DNA of 64,000 bases from Protonemura montana (taxonomy: Eukaryota; Arthropoda; Insecta; Plecoptera; Nemouridae): contig OX387606.1 in the NCBI GenBank assembly GCA_947568835.1, positions 17,517,940-17,581,939 on the forward strand. Reading direction: 5' to 3'. A program made the position numbers and the translations under genes. Numbering within the stretch: position 1 is the first letter of the stretch; each line of letters starts with the position of its first letter. Shown here in pieces: positions 1 to 64,000 of this stretch. The notes under the pieces were generated by a model. That model saw nothing but the letters and a program-made list of their open reading frames with translations, made no database searches and was not told where the DNA came from.

Positions 1-2930
1 GTAAATTGAAGAGTGAATATATATTTTAGTTTAGTTTTTACTTAATTTACTTTTACATTCTTAAATAGATGTTAGCAGAAGAGATTAAGTTAGCGTTTAA
101 ACTTAAAGTCTGCCGGTACAAAAATTGTTTTGTAAGCCGATATTTAATTTGAAAGCTCACGCCCAAACTGAACCAATTTGCAATTCTGGAAAACGTGTAC
201 CGTTGCGTTACGTGCTTGATAGTAGGTGTCACAGTTTAACGTCATTATGAAGTTAGTTTATTATTCAAAATCTTGCATGAGTTGAGTTTTGCATGAATCT
301 ACTACAAATTTAAATTAAAAAATACAATTAAAAAAATTCTAACTTTACAGATGTCTAAAATGGCGGTAAAATTCGATTTTGTTCGATTTGGCTAGGCTCT
401 TGATTTTAGGAACACGTAGCGCCATGACTTTTAGTCATCGATAACGAAACAAAATCTAAGTCACGAAATAAAAACTCCTCCTGAGGACACAAATTATTCT
501 GAATTCTAAATACAACTGTACAGAATTTGTATTACATTAAACCTAAAGGAACGAAATAAAACTGGTGTGTTTATGTAAAGGATCAGCTACTGGAATATAA
601 TATCCAATTATTACAATTGTTCGAAGCGGCGTGTTCATATTAATATAGACAATACCTACGCTAAAGCTAGTATTTATTCACTCGATTTGTTGCAATATGC
701 AGCCGGTGTGTTGGTGTATATTTCAGAAGTTAATTGATTCCATTAGCTCAAAAATCAATTAACTCCACAAAGGCAAACTCTATGGCAGATTTTTGCTAGT
801 CAAAATCATTCATTTTTTTTTTTGAATTTTTTTTTACAATAATTCACAAGCTCAAACACAAAACAATCTACAGGTTTCTCCAAGGCATATTATCTTTCAA
901 AAATTGAAACTCTCAATACTCTGTAGCTTCGCATTATTTTCATAAAAATTATACATTTTTTCAGTGTGTTATCCTCGCCCGTCACTTCCTATTGAAACAG
1001 TGCACGTCATATTTTTCTTATTCAAGTCTACACTTCTTGTTCATAGATTTCACGGGCTCATAACCTTGCTCATTGCCAAGTTAGAACGTGAACAGATATT
1101 TTACAGCAAACAGTATTTTGTGTTGCTTTTTTTACCTCATTGTTTGGAGAATACAGAGCTCGTAGCTGGCTGGAAAACTAGTATTCCATATACTTGGGTG
1201 GAAGTATTTTGTATATTCCCCTAGGTACAGGGAATCATTATGCAAATTATTCGGTGGGCAAATGGACGGGAAAACACGCCAGGCAAAGTCCCATCGCACT
1301 CATCGAAATATTGATCCTAAATATTGGCGGAAGCGAGACGACTCATGGTTAGCAGGCAAACAATTATATACGACCTATCGGTATCGGGGCATAATGGATG
1401 TATTTTGTAGTCCATCAAAATAATTTGGAATTTCCGATACTATATTTATGATAGATATTCATTAAAAATGGATTATCCATATTATTCCAATTGTTTGATG
1501 TAAAGTTTGTGGCTATATAATACGTTTATATAGCTGACAATTTTAACTCCCATTAATACGAGACCATCTTATTTATTGAGTTAAGCTATATTTCAAGATA
1601 TGGCTTTATTTCACAATGTGTGACCTATTCCTAGAACATACTTCCTGAACCAATATTTGCATGATATTGGGCACAAACGAGCCTAATTCACTTGATCGGT
1701 GCATTTATCAATAAATGTGTTCTTTTATATAGATAGAACCTAGGTTTCACGACGTCAGTTACGTTATCGGTTTTGGTCTTGAAATAATTTGGTATTTTGT
1801 CATATACGGTGGAGGTGCCAAGTTGGTAGCCTTCCCAACTTGCTAAAGCAACGTGAAGCAAACGGTGAACGGAAGTTATTTTCGCTTGAGAAACAAAGCT
1901 TAAAGGCGAAAAAAAAGCAGTATTTTGGTTTCCACGGTTCTGAAGACGTTTTCTGTTCAGTGGGATATTTAAGTGTTTAAATTATGATCAAAAATGACAA
2001 CATGCGGCGTTCAAGAAACACGGTTATCAATTTTTCCTTACTTTATTTTTATATAAAGTTGTATGTTTAATACTTTTGATAAACCATGTCTCAACTTTAA
2101 TACAGGCGCTCTCTTTTGACCCAATATTGGCACTCAAAACGGCACGAACATTCCTCGTTCCATGACAACTTCTTTCGTTGTTTCAAACTCATTTAAACCG
2201 CACGTCACAAATCCACAAAACCTAGAATAGTAAGACGAAAATATTTTCAATCTTTTCGACATCAACAACTAGGCCACCTGTCCCTCATTACCGAGGCACC
2301 GCTCTTTGACAGCCCTCGCTATAACCTCTACCCTCCCGCCTGTCCATATAAGCAGACACCTCTCAACTTGTCCCCTGCAGCCTATCTCCCACAAAGCAAA
2401 CAACGATTCCCGACGAGAAAGCTCCATAATTGTCTACAACAAACCGCTGGCTTTTCTTCTCGTATTGAGGTCAAGAAAATGTGTCGTTTCGTGGCGTCGT
2501 GGAAAGGAAATAAAAACCCCTACCCTATTTTTATTTTATTTTTACAGTCTTATCGATATTTTTGAGCCTTACAACAACTGTATCTTGCATTTATTGCAAA
2601 CCACCAAGGTTTGCCGTCATCGTATGCTTACTGGATCAAGCGTTTTTGGCGTCCTTATCCAAGAGAGTTGTGTTCCCAGTTGAAATGGTAAGCCTGGTTA
2701 TGGAGGGCTGGTATCGACCCACTCGGAAAACCTCCGCAGACGAGTATACGAAAAGCGACGGCGTTCCACGGAGCACAGCAAAAAAACAAACCACTAACAC
2801 TCACACACACACACAATCACACGGCTAAAACTTGGGAAACTTAACAGTACAACGAAACAACTGTGATGAAAATAGTATTAATAATTGGTCGGTTTTTGCG
2901 CGAGTCACTTTTGTCGAAATCGTCTTTTCC
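1..2930. other. No gene recognised
   Basis: AT-rich DNA. The small open frames at 964-1224, 1789-1980 and 2306-2683 have no recognisable domain and mostly lack an ATG start. A TATA-like CATATAAGC occurs near 2,346 in a locally C-rich patch, but nothing coding follows. Confidence 0.5.
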
Positions 2931-3052
2931 GTCCGCCTCTGCGGAGAGAGTTCACTTCGTAGCGAACATAGCCGACGCCATTTTCACATTGGAATGGCTC
3001 GTGCCCCTGCGCGCATGGTATTATGGGTGAACATGATATCGGAACCCGGCGG

Positions 3053-3097
3053 TGACGTCACAGTCCTGAATTGCGGAAAATGGTTGCCACGGGCAAC
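3053..3097. promoter_or_regulatory. CRE and RFX X-box pair in a promoter-like patch
   Basis: A palindromic cAMP-response element TGACGTCA (3053-3060) lies 22 bp from a perfectly palindromic X-box GTTGCCACGGGCAAC (3083-3097). An inverted CCAAT box (ATTGG) occurs near 3193. The surrounding 2,930-3,120 is richer in CG than the region around it. No coding exon can be tied to it. Confidence 0.5.
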
Positions 3098-3799
3098 TCT
3101 GCTGGCGCGCGTTCCCGACAGTTTGTATTTAGTTGGGATAGACAGGATAGATGGGATATAGTAGCAGGGTTAGGAAGGGACCGAGACACTTGATTGGCCA
3201 CCCTGTGTTTATACAATTTTCTGGGTGTATTAGCTAATTACTTTTTATTGACCATGTTAAGTGTTCCTTTTCGTTTTCGTTTTCGATATTACCTATAGTG
3301 TGATGCTTGAATAAATGTTTGATTTGTTTCGCAACAATTACTCTACCAAATACGATGAGAAAATTGTTTTCTCAACATGGAAAAAAAATATCTTTGTCGC
3401 AAAACAGAGGCACGATTAATTTTTCTTGTGTAATTTTATTTTCCCGCTTATAAATGGGGCAAGTAAATACTTGCAGACGCCTTCAAATCCTTGGCTTCAG
3501 TCATATTTCACTGGTTTCACGGAACCGCAGGTATATCTGCCATTAACATTGCAGGCCCGTTTTCCACGAAAACCGAGCTCAAGTATGCAGCAGAATATTC
3601 TGCTTTCTACAATCCGCAATTTACTAAACATGATATTTGTGGCTTCGAACAATATTATAACTTATTCATGTGTCATCTTCAAGATTTTTTTTTTCATTCC
3701 CTCTCGTGGTTTTCAAGAATAATTTGAAACTATTTTCTAGCATGAGATGACAATGCTGGAGTTGTAGTATTTTTATTAGCAATCGGGAAAAACGTGCTG

Positions 3800-3818
3800 T
3801 TTCGCGGAACCCGCGAAA
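3800..3818. repeat. Short perfect inverted repeat TTTCGCGG-AAC-CCGCGAAA
   Basis: Eight-bp arms around AAC in AT-rich DNA. Each arm resembles an E2F half-site (TTTCGCG). No gene is attached. Confidence 0.5.
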
Positions 3819-4919
3819 GAAAGATCTAGAACAGCGAATGCAGCCCCTTGAGCGCCCACTCCTTTCAACCTCCCCCTTGACATATCATAGGCGCAAATCT
3901 TAATTATTATTCAAGTCCTCCCACACGCTTACAAGTCAAGAGAATAAAATAAATATAATAAACGGAAAACCTTAGTTTTTTTGGGGGAAAATTCATTTCA
4001 GCATCAAGGTGCATTCATTTAAATTTATCGACGTAGAAAATGTAAAAGTTTTCTGGCAAGAACTTTACGATGACGTTTAGGCTCGCCAAGGAGCAAGTAA
4101 ATTAGCCTACACGTCGAACTTTTAAAGCTGGAGTGTGACATTTAAAACCGCGCGCAAGGTACCTTACATTTTCTTGAGGCGTACATCCGTCGGGGCCGCT
4201 CACGTATCCCACCGCTGACATCACTGTATACATTACCCAGATCAATGCACACGGGCCAGCTCGGCTGTAGGCCTGCCACAGCACCACACTCTTTTTGGCT
4301 AACACACAACTCCACAAAAGATCGGGATGAATGTGAAGAGTTGAAAAAAAATGTGTATTTATGGGAATATATTGTAGGGCATGAAGAGGCGCCGAGTACG
4401 CTGCTTCACAATCGATTGGGCACGTAAGGGGCCGAAAAACCGGGGGCTAGACTCGGCGCCTCCATCCGAGGAATGATAGCGAAGTGGGACGCGACTGTCT
4501 TGCGATGATTAATTTATGTTTCTCTATTTTTTGACAAACGGCTCTATGTTCAAGAGTTAGGTGTTGGAAAAATAGTTTTAAAACTGGTGCTTGAATGTCT
4601 TTGGCGTGAGAGTGGATTTAAAAATCTTTGCTTTCAATTTTCTGATCTTCCGCATGTTTCTCAATTGTTAGTTCTCGCTTTTAGAGTTTTTCTTACTTCA
4701 CTATCTGAATGCACTTAGGGGTGAAAACTGAAGTTTACATTTTAGTTATACTTCCAAAACCTTTATGGCCATCAAATAATGCCAAGAAATCTCAAGAAAA
4801 CACTCATTTCGATGCCAGTTGGCGAGTTACATTGCTGGATTACCTAAAAGTAGCTACAAGAGATCTTTATTGATTTTAATGTTATTATTTTGTACACAAT
4901 TTCCTCCTGCAAGACATGC

Positions 4920-4985
4920 CCATTTGAGGAATCGAATCCAAGTCCCCAGCTGTCACGCCTCGGGCTCAAACCACCCGAGGAAAAT
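4920..4985 (-). repeat. Possible tRNA-derived SINE fragment
   Basis: Minus strand contains GGATTCGATTCC, a B-box-like motif, preceded by CGTGACAGCTGGGG and a short CCTCGGG/CCCGAGG inverted pair. Weak A-box. Confidence 0.35.
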
Positions 4986-6227
4986 TGTGGTATTGTTTTC
5001 TTTTTGAGTTATCAATATTTGCTATTATTTCTACCTATGACTCAATTTATTTTCTAGTTTTTATCAAACAGCCAGATGTAGTGAAATGCGTACACAATAT
5101 ACCGCTACTTATTTATATTTTCTTATGAATGCACCATTTGAATATATTTCCTATAATTTCTAGAAACGTAGCGTTCCAATATCAAACAAACCATAGGTAG
5201 GTACCTACACTATTCAATGCAGAACCAGAAATATGACTTTTTTTTTCTTTGCACTTTTTGTAGAACTGCAGTGAATGGCTGATAGATATTTAACTATACT
5301 TTTTTACTGGTTAAACAATCCAGTTTTTAAAGAAAAATTTAAGAACAGGACCAAATTTTGCAGACAAAATATTGATCTCACCTCAAGTGATAAGCATGTA
5401 AATAAATTAGTATGTTGTAGAGAAACGATTGAAAAGATTTTAGCACTGAAAGAAAATGTATATTATAAAAATATATAAGAAAATGGAGGAATTGTTTCTT
5501 TTTTAAAACTGTTCTTCCAACAAAATACTTCAAAATAAGCATTTTAACTTAAACAGTTTGGCCATTGTCGATTGTCAAAATTTGGTCTGTAGCTAGATGA
5601 TTTTATATCTAGTATACTGATCCGCATTCCCAATTCCCAGGTTAAAAATCGGCAAATGGAAGTGAAGAACAATTCTTTCGACTCGGCATGGTGACATTCT
5701 CAGCATGAATGTCAAGAGAATGTCGGCTGAGATTGTAAAGACACAGGTATACAATTATTAGATTCAAAGCTTATTGGTAGAAGTCCTCTCCATGTTTGTC
5801 CCACAATTTAAATGAGAACAAACCCACAATACACGTACCTAAAATAATTATAGAACATTGTGTAATCCAAACAATAGCACCATACAATATGAATCAGCAT
5901 CAAATTCACAAAGCTGGTTTACAAACTCGCGCGGATGGATGTGCCAAATTCAATGTCAAAATATCTGAGCCATACAGAGCTCAATAAGATTAGTCAGCGG
6001 GGCTGAATTTGCGCAGAGCTTTGCAACGCTGTTTAACGATGGTTTAACGACAATTATCGCGAGATCACCGGTCGATTTGGCGGGTCCACAATATTCGCGG
6101 CAATGTTGAAAGGCTGACAATTACAAGGGAAACTGCCGCTCGAATTCTGGAGATATTCATTGGGAGCCTGGTGTGAACATTAAAACGAAACGCCGTGAGG
6201 GTGGTTAATGTTTTACCTGCGAGATAA

Positions 6228-6770
6228 ATATGATAATTAAACATTGCACATTCCGCTATACGCAACTACATACGTTGGTAAACCAGTAGAACCATTGAGT
6301 TCTTAAGTATTATCAGAGGATCAGCGCTAATGTTAAACCGCCAAGTGACTGCTCCACCTACAAAAATGGAGAATGATACTAGGTGGAGTTATTGATGTTT
6401 TATATGTTAAGATATTTCATTTCGTTATTTCTCCCAGATTACTCGCATTGAGACAGGTTTACCCTCAAATAATCTTTGTTAATGCGAACCTCTAATATCT
6501 ATATACATCTATCAATACATTTAGTCGAAATTATTTAATTATAGCGGTGTTTTAAAAACAACGGCCGCAAGCACCTACCGTTACCACGTGTTGCCGGATC
6601 GTTTGCTCATCAGAAATTTTATCGATAACGCTTGCTCTCTGACTTTACCAATAAACTCAATGGTTGTACCTACGTGATTAATTTGATAATCAAGCATTGC
6701 TTCTTCCGCTGTACGCAACTACTCGCGACGGTAAACCAGAGGAACGAAAACTGAAGATCGTGTACACTTC
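6228..6770. repeat. Dispersed repeat with partial internal duplication
   Basis: Two diverged copies of a motif with ATTCCGCTATACGCAACTAC and GGTAAACCAG lie at about 6,228-6,310 and 6,690-6,770. The part at about 6,350-6,665 aligns by eye, in order, with 26,205-26,515 (shared words: AGGTGGAGT, GATTACTC, TTGCCGG, TAAACTCAAT). Confidence 0.4.
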
Positions 6771-8039
6771 TTGGGCATGCCCTCACTGTATTCTCACATT
6801 ATGCTTCGCTTAGAAATTAAGGTAAAGTTTCCGAAGAAGTCAAACTTTGCTTGCTGAAAGACGGAAAAAAGAATATGCAACCCACTTAAAATTAAATTTG
6901 TTTTTAAATTTCTTGTCCATTTTATGAAAAACTTGTTTGCCTGTATATTTTTGTGCAAAAGAAAAATAATTAATGTGGTGCATTTTGTTGAAACGAACCC
7001 GTAGAAAGTTTCAGCTCAAAAGCGAGATTATTTTCTCCAATTTTATTTATACAAAATTCATGGAACAAGTTCGAATAACCTGTGGCAGTTAAAACCTACT
7101 TTGATCCGCCTAATGATCCATCCTATTTTTAACTTCATTTCATATCCAACAAACAACCTTACATGCACGAAAAAAATCAAACCTTCAATGTACACAAAAG
7201 TCAACCTTTTCAATGTGTCCATTTTAATCCACCCTTTCAAAGCAGCATAAAATGGCGTCGCACTCTTTCCCTCCACACACACAACACACACACACATTCA
7301 CATGTACTCTATAAACGTGCTGGTGTATAACTTCCACACATGGAATAATGCTATTCTACTTTGTTGCGTGCACATAGAGTAACACAGGTTTCAGGGTTAT
7401 TAGCGAGTTTTTTTTTGTTCAGTTTCCTCATGGCTTGCATGCTGCCAGTCGAGTTGGGGTGGCGAAGGGGCTAAACTGTGGTTCTGGAGCGCTATGGCAC
7501 CGCCAGAGAGCGCACAACTACACTTTGTACCAATTTGATAGGTTGAAAAACAACGACAATACTAGTATAATTTAACTAACTGTTTGATTGATTACCGGGG
7601 TGGTTACTGTTCTGGTTATCATTTACATTTTAAAAAATCTCAAAACTGAAATCATCGTTGTATTTTTTTTGCACAGATCATTTTTTTTTATTTTATACAA
7701 TCACACTCTCTATGTCACACGCAGTTCACACGCATGTCACACGCATTCAGTGAATGTAATTTAAAATATATCAGTTTTCCATTGAAAACTCTTTGTCCCA
7801 TATGTCGTACCAATGGTCGTACAAATGATTTCCCGTGGAAAACTTGCTTGGAAAACTTGGAAGTACTCAAAACTGGACTGCGATCAAAACAAGAGGTGAA
7901 ATTTTAAATTTTAAATTTTAAATGTAATTACTTGCAATGGGCAGAGTAGGTACTTTGTAATTATGATGATATTTTGATGATTTATTTATCTTCAAGACCC
8001 TAATAACATTGGACGAGTCTACGGAGTGACCCCGTTAAG

Positions 8040-8250
8040 ACAAAAGTGTTGTACATTTCGAGCATAGGAGTGGTTTGTGTGCTAGATATGGCGTCCCTGC
8101 GCGACGTCGGCCACTCTCAGGGCACCGAGGCCCTCTTTGCTTGGGCATCACGGTATAGAGCTACCGCGCCGCGCCGCGCCATGCCTCTTCGATCGATGCA
8201 CCTAGGCTCGAACCAAGGACACTGCTCTAGGTGCAGAGGCCAATTGCGAC
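8040..8250 (-). repeat. GC-rich tRNA-derived SINE-like element
   Basis: On the minus strand, B-box GGTTCGAGCC (8205-8214) lies after a degenerate D-arm TTGGCCTCTGCACCTAGAGC. It is followed by a GC-rich body with GGCGCGGCGCGGCGCGG. The block stands out sharply from AT-rich surroundings. Confidence 0.45.
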
Positions 8251-11077
8251 AAAATTTTACCCGGTAAACGGATGTTTAGCATCAGGTTTTGTTCCAATAA
8301 TTTTATTATTCTGAGCTTGTGCCGAATCTGAGAACTCTAGTGATAATCGGTTACTGTCCTTGTTGGCAGAAAAGTGCTGCTGAAACCTGAAAGGACTGCG
8401 TACTTACCTCATTGTCGGAAAATTCGATTACTATTGGAAACCAATTGCGTCGTTTAAGATAACATGCATCAAAATGTAAGCTCTGTTTTATTAAAAACAC
8501 CAATTTCACAGCTATCTTGATCCATTTTCATACAGAGGGCTTTGAAAATGGTGTTTCTAATGAAATATATGCAGTACAAGTTTAGCGCATTCTAAAGAGT
8601 AAAACGTATCAGTGAAAAGTTCTGAGCAAGATTTACTCAAAATCATAATCCAGTCACCGTCAATATAGGTAGGTAATATACCAAATAGAATACTACAGCG
8701 AAAACTGTTTATTCTTGCACTAATTTTTGACACAGTTCATGCAACCGTTGTACTGTAATAGCATAGAATTGCGACAAGAACACAAGTGCACTCTCCGTTC
8801 TTTTCCAGTTCCTGTTGCTTTCTCGTGATTAATTTAAAACGTATTAAAAATGTATTGATATTGATTTCAGATAATTGCCTGCAGGTAAGAAGTAAATGTT
8901 TAACTGGTGCATTCGATGCGACAGTTCGTGATTAGAGTGTTGTAATACGGTTAAAGCCCTGGCTAATCTACTTCTTCTTCCAGGTGTATTGAGAAGACAT
9001 TATTGGTCGGTCAATTGCAATGCCTGTAGCTGAAGAACATGACGAAGCTTACATCTAATCTCATACAGTGAATGCTAAATCTAGGCTGAAGAATGGGATC
9101 TGTGCGGGACGTTTGACGAAACGAACCGGTCCATCCCATGTCGAGTTGATTAAATTATAACGTTTTTGATGACCGCAGTAGACATGCTTTCTGGCCGCGA
9201 CAGATTCAGCTAGCCATGCCTCACGAATGATTTTGTATTCGATCACCAGTTGTGACATCCCATGTCCTGCTTTTGTATCACAAAATTGCTGACAGTTGTG
9301 TCTAAAAGTTCAAATACAGAAAAATATTTTACCGATCTATAAATTTCTTTGTCTCATATGAGAAAACTGTTCCTAAAAACCTTGCAGCAATAACTTTAGC
9401 TAAGCACCAAACTCCTATCATTTATGTCTTTGTTTATTTATTTAATTATTTATTTATATTTTTATTTGTTTATTTCATCCTGAATCAGCCCAAATAGATC
9501 AATGTTATTTGTCATAGATCCACAGAAGTTAATTTTGGCGAGAGAATCCACTTACCGCAAGTACAAGCATCAACCTAACATTAAAAAATAACGGCCAATT
9601 AAAAACTCATCTCCATGGTCACAGAAAATCGGATACTTCTTTAGTGAATTACTGAAGCTGAACTACTTCCAGTTAAAAATCTAGCGTTCGGTTTGGCCCT
9701 AAAACATCAAACAGCAAAACTTTAACTGAAAATAAGATATATTTCAAAGCTTCGGGATCAATCAGTATAAATGATGGTGTCAGTCAAAGCTTATTACCTA
9801 ACAGACAAGATTTCCCTTGTGACAAATCACACTAATTTAGCCATTACAGCTCCTCTTTGATCGCCCCGTATTTAGCGCGTCTCTTAGTATTATTTTAACA
9901 TCGGTGCCCGGTAAGACTTCAGGTGGATGACCGAATTGACATGCCCCGTCGATGCGCCTTGTCCTCAAGCCAATGTTAGACTAACAGACACGTCCTCGCA
10001 GGAGCCCGGAGACTAACTCACAAATAACGATCGTCAAAACGCATTCGATTCACGTCCTCAATCTCAGTTTATTCATAATGAAGAAAGAACTGATAAGAAC
10101 CAGTTTAAGTGATGCATACCTTTGTGAAGGCCAGTTTCAGAATTTACAGTCAGGTGAGCAACCGGGAGGTAAGTTGAAGAAGTAGGTTTCTCATTGGCTG
10201 TGGCCATAGAGATGAGTCTTTAACGGGCAGTTATCTTTTTAACTAGACATTGCAAAACTGGTCCTTGATTACTTCGATTCTTTCAATGTTTTTCGTAGTC
10301 ACATTTTCTTTTCCTAACTTTTTCATAAACTTTGACCAGTGAGAAAGTTTAAAATGAACATTTTCACGATCAGTACTTTCAACAACCAAAACTTTCCCAA
10401 ACCAAATATTCACCACTTCAAAAAAAAACAATAAAAAAAATCTAATCGAATTATTAAAAGCACTTGCATATTCTCCCTTCTTGACCTTAATTTGTATGGT
10501 ACACCACGTTTTCATTGTGTCCGCCCACACCCTCATCCAATGATAACCGCGGCAATCGCAGCAGGATTCGCAGCCTGGACCGCGTTCCTATGAATGAAAA
10601 GCAACCCCCCCGCCTCGCGCATATATACAGCCTCGCGAATAACGCGATAAACCCAACAGAATTGCGCAATCTATATCCTAACAACGTCTTGAATACGCCA
10701 GTAAACAGTCACTCTATTTGTAGTTCGCCGGCATTCATGTCTCTATGTAATTATTGATATTTGCAGGCACGAAATGACTCGAGCTAGAAGCCTATGACGC
10801 GGTCTCAAATGACAATCAACGAAAATCCACGATACCTTCTCGACTCGTATGCTTGCCTTTCATTAAGTGACCTTTTAGATGGATTCTATTTTGCCAGAGC
10901 TCTGTAATAAACCGCATAATAAAGAGGCTGTCATTTGGCTGTCATTTTCAAATAATAATGGCATCTAACGCAAACAAATTTACGCATTTATGCTCGAATT
11001 AAGGGGTTTGGGGAGGGATAGCGTGCCTTGCGGCTCCTGCTGCTTGATTTTCGTGAATTGACCTGAAGAAGAACACC

Positions 11078-11169
11078 ATGCGCCCGACTTGCGTGATGGC
11101 TTTTTGCTTCGTTTTTATCGGTTTATTGCTTAGTCAAGCGCAAGGGAAAATTCCTGTGCTGGCAAAACG
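11078..11169 (+). CDS. Possible first coding exon of a secreted protein (signal peptide)
   Basis: An ATG in strong context (CACCATG) starts a frame reading MRPTCVMAFCFVFIGLLLSQ followed by AQG, KIPVLAK. This has the look of a cleavable signal peptide (hydrophobic core at residues 7-19, small residues before the cleavage point). GTATGA follows at about 11,169 and could be a donor. If not spliced, the frame stops after 46 codons. A TATATA at 10622-10627 is the nearest TATA-like site. No second exon was recognised, so this may be a chance open frame. Confidence 0.3.
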
Positions 11170-11246
11170 TATGAATATGTGCATACTTTTTCTTTGTATT
11201 TTCATTGAATGGATGTAATTGCAACTATATGACACTTACTATAATT

Positions 11247-11266
11247 AAAAAAAAAAAAAAAAAAAA
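11247..11266 (+). repeat. Poly(A) run of 20
   Basis: Homopolymer directly downstream of the possible signal-peptide exon. Confidence 0.9.
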
Positions 11267-12225
11267 GTATTTGTGAACCGAGCTACGGATTTGCTAGCAA
11301 AACTTGTAAACATAAATATTTAGAAGCATTTGTTTGATGCGGCATTGTTAAAAATGGATTAGCTATTTCGTAAAAAATTGAGGGAATAGAATTTTTTTTC
11401 ATTATTGGATTTTGTTCTGGTCGATTCCGACAATTACGAGTCGAATTGAATTTGAAAACAGTGAAAAAGTAGGGCAATATCTTGAGTACACTAAATCCCT
11501 CTTGTCACACATTTACTGTCAAGTTTCTTGAAATTCAATTTACCCCTTAGCGTATTCCAACGTTTGAATCGCCGATTCTTTTCGTCGCTTGCAGTATTAA
11601 ATCTTAGATAATAAACTCCACTTACCTAAGGGATAAAAACGAAACTTGGCGCAGTGGTGGTTCGACAGTCCCAATTGTACTTCCTTTTTAGTCTTCTTAT
11701 TTTTATCAATAGTAGCAAAAGCAATCACAAATATTTTCACCGAGTGCGTTTCTTTACCGATTACTATTCTATTTACAAAATAATAAAAACAAACAACGGT
11801 TTAAATTTTGAAAAAAAATCTACACACAATCGACGGCCGTTAGCAGTGAGTTTGTCATCCTGTTAAACGCAGCAGCGTTCTCCTTGCGTTTGGTTCAAAA
11901 TTTCCCAGCCCCTGCGTCGTCGGCTGCCTGCATCACACCCGCTCGCACCACTGGCGCCTCTGGTGGCTCGATTTAACACCCCCGATCAATAGCACGGCGC
12001 TAGCCGAACGGAGCCGATCGTGCGCGACTCCGCGCTCGGCAAGAAAGAGAGAAAGAAACGGTGGGAAATTTTCTCGGCTAACTGTTTTCTAACATGCGAT
12101 TGTTTTTATTAATTAAAATAATAATGCAAAATCTAAGCGTTTACGCTGATTAATTTCACTCGATGTCGGCGGCATTATTTAATATCTTGCAACATTTTTC
12201 TTCAAAATGTTTTTTGTCCTTTTGG

Positions 12226-12300
12226 GGGACAGGGCTGTGGGCATTGAACCCCGGTCCTCAAGATTTCAAAGCTGCTCCGACGAGAAAGATACAAATTTTA
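12226..12300 (-). repeat. Possible tRNA-derived SINE fragment
   Basis: Minus strand has CTCGTCGGAGCAGC (D-arm-like), then GGACCGGGGTTCAATGCCC (B-box-like). No full cloverleaf. Confidence 0.35.
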
Positions 12301-12406
12301 AGCTCGAGAAGTTAAGCAACAATGCGCGGGGTTAGGTATTAGGTACTGAGTGACCATCATGCTCATGACAAGTTCTGTTTGGAAATTATGACGTCAGTAA
12401 AACAGC

Positions 12407-12443
12407 TTCTCAACTTCGCGGCATGGCGCCGCGAAGTTGAGAA
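12407..12443. repeat. Perfect 16-bp inverted repeat with 5-nt loop
   Basis: Left arm TTCTCAACTTCGCGGC (12407-12422), loop ATGGC, right arm GCCGCGAAGTTGAGAA (12428-12443). No mismatch. It lies in a gene-free stretch about 800 bp before CCT3 and next to an ATGACGTCAG motif. Confidence 0.85.
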
Positions 12444-13106
12444 ATACTATGGTTCGAGTTGCCATATACTGCCATTGGGTTACTTCGTGATCCCTTAGTT
12501 GCTCTTCAGTCTGCATGCCGGCACCGGGTTTTTCTTCCACCTTACTAGGCTACTGTTATAGATTCATCGTCGTCATCCTCATCATCACCCACTCATTCAC
12601 CACCGCAGTTAGATCAGTGCCAGGCAGAAACCGTCGGAAAAAAAGTGCGTCGTTGAACACCACAAATCTTTCGATCAATTTGGACCCCAAGAACATGAAC
12701 ATGTTTAAAAGGAAAGTTGCAAAAGATTGCATATAGTTATGAAATCACTGAATTTGAAGAGCTTACAGTTAGGAAACAGATTTTTAAATAACTCTGTGGT
12801 GAAAGATGAAACAATGTGGTTCTCTTGACTATAGGGTAACGTGAATAAGGGTCAAATAATATTGCATCGGCTTACCTTATTTTCTGTTGTCAAATCTGTT
12901 GAACTATTTTATTGACATTTAAGCCAAAACAAATCTCTGCATATCCACTTCAATCAATCAACCAACCTAATCACTTATTTAATCAAACGAGTCAAATAAC
13001 GCAATTGTTGCACTTGTGCTCTCTAATGACATGATTGCACTGGTGTAAGTTTAACTGACGTTAATATTTGAACGTTTGGCACCGAAACTTTGTATTTAGA
13101 ATTTCA

Positions 13107-13177
13107 AAATGGCTTCACCCCTTCCACCAATCAGAACGGAGCTGTGTCGTCATTCTAGGCGTTGAGTTGAGTCAGTC
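13107..13177 (+). promoter_or_regulatory. Core promoter candidates of CCT3
   Basis: Upstream of the CCT3 start codon lie a YY1-like AAAATGGC (13107-13114), a CCAAT box (13127-13131, CCAATCAG) and an arthropod-type initiator TCAGTC (13172-13177). The order and spacing (CCAAT about 45 bp before the initiator, which is 33-38 nt before the ATG) suit a TATA-less housekeeping promoter. These are motif matches only. Confidence 0.4.
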
Positions 13178-13209
13178 TACCCACATCTTGTTCAACAAAA
13201 CCGATCACG

Positions 13210-16200
13210 ATGTACGGAGGAGGATCAGCCCCGATTTTAGTGCTAAGTATGTCTTAAATAGAATAATTTTCGTTCAAAATCGCTGGCAAATGAGTTGAGG
13301 CATTTTTTTTGACTGATATCTTTGTTCCTAGGCCAGAACACCAAGCGGGAGTCGGGCCGAAAAGTGCAGCTGGAGAACATCAACGCAGGAAAGGTATGCC
13401 TAACACCACGAGGTTTCTTCTTTGACCATATATAGTAGTTTAGGCTTTGAAAATTGGTAGGCTGGAGCTCGTTATATTTGATTATATATATAGCATGTTC
13501 AGTGAAAACAGCCCGTTGCTACATTATCTGCCTTTAAACAGCAAACTAAATACCCTAACCTATATTCTTTCTTTGTGCAGCCTTGAAATAACAGGCTCTT
13601 TCGATTGAGGGTGTGGGAGTATTGTTCCCATATAAGGCTTCATAGTGATCGAACAACAAAAGATTATTTATCTTTTTTAATCAATTTCAGGCCATTGCTG
13701 ATGTTATTCGAACATGCCTTGGACCACAGGCGATGTTGAAGATGTTGATGGACCCTATGGGCGGAATCGTTATGACCAATGATGGAAATGCAATCCTCCG
13801 AGAGATCACAGTTCAGCATCCAGCTGGAAAATCAATGATCGAAATTGCCCGAACCCAAGATGAGGAGGTTGGAGATGGTAATACATTATCAAAATAAATC
13901 TAGATTGTAATTGACACTTTTTAACTTGATACTTATAATGAATTAGATGCACTTGAAAAATACCATCTTTTCACAGACCATTTTTTTTTAAGATATCAAT
14001 TGATTTGCAACGGACACACAAATTAGTATGGAGATTTCATGTTTTGTTCCATTTTTCACCTTTGTTTTAATTTGCTAGGTACCACCTCTGTCATCGTTCT
14101 GGCGGGTGAAATGTTGGGGATTGCAGAGCAGTTCCTCGAACAACAGATGCACCCCACTCTAATCATTCAAGCCTATCGACAAGCCTTGGAAGATGCAGTT
14201 ACAATCCTGCAAGACAAAGTCAGCATCTCATTAGACCGTAACGATCGCTCGAAAGTTCTAGAGGTATGTTGGGCAGAGATTATTTACTACATCCCAATTT
14301 TGAGAATTTACCTATTTGTAGTTTGCTTCACTGTTCTGTTACTCACAGTCGACCCTGGGCCCATATGATATGAGATGGTCTTTTATGGTAACTTAATTCC
14401 CCTTGGCCACAAAGAGGTTAGACAACTACTCTAAAGAGAATCCAATGTTACCAAAGATTGTCACCATTCCTCAACGGCCATGCGACTACCAGATTTTTGG
14501 ATGAAACATCCTTTGAATTAATACTCTTTCATCATTTAGGTCGTCAAGTCGTGCGTGGGCACAAAATTCATTGGCCGTTGGTCCGAGCTGGCTTGCAAAA
14601 TTGCCCTGGAGGCTGTCGAGACGGTCATGCTGGAGGAAAACGGTCGTAGAGAAATTGACATCAAGCGCTACGCTAAAGTCGAGAAGGTTAGTCACGTTTG
14701 TCGGCGCAGACAAATTCCATTATCCGGGTCAAAAGTGAATATTTTTTAATCTGTTCATTGGGTGCCTGCAGATCCCTGGGGGTAGCATCGAAGATTCGCA
14801 GGTGCTCCGCGGTGTAATGGTCAACAAGGACGTTACCCACCCGAAAATGCGGCGCTACATTAAGAACCCACGTATTGTCCTGCTCGATTGCCCGCTTGAA
14901 TACAAGAAAGGTAAGTGTTTTAAATATTACCATGTCCATTCTATCTCTTTTAAGAGACTATTGCATCACATTCATGTATTATAGCAGGGAGTAAATAATA
15001 AGCTCACCCCTTCCGGATCAGTTAATCTTTAATTGCCATGAGTCTTTTTTTTCACCCCTTCTTTCCCATATTTCCTCATGTGAAGGAGCAGACAGCCTTA
15101 GTCAATTAGGCTGCAACTTCAAGAGCCAAAATTCACCAAAATTGTCTTTTTCTTTCTTCAAATTATGTATCCCACTCGAAGCAGAATGCAGGTCAGTTTT
15201 TCTTTTACAGTCAATGTCTGTGAGAGAATGTACCAGCCCGAAGACTGCCCTGCCCCCCCCCCCCCCCCCCCCCCCTCATTATTGCTACCAACTATTGAAT
15301 GAAAATTTAATCTTCATCGTAGTGGTGGGATTTGAAAATTGAAAATTTGCAAAATTCCTAAGATTGCTAAAATATGTAGAACAATTATTTTAATAGCTTT
15401 AAAAAAAACCGTCCTGGCAAGACAGTTTGTTTGAAATTGCTTGATAGCGCCAGAAACGATTTGTTAAGTAATTATTGACAACAGTTGGGCTGCATATAAC
15501 CCTAGAACAGGTGACGCCTCAGCCAGAAAAGTATTTTGTCTCGCTGTTCAGAGTATAATGGTTTTACCTGTGGTTTTACCTTCAGGCTCTTCATCGTTTG
15601 TATTTTTTGAAACTTTTTAGGCTATGAAAGGTTATTAACCAATTCCCAATGTTTGTTTTGTTTTTTAGGAGAGAGCCAGACAAACGTGGAGATCATGAAA
15701 GAAGCTGATTTCACTCGAATCCTGCAGCTTGAAGAGGAGAACATCGAGAAAGTGTGTGCAGAGGTGATCGCCGTCAAGCCTGACATTGTCTTCACTGAGA
15801 AGGGTGTCTCCGATCTTGCCCAGCATTTCCTGATCAAGGCTGGTCAGTAGAAACGATCAATATGTGATCTTATCCCCGGCTTAGTTTTGTTTGTACCAAG
15901 TGTGTCAAAAGTGGAAAATGATTTGTCCTTACAGGCTTACAGCTTAAGCTCACCAGTTTTTCCCTTCGTTTCAAAGTTAACGATGACATACATAAGTAAA
16001 GTAGTACATCCTCATCTCTCCTTGTTTGATTTTATGTTTGTATACAGTTGGATACTTCAAAGTTCTTCGACATTGATATTTTATATTTGACGATAGCCAA
16101 ACTCACGCCTCCCGTTTCCCCTGCCCAGGCGTAACTGCACTGCGACGTGTGCGCAAGTCGGACAACAACCGCATCGCTCGCGCTTGCGGTGCAACCATTG

Positions 16201-17787
16201 TCAACCGCACGGAGGAGCTAAAGGAGGAAGACGTCGGCACCGGTGCTGGTCTGTTTGAGATCAAGAAGCTCGGCGATGAGTACTTCTGCTTCATCACCGA
16301 GTGTAAGGACCCCAAGGCGTGCACCATCCTGCTCCGTGGCGCCAGCAAGGACGTGCTCAACGAAACCGAGCGCAACCTGCAGGTTGGTTGAGACATGGGG
16401 TGATTTAGAGGGAGGCAGTTTGCGTAGGTCAAACTTACTCATTTGGAAGTGATGGCGAACCAATTACTTTAGTGACTGAAGACTGAGGGAATCACTTGGC
16501 TCTGTACTGGAGATATTTTCTCACATTTAGTTGTGCTTTAAAGAGAGATGTTAAGTGGATATAAATCACCAAGCAATTGTGTGGTACTAATACTGGTTTT
16601 TTTCATTTAATTATTTGACTTTTTAAATGCATAGACATCATTCTGTGACCGGCAAAAATGAGGAAAAATGAAGCTACTGTCATTTACAATATACTTCCAC
16701 ATTTCTGTCTCACATTCTGCTCATTGTCCTTTTGCAGTTTTAAGCAATTTCATAACATTTCCACTTATTTTTCAAAGTTTCGATGCTTGATTGAATTTCT
16801 CAACATCTATCTCAAGAGTGTTCCACTTGAAAACATCCCACAAAAACACGCCACCAAATCTGGCAAGGCACCTTTGAAAAACTGGCACACGACTCCAAAA
16901 AAGTGCGATTGATGGCCGTTGGCAACCCTCTCGTCATGCCCGATTGTATTTCCGCCAACCCCGGTCTGTTTTCCACCGCAGGATGCACTTCATGTCGCTC
17001 GCAACGTGCTGCTGGAGCCTCGTCTGGTTCCCGGCGGTGGCGCGACCGAGATGGCGGTCTCCCTAGCACTAGCCGAGAAGGGCAAGTCAGTGACGGGTGT
17101 AGCCCAGTGGCCGTACCGCGCCGTCGCTTCTGCTCTTGAGATCATCCCGCGCACACTAGCGCAGAACTGTGGTGCCAACACAATCCGCACTCTCACTGCT
17201 CTGCGTGCAAAGCACGCCACCGGTCAGTCAAACTTCGATTTGTCTTTTATATTCCCTCGACAATGTCATGTTAAACTTTCAAAATCGATTTTCTAATAAA
17301 GTGTCATACAATCAGGGATTGTATTTAAAAAATATTTGGGATCAGTTCTTAAGAAATATGACCTAAAAACTTCTGGGCTTCAAAGTCCCCGAGTTTTAAT
17401 CGAGTTAAAGAGTGTGGTGTCTCAAAAATATAATCTATGTTCATGTTCCCCAGCATAGGTATCCTTTCTTGATTTTTCCTCTAGTCGATTCAGCCTCTTG
17501 ACATCTTAGCTTGCCACTCACAGACCTCAAAGATTGTAACATCATCGATGTCTGTCCTACCACCAGGGGGCAGCACATGGGGCATCAATGGGGAGACAGG
17601 AGAGCTTGCCGACATGAAGCAGCTGGGTGTGTGGGAGCCGCTCACCGTCAAGCTGCAGACTTACAAGACAGCTGTGGAGACTGCCATCTTGTTGCTGCGT
17701 ATCGACGACATCGTGTCTGGCTCGAAGAAGAAGGACCGCGACGGCGAGGGCAGGGCTCAGCCAGCCGAGGGTGCCATGGAGGGATAG
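13210..17787 (+). CDS. CCT3: T-complex protein 1 subunit gamma (chaperonin CCT3), complete, 10 exons
   Basis: CCT3 is one of eight paralogous subunits of the cytosolic TRiC/CCT chaperonin, which folds actin, tubulin and other proteins using ATP. Coding exons are 13210-13246, 13332-13393, 13691-13877, 14079-14263, 14540-14686, 14772-14910, 15669-15842, 16129-16382, 16982-17222 and 17567-17787. All introns are GT-AG and phases agree throughout. The spliced frame is 1,647 nt, or 548 residues, close to the roughly 545 of the human protein. Family marks include DPMGGIVMTNDGNAILREI after the N-terminal exons, the ATP-binding GDGTTS loop (about residues 94-99), RRYIKNPRIVLLD and EYKKG in the apical region, VGTGAGL, and the VPGGGA loop near residues 412-416. 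The C-terminal IDDIVSG precedes a charged tail. The start gives MYGGGSAPILVLS, aligning with the human N-terminus. Exons 8-10 are richer in GC than the introns. The neighbouring DUF4781-like gene is convergent. Identification is near certain; exact splice ends are read by eye. Confidence 0.95.
15253..15275 (+). repeat. Poly(C) run of 23 in CCT3 intron 6
   Basis: Homopolymer of 23 C; prone to sequencing and assembly length error. Confidence 0.9.
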
Positions 17788-18734
17788 GCAAAGATGCCCG
17801 GGCCGCTGGCAACAAAGGGTTGATATGCGCTAGACATTTTGTATATGCGGGACATCGCAAGGGAACGAAGATTGTCGAGCTTATTCATTATTTTCACTCT
17901 GGCTTGCCCATTTATCTCACGGGTAGCGGTCCTTTTTTTTGTGTAGCTCAGATTTCGCTAAGGTCTATTTATGTGAGCAGATGAATTTCGAAATTCGTGC
18001 GCTACTGTCTTTAATTTGCACCCACCTTTGCTTTTCACTGTCTAATTACACGTCAAATTTGCCTTAATGCTGTTAACAATTTCTCTGCGGTGAAGTTAAA
18101 CCGCCATGTATGTGATCGCATTCCTGTTGGTTCATTGTCCGGTTATTACTTTTTGTTCGAACAAAGATATTTCCTAACGAAAATAAGTGTATTTTATTGA
18201 TTTCCATCCTATTTTCTACTGTAGTAACAAGTGATTTGAAAATTCCTTCCACGAAACAGACAGATAGGTTTTTGGTTTGAATTGATCGTTTGACTGTCTG
18301 ACTGGGTGCTTTGTTGTGGGTTCTGGGCATCGGTTGTTTGACGATCGAGTAAAAAACTGGCATGGACTGCCTACATGATAAATACTTCAATCATATAAAT
18401 ACAGACAGCTGCAAAGATTGTTCATTGGAGTAGATTCATAAGCATGCAGGTAAATGAAAATTGGCTTCTTTCTTATGTTTTTATTAAGACATAAAGTAAT
18501 CATCTTTATACATCAAACCATGCTCTGTACTACAGCTTCAAAAGATTAGAAGTAATTATATAATTAACATAACTTGGAAAGTAAGATATGCTTACTTTCA
18601 GAAGTAAGAAAGCACTAAGTTCAGAACTCAGAAGTGCTTAAGAAATCAAAGCTACGAAAGTGTTGGTTGCTTCTTTGTAAAAAATTTTTCACATCAATTA
18701 TTTTGTGAGTCTTTTGGATGCTTTTCCAAACAAT
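17788..18734. other. Intergenic space between two convergent 3' ends
   Basis: This stretch holds the 3' untranslated regions of CCT3 (left) and of the DUF4781-like gene (right). Apart from the minus-strand AATAAA I see no further structure. Confidence 0.6.
18480..18485 (-). terminator. Candidate polyadenylation signal of the DUF4781-like gene
   Basis: AATAAA on the minus strand, about 250 nt past the stop codon. It is the first canonical hexamer noticed downstream of this gene. No canonical AATAAA was found for CCT3 in the opposite direction before this point. Confidence 0.4.
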
Positions 18735-21017
18735 TCACATCTTTCTTCTTGCTTTAAAAGTCTCATATTCCTGTCTAGCCTCGCAAATGTTTTTCGTAAT
18801 CGAGTACAGAACCTCTACACATTGAGTGAAGTACTTCATTCTATCTCCCAAGATTCCATAATTGATATCAAACGTTGCTTGATCAAAGTTTGGTAGGTTC
18901 ATGCCTGCCTTAAGTGCCAACTGATACGCATCATCCATTAGCTTAACTTGCTTCACAATAAAAATTAAAGTGAATTCCATTTTAATGTCAAAATCTTCAG
19001 GTAGAGAACCCTCCCAGATCTTGCCAAATATCTTAACGGATACTCTGATAATTTCCCGAGTAACATTAGGGTTACTTATGATCTTCTCGACAATCAGCAA
19101 TCCATTTTTCGACAAAGAAGAGAAACACATTCCTTTCTCGTTGGCATCAATCTCCTGCAATGAGCTAGCACCGAACGCAAGGCACACTTTTGATTCGGCT
19201 ATTACTAAATTGTTGTCGAATGTTATACCATTTTTTGTTGCAATTTTTATCATAAAGTTGTCAAACCCTAGCCTGTTCAAAGAGCCTCTACCAAGATCCC
19301 TAGTGGCTTCTATAACAATAATTCGATCTGCTTTGTTCATATTTGCAAATGAGGTGGGCTCCACCTTTACTGCGTCGTTGATTAAAACACTTCCAGCGTT
19401 ATCACCAAAGCGCATTTTTGTGGTACCATGACTGTGATGTTTATTAATCCTCACTACCCCTGAAAAAAAATCATCTGGGTTGTTTATTTTATTTATACTC
19501 TTGATGACCTTAGCATTAGCCTCTACGGTATCAAGGCCTTGGCGCGTATTACGTGCTAGTTTGTCATATCCCTTTCTATGGCGATTACTCCTCAAATTTG
19601 AACGAAAGTCGTTCAGTGTGGCCTGCTGTGTTTCTGTGATAATTGTGTGGGCCGTTCGGAAGTTAACAGCGGACATACTGAAGAAAAGAACATTTGATGA
19701 AAATTGCAAGACATCTAGCGTTGTCAAATTTCCTTCCACATACTTTTGGCGCATATTATATGCTGCTGTTCCAATCCCGATCCCGTTTACACCCAGGGAA
19801 GAAATCTGTAGTGCGTTTACGACAAACTGACCGACCGCACCTAAGACCTGACCTTCTCTTGCCAGCATGGCCGTTGCACTCGTTGCTCCCATTGCAAAAA
19901 TCCCGAGGGAACTTCCTGCTATAGTGATGTATGTGTTTCGGGCCTCGGCATTGTCCAATCCTATGTCCTCGTCGTGTTTGCTTCGGTCCACTATGTTTTC
20001 AATACCACGACCCACACCATACACTCCAGTCACGGCACCCCCTATTATTGCGCCTACCATGATGGGTGCAGCAACAGTGATGGCAGGAATAAGCGCTGCA
20101 ATTCCAACGACACCGGCTCCAACCCCAACCAAGGTACTGACCATATCACCAGCGGTCAATGCTTTGTTGATACCTTTGCTGGCAGGCGTCTCACCAAACT
20201 CAACTTGGACTTCGTAGTTCTCGTTCCCGTTGTATATCCCTGATGCTGGATAGCAGTATGGTCCTTTCTGGAGTTTGTTACCTTCAAGGTACTGATCCCA
20301 TCCTCGGTAAACGCGCTGGTTTCTGTCGATGAATCTCACTTTATCAACGCCATCCTCGTCGTTTGGTACACGGAAGACTGCCTCGGGCAAGGCGTAGAAA
20401 GTTTTTTTTTGCTCCACTTGTGTTACAACAAATATCACTGACATCAATGTGCCATGGTACTGATTAACAATTTGAGAAATTTCTTCAAATATTGGTTTTA
20501 CTTCTTCTAGAATTTTTTGTGAATAGGAATTATGAAAGAGAGTATCTTCTGACACTGTAATGCAGTAAAGAGCGCCAGCGATATCACAATGTAGCTTCTT
20601 CATCATTTTGGTATTGTTTTCATTGTATATATCAATTACATTACATATTTCAGAAATGTGAAACTCACGGATGAGATATTCTGTCGTTGTTGCTTTATTT
20701 ATGCACTTACTTTCCAATAATGTGATGATACTTTTTTTTACATCTTTTTTCATAGCTGTATGACAATCATTTTCCATGATTTTTTTACATAACAGTTCCA
20801 TTTCTTTCAACTGCTTTGTGTTATATCCCGTCTCCTTGTTTGTTGGACTAGCCTCTTCTTCCGGAGGACCATGCAATGCGAAACCGATGTTCTTTAGTAG
20901 ATAAACTTGTTCACTGGGCTTGAAACAATCCCAGTCGCGATCACCCAAGTTGTCGTAGAACTCTTGTTGCATATCTCTTGCTTGTTTCACCCATGTCGTT
21001 TCCATTTTAGATTCCAT
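18735..21017 (-). CDS. DUF4781-like protein of 760 residues, single exon
   Basis: This is the longest open frame in the window and the only complete gene without introns. I recognise the central part as resembling the insect DUF4781 family (function unknown), from memory rather than a search. Residues 1-275 are hydrophilic, with a region at 45-75 rich in charged residues. Residues 288-336 form a glycine/alanine-rich hydrophobic block with GVGAGVVGIAALIP and GAIIGGAVTGVYGVGRG. This is followed by DRSKHDEDIGL, NAEARNTYITIAGSSLG (about 356-372), and further hydrophobic patches at 390-420 and 434-450. The C-terminal 300 residues are mixed and end in a basic KARRKM. There is no N-terminal signal peptide. 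The hydrophobic core could be membrane-embedded or buried; the sequence does not decide. The start at 21017 is the first in-frame Met, and a second Met is codon 5. The gene converges on CCT3. Confidence 0.8.
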   Translation of the reverse strand: MESKMETTWVKQARDMQQEFYDNLGDRDWDCFKPSEQVYLLKNIGFALHGPPEEEASPTNKETGYNTKQLKEMELLCKKIMENDCHTAMKKDVKKSIITLLESKCINKATTTEYLIREFHISEICNVIDIYNENNTKMMKKLHCDIAGALYCITVSEDTLFHNSYSQKILEEVKPIFEEISQIVNQYHGTLMSVIFVVTQVEQKKTFYALPEAVFRVPNDEDGVDKVRFIDRNQRVYRGWDQYLEGNKLQKGPYCYPASGIYNGNENYEVQVEFGETPASKGINKALTAGDMVSTLVGVGAGVVGIAALIPAITVAAPIMVGAIIGGAVTGVYGVGRGIENIVDRSKHDEDIGLDNAEARNTYITIAGSSLGIFAMGATSATAMLAREGQVLGAVGQFVVNALQISSLGVNGIGIGTAAYNMRQKYVEGNLTTLDVLQFSSNVLFFSMSAVNFRTAHTIITETQQATLNDFRSNLRSNRHRKGYDKLARNTRQGLDTVEANAKVIKSINKINNPDDFFSGVVRINKHHSHGTTKMRFGDNAGSVLINDAVKVEPTSFANMNKADRIIVIEATRDLGRGSLNRLGFDNFMIKIATKNGITFDNNLVIAESKVCLAFGASSLQEIDANEKGMCFSSLSKNGLLIVEKIISNPNVTREIIRVSVKIFGKIWEGSLPEDFDIKMEFTLIFIVKQVKLMDDAYQLALKAGMNLPNFDQATFDINYGILGDRMKYFTQCVEVLYSITKNICEARQEYETFKARRKM

Positions 21018-24000
21018 TTTCCGTCTATTTTTCCAACTAATATTATTTATTGCTATTTCACTTATTTTGTAATTAAATTAAATACAACTTTGATGACGAA
21101 GTCTTTTTTACATGTCGCCTGTCCTAATCGCGCTGTGGCCAATCCCTCACTGCTAAAGCGACTGCTGACAACGCAATAGCACCAAGACTGTAAGTGTAAG
21201 GCTAACAATGCATTCCACAAATGAGTGGGATTCCCCGAATTAGACCACGAGTGGCTAGCTAGCCAAGTGACAGGCTAGCAATTTATTATCCAAGTATATG
21301 TTTTTATTTTTTTGTAATTACATGGTAATCTGGCCTGATTACCGAACTATGCTTCTTTCGATTTTCTCTCCTGATAACAAGATAATAAAAACATCCCATA
21401 TAACCCTGAAAGGAAAGGTTAAGATAAGCGTTATTAATTTAATTGCGTGAATGCTTCTAAAACGAATGGGTAGAGAAATTTGGTTCGTCCGAAATTTTTC
21501 CCGAGGATGGAGCGGTGGGGGTGGGGGTAGTATTTTTACGGCGCCTTATGTGCGTCATGTTATTTTTAATTGTTGGGAAATGTATATAATTTCGTCCAGT
21601 GCATGGGTGGAGATTTTGAATAAACCGTGAAAAAGTACTGGTGAGCTAACTTAATCCTCAATCACGCAACAGTGGCTGTTGGGGAAAACAAGGTAGTAGT
21701 AATGCGCATACCCGAACCCGATTTAACGTAATAACGTGTTAGCGTACCTGTAAGAGGTTACTAGCAATTGATACCTACTAATCCATTAAGACTATCTATG
21801 CTGCTCTATTATTATTATTGTGGGGTTTAGCGGCATGTCAGCTATTAAGCTATTTGTGCCTTACGCTGCTCTACCCACGATAACATTGTATTATGGCAAA
21901 ATACTAAAAATTGTGGCAACTGATAAGATAAGTTTAGAAAAAGAAGCCGGCGTTGAAAAGACTAATACTTACATGTGTGCGGCTAATTATAAAATTGATT
22001 AAAAGATATGAATTATATAAGAATGCACGGATATGGATGGCAATGGCTGCATCTGTGGTATAGATCAAAGATGTTGATCAAATGATCAAACGAAATATGT
22101 CTATGCCGAGCATAGAACCTAAATAATAAAACATTTAAATAGAGTAAGATCGAATCAACAATGAAAAAAAAAATGTTCAGCAACGGGCGCAGAAAGGTTT
22201 AGAGTTCAGACAGAAATAATCTGACATTCACTCTCCCAGAGGAAAACTGTTGGGGAAATTCTATAGAAACAAAAATGGTACCAGAAAATGCACTCCGTGG
22301 GGTCAATTACGTAGTTTGATGGTTGCATTGGTTGCAGTTGCATGCAACAATTGGTTCACCTATTTTTGAGTGAGCGATCCGAGTGTGCCATTCATCACAG
22401 ATGCCTTTTTTGCTATGCTCAACGAAAAGTCCCATCAACAAAAAATGTAAGTTACCCTGTAAATCCAAACTGCGTAGATTTTGGGGGAAATCAAACTCTT
22501 TCGATTTTCCTCTATGGCATTCCTTTTTTTTAATGTTGTACAATCTATAAAAATAAGTATCTTTATATTCTGAACCTATAACTCCATAGTCAGACTCATG
22601 GTATCTTTGGTCAGACTACTTGAACTTACGTCATTTTGTAGCAAAATAAATCGCAGGGGTTGACCATGTCTCACCGTAGACCTTACTACCGGCCACTGGC
22701 ACGAGTGCAGGCGAGCGCTGTAATACGTTAGCTTATTGCTTTGCTTATAGATGGCGGTGGTGCAGTCTAGCTCGATTCCCCCTCCCATCGGTGAGGCATT
22801 TGATCCTAGGCAAACGTCAGTCAGAAGAAACGGAACATTTCATGGGTAACTCGTCAATATCGCCTCTGAGACTATGCAAATTGTTTTTATAAGAGAAGTT
22901 TATTCTTTACCGTGTTCAGTGTTACGAAGATTGTTTCGTCTCCACGGGTTTGGATCATGAAATTTAAGCAACGTAATAGACCAACCCCTTCCGTCATCTA
23001 GCTAGGCCATCACTGGAAGAATCCAATAGTACCAAAGTTCCTACCAAAGAACGGTGACTTTTCGGCGTGTACTCGAGACTCGGCGACTTTTGCATCATAT
23101 TCATCACTGATTAATTTCACAAGGTAAAGAAACATCTGCAGACCAATAATATCTCAGGTTTACGTTTTATGGGTTTACGACTATCACAACGATAACTTCG
23201 CTGCGAATTTCAGGGTAGAAGACCTAAAAAATGTGCCGTGTACTATGTACTATCAAACTTTTACATTAATGTAAATCATATTTCAGTTGTTTTGGTACAT
23301 TTAACTTTTAAGTTTCGTCTTTTTCGTAACGTCTTTTCCTAATTACCGTAACCTACTCTTCCCATTGAGGTGCCGTTGCACAAAATCAATTTGCACGTCT
23401 TATTTAATTCCTTTGTCTCATTTTAGATCTTTCCAGAAGTGACGGTGATGTCAATTTTACAATTTGCTCTTTATCACGGGTTTTAATTTTTTTTTTCGTA
23501 GACTTCCTTTCGTAATAGTTCCGAAATATTTAGTACCTATGAATATGATCACTATCTTTTTTATGTACACGTCGATGAGCATGACACGATTTACAAATTT
23601 GCTACGATCCAAAAACCCGTTTTGAAACATGTGTACCTACATGTGGGTACCATGGGTCTTACCTTGCACAATTTAATGATTTAATTTCAACTTCTAACAT
23701 GGGTACTTGCTAGTTTCTACTTGGCAATGGATTCAAAAATGGAATTATACAGAAAATGAGTCCACGTACAGTACGTACAAACCAGCATTGCAAATTTTTC
23801 CAGTAGACCTGAATCGGATCATCCATCATCCATCACAATATTTCTATGTGCCTCCATAACCACTCGCGGTTTCACCCTAGATTCTTGCCGCTCGCAAGAT
23901 TACATCTAGGTAATGGCTAGATTCATTGATAACAATCTGTTCAAGTGATAAAAACACAATAGGAAGATTAGCTATTTGTGCTACTCCATTTATAACATTT

Positions 24001-26204
24001 CCGCGCGTGTATAGTCGAGCATTTAGGCGTACTTATAGTAATCAGGTTCGTAATAAAACGTACAAAAGTTAGAGACATTGAAGTTTAACTCCAGTAGAAA
24101 ATCGATGCGTTTTAATCATTTTGCGTGTTTAGGAGTAGGTACGCACAGTACGAACACTTTCGTTTGTTACGCATAGGTGCTGATGATATGAAACGATGCG
24201 TCACATAGGGGGCTCCCATGCCTGTATAATATTACCGTTGAGTGTAGGTTATATTACTCTTGCGATTTTCCTGGTACATGTAAACAACCAGAAGATCTCT
24301 TTCCATCACTAAGTTCATGCAGTTTATGATGTCTAACGAAAGTGTTTTAATAGATTACTTAATTGTATTTTGAGCATGTAACATGCATTTTAAGCATGCA
24401 CACCATGTTTGTGTTCTTTGTTGCCTATACTATCGGTGACAACTGCTAGCGAATTAATAATTCTTCAAGGCTATTATTAGCAAATCACTTCAAGAAAAGG
24501 CAACTGAAATCAATTTCGCTTAAAGAGTGAGGAAATAATTTTAAATTGGCAATATATTCTCTCAGTGCCTTTAAAACTCATCAGCCTTCGGTTTCTTTCT
24601 TCGGCCTCACTCGCCCAGCATTCCTGTAACATCACCTGTTATAACTTCCTTGAAAGTTTGAGTCAGACGGTGAATTTCGTGGAATTTCAATCATCCAGGA
24701 TTATACAACTGAATTCTTAGGAATTCAATCACCAGAATTCTCGCTAGTTGTGTTCATATCCAGCCCCAGGTTATATATATGTAAAGATTTTCCATGATGA
24801 GTATCCTGTATGTGTTATTGAAATTCACATCCTTCCTGTACTATCTCTTGAGCTCGCCTCTTGTATTGGACATTGGAGCAGAAACAAACCAGTCGTCTTG
24901 AGCTCTCAAGTTGTCTGTTTACTCGTTTACCGAAAGCAGATACAACGGCAACAGCTCTGTTGCCCAGTTTACCACAATTCGTTCGTGTTTTAATTTTGTA
25001 CATCGTCGCACGACGTAAGTGCTGCCGGATTCGTAATCAAGACACTCACGTGGGATCCATTAGATTTTCAGGGCTATAAATCTAGGTAAGCATCGTAAAG
25101 CAAATGCAATCTTATCAAATCAAATCGCGCATTTTGGACTTTCTTTACGAAGAAAGCATCAGATAAGGCACTTCTAACTTGAAGTTTAGAACTGCACAGC
25201 AGACAGAAAATGCGTTACATACGGATTTTAGCTACTTATAGCTTCGCCTGTGAAGAAAGATACTTTATCAAATCCCTGTTCGCATTTGTTTCCGATTGTT
25301 TTCATTAAAGGAATCAGATGGCTTTGACTTTGTATAGACAATCGTGGCTCTTACTTCTTACATTTTACATTCCATTGTAATATTTGATTGATCAATTCTA
25401 ATTAATCAATTTGAGCAATGCACAGTGTTGAATTCTGATCGATTAGATCTCTGCGCCATCAATTATGTCACAAAATACACTGAATATGTCACTTGCATGC
25501 CATGGCTATTCCTAGCTGGCTATGACAAAGACTGCCAATAGAACATGTCATTGCGTAAACATAAACAATGAATTATACAGATACTATACCTACATACTAC
25601 AGTTATGTAGTGAAATTAAAAGACTAGAATTCTATCAATTAACTACGTCTGTTGGTTTTAATTGAAATAATGGATTTCAGGTGGTAGTCTTAGTAGTAAT
25701 CATGAAAAAGTCGAAAAAAATTAAGAAAGAGGAAGGGATAAATTTATTGTTGGGCGTGACTAAAGTATTGTCATGACACCAAGATAACACCAATGCTAAA
25801 AGTATATAGTAACAGTAATATCTCAGATATAGTTTGTAAATATATTAATATATTTATCTGTGGTAATTTATCGTAATAATCCCTGGGGCGTAAGAAAAAT
25901 GTTTCCTCCAAGCTGTCTGTTATCTCTTTACTGCACTCTCAGGGGTAATGAAGGCAGGCTTGTTGAAAATAATATTACGTGTTTCAGGGCAACTGAATAA
26001 TGGTCTGTTATCCATACAAAACCATGACCTAGGAGACAAAGTAGGCAAAAGCAAATTTTTTACCTGCATCGCCAAAATAATGAAAAAGAGTGAGAATTTA
26101 AATGAAAGAGTGTGCCCTCTGGCAATGTTTTCACTCTGCACAATTGGGCCATACTTCCATAGAGTTAATCTTAACTGAATTTGCAAAATATGGCCACCAA
26201 ATGG
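21018..26204. other. Intergenic, no gene recognised
   Basis: Five kilobases of AT-rich DNA between two divergent genes (DUF4781-like on minus, ZnT on plus). It must hold the promoters of both and at least one non-coding 5' exon of ZnT, none of which I could place. No coding homology was seen on either strand. Confidence 0.5.
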
Positions 26205-26515
26205 GTTACCGGTAGAAATTGAGAATGCTGCTAGGTGGAGTCGCCATCTTTGGAGTATTCAGAAATCTCATTTAGTTGTTTCTTGCAGATTACTCACATT
26301 TTAGACTGGTTTGCATGCAATTATTCGTTATTTATGCTAACCTCGACGATTTATGTACACGTATCGATATTTGGAGTGTAATTGTTTGATTGTAGAGGTT
26401 TGTTAAAAAGACCATCGGGTGTCATCCTCTGTTGGCATTACCTCTTATTGCCGGCTCATTTGTTCAACAAAAAGGTTAATATTAATCCTGTGACTATAAA
26501 CTCAATTATTCAACC
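26205..26515. repeat. Second copy of the 6.3-kb dispersed repeat
   Basis: Collinear with 6,350-6,665 in the same orientation, sharing AGGTGGAGT, CAGATTACTC, AACCTC and TAAACTCAAT at matching spacing. It lies just upstream of the ZnT coding exon. Confidence 0.4.
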
Positions 26516-26665
26516 CTTTAATTTAACATTTTTTAATTGTGAATTAACCAAGCATAGAACCACAAATAATAATTTCTTGTTGCAGGACCTCCAAATGAAG
26601 CCCATTGTTTAAAGTTGTAACCCACTGACCGCCATTGCGTTTTTCTTTCCCCGCAGACTCGCACA

Positions 26666-29600
26666 ATGGGACGCTACACCGGCCGGAAATGTCGCCTGAT
26701 CTCAATGTTCTGGCTGACGGCGTTCTTCTTCATGGTGGAGATTGTCGTCGGCTACGTGACCAACTCGATGTCGCTAGTCGCCGACAGTTTTCACATGTTA
26801 AGCGATGTGGCCGCCCTCGTGGTGGCCTTCCTTTCCGTTAAGGTGAGTAGCGTTGATCCGGCAAAGTCGCGGAGCTACTTAAAAAACCTTGCAGTTGTTG
26901 CATTGCATACACCTGTTGCGTTACTAGTCTCCTGAATTTCCAAAGTTCCTGCGCTAACTTACACCGGCTCTGATGGTGCAGCAAAATGGTGTCGAAACTT
27001 AAAACTCTTGACAGAGCTGAACGCTGTAAAAATTAACTCGTTGATTAATAGTAAGTGGAAAGCATATCTTATTTTGGAAATGGAGCTAGACTGGAAAAAT
27101 GTGCGACCAAACCGGGATACGAATCCCGGGCCTTCCAATTGCTGGTTGGGTGCTCTACCAACTAAGCTATCCAAGCCAGATTCCAGCTTGTCAAGAGTGG
27201 GGTAGGGGAGACCCACAAGGAGATCCAAACAGGAGATCCAAAAATAATGTCAGTCATTTTTAGTGTATCTATTTCTGAAGTGGATAAAAAATAATCCTCT
27301 TGATTGTTTGACATTACTAATATTAAACTGAAAAATAATATTCTTAATAAAAAAAAAAATGCGGCTGGAAGAAAAACAAACTGTATTAGGATGAAATCTT
27401 ATTTAAATTGCAAAAGCTTGCAATGAGACGATTTTAGTGTATTTGATGAGAATGACAGTTCTTCAAGGAGAAGAACCATGAGGCTGTAAATATTCACAGT
27501 CACTCTGATTCCAGTGACGCTATATCACGTCACAACCTGTCAAACTTGAATAACTCCAATTTGACGTTGGATTCGTTGCTGTATCGTCTCGTAATCGTAA
27601 TTGATTATCGTAATAATCGTATATAATAATAATCGTAATCGTATCGTAATCGTATCGTAATCTTTTTAAAAAGCCAGTGTCCAGATAGCTCAATGGTTCA
27701 GAGCAACACCCGCGAAAGGTGGAGATCAGGGTTCGAGTCAGCGTTTGGGCATTAATTTTTGAGACGGTTATAGTGTTGTTAATAATAAAAAAACAAACTG
27801 TATTTATTGTTGAGACTGGCGAAAACAATTAGCCAAGGTAATTATATTTTTGGAAGATAGACTTTCATTGTCTGCTATTATATCATAATCTACCAGCTAA
27901 CTGTGATCAACTATTCTTCTGTAACCAGAGTATAATCTGGTACAAGAGTTGTGAGTAAGCTAACTCCAGATGAGATATGCTTAATTTGTAATACTAATGA
28001 CTTTTATTACTAATGACTTCTTAGACTCATCCATATCAATTTACACTTTGATACCAGTTTCGGATTTCAACGGGGTTATGAAATACTATACACAGGCACC
28101 TGTACCTAGGCAAGGCTTGCGCTTACATAAACGAGGAATATAGGATAAATGTAAGATAAGTGTTGAAATAGGTTTCATGCTCAACATATCAATAGTTCAT
28201 AAATACTCATTACACTCCTCGTTAATATTTTTAATTGACTAAGTAATTCTAGTCTGATTAGCTATTATCATTTTCCACACATTACTTTAGAAAACTATGA
28301 CCTCTCCATTAAATCCATAGGATATAATCTGTTTTTTGTCAAAAAAATCACCTCTAGACAATATTGTTGCTGTTGTCTCACTAGATATATGATATGATCC
28401 ATGTCAAGTCATCTCTTGATCCATGTTGATTGATGAGCTACCCACATGTCGGGAAGGTAACTGAGCAAATTTCCCCTCTCATATATAGGTAGGCATGCGT
28501 TTTGTTTTGTCCCCATCCCTCACAAGCACTGACACACTCCATTCCCATAAGATTTTGTACTGCCTTGATCTTTGCCTAGGCTAGACACCTACACACCTAC
28601 AGCAAAACAAGTAAATCATGCAAATTTTGAATCCCTCCTAAGATACCATGTTGACTTCTGGGTACAATGTAAACACAGAAAGCAACTAGGATGAAACGTT
28701 ATTTAAACTGCAAACGCTTGCAATGTGCGGGGTATTTTATTATTAACAACACTCTAACCGTCCTCGGGGAACTGTCATTCTCATCAAATACACTAAAATC
28801 GTCTCACAAAGCCAGTGTCCAAATAGCTCAATGGTTCAGAGCAACACCCGCGAAAGGTGGAGATCGGGGTCCGAGTCCGCCTTTGGGCATCAATTTTTGA
28901 GACGGTTATAGTGTTGTTAATAATAAAAAACAGAAAGCAACTCTTTATTTATGCTTTAAAAAACCCATAGGTCTTGTGTGGTCATGCCTACCGAAATAAG
29001 GATTTCTCCAAACTACACAGCAAAGATTATTTTAAAATCCCTGATATCTTAAAATTTTAGTTTGTAAATTCTCTTAGCTATTTTAGTCGTTTTCCTCAAT
29101 TTCCCATACCCCTAAATAGTGAGACCCATCCACATAACACCCAGATGGCCAAGGATGTGCATCTGGTTCACCTGGTTGGCTACTTTATAATCACTCTTCA
29201 GGGCTAAATTAACATTGTAGGTACTGTGATTGTAAATGTGTAATTACCTGGAATAAAACATAATTTTATGTTATAAACTTTATTGTATTAAATTATAATT
29301 GGATGTAATATCGTTGACGTCGTAAATTTCTTATAAAAAATGCAGAGTAAAAGTTAAGGAGCTTGCCAACCAGATTCCATTCTGTAGATTCCATTCCATT
29401 CGGTCTTCTAGCAGGTTACAAAATCTGCTCTACCTGCATCTAAGCCCGAGTAAGAACTTGCTCTAACCTAATTTTGGTGTTGTTTAGATGTCACCTAAGA
29501 AGTGGTCCAAGAACACATTTGGCTGGGCGCGGGCCGAAGTGTTGGGCGCGCTGGTTAACGCAGTATTCCTCGTCGCGCTGTGTTTCTCAATCACAGTCGA

Positions 29601-32600
29601 GGCCGTCAAACGATTCATAGAAGTCGAGAAGATCCACAATCACATCCTCATCATCACAGTCGGTGTGCTTGGGCTCTTGGTCAACATCATCGGACTCTTT
29701 TTGTTCCACGGTATGTCTGGATTCCTACTACAATCTGCAAATGTTTCTAGTAAATTGGATGTCCCTTTATTATGCAGTTTTTGTTGGATGGTTTTCTAGA
29801 AACCAAGCTCTAGAAACTTTGGAAGGGTGTGATTAAAAAAATTCTTTAAAAACTTTTCTCTTTCAAAACTAGTGCTAAAGTTAGATAAAGTAGACACGAG
29901 TCCAAAACCTGTAATAACCAATTTCTTAGACCAATTGTGGCTTTTGACAAAGTTTGAGTCATTGTTTTGGTAGAAGTTTGTTTACTTGTAAAGCTTTTAC
30001 TTTTACTGAGTACCAAGTGTAATTTGTTTCTCATTTTTTACATACAAATTAGTAAATATCATGTTTTAATGCTATTTTTGCTAGTTGTGAACCAAAGAAC
30101 AAAAGGTACCTAATTAACAGAGCGGCAACCAGTGGTAGGCTGTTTTTATTTTGCTATGTTATCACAGTGTTACACAAACTTGATTAGCGAAGTATCTTGA
30201 ATCGCAAACATAACTAATGTTACGATCGCATTTCAGAGCATGGTAGTGCCCACGGCCACTCGCACGGCGGAATCTCTCGCAGCCACACACGGCTCACCCA
30301 ACTCCAACTGGTTGCCACCGACGACAACGAAAATGACGAGACTTTCCGGCCGCCGCCGCCGATCACCAAAAAAGAGAAGGAGGCCAACGGCGGCGGCTCA
30401 TCTCAGATGAACATGCGCGGCGTCTTCCTGCACGTGCTTGCTGACGCCCTCGGCTCCGTGATCGTCATCTGTTCGGCGTCGATAGCGTACTTCACCGACT
30501 GGGAATACAACGACTACATCGACCCGGCTCTGAGTCTGGTTCTCGTCGCTCTGATCTTGAACTCTGTGTGGCCGCTGCTGCAGGAATCGGCTCTGATTCT
30601 GTTACAAACGGTGCCAACACATATCCAGGTGGATGCAATTCAGCACAAGCTTTTGAGCGAAGTCGACGGCGTTCTGGCCGTGCACGAGTTCCACGTGTGG
30701 CAGCTGGCAGGCGACAGGATCATCGCTTCTGCTCATATTAGGTAAGTTGCTTTGCTATTTGTGACTTAAGCCTGAAAAAGCCAAATTAATTAAAAAAAAC
30801 TGATAGGAGAAAACCATTGATACTCAATAAAATTCTGATAATACAGTCTGATGTCTCTGGATATTGACAACATATTCCAAATTAATTGAATTGAACCAAA
30901 CAAAGGATTGACAAGTTATTGATTGTTGAAATATAGCAAGCAAAAACATGCGTATGGTATAATGTTTGATTAGGAAGATTCCCTATTCACACTTGCTCTT
31001 TCTGCCAACCTGATTTTATTTGTATAGCCTTCTAAGTTCGTTAATGACTACAAATACACACATACTTACTTCCTGCCAGTGTCGTCATGTTTAACAGGAA
31101 ACAAAATTGGGTGACAAAAAAGTTACAATTCTAAAATCTACAAGTTCTACGATTGAGTGAATGTTGCTTTTTATCATCCACTCCAATTCTCACACATGTT
31201 GTTTGCTATCAGATGTAGAAACCTGTCCGAGTATATGAAGATTGCTGAGAAAGTGAAAGAGTTCTTCCACAACGAGGGCATCCACTCAACGACGATCCAG
31301 CCAGAGTTTGTGGAGATAAACCCATTCCCTGAAGACAACATTGGAGAGCAACCTGCGCCCAGCGAAGACTGCGTATTGGACTGCCCTAAGACTGACAAGC
31401 CGTGCAATCTCTCCACCTGCTGCGGGCCTGTAAAGCAGGTGAGACTCAACAGAAACGGTTGGCTTCATCTTACACTGCTAATGTGATCTTTTTGAATTAG
31501 TAACAAAGTAAAGAGAAGAGGGAAGGCAACATTCATTAAGGTCAAAGGTATGGTGTTGAGAGAATTTGCATTGTATTATGTCAGAAAAAGTAATCGTGTC
31601 ATGGAGGGAACAACTTCTTTCTATAAGTAGAACCAGATTTTGAGAACAAGCTTGTATCCGACAGGGGTAGGGCTTTATAGGACAGTTCTTGATTATTTGT
31701 GTTCCAATCCTTAGATCCAATCGGCAATCCAATACATTTTTTAAAATTGAATCACAGTGCAGCCGAATCACAGTTAACTTTAGCTTGGTTTAAGTGTCAC
31801 ATTTTAATTGTGTCAGTGGAAACCGAAAGCTCCGTTCAAGTGTCGAATGATATTTTTCAGAAAGAACAAAGGCGTAACCGAAGTCGATTACGAAGGATAG
31901 TATGCCAAGAACAAAACCTGAACCAATGAGTGGAAAATCCAAACGTTCACTCCCTGGCTATCCCACTTCCTACCTGCAATGTGACCTTGCCTGCCTTGCA
32001 CAAGTAAACAAATAATTACGACTCGTTGGCTTTAAAAGTATGGTCGCGTGCATTTGCCTGGTTCGTCAGCGTCATTTGCCAATGATTTGGTTTTGCGATA
32101 TATTTTTTCTGCAATAAGAATTTTAAATTCCACAAGAAACTTGTGTCCTTCAACAATGAAGACATTGGCTGTCACTATAGTTACTGATAAATGTTTTGGA
32201 GTGTTGCAAACAATTAGTTTGATGACCTATCCTAAAGTTGCGACTTGTGTGCTAGAGATAAGCTGTGAAGCAAAAAGATAAAACTGTAAAAGCAAGACTA
32301 ATGGATTTAATATCTCACAAGAAATAAGCAGAGGTAATGGTATTTATTCTTGATGATTCACCCACTTTACATGGATTGTTGTTCAATTACCTACCGTTAG
32401 GGTAAAATTTAGCTAGCAAATAAAATGCATTTTGAGTTGTTTTCGTCGACCAAACAATAATGTTCACAGCCAAGTTAATGAACGCTATGACTTTGGAAAA
32501 GTAACAACCCGCTGCTTCTTGCCCTCAGGGACGCGAAACTCCGTCACCCGGCGATACTCCCTACCTGTGCCGGCAACGTAACACGGCTGGCCACACACAT

Positions 32601-32723
32601 GCGCCAGAACTCTCTGAAATGGAGAGCGGTCACCTGCTGGGCGTGACATCTGCGCCCATTGTGGTCACCGCCAACGGCTCATGTCCGCCCACGCCTAAGA
32701 CGCGCCCGCCGTCGTGCGTCTGA
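26666..32723 (+). CDS. Zinc efflux transporter, ZnT1/SLC30A1-like (cation diffusion facilitator), 5 coding exons
   Basis: Cation diffusion facilitator that exports cytosolic zinc, probably at the plasma membrane by analogy with ZnT1. Coding exons are 26666-26842, 29488-29710, 30237-30741, 31213-31438 and 32529-32723, joining to 1,326 nt or 441 residues (human ZnT1 is about 507). The first helix pair carries DSFHMLSD with zinc-site H43 and D47. The fifth helix carries FLHVLADALGS with H199 and D203, so both HxxxD halves are intact. The cytosolic loop (about 134-190) has only a short His cluster, HGSAHGHSHGG, then acidic and Pro-rich sequence. The C-terminal domain has ESALILLQTVP, HEFHVWQLAGDRIIASAHI and FFHNEGIHSTTIQPEF, then a Cys-rich tail with CNLSTCC as in vertebrate ZnT1. 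The start has AnnATG context. An acceptor AG at 26655-26656, 9 nt before the ATG, implies an upstream 5'UTR exon that I could not place. Confidence 0.93.
27100..27185 (-). repeat. tRNA-like SINE head (different family) in ZnT intron 1
   Basis: On the minus strand: A-box-like TAGCTTAGTTGGTAGAGCA, a CCAA/TTGG anticodon stem with AGC in the loop, and a perfect T-arm CCGGG ATTCGTA TCCCGG. The acceptor stem does not pair, so it is a SINE head or dead tRNA rather than a working tRNA gene. Its 3' continuation reads ACATTTTTCCAGTCTAG. Confidence 0.6.
27388..27792 (+). mobile_element. SINE-like retroposon copy 1 in ZnT intron 1, with target-site duplication
   Basis: It starts AGGATGAAATCTTATTTAAA and ends in AATAATAAAA, flanked by direct repeats ACAAACTGTATT (27376-27387 and 27793-27804). 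An internal tRNA-like part at about 27,668-27,745 has A-box-like TAGCTCAATGG and B-box GGGTTCGAGTC. It also carries a run of ATCGTAATCGT repeats at about 27,590-27,660. About 405 bp. Confidence 0.7.
28688..28929 (+). mobile_element. SINE-like retroposon copy 2 in ZnT intron 1, with target-site duplication
   Basis: It starts AGGATGAAACGTTATTTAAA, nearly identical to copy 1, and ends AATAATAAAAA. It is flanked by exact 13-bp direct repeats ACAGAAAGCAACT at 28675-28687 and 28930-28942. The tRNA-like part (28,806-28,885) is about 95% like that of copy 1. Between 28,737 and 28,803 it holds a segment in inverted orientation relative to copy 1, creating a long internal inverted repeat. 242 bp. Confidence 0.75.
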
Positions 32724-33024
32724 CAATGGGGACAACGCTCGCCGCTCGCCGTTCAGTGAGACACCGGCCAGCCGGGCAAGAATCTCGGGCAGCGACGAGA
32801 GACGGAATCATTAGGCAGAATTTATCAGTGAAGACTTTTCGAGTGGCTCGACGAGAGCTCGGGGAGCCGAAGGAGTGTCACTCGATCGAGTGTTATGTGG
32901 GAAGCGGGGGAACTGGAATATGGTTCTTTCGTTGCGGTTTTTACAAATTTTTTTAGACGTGGTTTTTTTATTGGAAAATGTTGCGAGGCCATTTCTTAAA
33001 GTACCTACTTTTAGAATTTTTATC

Positions 33025-33030
33025 AATAAA
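33025..33030 (+). terminator. Candidate polyadenylation signal of the ZnT gene
   Basis: AATAAA about 300 nt past the ZnT stop codon and the first canonical hexamer in the 3' region. Its position would give a compact 3'UTR. Confidence 0.45.
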
Positions 33031-35765
33031 GGTACAGACATTAGCATCGGGAAATGTTTTGGAAGTATTAGCATTCAGACTCAATTTAATATCATGGCTC
33101 TTAGTCTTTATTTCTGACTGTTGGTCACAGTTACTAGAAATTCCTATCAGCAACGGAAATACTTGGCCGTGCATTTATTATGATACACACAGACTAGCCG
33201 AAGTGCCGTTTCAAGTAAGACTGTCTTGCCAACGATACAACAACATACCTGACTTTCTGTGCATAGTGCATAAGAGACCACACTCTAGTATTAATTTCAT
33301 TCTTATCAATTTATCATCTTTCTCACAAGTAGCACCTACACTTGTAAATAAGTGTGCTTGCCTTCTCAACTTTCATTGCAAAGCAAGAAGATACGACAGA
33401 ACTTTTTAATCTTGAAACCTGTCGACATAGCGTTAAATTTGTTGAACCGTGACATGTCCCACAAGGGATGTATTACCAAAGTTGTTATGCCGTACCATCA
33501 TTCAGACGGGCGGTGCACATTTTTAGATTTATTGACTTTTATTAACTAAATTAGCCTTTTCGTGTGACATGGAAGCGTGGTTGATCGTGTCTAGTTGGTA
33601 ACTAATTGCTTGCATATAGATCTCTTTTATAGAATTTCACAGAGTGAAGTTAATAAGAATGACGCCACGGGAAAACCTTGAAACATCATGCTACTGTAGT
33701 CTGTCAGCTGGCTCTGGGGACTGATTTCTCATCTCACAAACAACTCAATCTGTATAATGATTGCAATTAGGTATATTAATAATGAATTATATTAATTTCT
33801 ATTTGAGAAATACACCTCATAAAAGTTACCCTCAAAACTTTGTATGAAATGAAGTTCTATACATCATTTAGCTTAATCTGACTGAGAGTACTCTTAGATG
33901 AACTTATCTATCTATTCTAGCCAGTAATTTTTTAAATGGTATAGTCTGTTTCTAATTGCTAGTTGTTAATTTACTGAATGGGCTGCTTCAGACCCTTAAA
34001 AATTATACTAAAATATTTTGTTAGTCAATAATAGGAAATTCTTTTTGACTAATGTGTATATAAAAGATACATAATTATTTGCACTTCAATACTTTGTCAA
34101 GGATGTCAAGGATCCCTAAGGCATTAAATATTTATTTTGGTTTGTACTTTGTATATTTTATTTTATTTTATTCGAAATCTTTAACTTACCATTAGGTACA
34201 TTACATTACCAGCTCTGCTATTCAACAATGCATAAATAAATAACCGTACAAATTTCTCAAAAGTACCTATTGGACTATTGCTAGTAGCAGTAGTCAGAGA
34301 AGACCGACATCAGTAATAAGTAAATGAAATATATGAAATGCCACACTTGAACAGTTTCTTGCAGCAGCAGACTATTCACAGTGCTTTAGGTGTCCACCAT
34401 TATGCGATGAAAATTTCGACAATTAAATACCTACATGTTTGGAATCTGTCCCAATCATCAGAGAAATATGTCTATAAAAAATGTAATTCTATCGTCCACA
34501 CATTTATTGTACATTTTAATGTGCCTTTCACAGCAAAATTATCACCATTTCCTGCCTTTTCCATCATCACAGTTATTACACTCCTCGGATTTATGAAGGT
34601 ACATTCAGTTTATGACTAACTAGCACCCTACCTAGTACCCACCCGATTTTCATGAGGGCCGTCTCTAAAATGAAAAAATAAAATGTCCACGCTCTCTCGC
34701 CTTGTTTCGTCAGCTCGTTACATTTCAGATTGCGGCTTGATGCCAGATAATCTTTGTCATGGACTAATGTAACTGTAAGTAATTCTGCTGAAAATGATTG
34801 GTAATTAATTAACATCGTTGGCAAAGATAAAAATTTCCCATGACAAATTGGCAAACTAGTTCTTTGTTCTCTCTTTTTTGGGTTTCTTGCAAGTTCTTTC
34901 TTTGTGTGCCAATGGCCACACTTCCCAGATAGTGATTATAAAATAGCCCCTCTCCTAATTGGCCCTAGATTTCTGCAGAGAGATATGTATACAAGAAGAG
35001 TTTCCCGAATTGGAAGACTAGTAGATAAAAAAAATTGTTAAGTAAAAGCACAGGTAAAAGTATTTAAGTTGTGTTTTTAAAAACACAACAACTCATGTTG
35101 AAATTGCAAGAAGATTGAGTTGTTTGTCAATATGAATTCTGTACGGCACAATATAGGTACGCCACTTCATGCGTAGTATGTACGTAGAATGTACGTCTTT
35201 CATTATCAAAGCAATGCCACATCTTTACATAAGATTTTACTGTTAAGGCTGGATTGAAAATAGTAAAAGTAGACATATTGACCCTCATTAGCCTATCAAG
35301 TCATTTTTAATAGGCTTTAGGTACTAGTTGCAATCCAGCCCAATTACTGAGATTTTAGAGGCCAGTTGCCTTAACTTACACCTGCATTACATTTCTTCTG
35401 TAGAATTGAGCTGCACTTATCTTTGTCTTACCATTTCTAATGGCCACACAACATTGAAATTCAAATAAATTAATAGCCTGCACAAAACAAATTGTTTTAA
35501 ATAAATACCTTTTATACATAACTCATGTGGCAAAGTATCCCACATGAAGCAAACACTTAAATCTAAAAGAATATTATTATCTGTACTATTGAACATTTTT
35601 ATGTGTTTGTTGAAAAAGATTTTTTGATTAACATAGAGTAAAATGCAAAGACAATCTATTGCATTGTGGAAGATACAAGAAAATGTCATTAAAATTGAGC
35701 TCAAGATACAATGCAGATCCAGGGCATTTGCTTTCCGCTTATCACTATCGCTGGTTTATCCATAA
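33031..35765. other. Intergenic between convergent ZnT and TMEM86
   Basis: AT-rich. Only short open frames without recognisable content, and A/T-rich simple sequence near 34,150 and 34,230. Confidence 0.5.
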
Positions 35766-35771
35766 TTTATT
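35766..35771 (-). terminator. Possible polyadenylation signal of TMEM86
   Basis: AATAAA on the minus strand about 590 nt past the TMEM86 stop. No nearer canonical hexamer was seen in the first few hundred bases. Weak assignment. Confidence 0.25.
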
Positions 35772-36363
35772 AAAAATGGAGATAAGATTAACTCACTCTC
35801 CCCCATTAATTTACTTGTAATTTTGGCCATACCCCTACTTCGGCATCTTAGACGAGTGCTATAATAGGACTTAAGTGAACGTTTAAACAATCTTTTCGCT
35901 CTATTGATGAAACTCATAAAAGAAAATTACACCACCTCAAAAAAATGACGCAAAGAAGTCAAAAATTTGGAATTGTATTTTAACAAAAATTCAACCCTGC
36001 AAAAATTTTGCAAATTCTATAAATCCTCTCCTCTCCTCTTGATTGGTGAAAATCCACAGTTTACCCACCTTTTTTCCAATACTACAAACTGCCTTCTCTA
36101 TGTTTGGCATGGTACTCATTCTTATAAAGTAGCAACTATCTACTAACAGGTCTCAAACCTGTCGTGTTCTGACACTGACAACGAGGGAAGTTAGGTACTT
36201 CACCAAATTATAGTTTCATATTCCTGCAGACATACAGCTCAACTTTACACAATTTTCTGACATTAGAAAACTGTGCCTACCCTGTCATTTCTAAGCATGA
36301 CCAACCCTATCTGTGCTCAAATACTTTGTCCAGTGCTATGTTTCATACTAAAAACAATTTAGT

Positions 36364-39300
36364 TCAGTTGGTGTGAACAGGAGCATTTTGAAGTTGCCTC
36401 TTCGCATCTTCTTGCTGCCGATTGAAGCTTGCTTTTGAGTCGACGATGCTGAGTACGATACCCAGTTGCGCGGCGTAGTACGTAATCATTATCAAGGCTT
36501 GCGAGTTGGGAATAGGAGTGTGGAATTGATGGAACGCAATCAGGGCATCGGAAATAGCAAAAAGGATGCCACCAGCGCAGGAGCAGAGTTTGGTCCATGT
36601 CCACAGCTCCTGTAAATTGATGCAAAGCACATTTTTTGTTCTAAGTTTTGTTTGTTCTTAGTTTTATCCAGTATAATAATAATAATAATGTTTATTAACA
36701 GTATACATTTAAATAAAATTTTGTTTCGTCATGTACAGTTAAAAGTAAATTACAATCTAGATAAATTTTCTATGGAATTCGTCAATATGGCAAAACTCTT
36801 TCTCCGGACAATAATTTATTACATGAAATTTAAAAGTGTGGACATTTTTTATTTCCTGTAGCTCCTTTGGTAGTGCGTTGTATAAATGAACACCTTTAAA
36901 ATGTAGTCCAGTTTCATAAAAAGTTGTTCTGTGCTGCTTGCTAGTTGGCATACATAACAATGGTTATCAAAAGTAGATAATTACAAATGAGTGTACCTTG
37001 ACTACAGCTTAATGAGTAATGTTTGTGTCTTTGTGAATTGTGTATTTTTTTATATTTTTAACGTTTAGAAAACAACACAAAATATCTAATGTTTTACAAG
37101 TGATAAAGTTATTTGAAAAGAAGGATAAAGATGGGCTAAATCAAGGAGTCAACCTTATTTTGGAAGACTAGAGCAGAGAGATTAGAAATACAAAAAATTG
37201 AAACTGTCATACATGTAGTACAAATAAATATGTGGGGCAATTATTTATCTATTTGACTTACCAAGTATTTGACTATGACTATGTGAGTACAATTTTAAGC
37301 AACAAAACTTAACTTTGCTACTCATCAAATCACTTCTAAACAGAAGTTACCTTGAACAGAAATTTTGTAATGTTTAAATAACATCACTAATGAACAAACC
37401 CAGTAGAGGCCTTTGCCAGGTAAACTACCAATTCTTTCCAAATTTACATAATAAAAAAAAAGTTTCGTATTCCACACTTTGCCTGACCGTTTTACTTATA
37501 ACGTAATATGTGGGGAAAAGACTTACCTCAAAGAACTGCACTCTAGCCATTGCCCGCCAGGCCATCGCTAGCACCAGCACGCTGTATGCAGGCACTCCGA
37601 CCAGAAGCACTCCATGAAGCACGGGCATTAGGTGGTACAGTGCTGGAAGGCAGAGAAAATATTAACACACTCGATAAAGTGCATGTGCACAACCACGAGT
37701 TATCATACAAATAATAGAGTGCACGTACAAAGTCACAAGTTTTGATGTGAACAACGGCATTAAGATGGCGTGTTTTGATATGAATTATAGTCATATGGTC
37801 GCTGTAAGAGAGCAGATTATCGAGATATGTGTCAGAAATATCTTTATGATCCTTCACAACAAGATTTATTTGTTAGCAAAATATGCTGCAATAAATTGAA
37901 AAAACATTTCTTAAATTATAAATTGCAGAGCCACGCACAAATCAGATACCCAGAAATCCAGTCACGAAGTAAATAGTATAGAAATTACACTCCTATTACC
38001 CCCAGTAAGGTTACACTAGTAAATCGATTGTCATCTTTATTCATTAACACTTTAATTTTAGGAATTTATCCACTGCATTTTCACAAGATCCAATTGTGGT
38101 TGACAAACCTTACAATTAAAAAATATCCCGGTGTTCATAGATATACAAATAACCGCTAAAAAGGTCAAAGTTTCGTGTCAAAAATATTGTCAGAAATAGG
38201 ATTTGCATAGTTTCATACTTTTTTATATAATCCCACAAAGCTATCAAGCTGTAATTTGTAGTCAAGAGACGCTGGCATTCCTCCATCAGGGGGAGCAATA
38301 GCCATTCATAGGTGCTATCATAATTCATAGGAACTGCATTTACTTATTTCGCCAGTTGGGCACATTTCAAGACCATCATATTGGGCTAACTTCCAGACTT
38401 ACCCAATGCACAAACGCTATAAACGACAGCGCCCAGCTTGAGGTTCAACGGTTTGAAGCCGAAGGCAGAAATGTACATGATTTGCGCGAACGCAAATGAT
38501 ATCATGCCGTAGATGAAGTACTCGCGCCATATGAGAAAAGCATCACCAATGACTGAGAAGACTAGTCCGACAAGAATTCGCCGGGAAAATGCATATCTGT
38601 TAAAAAGTCAAAGTTGCATTAGAAAAAAATAAAATGCAAATATTTTCGTAGTTCATCAAATTTAATCGAATAGAGTTACTAAAAAAATATCAGATTTGAA
38701 GTTGATGTACAAAGCTACTTTGCATTTCAGTTTGAGAAACAAGGGGTCAAAATATCAAATGATATTACATGAATTAAGCACATTCCAAAACTTTCCACCA
38801 GTCGTGAAACAAAATGCAAGAGTTGCAACCTGCAAGTTTTTACGCTGTAGGCTTTGGACTAGCACCAATTGAAGATCTTCGAGTGCAACACAATCATCTA
38901 CATTTCAAATTAAATGGAGATTAGGAACTATAATATAAAAGTGGGTGTGCAATTCGCATCTGATAACATAGCAGTGGGCTCGACTCGACTACAGACTCCA
39001 AATGTCGAGATTATCATCTTATCTTCTTCATCAGAAAATTCTGATGTTGTACAAAGCAGGCGCTAACAAACTCGGAGATGTTTATCTAGCATTGTTTTCG
39101 TAATCTTAAAAAAATATCACAGTTTAATTAATGATATGAAAGTAGGTAGGTAGGTATATTGCCATTTGCCAATGACATGTTCAAAATATTTCATCTAGAT
39201 GAGATAATGATTTCAACGTGTTGGTGCAAAAATTGCTTGAAAATAAATCTTCATACCTGGTCGGGGATTAGTGCTAATAATATATGGGACTCTATTTCAA

Positions 39301-42300
39301 TAAAGGTCAGAAATCAGCGCCCATCACTTTCCTCAAGGTACGAGAAAAAAAAGTAATCTAACGCAACGACGCATTATCACAGAACGCCGTTAACAAATTT
39401 GTTTAAAAGATAAACAATTGACAAATGTGGCATCGAGCAAGAAATGTAATCTCAGAGGAAATCCTCTTGACGGTGTCCGGTAAACTTACTCATCTGCCAG
39501 ACTCATTCCGTGTAGCAGCACGAAGATAATGAGGCTGATGATGGGCAGACATTTTACCACCATGGAGAATACCGACGGCTGCGAAACGGGGATGAACAGC
39601 ACAAAGTAGATGGCGACGGTCTTGAAGAACGGCACCAGTTTGGGTCCCACGCTCTTCAGCTGGGAAACGGAGATTTGGCAATTGTTTCATCTGAACGAGG
39701 GTGAGGGGGGTGGTTGGTTTCACTAGTATCTTTGATTGGGAGGGTGAGATTCGGAATTCATATAATTCCAAACACTTAGCGAAACTGAATACTCGTATTC
39801 TCCACATTGTTGACGGTGCCTCTTTTCTCAGGGTGTTGTAACATCCTTATGCGGGTATCATCAACAGATCAAGTTAAATTAGTTAAATTGGTCCAATTCC
39901 ATTAGAAACCCGAGTTCCCAGGCGATCCCTTACCTCGTGGAAGTGGAGAACGGATATAATGTAAATAAATAGTAGGCGGACAGCGCACACCCGCGTACTT
40001 TGACCACTACCAAGTAACGACTATAACACTGGCTGGAAACCATGGCTTAGTCAGGCTGGTCAGGAATGGGAAGGGTGACCGCAATGAATGAATTGGTAAG
40101 ACAGCATCGTTTGTCAGGTTGCCACAACCGTGCCATCCTAAGCTACATCGATCGTTCTCACATCCATGTGACCAATTCCGTTGAATGAGTCGCAGGTCAA
40201 GGCGATCACAGCTACATAATTACGCTTTCTGATAAGAAATGTCGCGATAGAAGAAACGATTTTTTTTTTAATACAAATTCATGCGATTCAGATAAAAATT
40301 GCCCATGGAGATAATGACCCATGGAAAACCTTGTGTTTTTGCAAACAAATGCAGCCAAAATAAGACAGAAGCGCGACATATGTCATTGGGATTCCCTATG
40401 ATTTCCATACTATTTGTCTAGATCCATCACACAGAACTAGAACAAACAACGACCCCAATGTCCCAGATCACCCTCCGACCCCTCCGACGCACCGTGAATC
40501 CTAAACTAATCGAAACACCGTGGAAACGTTCTCTTTCGCCGTGTGCATAAGATTTTCAGACCACTGGAACTTGCACTGGTATTTGGTATGCATTTATTGC
40601 TATTTATTTTAATAATGTTATTTTTATGCCAAAAAGGTCAGAGCATATGGGCTAGAGAGATTGAAATGGTTGAAAGGAGGAAAGATTATTGATAATGATA
40701 AAACGGTCCAAACAAAGTTCTTGAATGGATCAGCAAAAAAAATCTGCCAATTCTCTGAGCAAAATAAGAATTTTGCCTTTCGTTTAAAAGTTGTTACCTA
40801 CAGTCTAAAAGTCAATAAAGCTGCTTATCGTTCTTTTATAATTTAATTAGATTGTGACACTTTATTTCGTGATTTCGCCAGTGGCAGCGCACTGAATTCT
40901 GCAATACACCGAAACTATGTGTCATTTTCAACCCACACATCTGGCAATCGCCACTGTTTCTGGGTGCTGCTGCTCCATCTGCTTTCTGCTACTTCTGGTG
41001 TACATTTCCTCGGAAAACATGTAAAAGACACGACGTTACATATTCACCAAGCTAAAATACGTTTGAACAGCTGAAGATTGACTCGAACAATTTCATATCG
41101 AGTTCAAAATCTCTCGATAGATATTGGCCGATTTTGGGGCGGAAAATGAAAATGTATTTTAAGCATAATTTCAGCAAACTCTTCAGTTTCGTTATCACAA
41201 ATGTTTTCGGTTTTGATTTGAAAGTTCGAAACGATCGAATCATCTCTAGTTGCCTATTGAACAAAGATTCTTGGAACGATTGCACACAATTGAAGAAAAA
41301 TAAATGTCCTCTTGTCTTATGTTATCATTCGCAATCGCTAATTAATGTAAAAATTATGTCATTAGCTCTGAAATCTGCGAATCTGCGATAAATAGCTTCA
41401 TCCTTAGGTCATTCACTTATATCATAAGAAATACTCAAAGATAAATATTAGATTAAAACATTTTTAACTGGCTGATGGAATTTTGCCTACCCCTGTTTCG
41501 CGGATTGAGTAGATGACTCAAACAACTAGCTTGTTTTTCTTTGGTGTCTTGTTTACTCTATAAAAAAAGAAGTCTATTGCGGCGCAAAGCAAATCTGGTG
41601 GCAACCTTGGCTACTTACTTGGAGAATCTTAGCTTCTAGAGTCTTGAAGTTTAATTCATCATGCTGGACGCACCGGAAACACGCGATGCTATTAGATGTA
41701 CTCGCATTCGCAAGGGTCCAATTACATATACAGTTACTTCTACATACATGGTCATGTGGTTATATGTTTCATTGCAATTTACCGCAATTACTTGATTAGC
41801 GTATGCACCTACCGTACATTTCCGAACATATAACCGCTTTTACTTACAGGTACCAAAAACTGGAATCCCTGAAAACTATTATAATTGAATAGTTAATGAA
41901 AATAATCGAATAACTTCGAGATAAAGTTTGAAGAGGGAACGATTGGAAGCTGTCCGCCGACTTTTGGATTTGATTCAAAAGAACTTCATCCTCTCTCTGA
42001 TTTTTAATCGAATTTTGGACAATTTCCTAGAATACCAAAACGGCATGGAAGTTTCAAGCAGGGACCCGAACCGAAATGATTAAAGGTTCTGGTTCCGGTT
42101 CCGGTTCCTAATTTTTTCAAATTAGGGTTCTGGTTCTGGTTCCGGTTTTACGTTTTTAAAGGTTCCGGTTTCGGTTCCGGTTCCATATTGTGAAGAGGGG
42201 TTCCGGTTCTGGTTCCGGTTCCTAATTTTCTCAAATAAGGGTTCTGATTCCGGCTTTAAGTTTAAAAAGGTTCCGGTTCCACTTGATAAATAAAGCGTTA

Positions 42301-43800
42301 TTTTTTTAAATTTTGCTGTTGTACAGGTTCAAGTTTTAGTGGTTTTTAGTGACACTTAGTTTTGTTTTTCCATCTGCCAGGGACAGGTTTTTTTTCCTCA
42401 CATTGGGTTTCAAAGCACACGAAGCCAGTTGCTTAAAAGATGGGGGTGTAACGAAGTCGTAATAATTTTTTTGATTCAATTTCTCTGCTCCAGTAGAGTT
42501 TCAGAGTACTACTATGTACGGAGTAAAAAAGGCAGGCTAGTCCATCTCTATAAGACAAAGCATGCACGACAAGGGGTTAGTTTGTTTGAGGCTTTCAAGT
42601 AAAAAATGTAAAGAAATGGATTTACGGTTACACTCTGATGGGGACAGGCAAAGGGTTATTTAACACTAGACATAAAATTAACTATAAACTGGATAAACCA
42701 GCTTTTCAAAATTATAAAAGGGGGCCCACCTATGCGGGTTGTGAGCTTTATAGGGCATTGCCGGCGGATCTTCAAATCAAAAAAGACAAGAAATTCAAAA
42801 TTGTGCTCAAGAATTTTCTATTTGAAAAATGTTTTTCTACTGTAAAATATTTTTTATTGTATAAGGTAGAGACAATGAAAAATTGTAGTGAAAATGTAAA
42901 TATTTTAGTACCTAAAAATGTTGCTATAGATACATAAGACGTATATGTTGTTTAAAATGCCTTGTGTTTTCCCCAAACAAAATCGTGGATACAAGATGAG
43001 TCAATAAATGTTTTCGGAACAAACCAGTGAAACATTTTTTTTTCGTGTGGAAAAATTAAAAACAAAAAAGTTGTAAACATAATAAGCAAATAATTTTAAT
43101 CTGAATTTCTGAAATCTCAATATAACTTCGGAACCTTTATGGAACCTTTAAGGAACCGAAAAGAACCCATGATTTAATAAGGGTTCCGGTTCCGGTTCCG
43201 GTTCTTGAAAATTAATAATAACGGTTCTGGTTCCGGTTTCGGTTCCAAGAAAATACGGGTTTTTTTGGGTTCCGGTTCCGGTTCCGGTTCCGGTTCGGGT
43301 CCCTGGTTTCAAGTAATGTTACAATCTTCAACAACAGAAATTGCCCGTAATAATATGTCCCCCAACCCCGTATATAAAAATGATGATAACTCCATTAGGG
43401 GATTGTACGATGAAATTGAATCACCATCGATTATGCATTACCTGCATTTAAATGCACATCTCTCATACATACTTCAGTTCCTTCGTGCAAATAAACACCC
43501 TGCTGATGTGCCATCGTTTTTAAGTGTAGAAACTGGCTGAGGTGTTTACTCTTATTTTTGTTCTAAACATTTATCAAATCTCAAATTAAAAGGCCCAAAA
43601 GTTATGACATATGATTGGGAAATAATGAAAGTATTTCAGAGACCGAAAACATTTCTGAAATCAGTTCGCTAGGACTTCTAATTTTCAAAGAAGTGCTTTA
43701 AGCTTTAAATGTACTCAACACAAAGCAATTGCGTTCCACCAACTTTAAACTGATAATATCACAAATAACTCACCACCTGTGCGGGACTCGGCGATGTCAT
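36364..43800 (-). CDS. TMEM86: Lysoplasmalogenase TMEM86 (YhhN family), complete, 5 exons
   Basis: Multi-span membrane enzyme that cleaves the vinyl-ether bond of lysoplasmalogens, normally in the ER. Coding exons on the minus strand, in transcript order, are 43774-43800, 39490-39659, 38403-38596, 37527-37642 and 36364-36609. They join to 753 nt or 250 residues (human TMEM86A is about 240). The 9-residue first exon MTSPSPAQV joins to LKSVGPKLVPFFK, matching the human N-terminus closely. Conserved marks are VGLVFSVIGDAFLIW with Asp84 in the family GD motif, FGFKPLNLK, AMAWRAMAR, and ILFAISDALIAFHQF with Asp190, then SQALIMITYYAAQ. Most of the rest is hydrophobic, fitting about eight helices. 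Intron 1 is 4.1 kb and hosts an hAT-type element. The gene is head-to-head with PEX16 about 1.2 kb away. Whether it corresponds to TMEM86A or B cannot be told. Confidence 0.9.
36661..36962 (-). pseudogene. LINE 3' remnant with reverse-transcriptase C-terminus and (TAA)n tail
   Basis: On the minus strand a frame reads RTTFYETGLHFKGVHLYNAL then PKELQEIKNV and FKFHVINYCPEKEF, again the C-terminal end of a LINE reverse transcriptase. It is followed by a 3' end close to TTAATAAACATTATTATTATTATT. The fragment is 5'-truncated, as is common for such elements, and lies just outside the last exon of TMEM86, in intron 4. Confidence 0.65.
42059..43305. mobile_element. Non-autonomous hAT-type DNA transposon, 1,247 bp, with GGTTCC subterminal repeats
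   Basis: The element begins CAGGGACCCGAACCG and ends CGGTTCGGGTCCCTG, perfect 15-bp terminal inverted repeats of the CAGGG type usual for hAT elements. It is flanked by exact 8-bp direct repeats GTTTCAAG at 42051-42058 and 43306-43313, the duplication length of hAT transposases. Both ends carry arrays of GGTTCC/GGTTCT hexamers in the same orientation (about 42,080-42,290 and 43,180-43,300). The middle has no transposase frame. It does hold a reverse-transcriptase-like remnant (see 42638-42900). It sits in the first intron of TMEM86. Confidence 0.85.
42638..42937 (+). pseudogene. Non-LTR retrotransposon reverse-transcriptase C-terminal remnant inside the hAT element
   Basis: An open frame reads HKINYKLDKPAFQNYKRGP, YAGCELYRALPADLQ and FKIVLKNFLFEKCFSTVKYF. 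This G-x-x-LY-x-x-LP-x-x-(I/L) ... FK ... L-x-x-FL pattern is the usual C-terminal end of CR1/Jockey-type LINE reverse transcriptases. Only this end is present, with no catalytic palm motif. It was either captured by the DNA transposon or inserted in it. Confidence 0.6.
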
Positions 43801-45013
43801 GACTGTGTCAATGAATTAATGTCACGTTAGTAAGTGCGCACAAAAGTATAATAAATCACATGCAGAATGTAGTAGCGCCCGAGATGAAAGGAAGAATACT
43901 GAGATAGCCACTTTATAAACTCGCGAGAATAATATGTCCTTGAATACAATTTTTTAATCTAACGTGTTTAATGAACTCTTTAATTCGCCACAATAGTCTA
44001 GCAGTTTTATTCTACGTTGGTCAGCTACTCAGTCAGACCTGAGACTGCTTGTTTAAGCGCAATCGCGTGCATTGGCATTCAGATACTACTTGCGACAAGG
44101 TGTTCGTTTCGCGGTCATGCTGGTCCGGTCGATAACACCGAAGTCCAGCGCATTACATTTTGCGAATATATGTTATTCGACATTCGTAGTGGAATGCTAT
44201 TTGCTGCAACGCACGATACCTATCGCCAGAACACTTGAACTCGGTGTTTGACAGCAGAAGTACGAGCTTAGCTCGCGATAATCGCTGGCTGTTACATGTG
44301 GTGTCATGGCGGTGTCCAGATAGAAGTTTTCAAAAACGAACACCAACCAGCGGCATATTCAGACTGAGCATTGTAGATTTACTAGTACCCTCGTAGAGGC
44401 TGCGAAGGTAATGGCAGAGCATCACGTGCCATCCTTCAAAGCGCCGGAACTTAAACACAAAAATAAGTGTAACTATAAACATGAGTGTATTTACGTATGT
44501 GTTAAAGAAAAAGTTTCAAGGAGACAAGTTTTGGCAAATGAAAATTAAAAAAAACTTACAAAATACGTATGTTTTCCCCCAAAACACAAGCATTTGTTAA
44601 GAAAATAGTTTAATTTATTTTTGTCGCTGCACCCCAAACCTCAATGTTACATTTTTCTTTCCTTGATGTAACATGTAAAAAATTGCCTTTTCCTTGGTCG
44701 TACACACAAATATACGAACATTAGCATAAAACTTGAATATAGGGCACAGACTTGCTAGCATTAACCATTGAGCCATTATTCAGTAGGATCCGTTAACAAA
44801 TTTGGTTTTTTGAAAAATCATCAAATAATTCACCTAGCCTCTTCAGGGGCACATGTATATCCGCCATGTTCAATATGAATATGCCGCTAGTCTGTGACCG
44901 ATTTTGAGGTTGACGTCTCGGTGCTACCGTGCTACCATTAGATTGTCTTTGCATTAGACCTCTGATTAGACCTTTGATTCCACTATTAATGGTTCATTAG
45001 TAGTTCCAGGAGA
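43801..45013. promoter_or_regulatory. Divergent intergenic region between TMEM86 and PEX16
   Basis: The start codons of TMEM86 (minus) and PEX16 (plus) face away from each other across 1,213 bp. This segment must therefore hold the 5'UTRs and promoters of both. I see no TATA box and no clear shared motif. Short open frames here look like chance. Confidence 0.5.
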
Positions 45014-47943
45014 ATGTCGTTTCTGAATAATATGTCTCTTCCACAATTGTTTTCTTCATATAAAGAATGGGTCAGTTCAAATCCCCAAATTGCTGGCGAT
45101 GTGGAATCAACTGTGAAGTGGATGTCATACTTCATAGCAGGTGGGATATTTAATTTATGTTATGATAACAAAGTACATAATACGATCATGGAATTGTTGG
45201 AGGTGATCACACTTCGGCTTTATATTGGACTTATTTGTTTGTTAGAAGATTTCAACCACATACTTGTAGTATGCCCTGAGTGCATTCAATGCAATTTTTG
45301 TGTTTTGCAGGTCGCATCAATAGTTCAAATGTCATTTCTGAACTAGTGTATTCATTGTCTAATCTACTGGTATTATTCAATGACCGTATTATTCACAATT
45401 CAAGACAATTGGGTCGTGTTGTGGCTTCTGGTGAATCGTTAAAAACGTGGCTCACCGTTTTAGACTATTCGGAAGTGTTTATTGAAGTCACTGTGCGGAA
45501 GTTTTGGGGCGAGAGAGGAAGATGGGCAATAGCTGGAGTCATTCAAACATTCAAGTAATTGAGATGTTTATCATACAAATTAGCAGCTATTTGTTTTTTC
45601 ACTGGCCAAGTTGATTTAAATTATGTTTGTTTTTCTTTTAGATGCATGGCAAGACTAATTCTCATATTCCACCACAAAGTAAGCATCATAAAAAGCCCTC
45701 CAGTGGCTCCTTTAAAACGGGATCAAGTAAAGGGAGTGTCGGACTCGAATGAAGCGACCACTTCTGCTGGAGCACATTTCAACTCGGCTACCTTTACTTT
45801 GCAACGGTCAGGAAGGGTAATTCGAACAGTTCATGCAGGTATGTGGAAGAAAACAGAACGTTGGACGTATTGTAACGTAACAGACGTATTGTGCATACTG
45901 AAATTTTCATTTTTTTTTTTAAAGTAGTCTTTTTTGTTACTGACTTTGAAAACAAAATAGACTATTAAGCAAATAAGATTTTAAACTGTAGTGTCAACTT
46001 GTGGTAACTATGGCAATGCTGAGATTGCTAGACAGATTTTTTCAACTCCGGTTGTTATGTTGACTGGGGATATAATGCGACTCATCTCTTTATAACTGTC
46101 AACATTACTCGGTTGTTTCATAGCACCTCCAATAAACTGCCGGTCGTGGAAACCGCCAGTCAGGCCAGTCGAGCCAGGCTCAGAAGTGGAAAGGCCCTTG
46201 GCAGGGAAACTTCTGTTAGCAGAAACAATGTATGCGTTTAAGCCAGTAATGCATCTGGGCTCGATGTACTATTTCGGGCTGAAAGCGTGGCGACCATACC
46301 TAATGGCTCTCGGAATCGATATTGCAAGGTAAGGATTTAACAAGACCTTAAAGTTGGTAAGCACAAGATTTTAAAGTTGCACAATGTTTGCATTGTGCAA
46401 ACCTGCATGTTGCTTGCAAGAAATACTAAGCTAGAATTAGATTTTTGAACTATTGTGGGGCGAGCCAGGCTTACATGGCTCCAACTGATAATAGAAAGTA
46501 TGTAGGTACTAAGTATGTACTTTAACTTCTCCATTGACAGCAAAGTAAGTGGAATCGTCTTTGGACCTTAGGTGATTGCATGTTATCAGTAAGCGGGATT
46601 GAATTCAACTCTCACTCACAGACTACTTTTGCTCACGGTCACCTACAATTCCAATTATATTCTTTGGTGCAATTTTTATAATGTTGGCAAATAAGTTATT
46701 GCACATTATTTTGTTACTTGCCCCTTTATTTTAACGGCTGGGCTATGGTATTGCTCGACATATCATGCAACAATTTCACCCTGTTGCCCCCTTTGGATGT
46801 GCAGTAGATTAACTGCTCTGAAGGTCTATTTGTAATATACTTAAAAGGTAATCCAGGCACCAATTGGTCGTAAGAATACAGGTTTCCACCAAATACATAT
46901 CTGATCTAGCTTGAAGGCAGTTGAGAATTTATTGATTCATTTTTGGTGTTAAATGACGCACTTTTTTTGACAATTGGACCTAAGGCACCGATGACATCAG
47001 TGAATGAACGGGTTTTTATGAACCTAACCACATTTAGAAGGGAGGAAGAAAAACCTAGAGCTGGCACCTAACCTATGAATGCACTATTTCATAGGTATTA
47101 TATTATTTTATGTATTATTTTGAAATGTATGAAAATGAATGTTTGCAAACCAGCATCATTGTTTGTTTTTATGGTACTATGTGACAGTAAACATTATTAT
47201 TATTATTGTTACACCTGTTGGAGAGCTTCGAGGGGACCACCGGGGTTACGTCCCTTGCGAAGCTCGAACATCAGGATTCCTCCATCAATCCATGCTGTTG
47301 AGAGATTGATAAGCTAGGAAAATGAAGTTGTTCTGACTTTCTTCCTTCTAATCTCTCTATCAAACAGAACTGGCCATTTATATTATATTGTCACCCATCC
47401 AATACCTGACCAAGCGCAGTATTGCTTAACTTCGGTGATCTCACCAGGACTGGCACTTCCAACTCGCCAAACTGTTTGATGTTGTTGAGAGGTGTAGTTT
47501 TTCTGTTTACCAATCAAGTTGAAAGTGTCTATTGGAAAGACAAACATTAATTGCCATATAGACATTTCACTTTTCTACCTTAGTGATCTCTTAATCCCTT
47601 CTGAGGAAAAACTTGAAATAACCTGTAGGTAGTCCAATCAAACCTTTCAATTAGCTTTTATTCATTTTTAAATAAATTTAATGTCTATTTCAGCTTGCAT
47701 CTTTACAAACGGAAAGGACAAACTCTATCCAAGACTCAAAATTTGGAATTGTCACGGCGAACCGTTGCGCTGCTATTGTACGCTTTGCGATCTCCCTTTT
47801 ACGAGGCTCAGAGTGCTGATAAAGTTCAAGCTTTGCTTAAATCGTTGGCGAATAACTTGCCGTTGGCTAGGTTGATTTGTACACCGATTGCACAATACAT
47901 TCCGCAGTGGCAAGATACATACTTTTACATGTGGTCCACTTAA
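45014..47943 (+). CDS. PEX16: Peroxisomal membrane biogenesis protein PEX16, complete, 5 exons
   Basis: PEX16 is an integral peroxisomal/ER membrane protein that recruits PEX3 and is needed to build peroxisomal membranes. Coding exons are 45014-45140, 45311-45554, 45642-45838, 46124-46328 and 47694-47943, joining to 1,023 nt or 340 residues (human is about 336). Recognisable blocks are SYFIAGRI, SELVYSLSNLLVLFNDRI (about 52-69), TWLTVLDYSEVFIE, FWGERGRW followed by a hydrophobic segment at about 114-135, SGRVIRT, AETMYAFKPVMHLGSM, and the C-terminal RRTVALLLYALRSPFY and YIPQWQDTYFY. The human protein ends in a similar block. The loop between exons 3 and 4 is the most diverged part. Donors of introns 1 (GTGGGA) and 2 (GTAATT) are weak, but phase and homology support them. 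A second in-frame Met at codon 7 is an alternative start. Confidence 0.92.
47160..47213 (+). repeat. Retroposon 3' tail ending in (ATT)n
   Basis: The sequence ends GTGACAGTAAACATTATTATTATTATTG. This is the same kind of end seen on the minus strand at 36,680 next to a reverse-transcriptase remnant, so it is probably the 3' end of a non-LTR element. An imperfect hairpin (GAGCTTCG ... CGAAGCTC) follows at about 47,225-47,265. Confidence 0.4.
47392..47465 (-). repeat. 5S-rRNA-like sequence (pseudogene or 5S-derived SINE) in PEX16 intron 4
   Basis: Read on the minus strand, this segment contains GATCACCGAAGTTAAGCA, then TGCGC, TTGG and GGTATTGGATGGGTGAC. These match in order the internal control region and 3' half of eukaryotic 5S rRNA. 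The 5' part is diverged (CAGTCCTGGTGA), and no normal 5S 3' end follows: it runs into AATATAATATAAATG. It is therefore a broken 5S copy or the head of a SINE3-type retroposon, not a working 5S gene. Confidence 0.6.
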
Positions 47944-49252
47944 ATCACAGTAACACATTTTTGACATACTGGTAAAACATCATTTCAATTTTACAATATA
48001 ATGTTAGTTCCAAATCAATATCTCTAGGGATATTTTATTTTGGCAGGATCAAATAATGACAAGTAAATATCTTTTCCAATCAGCAGCATGACTGTGATAT
48101 GACATAATTTAACAGCCAGATGAACGGGGTTCGTTCCCCACGATGGTTGACCTTTTGGAGATAAAATGAATGTGCAAAATAATAATGAATGTGTATGCCA
48201 TATTCTGCATATGGTTATATTACCTGCAATGCCAAACACTTGAAAATTATAGCGGTTGTTGTAGCCCACTCTGTCACGATATCTACAATAGTAAAAATTA
48301 AGTTAGGAATTAAGTTTTCCTTGCATGTCAATGACTGTGCGACTGTTTTGTGCGTTTTGAAGAAATTGTTTGACTTCTAAGATGTTTCTCTTAAAAAACA
48401 ACCAGCAATAAGGTAATGGGTAAAGAATGACTGGTAAACAAGAAGTGTGGTGACTAAAATGTGGAATAATCGGTTGTGGAACTTAAAACATTGGTAAGAA
48501 AATTGATTCCATGGTGAAGTAATGTTACCTATATTTTTCAATAAGATTGTACTGGCCTCCGCCTGTACTTGGTACCGACCAAATGTTTTTTAACATATAT
48601 TGAAAGTGGGATTATTGTATCGTTTTGTTAAGGAGTTGAGAAAGAAGTACTAGGTTTTATAAGTAAATGTGTCAAAAATTATGTTTTTTAGAATTATAAC
48701 AAACATTGGGTTCAATTGAATTGAAGGTACAATATAATTGCTTCTAATTCTTTAAAAAGTCAAGGAAGTGAAAAAATATAACTGTCTCTGTTAATCTTGC
48801 ATTATTGCCACCTTCTCCGGTACCGACTAGTGAAGACATTCCAGTAACATTCCTACCCAATTAATTGTGTCGTTCATTAAATAGTAGTTTATTGTTACGT
48901 TTGTAGGTACATCTATGCTTCAGGTCGTTAGTATACAGGATTGGTATACACTTAGGTATGGCTGGGATGAGGACAGTGTGCCATGAACACAGTTATTTTT
49001 GGTAATATCTTGGAATCAAATCTAATACCAAACCTTGAAGAACATTTAACCAAACCGGAAAATGCATGTAACCAACATTTATTTAACTTTTTTTCATCCA
49101 ATTCCGAGCTTTCAGCGTACAATGTTGCAATTGTGTGCAGCATTAATTAAAAGCAAGTATCAGTAATTTTTATGGCCACCTATTTCCAAAATAAAATACA
49201 TTATTCAGATGAACCTACCAGCCCACATCAAATGCTATGGCAGGGTAGGTGC

Positions 49253-49258
49253 TTTATT
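49253..49258 (-). terminator. Candidate polyadenylation signal of the ATGL/brummer gene
   Basis: AATAAA on the minus strand about 355 nt past the lipase stop. A plus-strand AATAAA at 49190-49195 could serve the convergent PEX16 gene, in which case the two 3'UTRs would nearly meet or overlap. Confidence 0.3.
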
Positions 49259-49611
49259 TCTGTCAGACAATCACTTATAAAATAAATAACACGATATTGT
49301 CATGAATAAGCCACTACGAATAACTTACTATCGATTTATGTACAACGATAAATTATTTTAGTTACGAATAATAGCTACTTTTATGTCCGAGTTTATAATT
49401 AATAGTGCCTCTTCTTAACCTAATATTATTGTAAGTGTAATTTTTTTTCAAATTATATAAGTCTGTTTACAGAAATTACAATTTTTAAATCACAGCTATC
49501 TTTGGAATCACAATCTGATACGTCAAGTATTTTGTGTCATCCCTGAACATTGTAAACGATACATAGTTCGAACTTAAAAGCTACACCGATTGTTCTTCTT
49601 TCACTCGGCTC

Positions 49612-52600
49612 CTAACACTCGTCAATGTGGTCCATAATGGCATACGATGGCTTTCGGGTCAATGTCGTACTTTGTTGGTCCGATTCGGGTAGTGAGTCAG
49701 GCGTTTTGAACGCCATCGAGTCCGGTTTTGGCAATTTTGATTGCACAGTCGTGTCTTCGGATACCCACTCACTCTCCGGGTCAGAGAAAATGTTTGAGTC
49801 GCCGTTTGTTAGATTATCTTCATCCCATGACCCGTCTGATAGGTCAAACTGACTGTTTTGGTCAAACTCGTCTGCAAAAAAGTTACAACTTTGGTCAACT
49901 TTGCCAGTAAATTTGCATTTTCAGCTGCTCAGATCCTTAAAATGATAAAGAACTGCAATTAAATAATTTAAATCCTGGTATCTTATATCAATTTTGATGT
50001 ATTACCTTCTCCAACAAGAGTGTGCTGAGAACGCCACATCGAGTCATTCAACGGGTCATTCCAATCTTGATCAAACTCCAGCTGGACGTTGTTCTCTTTC
50101 TCTTCTGGTGTCAGCATAGCACTCGAGTCAGTGTCGGTCACATCAAAGATCTCTGTAACCTTTACCTGCAAACACAAACATTAACTTGAATTGACTATAT
50201 TTGAAGAGCTCCTTCAATTCCTTGCAAGGAAATACCATTCGGTGTTTGCCTGGAGCTAATGTAATGAAGCCTTGAAGAATTGCAATACCAGAATAACTCA
50301 AAACACTCCCATGAAGGCTTTATAGAAATTTCAACGTTCTAAAATGTTCCCAGAACTTCACTATGTGGTAGTCATGGTCCAGACTTTCATATCTGCATTC
50401 TACATTGCAAAGATAGATAAATAATGTTTCTAAACATCTGCTCACAATGCTTTGCCGACCCATGAATTGGATCAGCCACCTGGGTCACACAGGGATTGGC
50501 GATCCTCTGTGCGCATTTCAGAGCAACTGATTCAATTCACAGACCAGCAAGGTGCCATGCTGATCGACTATTAGATCCTCTTTTAAAATAAATCCTTGCA
50601 TCCGTTCGCACCTTGTTGTTCTCGTCCATGTAGTAGAAAGCCATGATGGCCTCGTGTTGTGCAGTCACTTGCAGGATGTGCTCGAAGGTGTCGTCGCCGT
50701 CACCACGATTCAATGCTAGGCTAGAGCAGCGGCGTGAGAGAGTGCGTGGGTAGTTCCGCGCAGTCGTCTGGTCCAGACCCGACATCTCCCTGCAACACAC
50801 ATAATGGGTCAATACTTTTTGGGAAGTCTTTCGGCAAATGTTAGGGGGTTTTATTTCAAAGCATGTCAAAATGTAACCTTTTGCAGGTGATTTAGAACCT
50901 CTGTTAGCAGAAAAAAGACCTCCTAGGTACCAAAATATAAAATTAAAAAGTTATATATTTTTAAACTTCTTCCATTTCAAAATTATTTGTTTTAGACTCA
51001 CCTTTCATCAAGGTTCAACGTAAAGTTGAAATTCATCTGGCTCTTTCCTCTTTTGAGTGCCAATGGAATTTGGCTGATGGATTCAATATCATACTGGCCT
51101 AGAAGAGTAACAGAAAACTGTTAGATTCAAGTTTTTATAATTAAAGTAAAATAAAATTTTGATTTTAACACAAAATACTGTCGACTGCAAGGAAATATTT
51201 TGAAAATTGCATTATTTAATGCAATTTTCTTACCTCCGTATTCCGTGAAAGCAAGGTTACAGTTGATGTGTGCGCTGATCTGTTGACGCTTCATATTAAC
51301 GTTGTAAAGCACACGGGTCAGTTGGTCCATGAACACCTTGCTCACTTCCCAGACTCGGTTGCTAAGCTTCGGGGTAAGAGCCATACATCTGAAAGCAAAC
51401 AATTATCATTAGCTGCTGAACAGAAAGCCATAGGCAACTTTAAGAGAGTGCAAATGCACACTCTGCTGCTAGGCTTACCTCTTCTTTTGTTCAATGCCTA
51501 AAAACCGTAATCGAACATGCGAAAGGCAAAGGCCAGCTACTAACGGATGACTTCTCATTGTAGCTTCAATTTCATATGACTCCATCTTAGGACCAACTAC
51601 GCTAAAACATGCATCATGTCACCAACTAATTCTAACGAGCTTCAGACTATTCAGATTTGACAGATTCGGTCACTTGGAAATCAGACAACAATTGCTGTTG
51701 TGTTATGTCAATTAAGACTTAGTACGCAACTTTTCATGGCCGGGAAACAATTGCACCAAATATTTCAATATTGGTTTTAAAAATGTTGTGAATCAATGGT
51801 TGTCCGAGTCCCAAAGGCTATGTGACGTCGCAGATACTTACTTGGTAATTGTAGCGAATACGATATCAGCCGGTAGAGTGTAGGGGAGGCTGAGCACAGA
51901 GAGCAGTTTCATGCCTCGATGCTTAAAGATCCAGTTGACAAGACCCTTATTAGCCGTATCAATTGCATCTTGGAATATTGACAATACTGTGTCTGGTAGA
52001 TTGGCTACGAGAGCTTCCTATAGATTGCAAAGAGATATCTTTGATTAGAATTTGCTTTTAATTTCTCAAATTCACCAGATCTCTGTTGAGGGAATATTTT
52101 AAACACAACGAGGTAACTGAGTTAGATTGAAGTTAAACTCACTTGTCTATGTACTTTACATTCCACGCACTGAGGATCGTACTCGAAACTCTCGTCCAAT
52201 TTCTCGGAAACAGTAAACGTGGACTGCACAGCCAAACACCGAGTGCAGTTAAGAAGATTGTTTCGATGTAAAAATCTCAATGCATCGTCGAATCCTTGCT
52301 TGCACATCTTCGCCAGAATCTCTGGCTTGGGCGGGAAAAGAATCCTTGCGAATCGGTAGATGTTCTGTCTAGACAGTTCGATGCTAGTATTAGCCACGTT
52401 GACCTGAAAAAGAGTTTGTGTGTTCAAATTTGACCACTCTCATGGAAATACATTTTTAGAGATTCTTATTAAACCCACTTACATGGAAGAGTTGAGAGGA
52501 TAAGTCACGCGGACAGATATCGCTTTCGCCGCAGAAAGGGCTGACTGTAATGGTGTTCTCGTCGAGAGTTGGCAGATTGTCGCTGAATCCGCCATCCATG

Positions 52601-55600
52601 TATCGGACACCATGGAACTTGGGAGGTAGGAGTCCAGAGAATACTGGGATGAAAGCACTTGCCATCAATGCCTGGAACAATTAAAAATAAACATTTTTCT
52701 TGCAGTTGCTTATTAGAGTTTAGTGCATATTAGACACTTGCATTTTCAGGATATTTTATGCAGCATGGGTTGCTTGCTTTGTCAGCAATATCCAGGCCGA
52801 GTACAGCTAGTCAAGGAATCGAAGCTAGGTTAATTTGCTCACACAATTACTTAATAGAAAAGAATGAACAATGCCATTCTCCCAGCGCATTTGGTTTATT
52901 TTTCATCCAACCTCTTGACACATTCTTTTGATTAGGATTGCAAATGTTGCAAGTTTACCTGCAGCAGATCTTCTTTGCTGTTGAACTGAGAGACAATGAC
53001 GTTCTTTCCGTCGTAGACCCTCGTGAGAGAGATGTGCAACTTTCCATTCACTCGGAGGTGAGCATCTTCGGGCAGGAACTGAAATCAAATTAAATGTTTA
53101 GCACATTTTCTTGATTACAGTGTTGGGTTTGGCAGTTTGACAGGACGCTGGAAAGTCTCACCTTCTCGAGTCCTTCCAAGAGGATGTTTTGTATGTTGAA
53201 GGACGGGCTGAACGGGCCAAGGGTGCTTCGACGGGCCTCCGACACCACCCTCAGCACGTCACTGGTGATTTCACCTGAAAAATAAACGTAGTTTTAGTTT
53301 TAAGCTAGGGATTTTTTTTCTCCATATTATGCATTTAACTTTGGCCTGGTCAAGGTCCTCATTAACTGAGAAATGCCATGCTGCCATTATGTGCTGTTTA
53401 TCTGTTAATTAACCCCTATTTACAGAAGTTAATTAATAAATAATTACTCCCATCAAGGTCCTATCAAAGTGTCAAGTGCACTGGTACATAGTGTAACACA
53501 TAAAAGTGCATTCTACATTGATTAGATAATCCCAATTAAAAAAGATAACTTTGAGATAGGTACAGATGCAACTTGTCTTAGGTCAGGGAAATATTTTGGT
53601 AATTAAATCGTTATTTCGTTTAGTTTAATTAGTATTTTAATTGAATTTTTTGTGATTGATTGTAAACAATTCAGAAATATTTCCAACCCAAGGCAGTTGC
53701 AGTTTAGTTTAGACTTTAGAACGAAAGGTGGAATTTCATGTTTTGTCTGCTGTCATTTGCAAAAGATGACAGAAAAATACTGACCCATTTTGTTTTTATA
53801 GTTTTGCTCTCAATTAATGTCGAACAAGTTTTACCCGAGCCAGACGTTGTGTCCATACGAGCGCAGGAGACAAATACCTACGACGTCATGGCTGAGAGAT
53901 AACAACGTGGTCTATGTTAATTGACACAAGATTATCGCAGGATGAATAATATTTGGTGGTAACTCTAAAGTGAGCAGAATAAGATCTCGATAGTAGCCAA
54001 GCCAACAGTTTCATTCAGATGTTCTACTTCGAAGAATTATTAGATCTAATGAAAATGAAGTATTGCGCTATATCTTTGAAGAGGGAACGGAGATAAGAGG
54101 AATAGATTGGGGTGCCTATTGCCAATAATTGGGGGTGTCACATCCGTTGTAGATAGCTACGCCGAGTGAATCAGTTCTCACGCTTTCAAGGTTTGAACAT
54201 CGCAAACCATTGAGTCGCCCGAATTGACAGTTCAAAGTAAAATCGCTCGTTTCCAGATGTGGCTATGGCACGGGGGTCGGGGTCACCCCTGTGTATACGT
54301 CAACGTCAGAATGTGTGCACTTGTGCACGTCATCTTCGTTATTTTTTTACGTCAGAACAACTGCCGAATGTGTCGATTTGATATGAAATTATTTTCAGAT
54401 GAAGTTTGAACCTTAAAAAGTTATTATCCTTCTTTATTAAAAATTCGAGTGAATGCCCTGTTACATTGTTCTGATAGCTGGCCACCTATTGTTCACAGTC
54501 TTCCGTATGTTTTGGAATTCAATTGTCATGTTATATATATATCAAGGGTCAAAAAGTCGACCTCTACTTTTTCATGAGCGCTGAGAAAAATATCTTCGAT
54601 TCAAACCTATCGTCTAAATCTCGGTGAAAATGCTTTGTCAATCACTGATTCGTATTGACTCATCATCACCGTTATCCGAAAATACATCGATAGCATATTT
54701 ACACAACTTGAGCAACTGTTTAGATATTAATTTATACGAGCAATTAAATAGAAAATATCGGTTGTAGAGGGAACGTGTTGACATTTCTCACACTGCCGAT
54801 TAATGACCTCCCTCGTAGTCGATGACAAATGGAGAGTTGTGCGTTCAAACGAGGACGACAATGTATTGTTGAATACAAACACATTTTTCTCGGTTCATGC
54901 GTCAACAAAAGACTATTTCGTAAAAAACCAAACAAACAAGACAAATGTATCGAAAGATCTTTCTATTATTCAGTGCTGATTTCCGGTAGTGATCTTTGCG
55001 GACCAATTAAATTCAGCAATTACCAACGAAGCTGTGAGCACAGCAACACTTGTATCCATTCATTGACGTCAGCCATTTTAATCAGGTCAATAAAATGCTA
55101 AACGTCACTAGAAATTTGAAGAAAATAAGGCAATTTACGAGGCATCTTGACCCCACCGAGATAGAAAAGCGTATTGGTGAAATGTTGTTTATTTGGTCGG
55201 TCTGAATACACGCCAGTTATGTATCTTGCAGAAACTGCGCGGTGTGTCAAGAAAAAGTAGAAGGCTATCGACCCTTTGCAAAACATGTTTATTAACATGG
55301 AATCAAAATGTTTTCTGTCATGTTTAGTAGGAAAACAATGTGCACGTATAGTACCTGTGTTTCTGAGAATTCAGATACACTTGCAATCAAATACAATGTG
55401 ATAAGCAATTTCCATATTCATATTCATATTCATATTCTTTATTCCGTAACACTATACAATATAGTATGGAACATGTCAAAAAAGTATAAAATAGTAAGGT
55501 ATAAAATATATGTAAATCAAATATAAATTATAAATTTAGAGCTCAAGAAATTCTCTAATGGTATAAAATGGGTGATTAAGTATGACTTAACAATACTTTT

Positions 55601-58600
55601 AAAGTTATTTGAAGTTGGCCCCCTTGGCGTACATTCAGATGGTTTATTAAAAATTAAAGAACACATGTATTTAGGGTTTTTTTCGGAAAAACTAAGGTTC
55701 GTAGTAGGTAAAAATATTTTATTTTCTGATCGTGTAAAGTAGTTGTGTCTTTGTGAGACTAGAGGGAAAAGAACTCGATTGTTATTTACAAAGAGAGCTG
55801 CATCATGTTAGGACACTTCGGACCATCACCGCATGGTTTGGCATTGGGTTATTTTGGATGAGAAAATTAAATATATATATATTGGATTTTATTTTCATGT
55901 GATGCAAGTTCCTGAAATTTAAATTTGGAAACATACCAATTTCAACAATGAACTGAAACTATGATACAATTCACACAAAGTAAGAGAAATAGTAAGTATT
56001 ATTTGCAAATTAAATATAAATTGCATTAGAAAGGCTAAGGAGTGAAAAACACTCTATAATATAATGATTTTTACAAATGGTTTAGCCATAAGAATGCACT
56101 ATTACGTTATTACAGGCAAGAGTCATTTGGCTCTTGATCTGAGACAGTCGAAAATAAACCAACTCAGCACACCGACAGTACCGTAACATCGTATGACCAC
56201 GCTCGTGCTCTTTTCATTGGTCCATTCCCGAGTGGCCACATTCCGGGAGACCCTTTCAGGTGTGAGACCCTTAGAGGTACGAAAAATTGCGCGTTGCGGC
56301 CCACGGCCACTAATCCGTCGAGGCCCTCAACTTCGCTTTTTTGCTAAGGTATCTTTTAAATTACTACAATTAGCACGAACTTGGAACTAAGAACGCATTT
56401 TTAAAGTTGCCGAAGCAGAAATAATTGCGCATTTGCTATATAGTATCATCTATCGCAGACCTTACTCGATGTTTTAATGGTAATTACGGTAATCCCTTTG
56501 CAAGGCTAACATAATCCCGCAGAGCACGTGTACTGCCCCACGTGGTTGTTTCAGCCGAAGCTAGTAACGCATCGCGCCACTCACTACACGCACTTTTGAC
56601 CTACTTTTGCAATGAATGAATGAATGCAGGCAATTTACGTTCGTTTATGCAGTCAATTGCCGCCACCGGCATTCCGACCTTAATTTCTGCCCACAATACA
56701 ACACCTATTCTTGCTCTTGAATTCAATTGCGGTAAAGATGCCAACGATATGACCAAACGATAAGATATGCAAGTGGATTTTGAGCTATTCCCTAATAGAT
56801 TGTTCTCGAATCTTTCTTAGATCTTTAACTTTTGTAATGATCTGTAACAATTTTCAAGTGCGAAACAATCGAGTGTCGCGCTGTGATCTTTGCTTTGTTC
56901 TCAAATCGGTTAACTCTGCCAATGACTGATAGGTATTGTGAAAGATGACGCACAATAACAAACATGTAATGTACTAACCAAGGGGCAAGTCGCACAAAAT
57001 TGATGCAGCTGCGATGGCGCCGAACGACGCACCCGATATTTTCTCGAGCAGTATATGAGGTGCGTATTTTTTGAAACAAACTGCCACACCCACGTGGTAG
57101 ATGCCCAAAAAACCGCAGCCCGCGAATGACAAGTTCATCATTGTTATGCAATTGTTGTCTGCAAGGTTATTGTGATTTGTATTTACGCAGCAAATGGCAA
57201 TGTTTTTTTTAAACGTCTGTTATAATCACGTTCGCACAAACGCACTAGAAATTGTCCACACAACGAGTTTGTTTTTATTTAAAATTTTGTTGAAAACTTA
57301 ACAATTCACACCGTCTTTTGTTACCAACCACTCTCTAGGGGCACCAACTAGATACTGCTATGTGATTATGACAAGAGGCACTAATATAGGTGGTGTGGTC
57401 ACATAAGCCCCTCCCCCGATGTCGTCACTTTGAGCTTGAGATAAACAAAACGCAAAGTGGCAAATTCAAATGCAGTTAAGCGCATTTTCTGAAATAGTTA
57501 TCGGAGATGAGATAAGATCGAGTGTAGATACAAGATTCGATAAATGGTTGATTTGAATTCGATACTCTGAATTCTATGTGAAATGTAAGGCGATAGCGAT
57601 CTTATCACTTGTAAAGTATTTATTAAATTATATTTAAGATATTAATCAACAATTCATAGAATATGACAATTTATAAAAATCATCGTACATCCATATTTTA
57701 ATTGGACATGGTAGAACTGGTAGAGATTTCTGATGTTGAAGAGTAGGTATATCTATCTATCCTGACCAAAATAGCTGCTTTTTTAGCCAAATTGAGATAA
57801 AAGTGAAAACTCGAAAGTGATTCATTCATGTTTACTCCCACAAAATCCAAGAGCCAGGGGGGAAGTTAAAATTTCCCTTCCCGTCTACCCACGCCAGCGC
57901 CCGTGGAAAATGCCTGTAGAAAATGGTTAAAAACGGTAATTTTTCCACCGAGGCTTCGACTGTGATCTCTGGACAAAAAAAAAACCTCGGTGTATTTTAT
58001 TGGATAATCAGTCGGTGAATATGCATTTATTTCTATCGTTATTTTTTAAAACAAAAACATCTTATAAAGGAGATAATCGGCGTAATCATCTTGTGTGTAT
58101 ACTTTTCAAATTGCCATACAGTAACCCCTATCCACTCTTTACAAGATTAAATCGTTATCGCCGATGGGTTATCAGGGGTTACAATCACAGAGTTAATCCG
58201 CAGATATTCTACAAATAAAATGACAGTGAAAATCAGCGCTTTGAGCCAAGATAGAATGCCATTCATATTCCACACCGAATTCTGACGAATCCAGGGTACA
58301 TTATTTTTTTAGCCCCTGTATCTAAGATCGTTGAAATGGATATAAAAACTATTATTTCAAGCCATTTCCTTATGAAAACGTAAAGACCCAGAGGCATAGG
58401 GTTTCACAGATACAGGGCGTGGAGATTTTGTTTTCATTGTGACCTAGTTTTGGGCTTGAGGGCCATGTACCACTCCATTGACGCGTACTTACCGAATGGC
58501 ACCTGACACAAAAGGCAGCTAGCGGCCATGGCTCCTGCCGAAGCCCCAGAAGTCTTATTGAGCAACAGGCTGGGCGCATATTCTTTGAAAGCAGAAGCCA

Positions 58601-58652
58601 CTCCGACATGGTAGATACCCAAAAATCCGCACCCAGCGAACGATAAGTTCAT
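49612..58652 (-). CDS. bmm: Adipose triglyceride lipase (PNPLA2-type patatin lipase; insect brummer), complete, 11 exons with a duplicated first exon
   Basis: Hydrolyses triacylglycerol at the lipid-droplet surface. Exons in transcript order: 58493-58652 (first exon a), 53162-53274, 52959-53078, 52483-52671, 52143-52403, 51842-52017, 51234-51388, 51002-51098, 50612-50789, 50006-50165 and 49612-49871. Joined length is 1,869 nt, 622 residues; human ATGL is about 504. The patatin domain opens with [17 protein letters not shown] (oxyanion loop, about 2-18) and GASAG with nucleophile Ser38. The catalytic Asp157 lies in [12 protein letters not shown], followed by [14 protein letters not shown] and [17 protein letters not shown] later part, [13 protein letters not shown], matches the ATGL lipid-droplet region. 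The last two exons (about 138 residues) form an Asp/Glu/Ser-rich tail absent from my recollection of human ATGL. A second first exon at 56979-57141 could replace exon 1a. Intron 1 is about 5.2 kb from exon 1a and 3.7 kb from 1b. Confidence 0.92.
55407..55790 (-). pseudogene. LINE 3' remnant with (AATATG)n end in ATGL intron 1
   Basis: Minus-strand frame from about 55747 to 55517 reads [49 protein letters not shown] and PLENFLSS. It matches the layout of a LINE reverse-transcriptase C-terminus. The 3' side ends in (AATATG)n, seen on the plus strand as CATATT repeats at 55413-55437. It is 5'-truncated and diverged from the other two remnants. Confidence 0.6.
56979..57141 (-). CDS. bmm: Alternative first coding exon (1b) of the ATGL/brummer gene
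   Basis: A 54-codon exon starting with two Met codons (57141) and ending in phase 1 before GTTAGT, exactly the phase of exon 1a. It encodes [19 protein letters not shown], then [17 protein letters not shown] and ends CDLPL. By eye, 38 of 53 positions are identical to exon 1a. The oxyanion loop GCGFLG is intact. The nucleophile elbow is GASFG rather than GASAG, with the Ser kept (Ser39). Spliced to exon 2 at 53274 it gives a 623-residue lipase. Without splicing it hits a stop two codons later, so it makes sense only as an exon. No further patatin exon lies between it and 58493, so this is an exon duplication with its own start rather than a second gene. Confidence 0.85.
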
Positions 58653-61600
58653 TATTTCGACTGGCGAAACCTTGAAGAGGGCGATAAGACAGAGATAAGA
58701 TCAACAATTTCAACCGTTATCTCTGTGTAGATGCGCGATCTTGCGCAAATGTAGCACGGATTTTTAATTTCGATATCAAAACGCCTGTTTTGTTTAACCT
58801 ATACGTAGCACATGGGTTAACTGCAAAGACGTAATACGATACCACTCTCGTACGCTAGTACAATGCGGGTTGTGTAAGACTAAGAACAGTGTGATGCCGA
58901 GTTGAACTTGAAAATGAATTCCCTATTACTGTGATCGAATGATTACGGGTTCGATTGGTTTCTGTATAATGAGATGTTGTGTATAGCTCCGCCTACTCAC
59001 TCATATGATTTTATATTCCAGCTTTCAGCACTAAATAACAAACAAGTATTTTTTTATTAATAATTAATATACATCGTTTGCGTATCGCGATGGGATTGTT
59101 TTCGATTAATTCCAGCACTTAATAGTGTTTGTGAAGGATCAGCTTCTCATTCTTCGAATGTTTATTTTCCATTGTTTGCAATCATTAAAAATTGCTTCGG
59201 TTTTTGATAGTTTTAGCTCTGAAGGAGCTGAAATTGAAAAAGGGCGACATTCAATCACAGAAACTAACGGCGAAGGCCGACAATGATATGAAATTTTGTT
59301 CTAAACATTTCTGGTTGTCTGTTACTTACTTTGTTTCAGCTGTCGGTCGTTATTGCTATTGTCGTTGCTTCAACTGCTCGAAACACGTGTACTTCTTGTA
59401 GTCAGGTCGATAAACTTAACAATTATTGGACATTGTCTCGATTTGAGATAATAGTGATATTCAAAAGACCCATTTAATAGAAAAAAAAATCCGATACTGA
59501 AAGTCTAGCTGCTCGTGTCAAAGTACACAATATCTCAGAACTTGGTGTGAACTCATTGCTCTGTAAAGAAATGATTCGGCATGAGTAATATCATAATATG
59601 TGCTTATCGATCAAATTTTTATTCCGTGCCAATTGATTATCTTTGGGCCTGGGTCCCGCAGTCCAAGCAAGTGAGAGCTTTTTTCTGACTCCTACGCCTA
59701 CTGAGGCAGGTGTCGTCTTTTAATAGATTCTCTTTATTCTTTATCAACTTATGTTATGGGGATTTCCTACCTTAAGACACAATTCTTAAATTGCCATATA
59801 AAACTCTGCGACATACAAAAATAAAAAATAGGAATGATGCGTATGGGTATGCGTATTCATAACAGCCTCCGAAACAATCTTAACAGTTGTATTAACTTAA
59901 CTTGTATTGCTTCAGCTACCGGACAATGTCTTCATGCCTAAGCTGAATAACCGTAATAAATAAAAATAAATAAATAAATAAAATAAAATGCTTTTGGAGC
60001 AATGTTATGTAGTTTTAAACGTTCACAGAAAATACCAAACCCTCTATGTCACTTTGAAATGGCATATTCCCTCACGGGCAGGGTGGTAATCTGTCATAAA
60101 ACCTGTGATAAAACTATAAAATCTGTGCGAATAAATAATTGTTGTTAGTGCCATCGCGGTTTGGCACGGCCATCTAAACTTCTAGTGGGCGATTTCACCA
60201 GCACCATTGCAACGGCGATTGGGTATGGGAAAAGCCGGCGCAGTAACTTCCTTCAGGAAATTAATTTTGAAAAAAAAAAACACATTTTTACACGCGAAGA
60301 ACAAGAAACGTAGTGTTGAGCACTGGACTTAATTTGAAAGTGACTTTATTTGGTGACATAGAAGTGGGAAAAAATATGTATGGGGCTACTTATACACTGA
60401 CCCAAAAACACGGTTTAAAAGTTAAGCCCTCACCTTTCCGTACTCAAATGTTATACGACAGGCAGAAAAAAAATAGTGGCGGCTGAGAAATACATGTCAT
60501 CGCCCATTCAAATTAAATCCTTTATTTGGCGTTAGTGAAATCGGCCATAAAAACACCTAGAGCTTATCCCAAACCTTCAAATAAGTCGTCGGATGGTGCC
60601 CGTTTATGTCAATATTCAATACAATATCTGACGGAATGTATAATTGGTTTCTTAAAAAGTTAATTCACACATTGAGTACACAGCTAAGTGCTAACGCCTA
60701 TAGCTGAAAAGAATTGCGTACAAAATCAATGTGATAAAATTCCCATGACAAATGTCTATACAGCTGCGTAGAATTTCCCCGGCAATTTGATAAGCATTTT
60801 TATGCTCATTTGATATGCATTTTTATATCTAACCTACCATACTATCAGTGCTAAATTATATATACTTTGCATTCATTACACCTATATTTTACTTGCTAAG
60901 TTCGTAGCTGTAATCACGCCTAATTATACAATGGATAACGCGCAAATATTATTGTGTGTACAACAGTTTTTATCTGGTACAAATCCTTCAACTGTTCAAT
61001 TTGTTTTGATAAATAATTTGTTATTGTGCACAGTTATCAAACACGACACGTGCAGAAAGATTATTGAAAAGTAGAAGCTGTCGTTTGTAAGGGAAACGCC
61101 GACACGGTTTTCCGACTACTATTAAATTGTTATCACGATTGCTTCAATGATTAGGTGTACCTACGCAAACAATTCTGTATTGCATTACATAAAATTGGTT
61201 ACTTCAAAACGAACAATTTTTTTAGAACATCGTATTTTAGTATTTCTGCTCGGGGTGGAATATTCGGGAAGTCCACAAGCATTTCCTCAACTTCTTGTGG
61301 TGCGAAAGAAATCACTTATGTCACAAGTCCATGTTATTATATATTTTTTAAGCTATGGCCGTCGTAGAGACGGTAGGTACAAAATAAAGACTGAAAATGG
61401 ACGCAGGTTGGGCCAGTTTTTCAATGTCTGGCTAATGTTTTTCAACTACTAACTACCAGTTACAGACTCATCTGCCTGGTCAGAATCAGATACTTATAAG
61501 TATCTTCATATTTTCATCTTTGCTTCCGGTTCTTGACACTGTCAAAGTGGCCCCGAGATAATTAATCTAAATTGACTGCAGTGAAATTTGCTAGTTAGTA

Positions 61601-62887
61601 CTGACGCTCATTGCTATCAAAATAAAATGACAAGTGTAATGTGGAACGAAAAATAACAGCTAAAAAAATATTTGTATTATCTCAATACTGATCACTGTAC
61701 TCGAACCCCAATCATTTGCAATCAACCTTGGCCTTCTGATGTAACATTGACTTTGAACTAGATTGAGTGCCAATTATGTATACCTACTCATTTAATAATT
61801 AACAGATTGGAAGAAGTCATTGCATTGTAATAAATATGGTCGTTACTGTTATCATACATTGCAAATGAAGTAGAGAATCATGTAGGTAGTTAGTTGAGTG
61901 AGTTGAATGACTCATTCACTATCATCGATCATAGTCTATTGGTTATTTTTAATTGGTTTGCTAATATTTGCTTCTTCCTTTGTCGAATTATGGGTAGGGC
62001 TGGTTGATATTGCATATGAATGATTCAGTTATACTTACCCAGGAAAATATCACATTATTTTGTGATTAAAACTTGAAAAAAAAATAAAAGAAAAAAAAAA
62101 ATGAAGCTGTGCAACTGGTTGCCCTTGGCCTTCATGTAAAAGTAGAAATTGATTGGAGACATGAACTGTCATAACCCATAAAAAGAGTTGACAGCACAAT
62201 TATTTAGAGCGTTAGGTAATAGTTTTAAAAATTCCCCTTACAATGAGCCATAATGCACCGATAAAAGAAGACCCAATTTGAAGCCTCACTGAAGGATGTT
62301 CTGACGTCAAAGATATCAATAGCAAAAAATCAATTCAGTTTCCCAATCGTGATAGCATTTGCTTGCATGGTCGATAAGTTTTGCCACAACAGAATTACGC
62401 ACTTCTCGTTTCTTTAAGTCTGCAACAAAGATGTGTCCTCCGACTATGACGTTAACCCACAGACCCAATTTGATAAGATATGTATCAAAAATTCATTGGA
62501 AGCTAAAAAGATTTGAGAATCTAACGGATATTTTATCTACGTTACAATGTCTGTTGATCTATAAATAATACGTTTGCTTGTTTTGCTATTTCAGGGCTAT
62601 GTATTACGCACATAGAATATTATATTAAGCCGTGCCGGTCTCGCTTGATTCCTTCTGTGATTTTTCGGTCTTATCAAGTGAATCTCTGATATAAAGCTGT
62701 TAGTTTTACGATCACATTATTGAAGGTCAAATCATTATCGGCAACTACTCCAGCACTTTTTTATTAAAATACAAAACAAAGCGTTGCAATTTTATTCAAA
62801 AGTACCTACATGCATAGAATTACGTAACTACCTTCTAGCTGAAACCATGAAATAATTGAATAAGTAGACATATAGTAAAAAAATGTA
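58653..62887. other. Upstream region of the ATGL/brummer gene
   Basis: Should contain the promoter for first exon a of the lipase. AT-rich with an old (AAAT)n tail near 59.95 kb. The 101-codon frame at 61147-61452 shows no recognisable domain. Confidence 0.5.
59930..59992 (+). repeat. (AAAT)n tail
   Basis: AATAAATAAAAATAAATAAA and similar units, probably the A-rich end of an old retroposon lying to its left. No coding remnant was recognised. Confidence 0.4.
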
Positions 62888-62893
62888 TTTATT
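62888..62893 (-). terminator. Polyadenylation signal of the FASTK-family gene
   Basis: AATAAA on the minus strand 28 nt past the stop codon, implying a very short 3'UTR. Another AATAAA-like site lies further on, near 62,790. Confidence 0.5.
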
Positions 62894-62920
62894 TCCGACT
62901 ACTTACAATTCTAACAATCA

Positions 62921-64000
62921 TTAAACAGCATTAGCAATGGTTATCGTTCCCGGCCATATCCTGTCATGCAAATAATTATCCTTTGCTTGCGGCTCCATCA
63001 TGTACATAGAGTTCCATATCTTTGAGTTCACGATAATCACTCGGTAGCCTAGCATTTCCAGGTGACGTTGCTGCAACTGCTTTTGTCCTTTCAAATTGGC
63101 TACATTAGTGCAAAGGTCGTCGCCCTTGATGAGAAGTATCGCAATTCTGGAAAAGAAACCAATACTAGAGGGACTTTAAAATAGGGGTGGGACATTAACA
63201 AGTAATGCTATGGATTAACAGTGTTGCCTTGAAGAATGATCATTTCGAGAGACATTCTCAACATCTCACCCCTTTTTTGTGAAAGAGACAGACATAAACA
63301 AATTGCTATTTTTAAAAGGTGGTAAAGAAATGTAATTGTGATCAGTTCCCCATTGTGTTTGATATAAAAAAGGCTAAAAAGCAACAAAATAGAATAAAAC
63401 GGGACGGTGACAACTTGCATATCTATGATTTTCAGGCTTGGTATGTCTCAATAAGATTGAAATTGCAAAATTTGGAAAAATTACACTGGAATTGGTCAAG
63501 GTTGCAAATTTTGAAAACAATCTATTTCATTTATTGTAATATAGATTTTAAAGGTTTCCTGAAAATTTGATTTGGCTGAAAAAATATAAAACTTGTTTGG
63601 CTTTAAGAAAGCAAACATACACATGTACATGCATACAATCTCCCCCCCCCCCCCCTTGCAAAAAAAACATTGCATTTGTTTTCCTCCTGGCACTTTTTTT
63701 GCGATATTCTCACCCCACTATTTAAAGTCTGAATTATTGGCAGCTTAATTGCTGGTTATAAAATAGATTAGACAATACATACTTTGAAGTTTTGGAGTCA
63801 GTTTGGTGTCTTACATGAACAGGGTTGCTTTTCTCGTTCAAAATTATTTGGAAGTCTGCAAAACACAAACACAATTAAGAAATGTCTGACGAAATTAGCT
63901 CTCAAAGAATGAGTCACTGTTAACAAATCTTGCAATTGCTAAAACAACACAAACAAGAATTTAATTACCAATTTTATAAGAATACGGCGAGTAAACATCT
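62921..64000 (-). CDS. FASTK-family protein with C-terminal RAP domain, partial (last three exons)
   Basis: Exons in transcript order are 63969-64000 (cut by the window edge), 63783-63855 and 62921-63146, in consistent phase, giving the last 109 residues. The peptide runs DVYSPYSYKIDFQIILNEKS ... KIAILLIKGDDLC ... LKGQKQLQQRHLEMLGYRV, then IWNSMYMM and ends TITIANAV. The pattern of a leading hydrophobic strand, L-G-x-x-x-L-x-x-R-H-L-E-x-L-G-Y-R-V, then a Trp-Asn pair is that of the RAP domain closing FASTK/FASTKD proteins. Those proteins handle mitochondrial RNA. Which paralogue it is cannot be told from this end. An AATAAA follows the stop by about 28 nt. The gene's upstream exons lie to the right of the window. 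Confidence 0.78.
63642..63655 (+). repeat. Poly(C) run of 14 in FASTK-family intron
   Basis: Homopolymer in the last intron of the partial gene. Confidence 0.9.

Follow-up and report, generated by a model that had tools for sequence, protein, structure and literature searches.

Two candidate alternative first coding exons carrying the catalytic serine in an ATGL/Brummer-type lipase gene of Protonemura montana

The window, a stretch of 64,000 nucleotides of Protonemura montana DNA, contains one ATGL/Brummer-type triglyceride lipase gene (49612-58652, minus strand) with two homologous exons, 1a and 1b, either of which can supply the N-terminal part of the enzyme, including its oxyanion loop and nucleophilic serine. 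We consider it likely that both are functional alternative first coding exons of this one gene, which could then probably make two enzyme forms. The best reading of the sequence is that the two copies are old and have been selectively kept.

Gene organization, splice signals and copy number

Exons were placed by GT-AG sites and reading frame, which gives 11 coding exons per transcript, all on the minus strand. The alternative first coding exons are 1a (58493-58652, 160 nt, donor TCG/GTAAGT) and 1b (56979-57141, 163 nt, donor TTG/GTTAGT), and the coordinates given for them in a preliminary description of the region proved exact when checked in the sequence. Both exons end in phase 1, after the first base of a codon that is completed as Gly by exon 2 (53162-53274, acceptor TTTTTCAG/GTGAAATC). 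The shared body continues with exon 3 (52959-53078), exon 4 (52483-52671), which carries the second catalytic residue, the Asp of the DGG motif, exon 5 (52143-52403), exon 6 (51842-52017), exon 7 (51234-51388), exon 8 (51002-51098), exon 9 (50612-50789), exon 10 (50006-50165) and exon 11 (49612-49871), which includes the stop codon.

Joined to the ten shared exons, 1a yields one open frame of 622 amino acids and 1b one of 623, each with a single stop at 49612. The preliminary description had held that each exon has its own ATG, that both end in the same phase and that either can join exon 2, and the two open spliced frames agree with this. Exon 1b opens with two Met codons (ATGATG). Read without splicing, it meets a TAG just beyond its donor and encodes a 55-residue peptide without the catalytic Asp. 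A possible cassette exon, weakly indicated, lies in intron 6 (51479-51601, minus strand); it is 123 nt long, open and of phase 2-2, has a strong donor (GAG/GTAAGC), a poor acceptor and no Pfam match, and would add 41 residues to the lipase.

Donors and acceptors were scored with a general splice matrix. The donor of 1b scores 0.98 and ranks last among the gene's 11 donors, the other ten ranging from 2.78 to 8.34; 6.9% of the GT dinucleotides on the minus strand score as high. A matrix trained on the gene's own sites is too small for the first exons and places both of their donors at about 0.1. Weak donors are common in alternative exons. The weak donor is nevertheless the softest part of the case for the use of 1b.

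The sequence ahead of the two exons was inspected for signs of transcript starts. Upstream of 1a, the nearest ATG begins 161 nt ahead of the start codon, and upstream of 1b 263 nt ahead, leaving ATG-free stretches at 58653-58810 and 57142-57401, respectively, that are suggestive only. Gaps between ATGs on the minus strand reach at least 250 nt in 0.9% of cases and at least 150 nt in 5.5%, so that the stretch is unusual before 1b and not before 1a. Acceptor-like sites above the cut are found 18 and 168 nt upstream of the start codon of 1a within the 400 nt scanned, and none in the 400 nt before 1b; the cut is one that eight of the ten true acceptors of the lipase gene pass and two do not. The lack of an above-cut acceptor before 1b is compatible with 1b being the first exon of its transcripts, possibly under a promoter to itself, and a non-coding exon upstream of 1a is possible. 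The motif TATAAA occurs at 59015 and at 57675, which we judge to be weak evidence in DNA so rich in AT, with no clear core promoter for either exon.

The genome search covered 258.5 Mb in 34 contigs and scored only the best candidates, so that all match counts are lower bounds. Among the best candidates scored, exons 2, 3 and 4 and the first part of exon 5 each have a single match at E values up to 0.1. Exon-1 sequence matches at 1a and 1b only; the same two places are returned among the best candidates for a 1b query at E up to 10, and a nucleotide query of 1b plus its flanks finds no place other than its own. A query with the human ATGL N-terminus likewise finds 1a (60% identity) and 1b (50%) and no other place among the best candidates scored. 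A repeat search of 53000-60000 returned nothing that bears on either exon.

Active-site motifs and divergence of the two exons

The Pfam Patatin profile matches each exon alone (E 3e-8 for 1a and 1.8e-7 for 1b), and PF01734 covers the spliced N-terminal domain of about 170 residues with E values of 3.2e-23 in isoform a and 3.1e-22 in isoform b. Both exons encode the oxyanion loop GCGFLG (GXGXXG with Phe) and a GXSXG nucleophile motif, and the catalytic Asp is found in the motif YMDGGFSDN of shared exon 4; the catalytic residues are thus kept with either exon, as the preliminary description had stated. The serine motif is GASAG in 1a and GASFG in 1b. Human ATGL has GASAG, so that only 1a of the pair matches it. 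In other patatins, GXSXG tolerates varied residues after the serine.

The position of these motifs can be viewed against published structural models of ATGL, which are predictions (PMC10828586 and PMC12871566). In PMC12871566, the lipid cavity has a deep prong, formed by helices, and a shallow one, with the serine at their junction and the oxyanion loop at G14-G19; basal cleavage is described there as preferring sn-2, with sn-1 also cleaved in the presence of a co-activator. An earlier homology model (PMC3198459) brings Ser47 (GXSXG), Asp166 and Gly14-Phe17 together. Mouse ATGL loses activity with F17A, according to PMC10828586, and the equivalent Phe is kept in both 1a and 1b. The same source maps the co-activator response to N209, I212 and N215. 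These residues lie outside exon 1, so that a co-activator difference between the isoforms is less supported than a pocket difference. Among solved structures with this domain, a search by sequence returned no ATGL and two weak matches, both to another patatin.

Exons 1a and 1b differ at 15 of 53 residues and at 51 of 159 bases, and the exon comparison upholds the count of residue differences in the preliminary description, including the change in the serine motif. The base differences fall 13, 7 and 31 on the three codon positions, and 22 codons differ synonymously. All 15 residue differences lie within positions 20-53, a clustering with P 0.0003 under random placement. Residues 1-19 are the same in both exons, even with synonymous differences in 10 of the 19 codons. 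The frozen residues 1-19 and the varied residues 20-53 look like a fixed chemistry combined with a variable pocket wall. Directly after the serine, at position 39, 1a encodes Ala (GCA) and 1b encodes Phe (TTC); a single base error as the source of this Phe was rejected, since no Ala codon can become TTC by fewer than two changes.

The likeness of the two exons was also followed into their flanks. Seven of the first eight intron bases after 1a and 1b are alike (GTAAGTAC and GTTAGTAC), which the donor site itself would explain. The 300 nt after 1a and after 1b have a similarity score of 10, against a mean of 10.3 in 100 shuffles. In the 300 nt before the exons, the local score of 14 equals the highest of 100 shuffles (mean 10.1); the stretch concerned is AT-rich and out of register, and we see no clear similarity in it.

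Age, constraint and readings of the exon pair

Divergence between 1a and 1b was estimated with NG86 (dN 0.23, dS 2.5) and by ML (dS 3.7); LWL85 and YN00 gave no estimate on exons this short. Synonymous change is thus saturated, implying that the duplication is old. When 51 changes were placed randomly on 1a, 15 or fewer residue changes resulted in 0 of 5000 runs, and a stop was created in about 82% of runs. With a transition bias, and with either exon as the starting point, the count was again 0 of 5000, and about 75% of runs created a stop. Under a softer null, with 26 neutral changes on one copy, the residue-count test alone was passed in 1032 and 1042 of 5000 runs (about 21%). A joint test required no stop, the first 19 residues unchanged and at most 15 residue changes. 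With half of the changes neutral on one copy, 0 (1a) and 1 (1b) of 20,000 runs passed it, and with 13 of the 51 changes neutral, 231 and 196 of 20,000 did (about 1%). These results indicate that both exons have been under constraint over most of their history. The preliminary view that neither exon is dead is supported by the kept catalytic residues, the low dN relative to dS and the joint test. As a main reading of 1b, a pseudo-exon was rejected on the saturated dS, the frozen residues 1-19 and the same joint test.

In the arrangement that we propose, a single-copy ATGL/Brummer lipase gene would carry two old first coding exons derived from a tandem duplication, each bringing a start codon, the oxyanion loop, the first helix, the nucleophile strand, the catalytic serine and the following helix. 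In transcripts that start upstream of 1a, 1a would be joined to exon 2 and 1b left out; in those that start upstream of 1b, 1b would be joined to exon 2. Because inclusion of both exons (160 + 163 nt) shifts the frame, their use would be mutually exclusive. The two proteins would share the catalytic Asp and the remainder of the chain, and would differ at the 15 residues of the exon-1 segment, which are predicted to fall in the helix that follows the oxyanion loop, in the turn leading to the serine, at the position directly after the serine (Ala or Phe) and in the next helix. We infer that each isoform may have lipase activity, with differences between the two in expression and in acyl-pocket shape, and with a possible preference for chain length or position. 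As a tentative extension, doubtful on present evidence, the pair might represent an old exon switch conserved across a large insect group, in which the GASAG and GASFG pockets give tissue- or stage-specific lipases of one gene that differ in chain-length, position or co-activator dependence. Relatives were looked for in viral contigs and prokaryote genomes, as stray host DNA, and none was confirmed there.

The main rival to a difference in pocket preference is a weakly active, regulatory 1b isoform. With Phe next to the serine, lipase activity might be reduced or lost, and 1b would then encode a catalytically weak or dead Brummer form that serves as a regulator or decoy, competing for example for the lipid droplet or a co-activator. 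This is consistent with the replacement of GASAG by GASFG, a bulky Phe at the start of the post-nucleophile helix, and with the other catalytic motifs, whose retention should let the fold stand. A dead enzyme, however, needs neither the oxyanion loop nor the serine, and both have passed unchanged through saturated synonymous divergence; the variety that other patatins accept at that place of GXSXG also speaks against it, and we regard a weak or dead isoform as rather unlikely. Slightly more credit, still well short of favoring it, is due to a single promoter upstream of 1a, from which a non-coding first exon would be spliced to either 1a or 1b as mutually exclusive second exons. The acceptor-like site found 18 nt ahead of the ATG of 1a and a strong donor at 59330 (score 10.8 with the gene's own small matrix) would suit such an arrangement, whereas the 400 nt before 1b offer no acceptor above the cut, a cut that two of ten true acceptors also miss. 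Both of these alternatives share the core claim of two functional first coding exons and differ from the proposed reading in detail.

Two other explanations depart from that core claim. Exon 1b might be a relic, once used and now rarely or never spliced, that is intact only through the recency of its loss. Its donor, the weakest of the gene, and the roughly 1% of runs in which a short neutral phase passes the joint test would allow this; the preservation of an open frame, a start codon, the GT of the donor and the catalytic residues while synonymous change reached saturation, and the near-total failure of half-neutral histories in the simulations, argue against it, and we hold it to be improbable. 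Least credible by far is a hidden second lipase gene that would use 1b with its own exons 2 onward, in the 3.7-kb intron or elsewhere. Exons 2-5 are single-copy in the search described above, three ORFs scanned in the 3.7-kb intron have no Pfam match, and the single match of exons 2-5 leads us to reject a hidden gene for close relatives. A full second patatin gene had been raised in the preliminary description as the finding that would overturn it, and the search for one found no close copy. A constrained patatin N-terminus is useful only when joined to the remainder of the enzyme, which argues for the splicing of 1b to exon 2.

Comparison with known genes and neighboring features

The predicted lipase has the Patatin domain, GCGFLG loop, GXSXG serine and DGG motif of ATGL/PNPLA2 and Brummer (PNPLA, PF01734). 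It differs from them in having two interchangeable first coding exons, one of which places Phe, not Ala, after the serine. We know of no such first-exon pair in the ATGL/Brummer genes of fly, moth or mammal. Alternative first coding exons in ATGL/Brummer were not recognised among the matches listed in a search of open-access full texts, within the portions available. The main texts of PMC6994176 (fly), PMC3669214 (fly and human) and PMC10933143 (silkworm) contain neither the word "exon" nor, with regard to Brummer, the word "isoform". Sequence-database annotation may well include the exon pair as predicted isoforms X1 and X2.

A parallel is provided by UGT1A, whose proteins are unrelated to ATGL. 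In the human UGT1A gene, variable first exons with their own promoters are followed by four common exons, as outlined in PMC9209448. Both systems have homologous first coding exons with their own ATG, each of which joins one shared body, so that the N-terminal part of the protein varies. Unlike UGT1A, the lipase gene has two first exons only, the catalytic serine itself is among the 53 residues exchanged, and the separate promoters are putative. Among insect genes, myosin heavy chain and Dscam have mutually exclusive duplicated exons. Like these, 1a and 1b are tandem, homologous and equal in phase, and their joint inclusion breaks the frame; in contrast to them, each is a first coding exon that supplies an ATG, and 1b has no clear acceptor ahead of it.

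ATGL/Brummer governs the release of stored fat in animals. If the exchange of this segment is real, the two natural isoforms would offer a test of its control over the acyl pocket, position preference and co-activator response, and brummer knock-down studies in such insects would have pooled two enzymes.

Other features were recorded in the vicinity of the lipase gene. Upstream of it, at C4:17581500-17591400, open frames resemble, by eye, what we take to be a FAST-kinase-domain-type protein (minus strand) and gamma-SNAP (plus strand). A 780-amino-acid open frame at 18738-21077 (minus strand) has a strong match to DUF4781 (PF16013, E 1.7e-81), and an open stretch at 30218-30742 (plus strand) carries cation efflux and zinc-transporter dimerisation domains. 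Three Rfam tRNA matches lie near each other at 27104-27176 (minus strand), 27679-27751 (plus strand) and 28816-28891 (plus strand), and ARAGORN names only the last of them, as tRNA-Ser(CGA).

The TTAGG repeat is linked to arthropods. In the genome, TTAGG arrays account for 7938 and 7633 overlapping matches on the two strands, compared with 1 and 0 for a backwards control, which indicates an arthropod genome and most probably that of an insect. Among the matches listed, which are all on contig C1, (TTAGG)n arrays are located at several sites far inside the contig on both strands as well as at ends, for example at 916562, 963644, 1101522 and 11637666.
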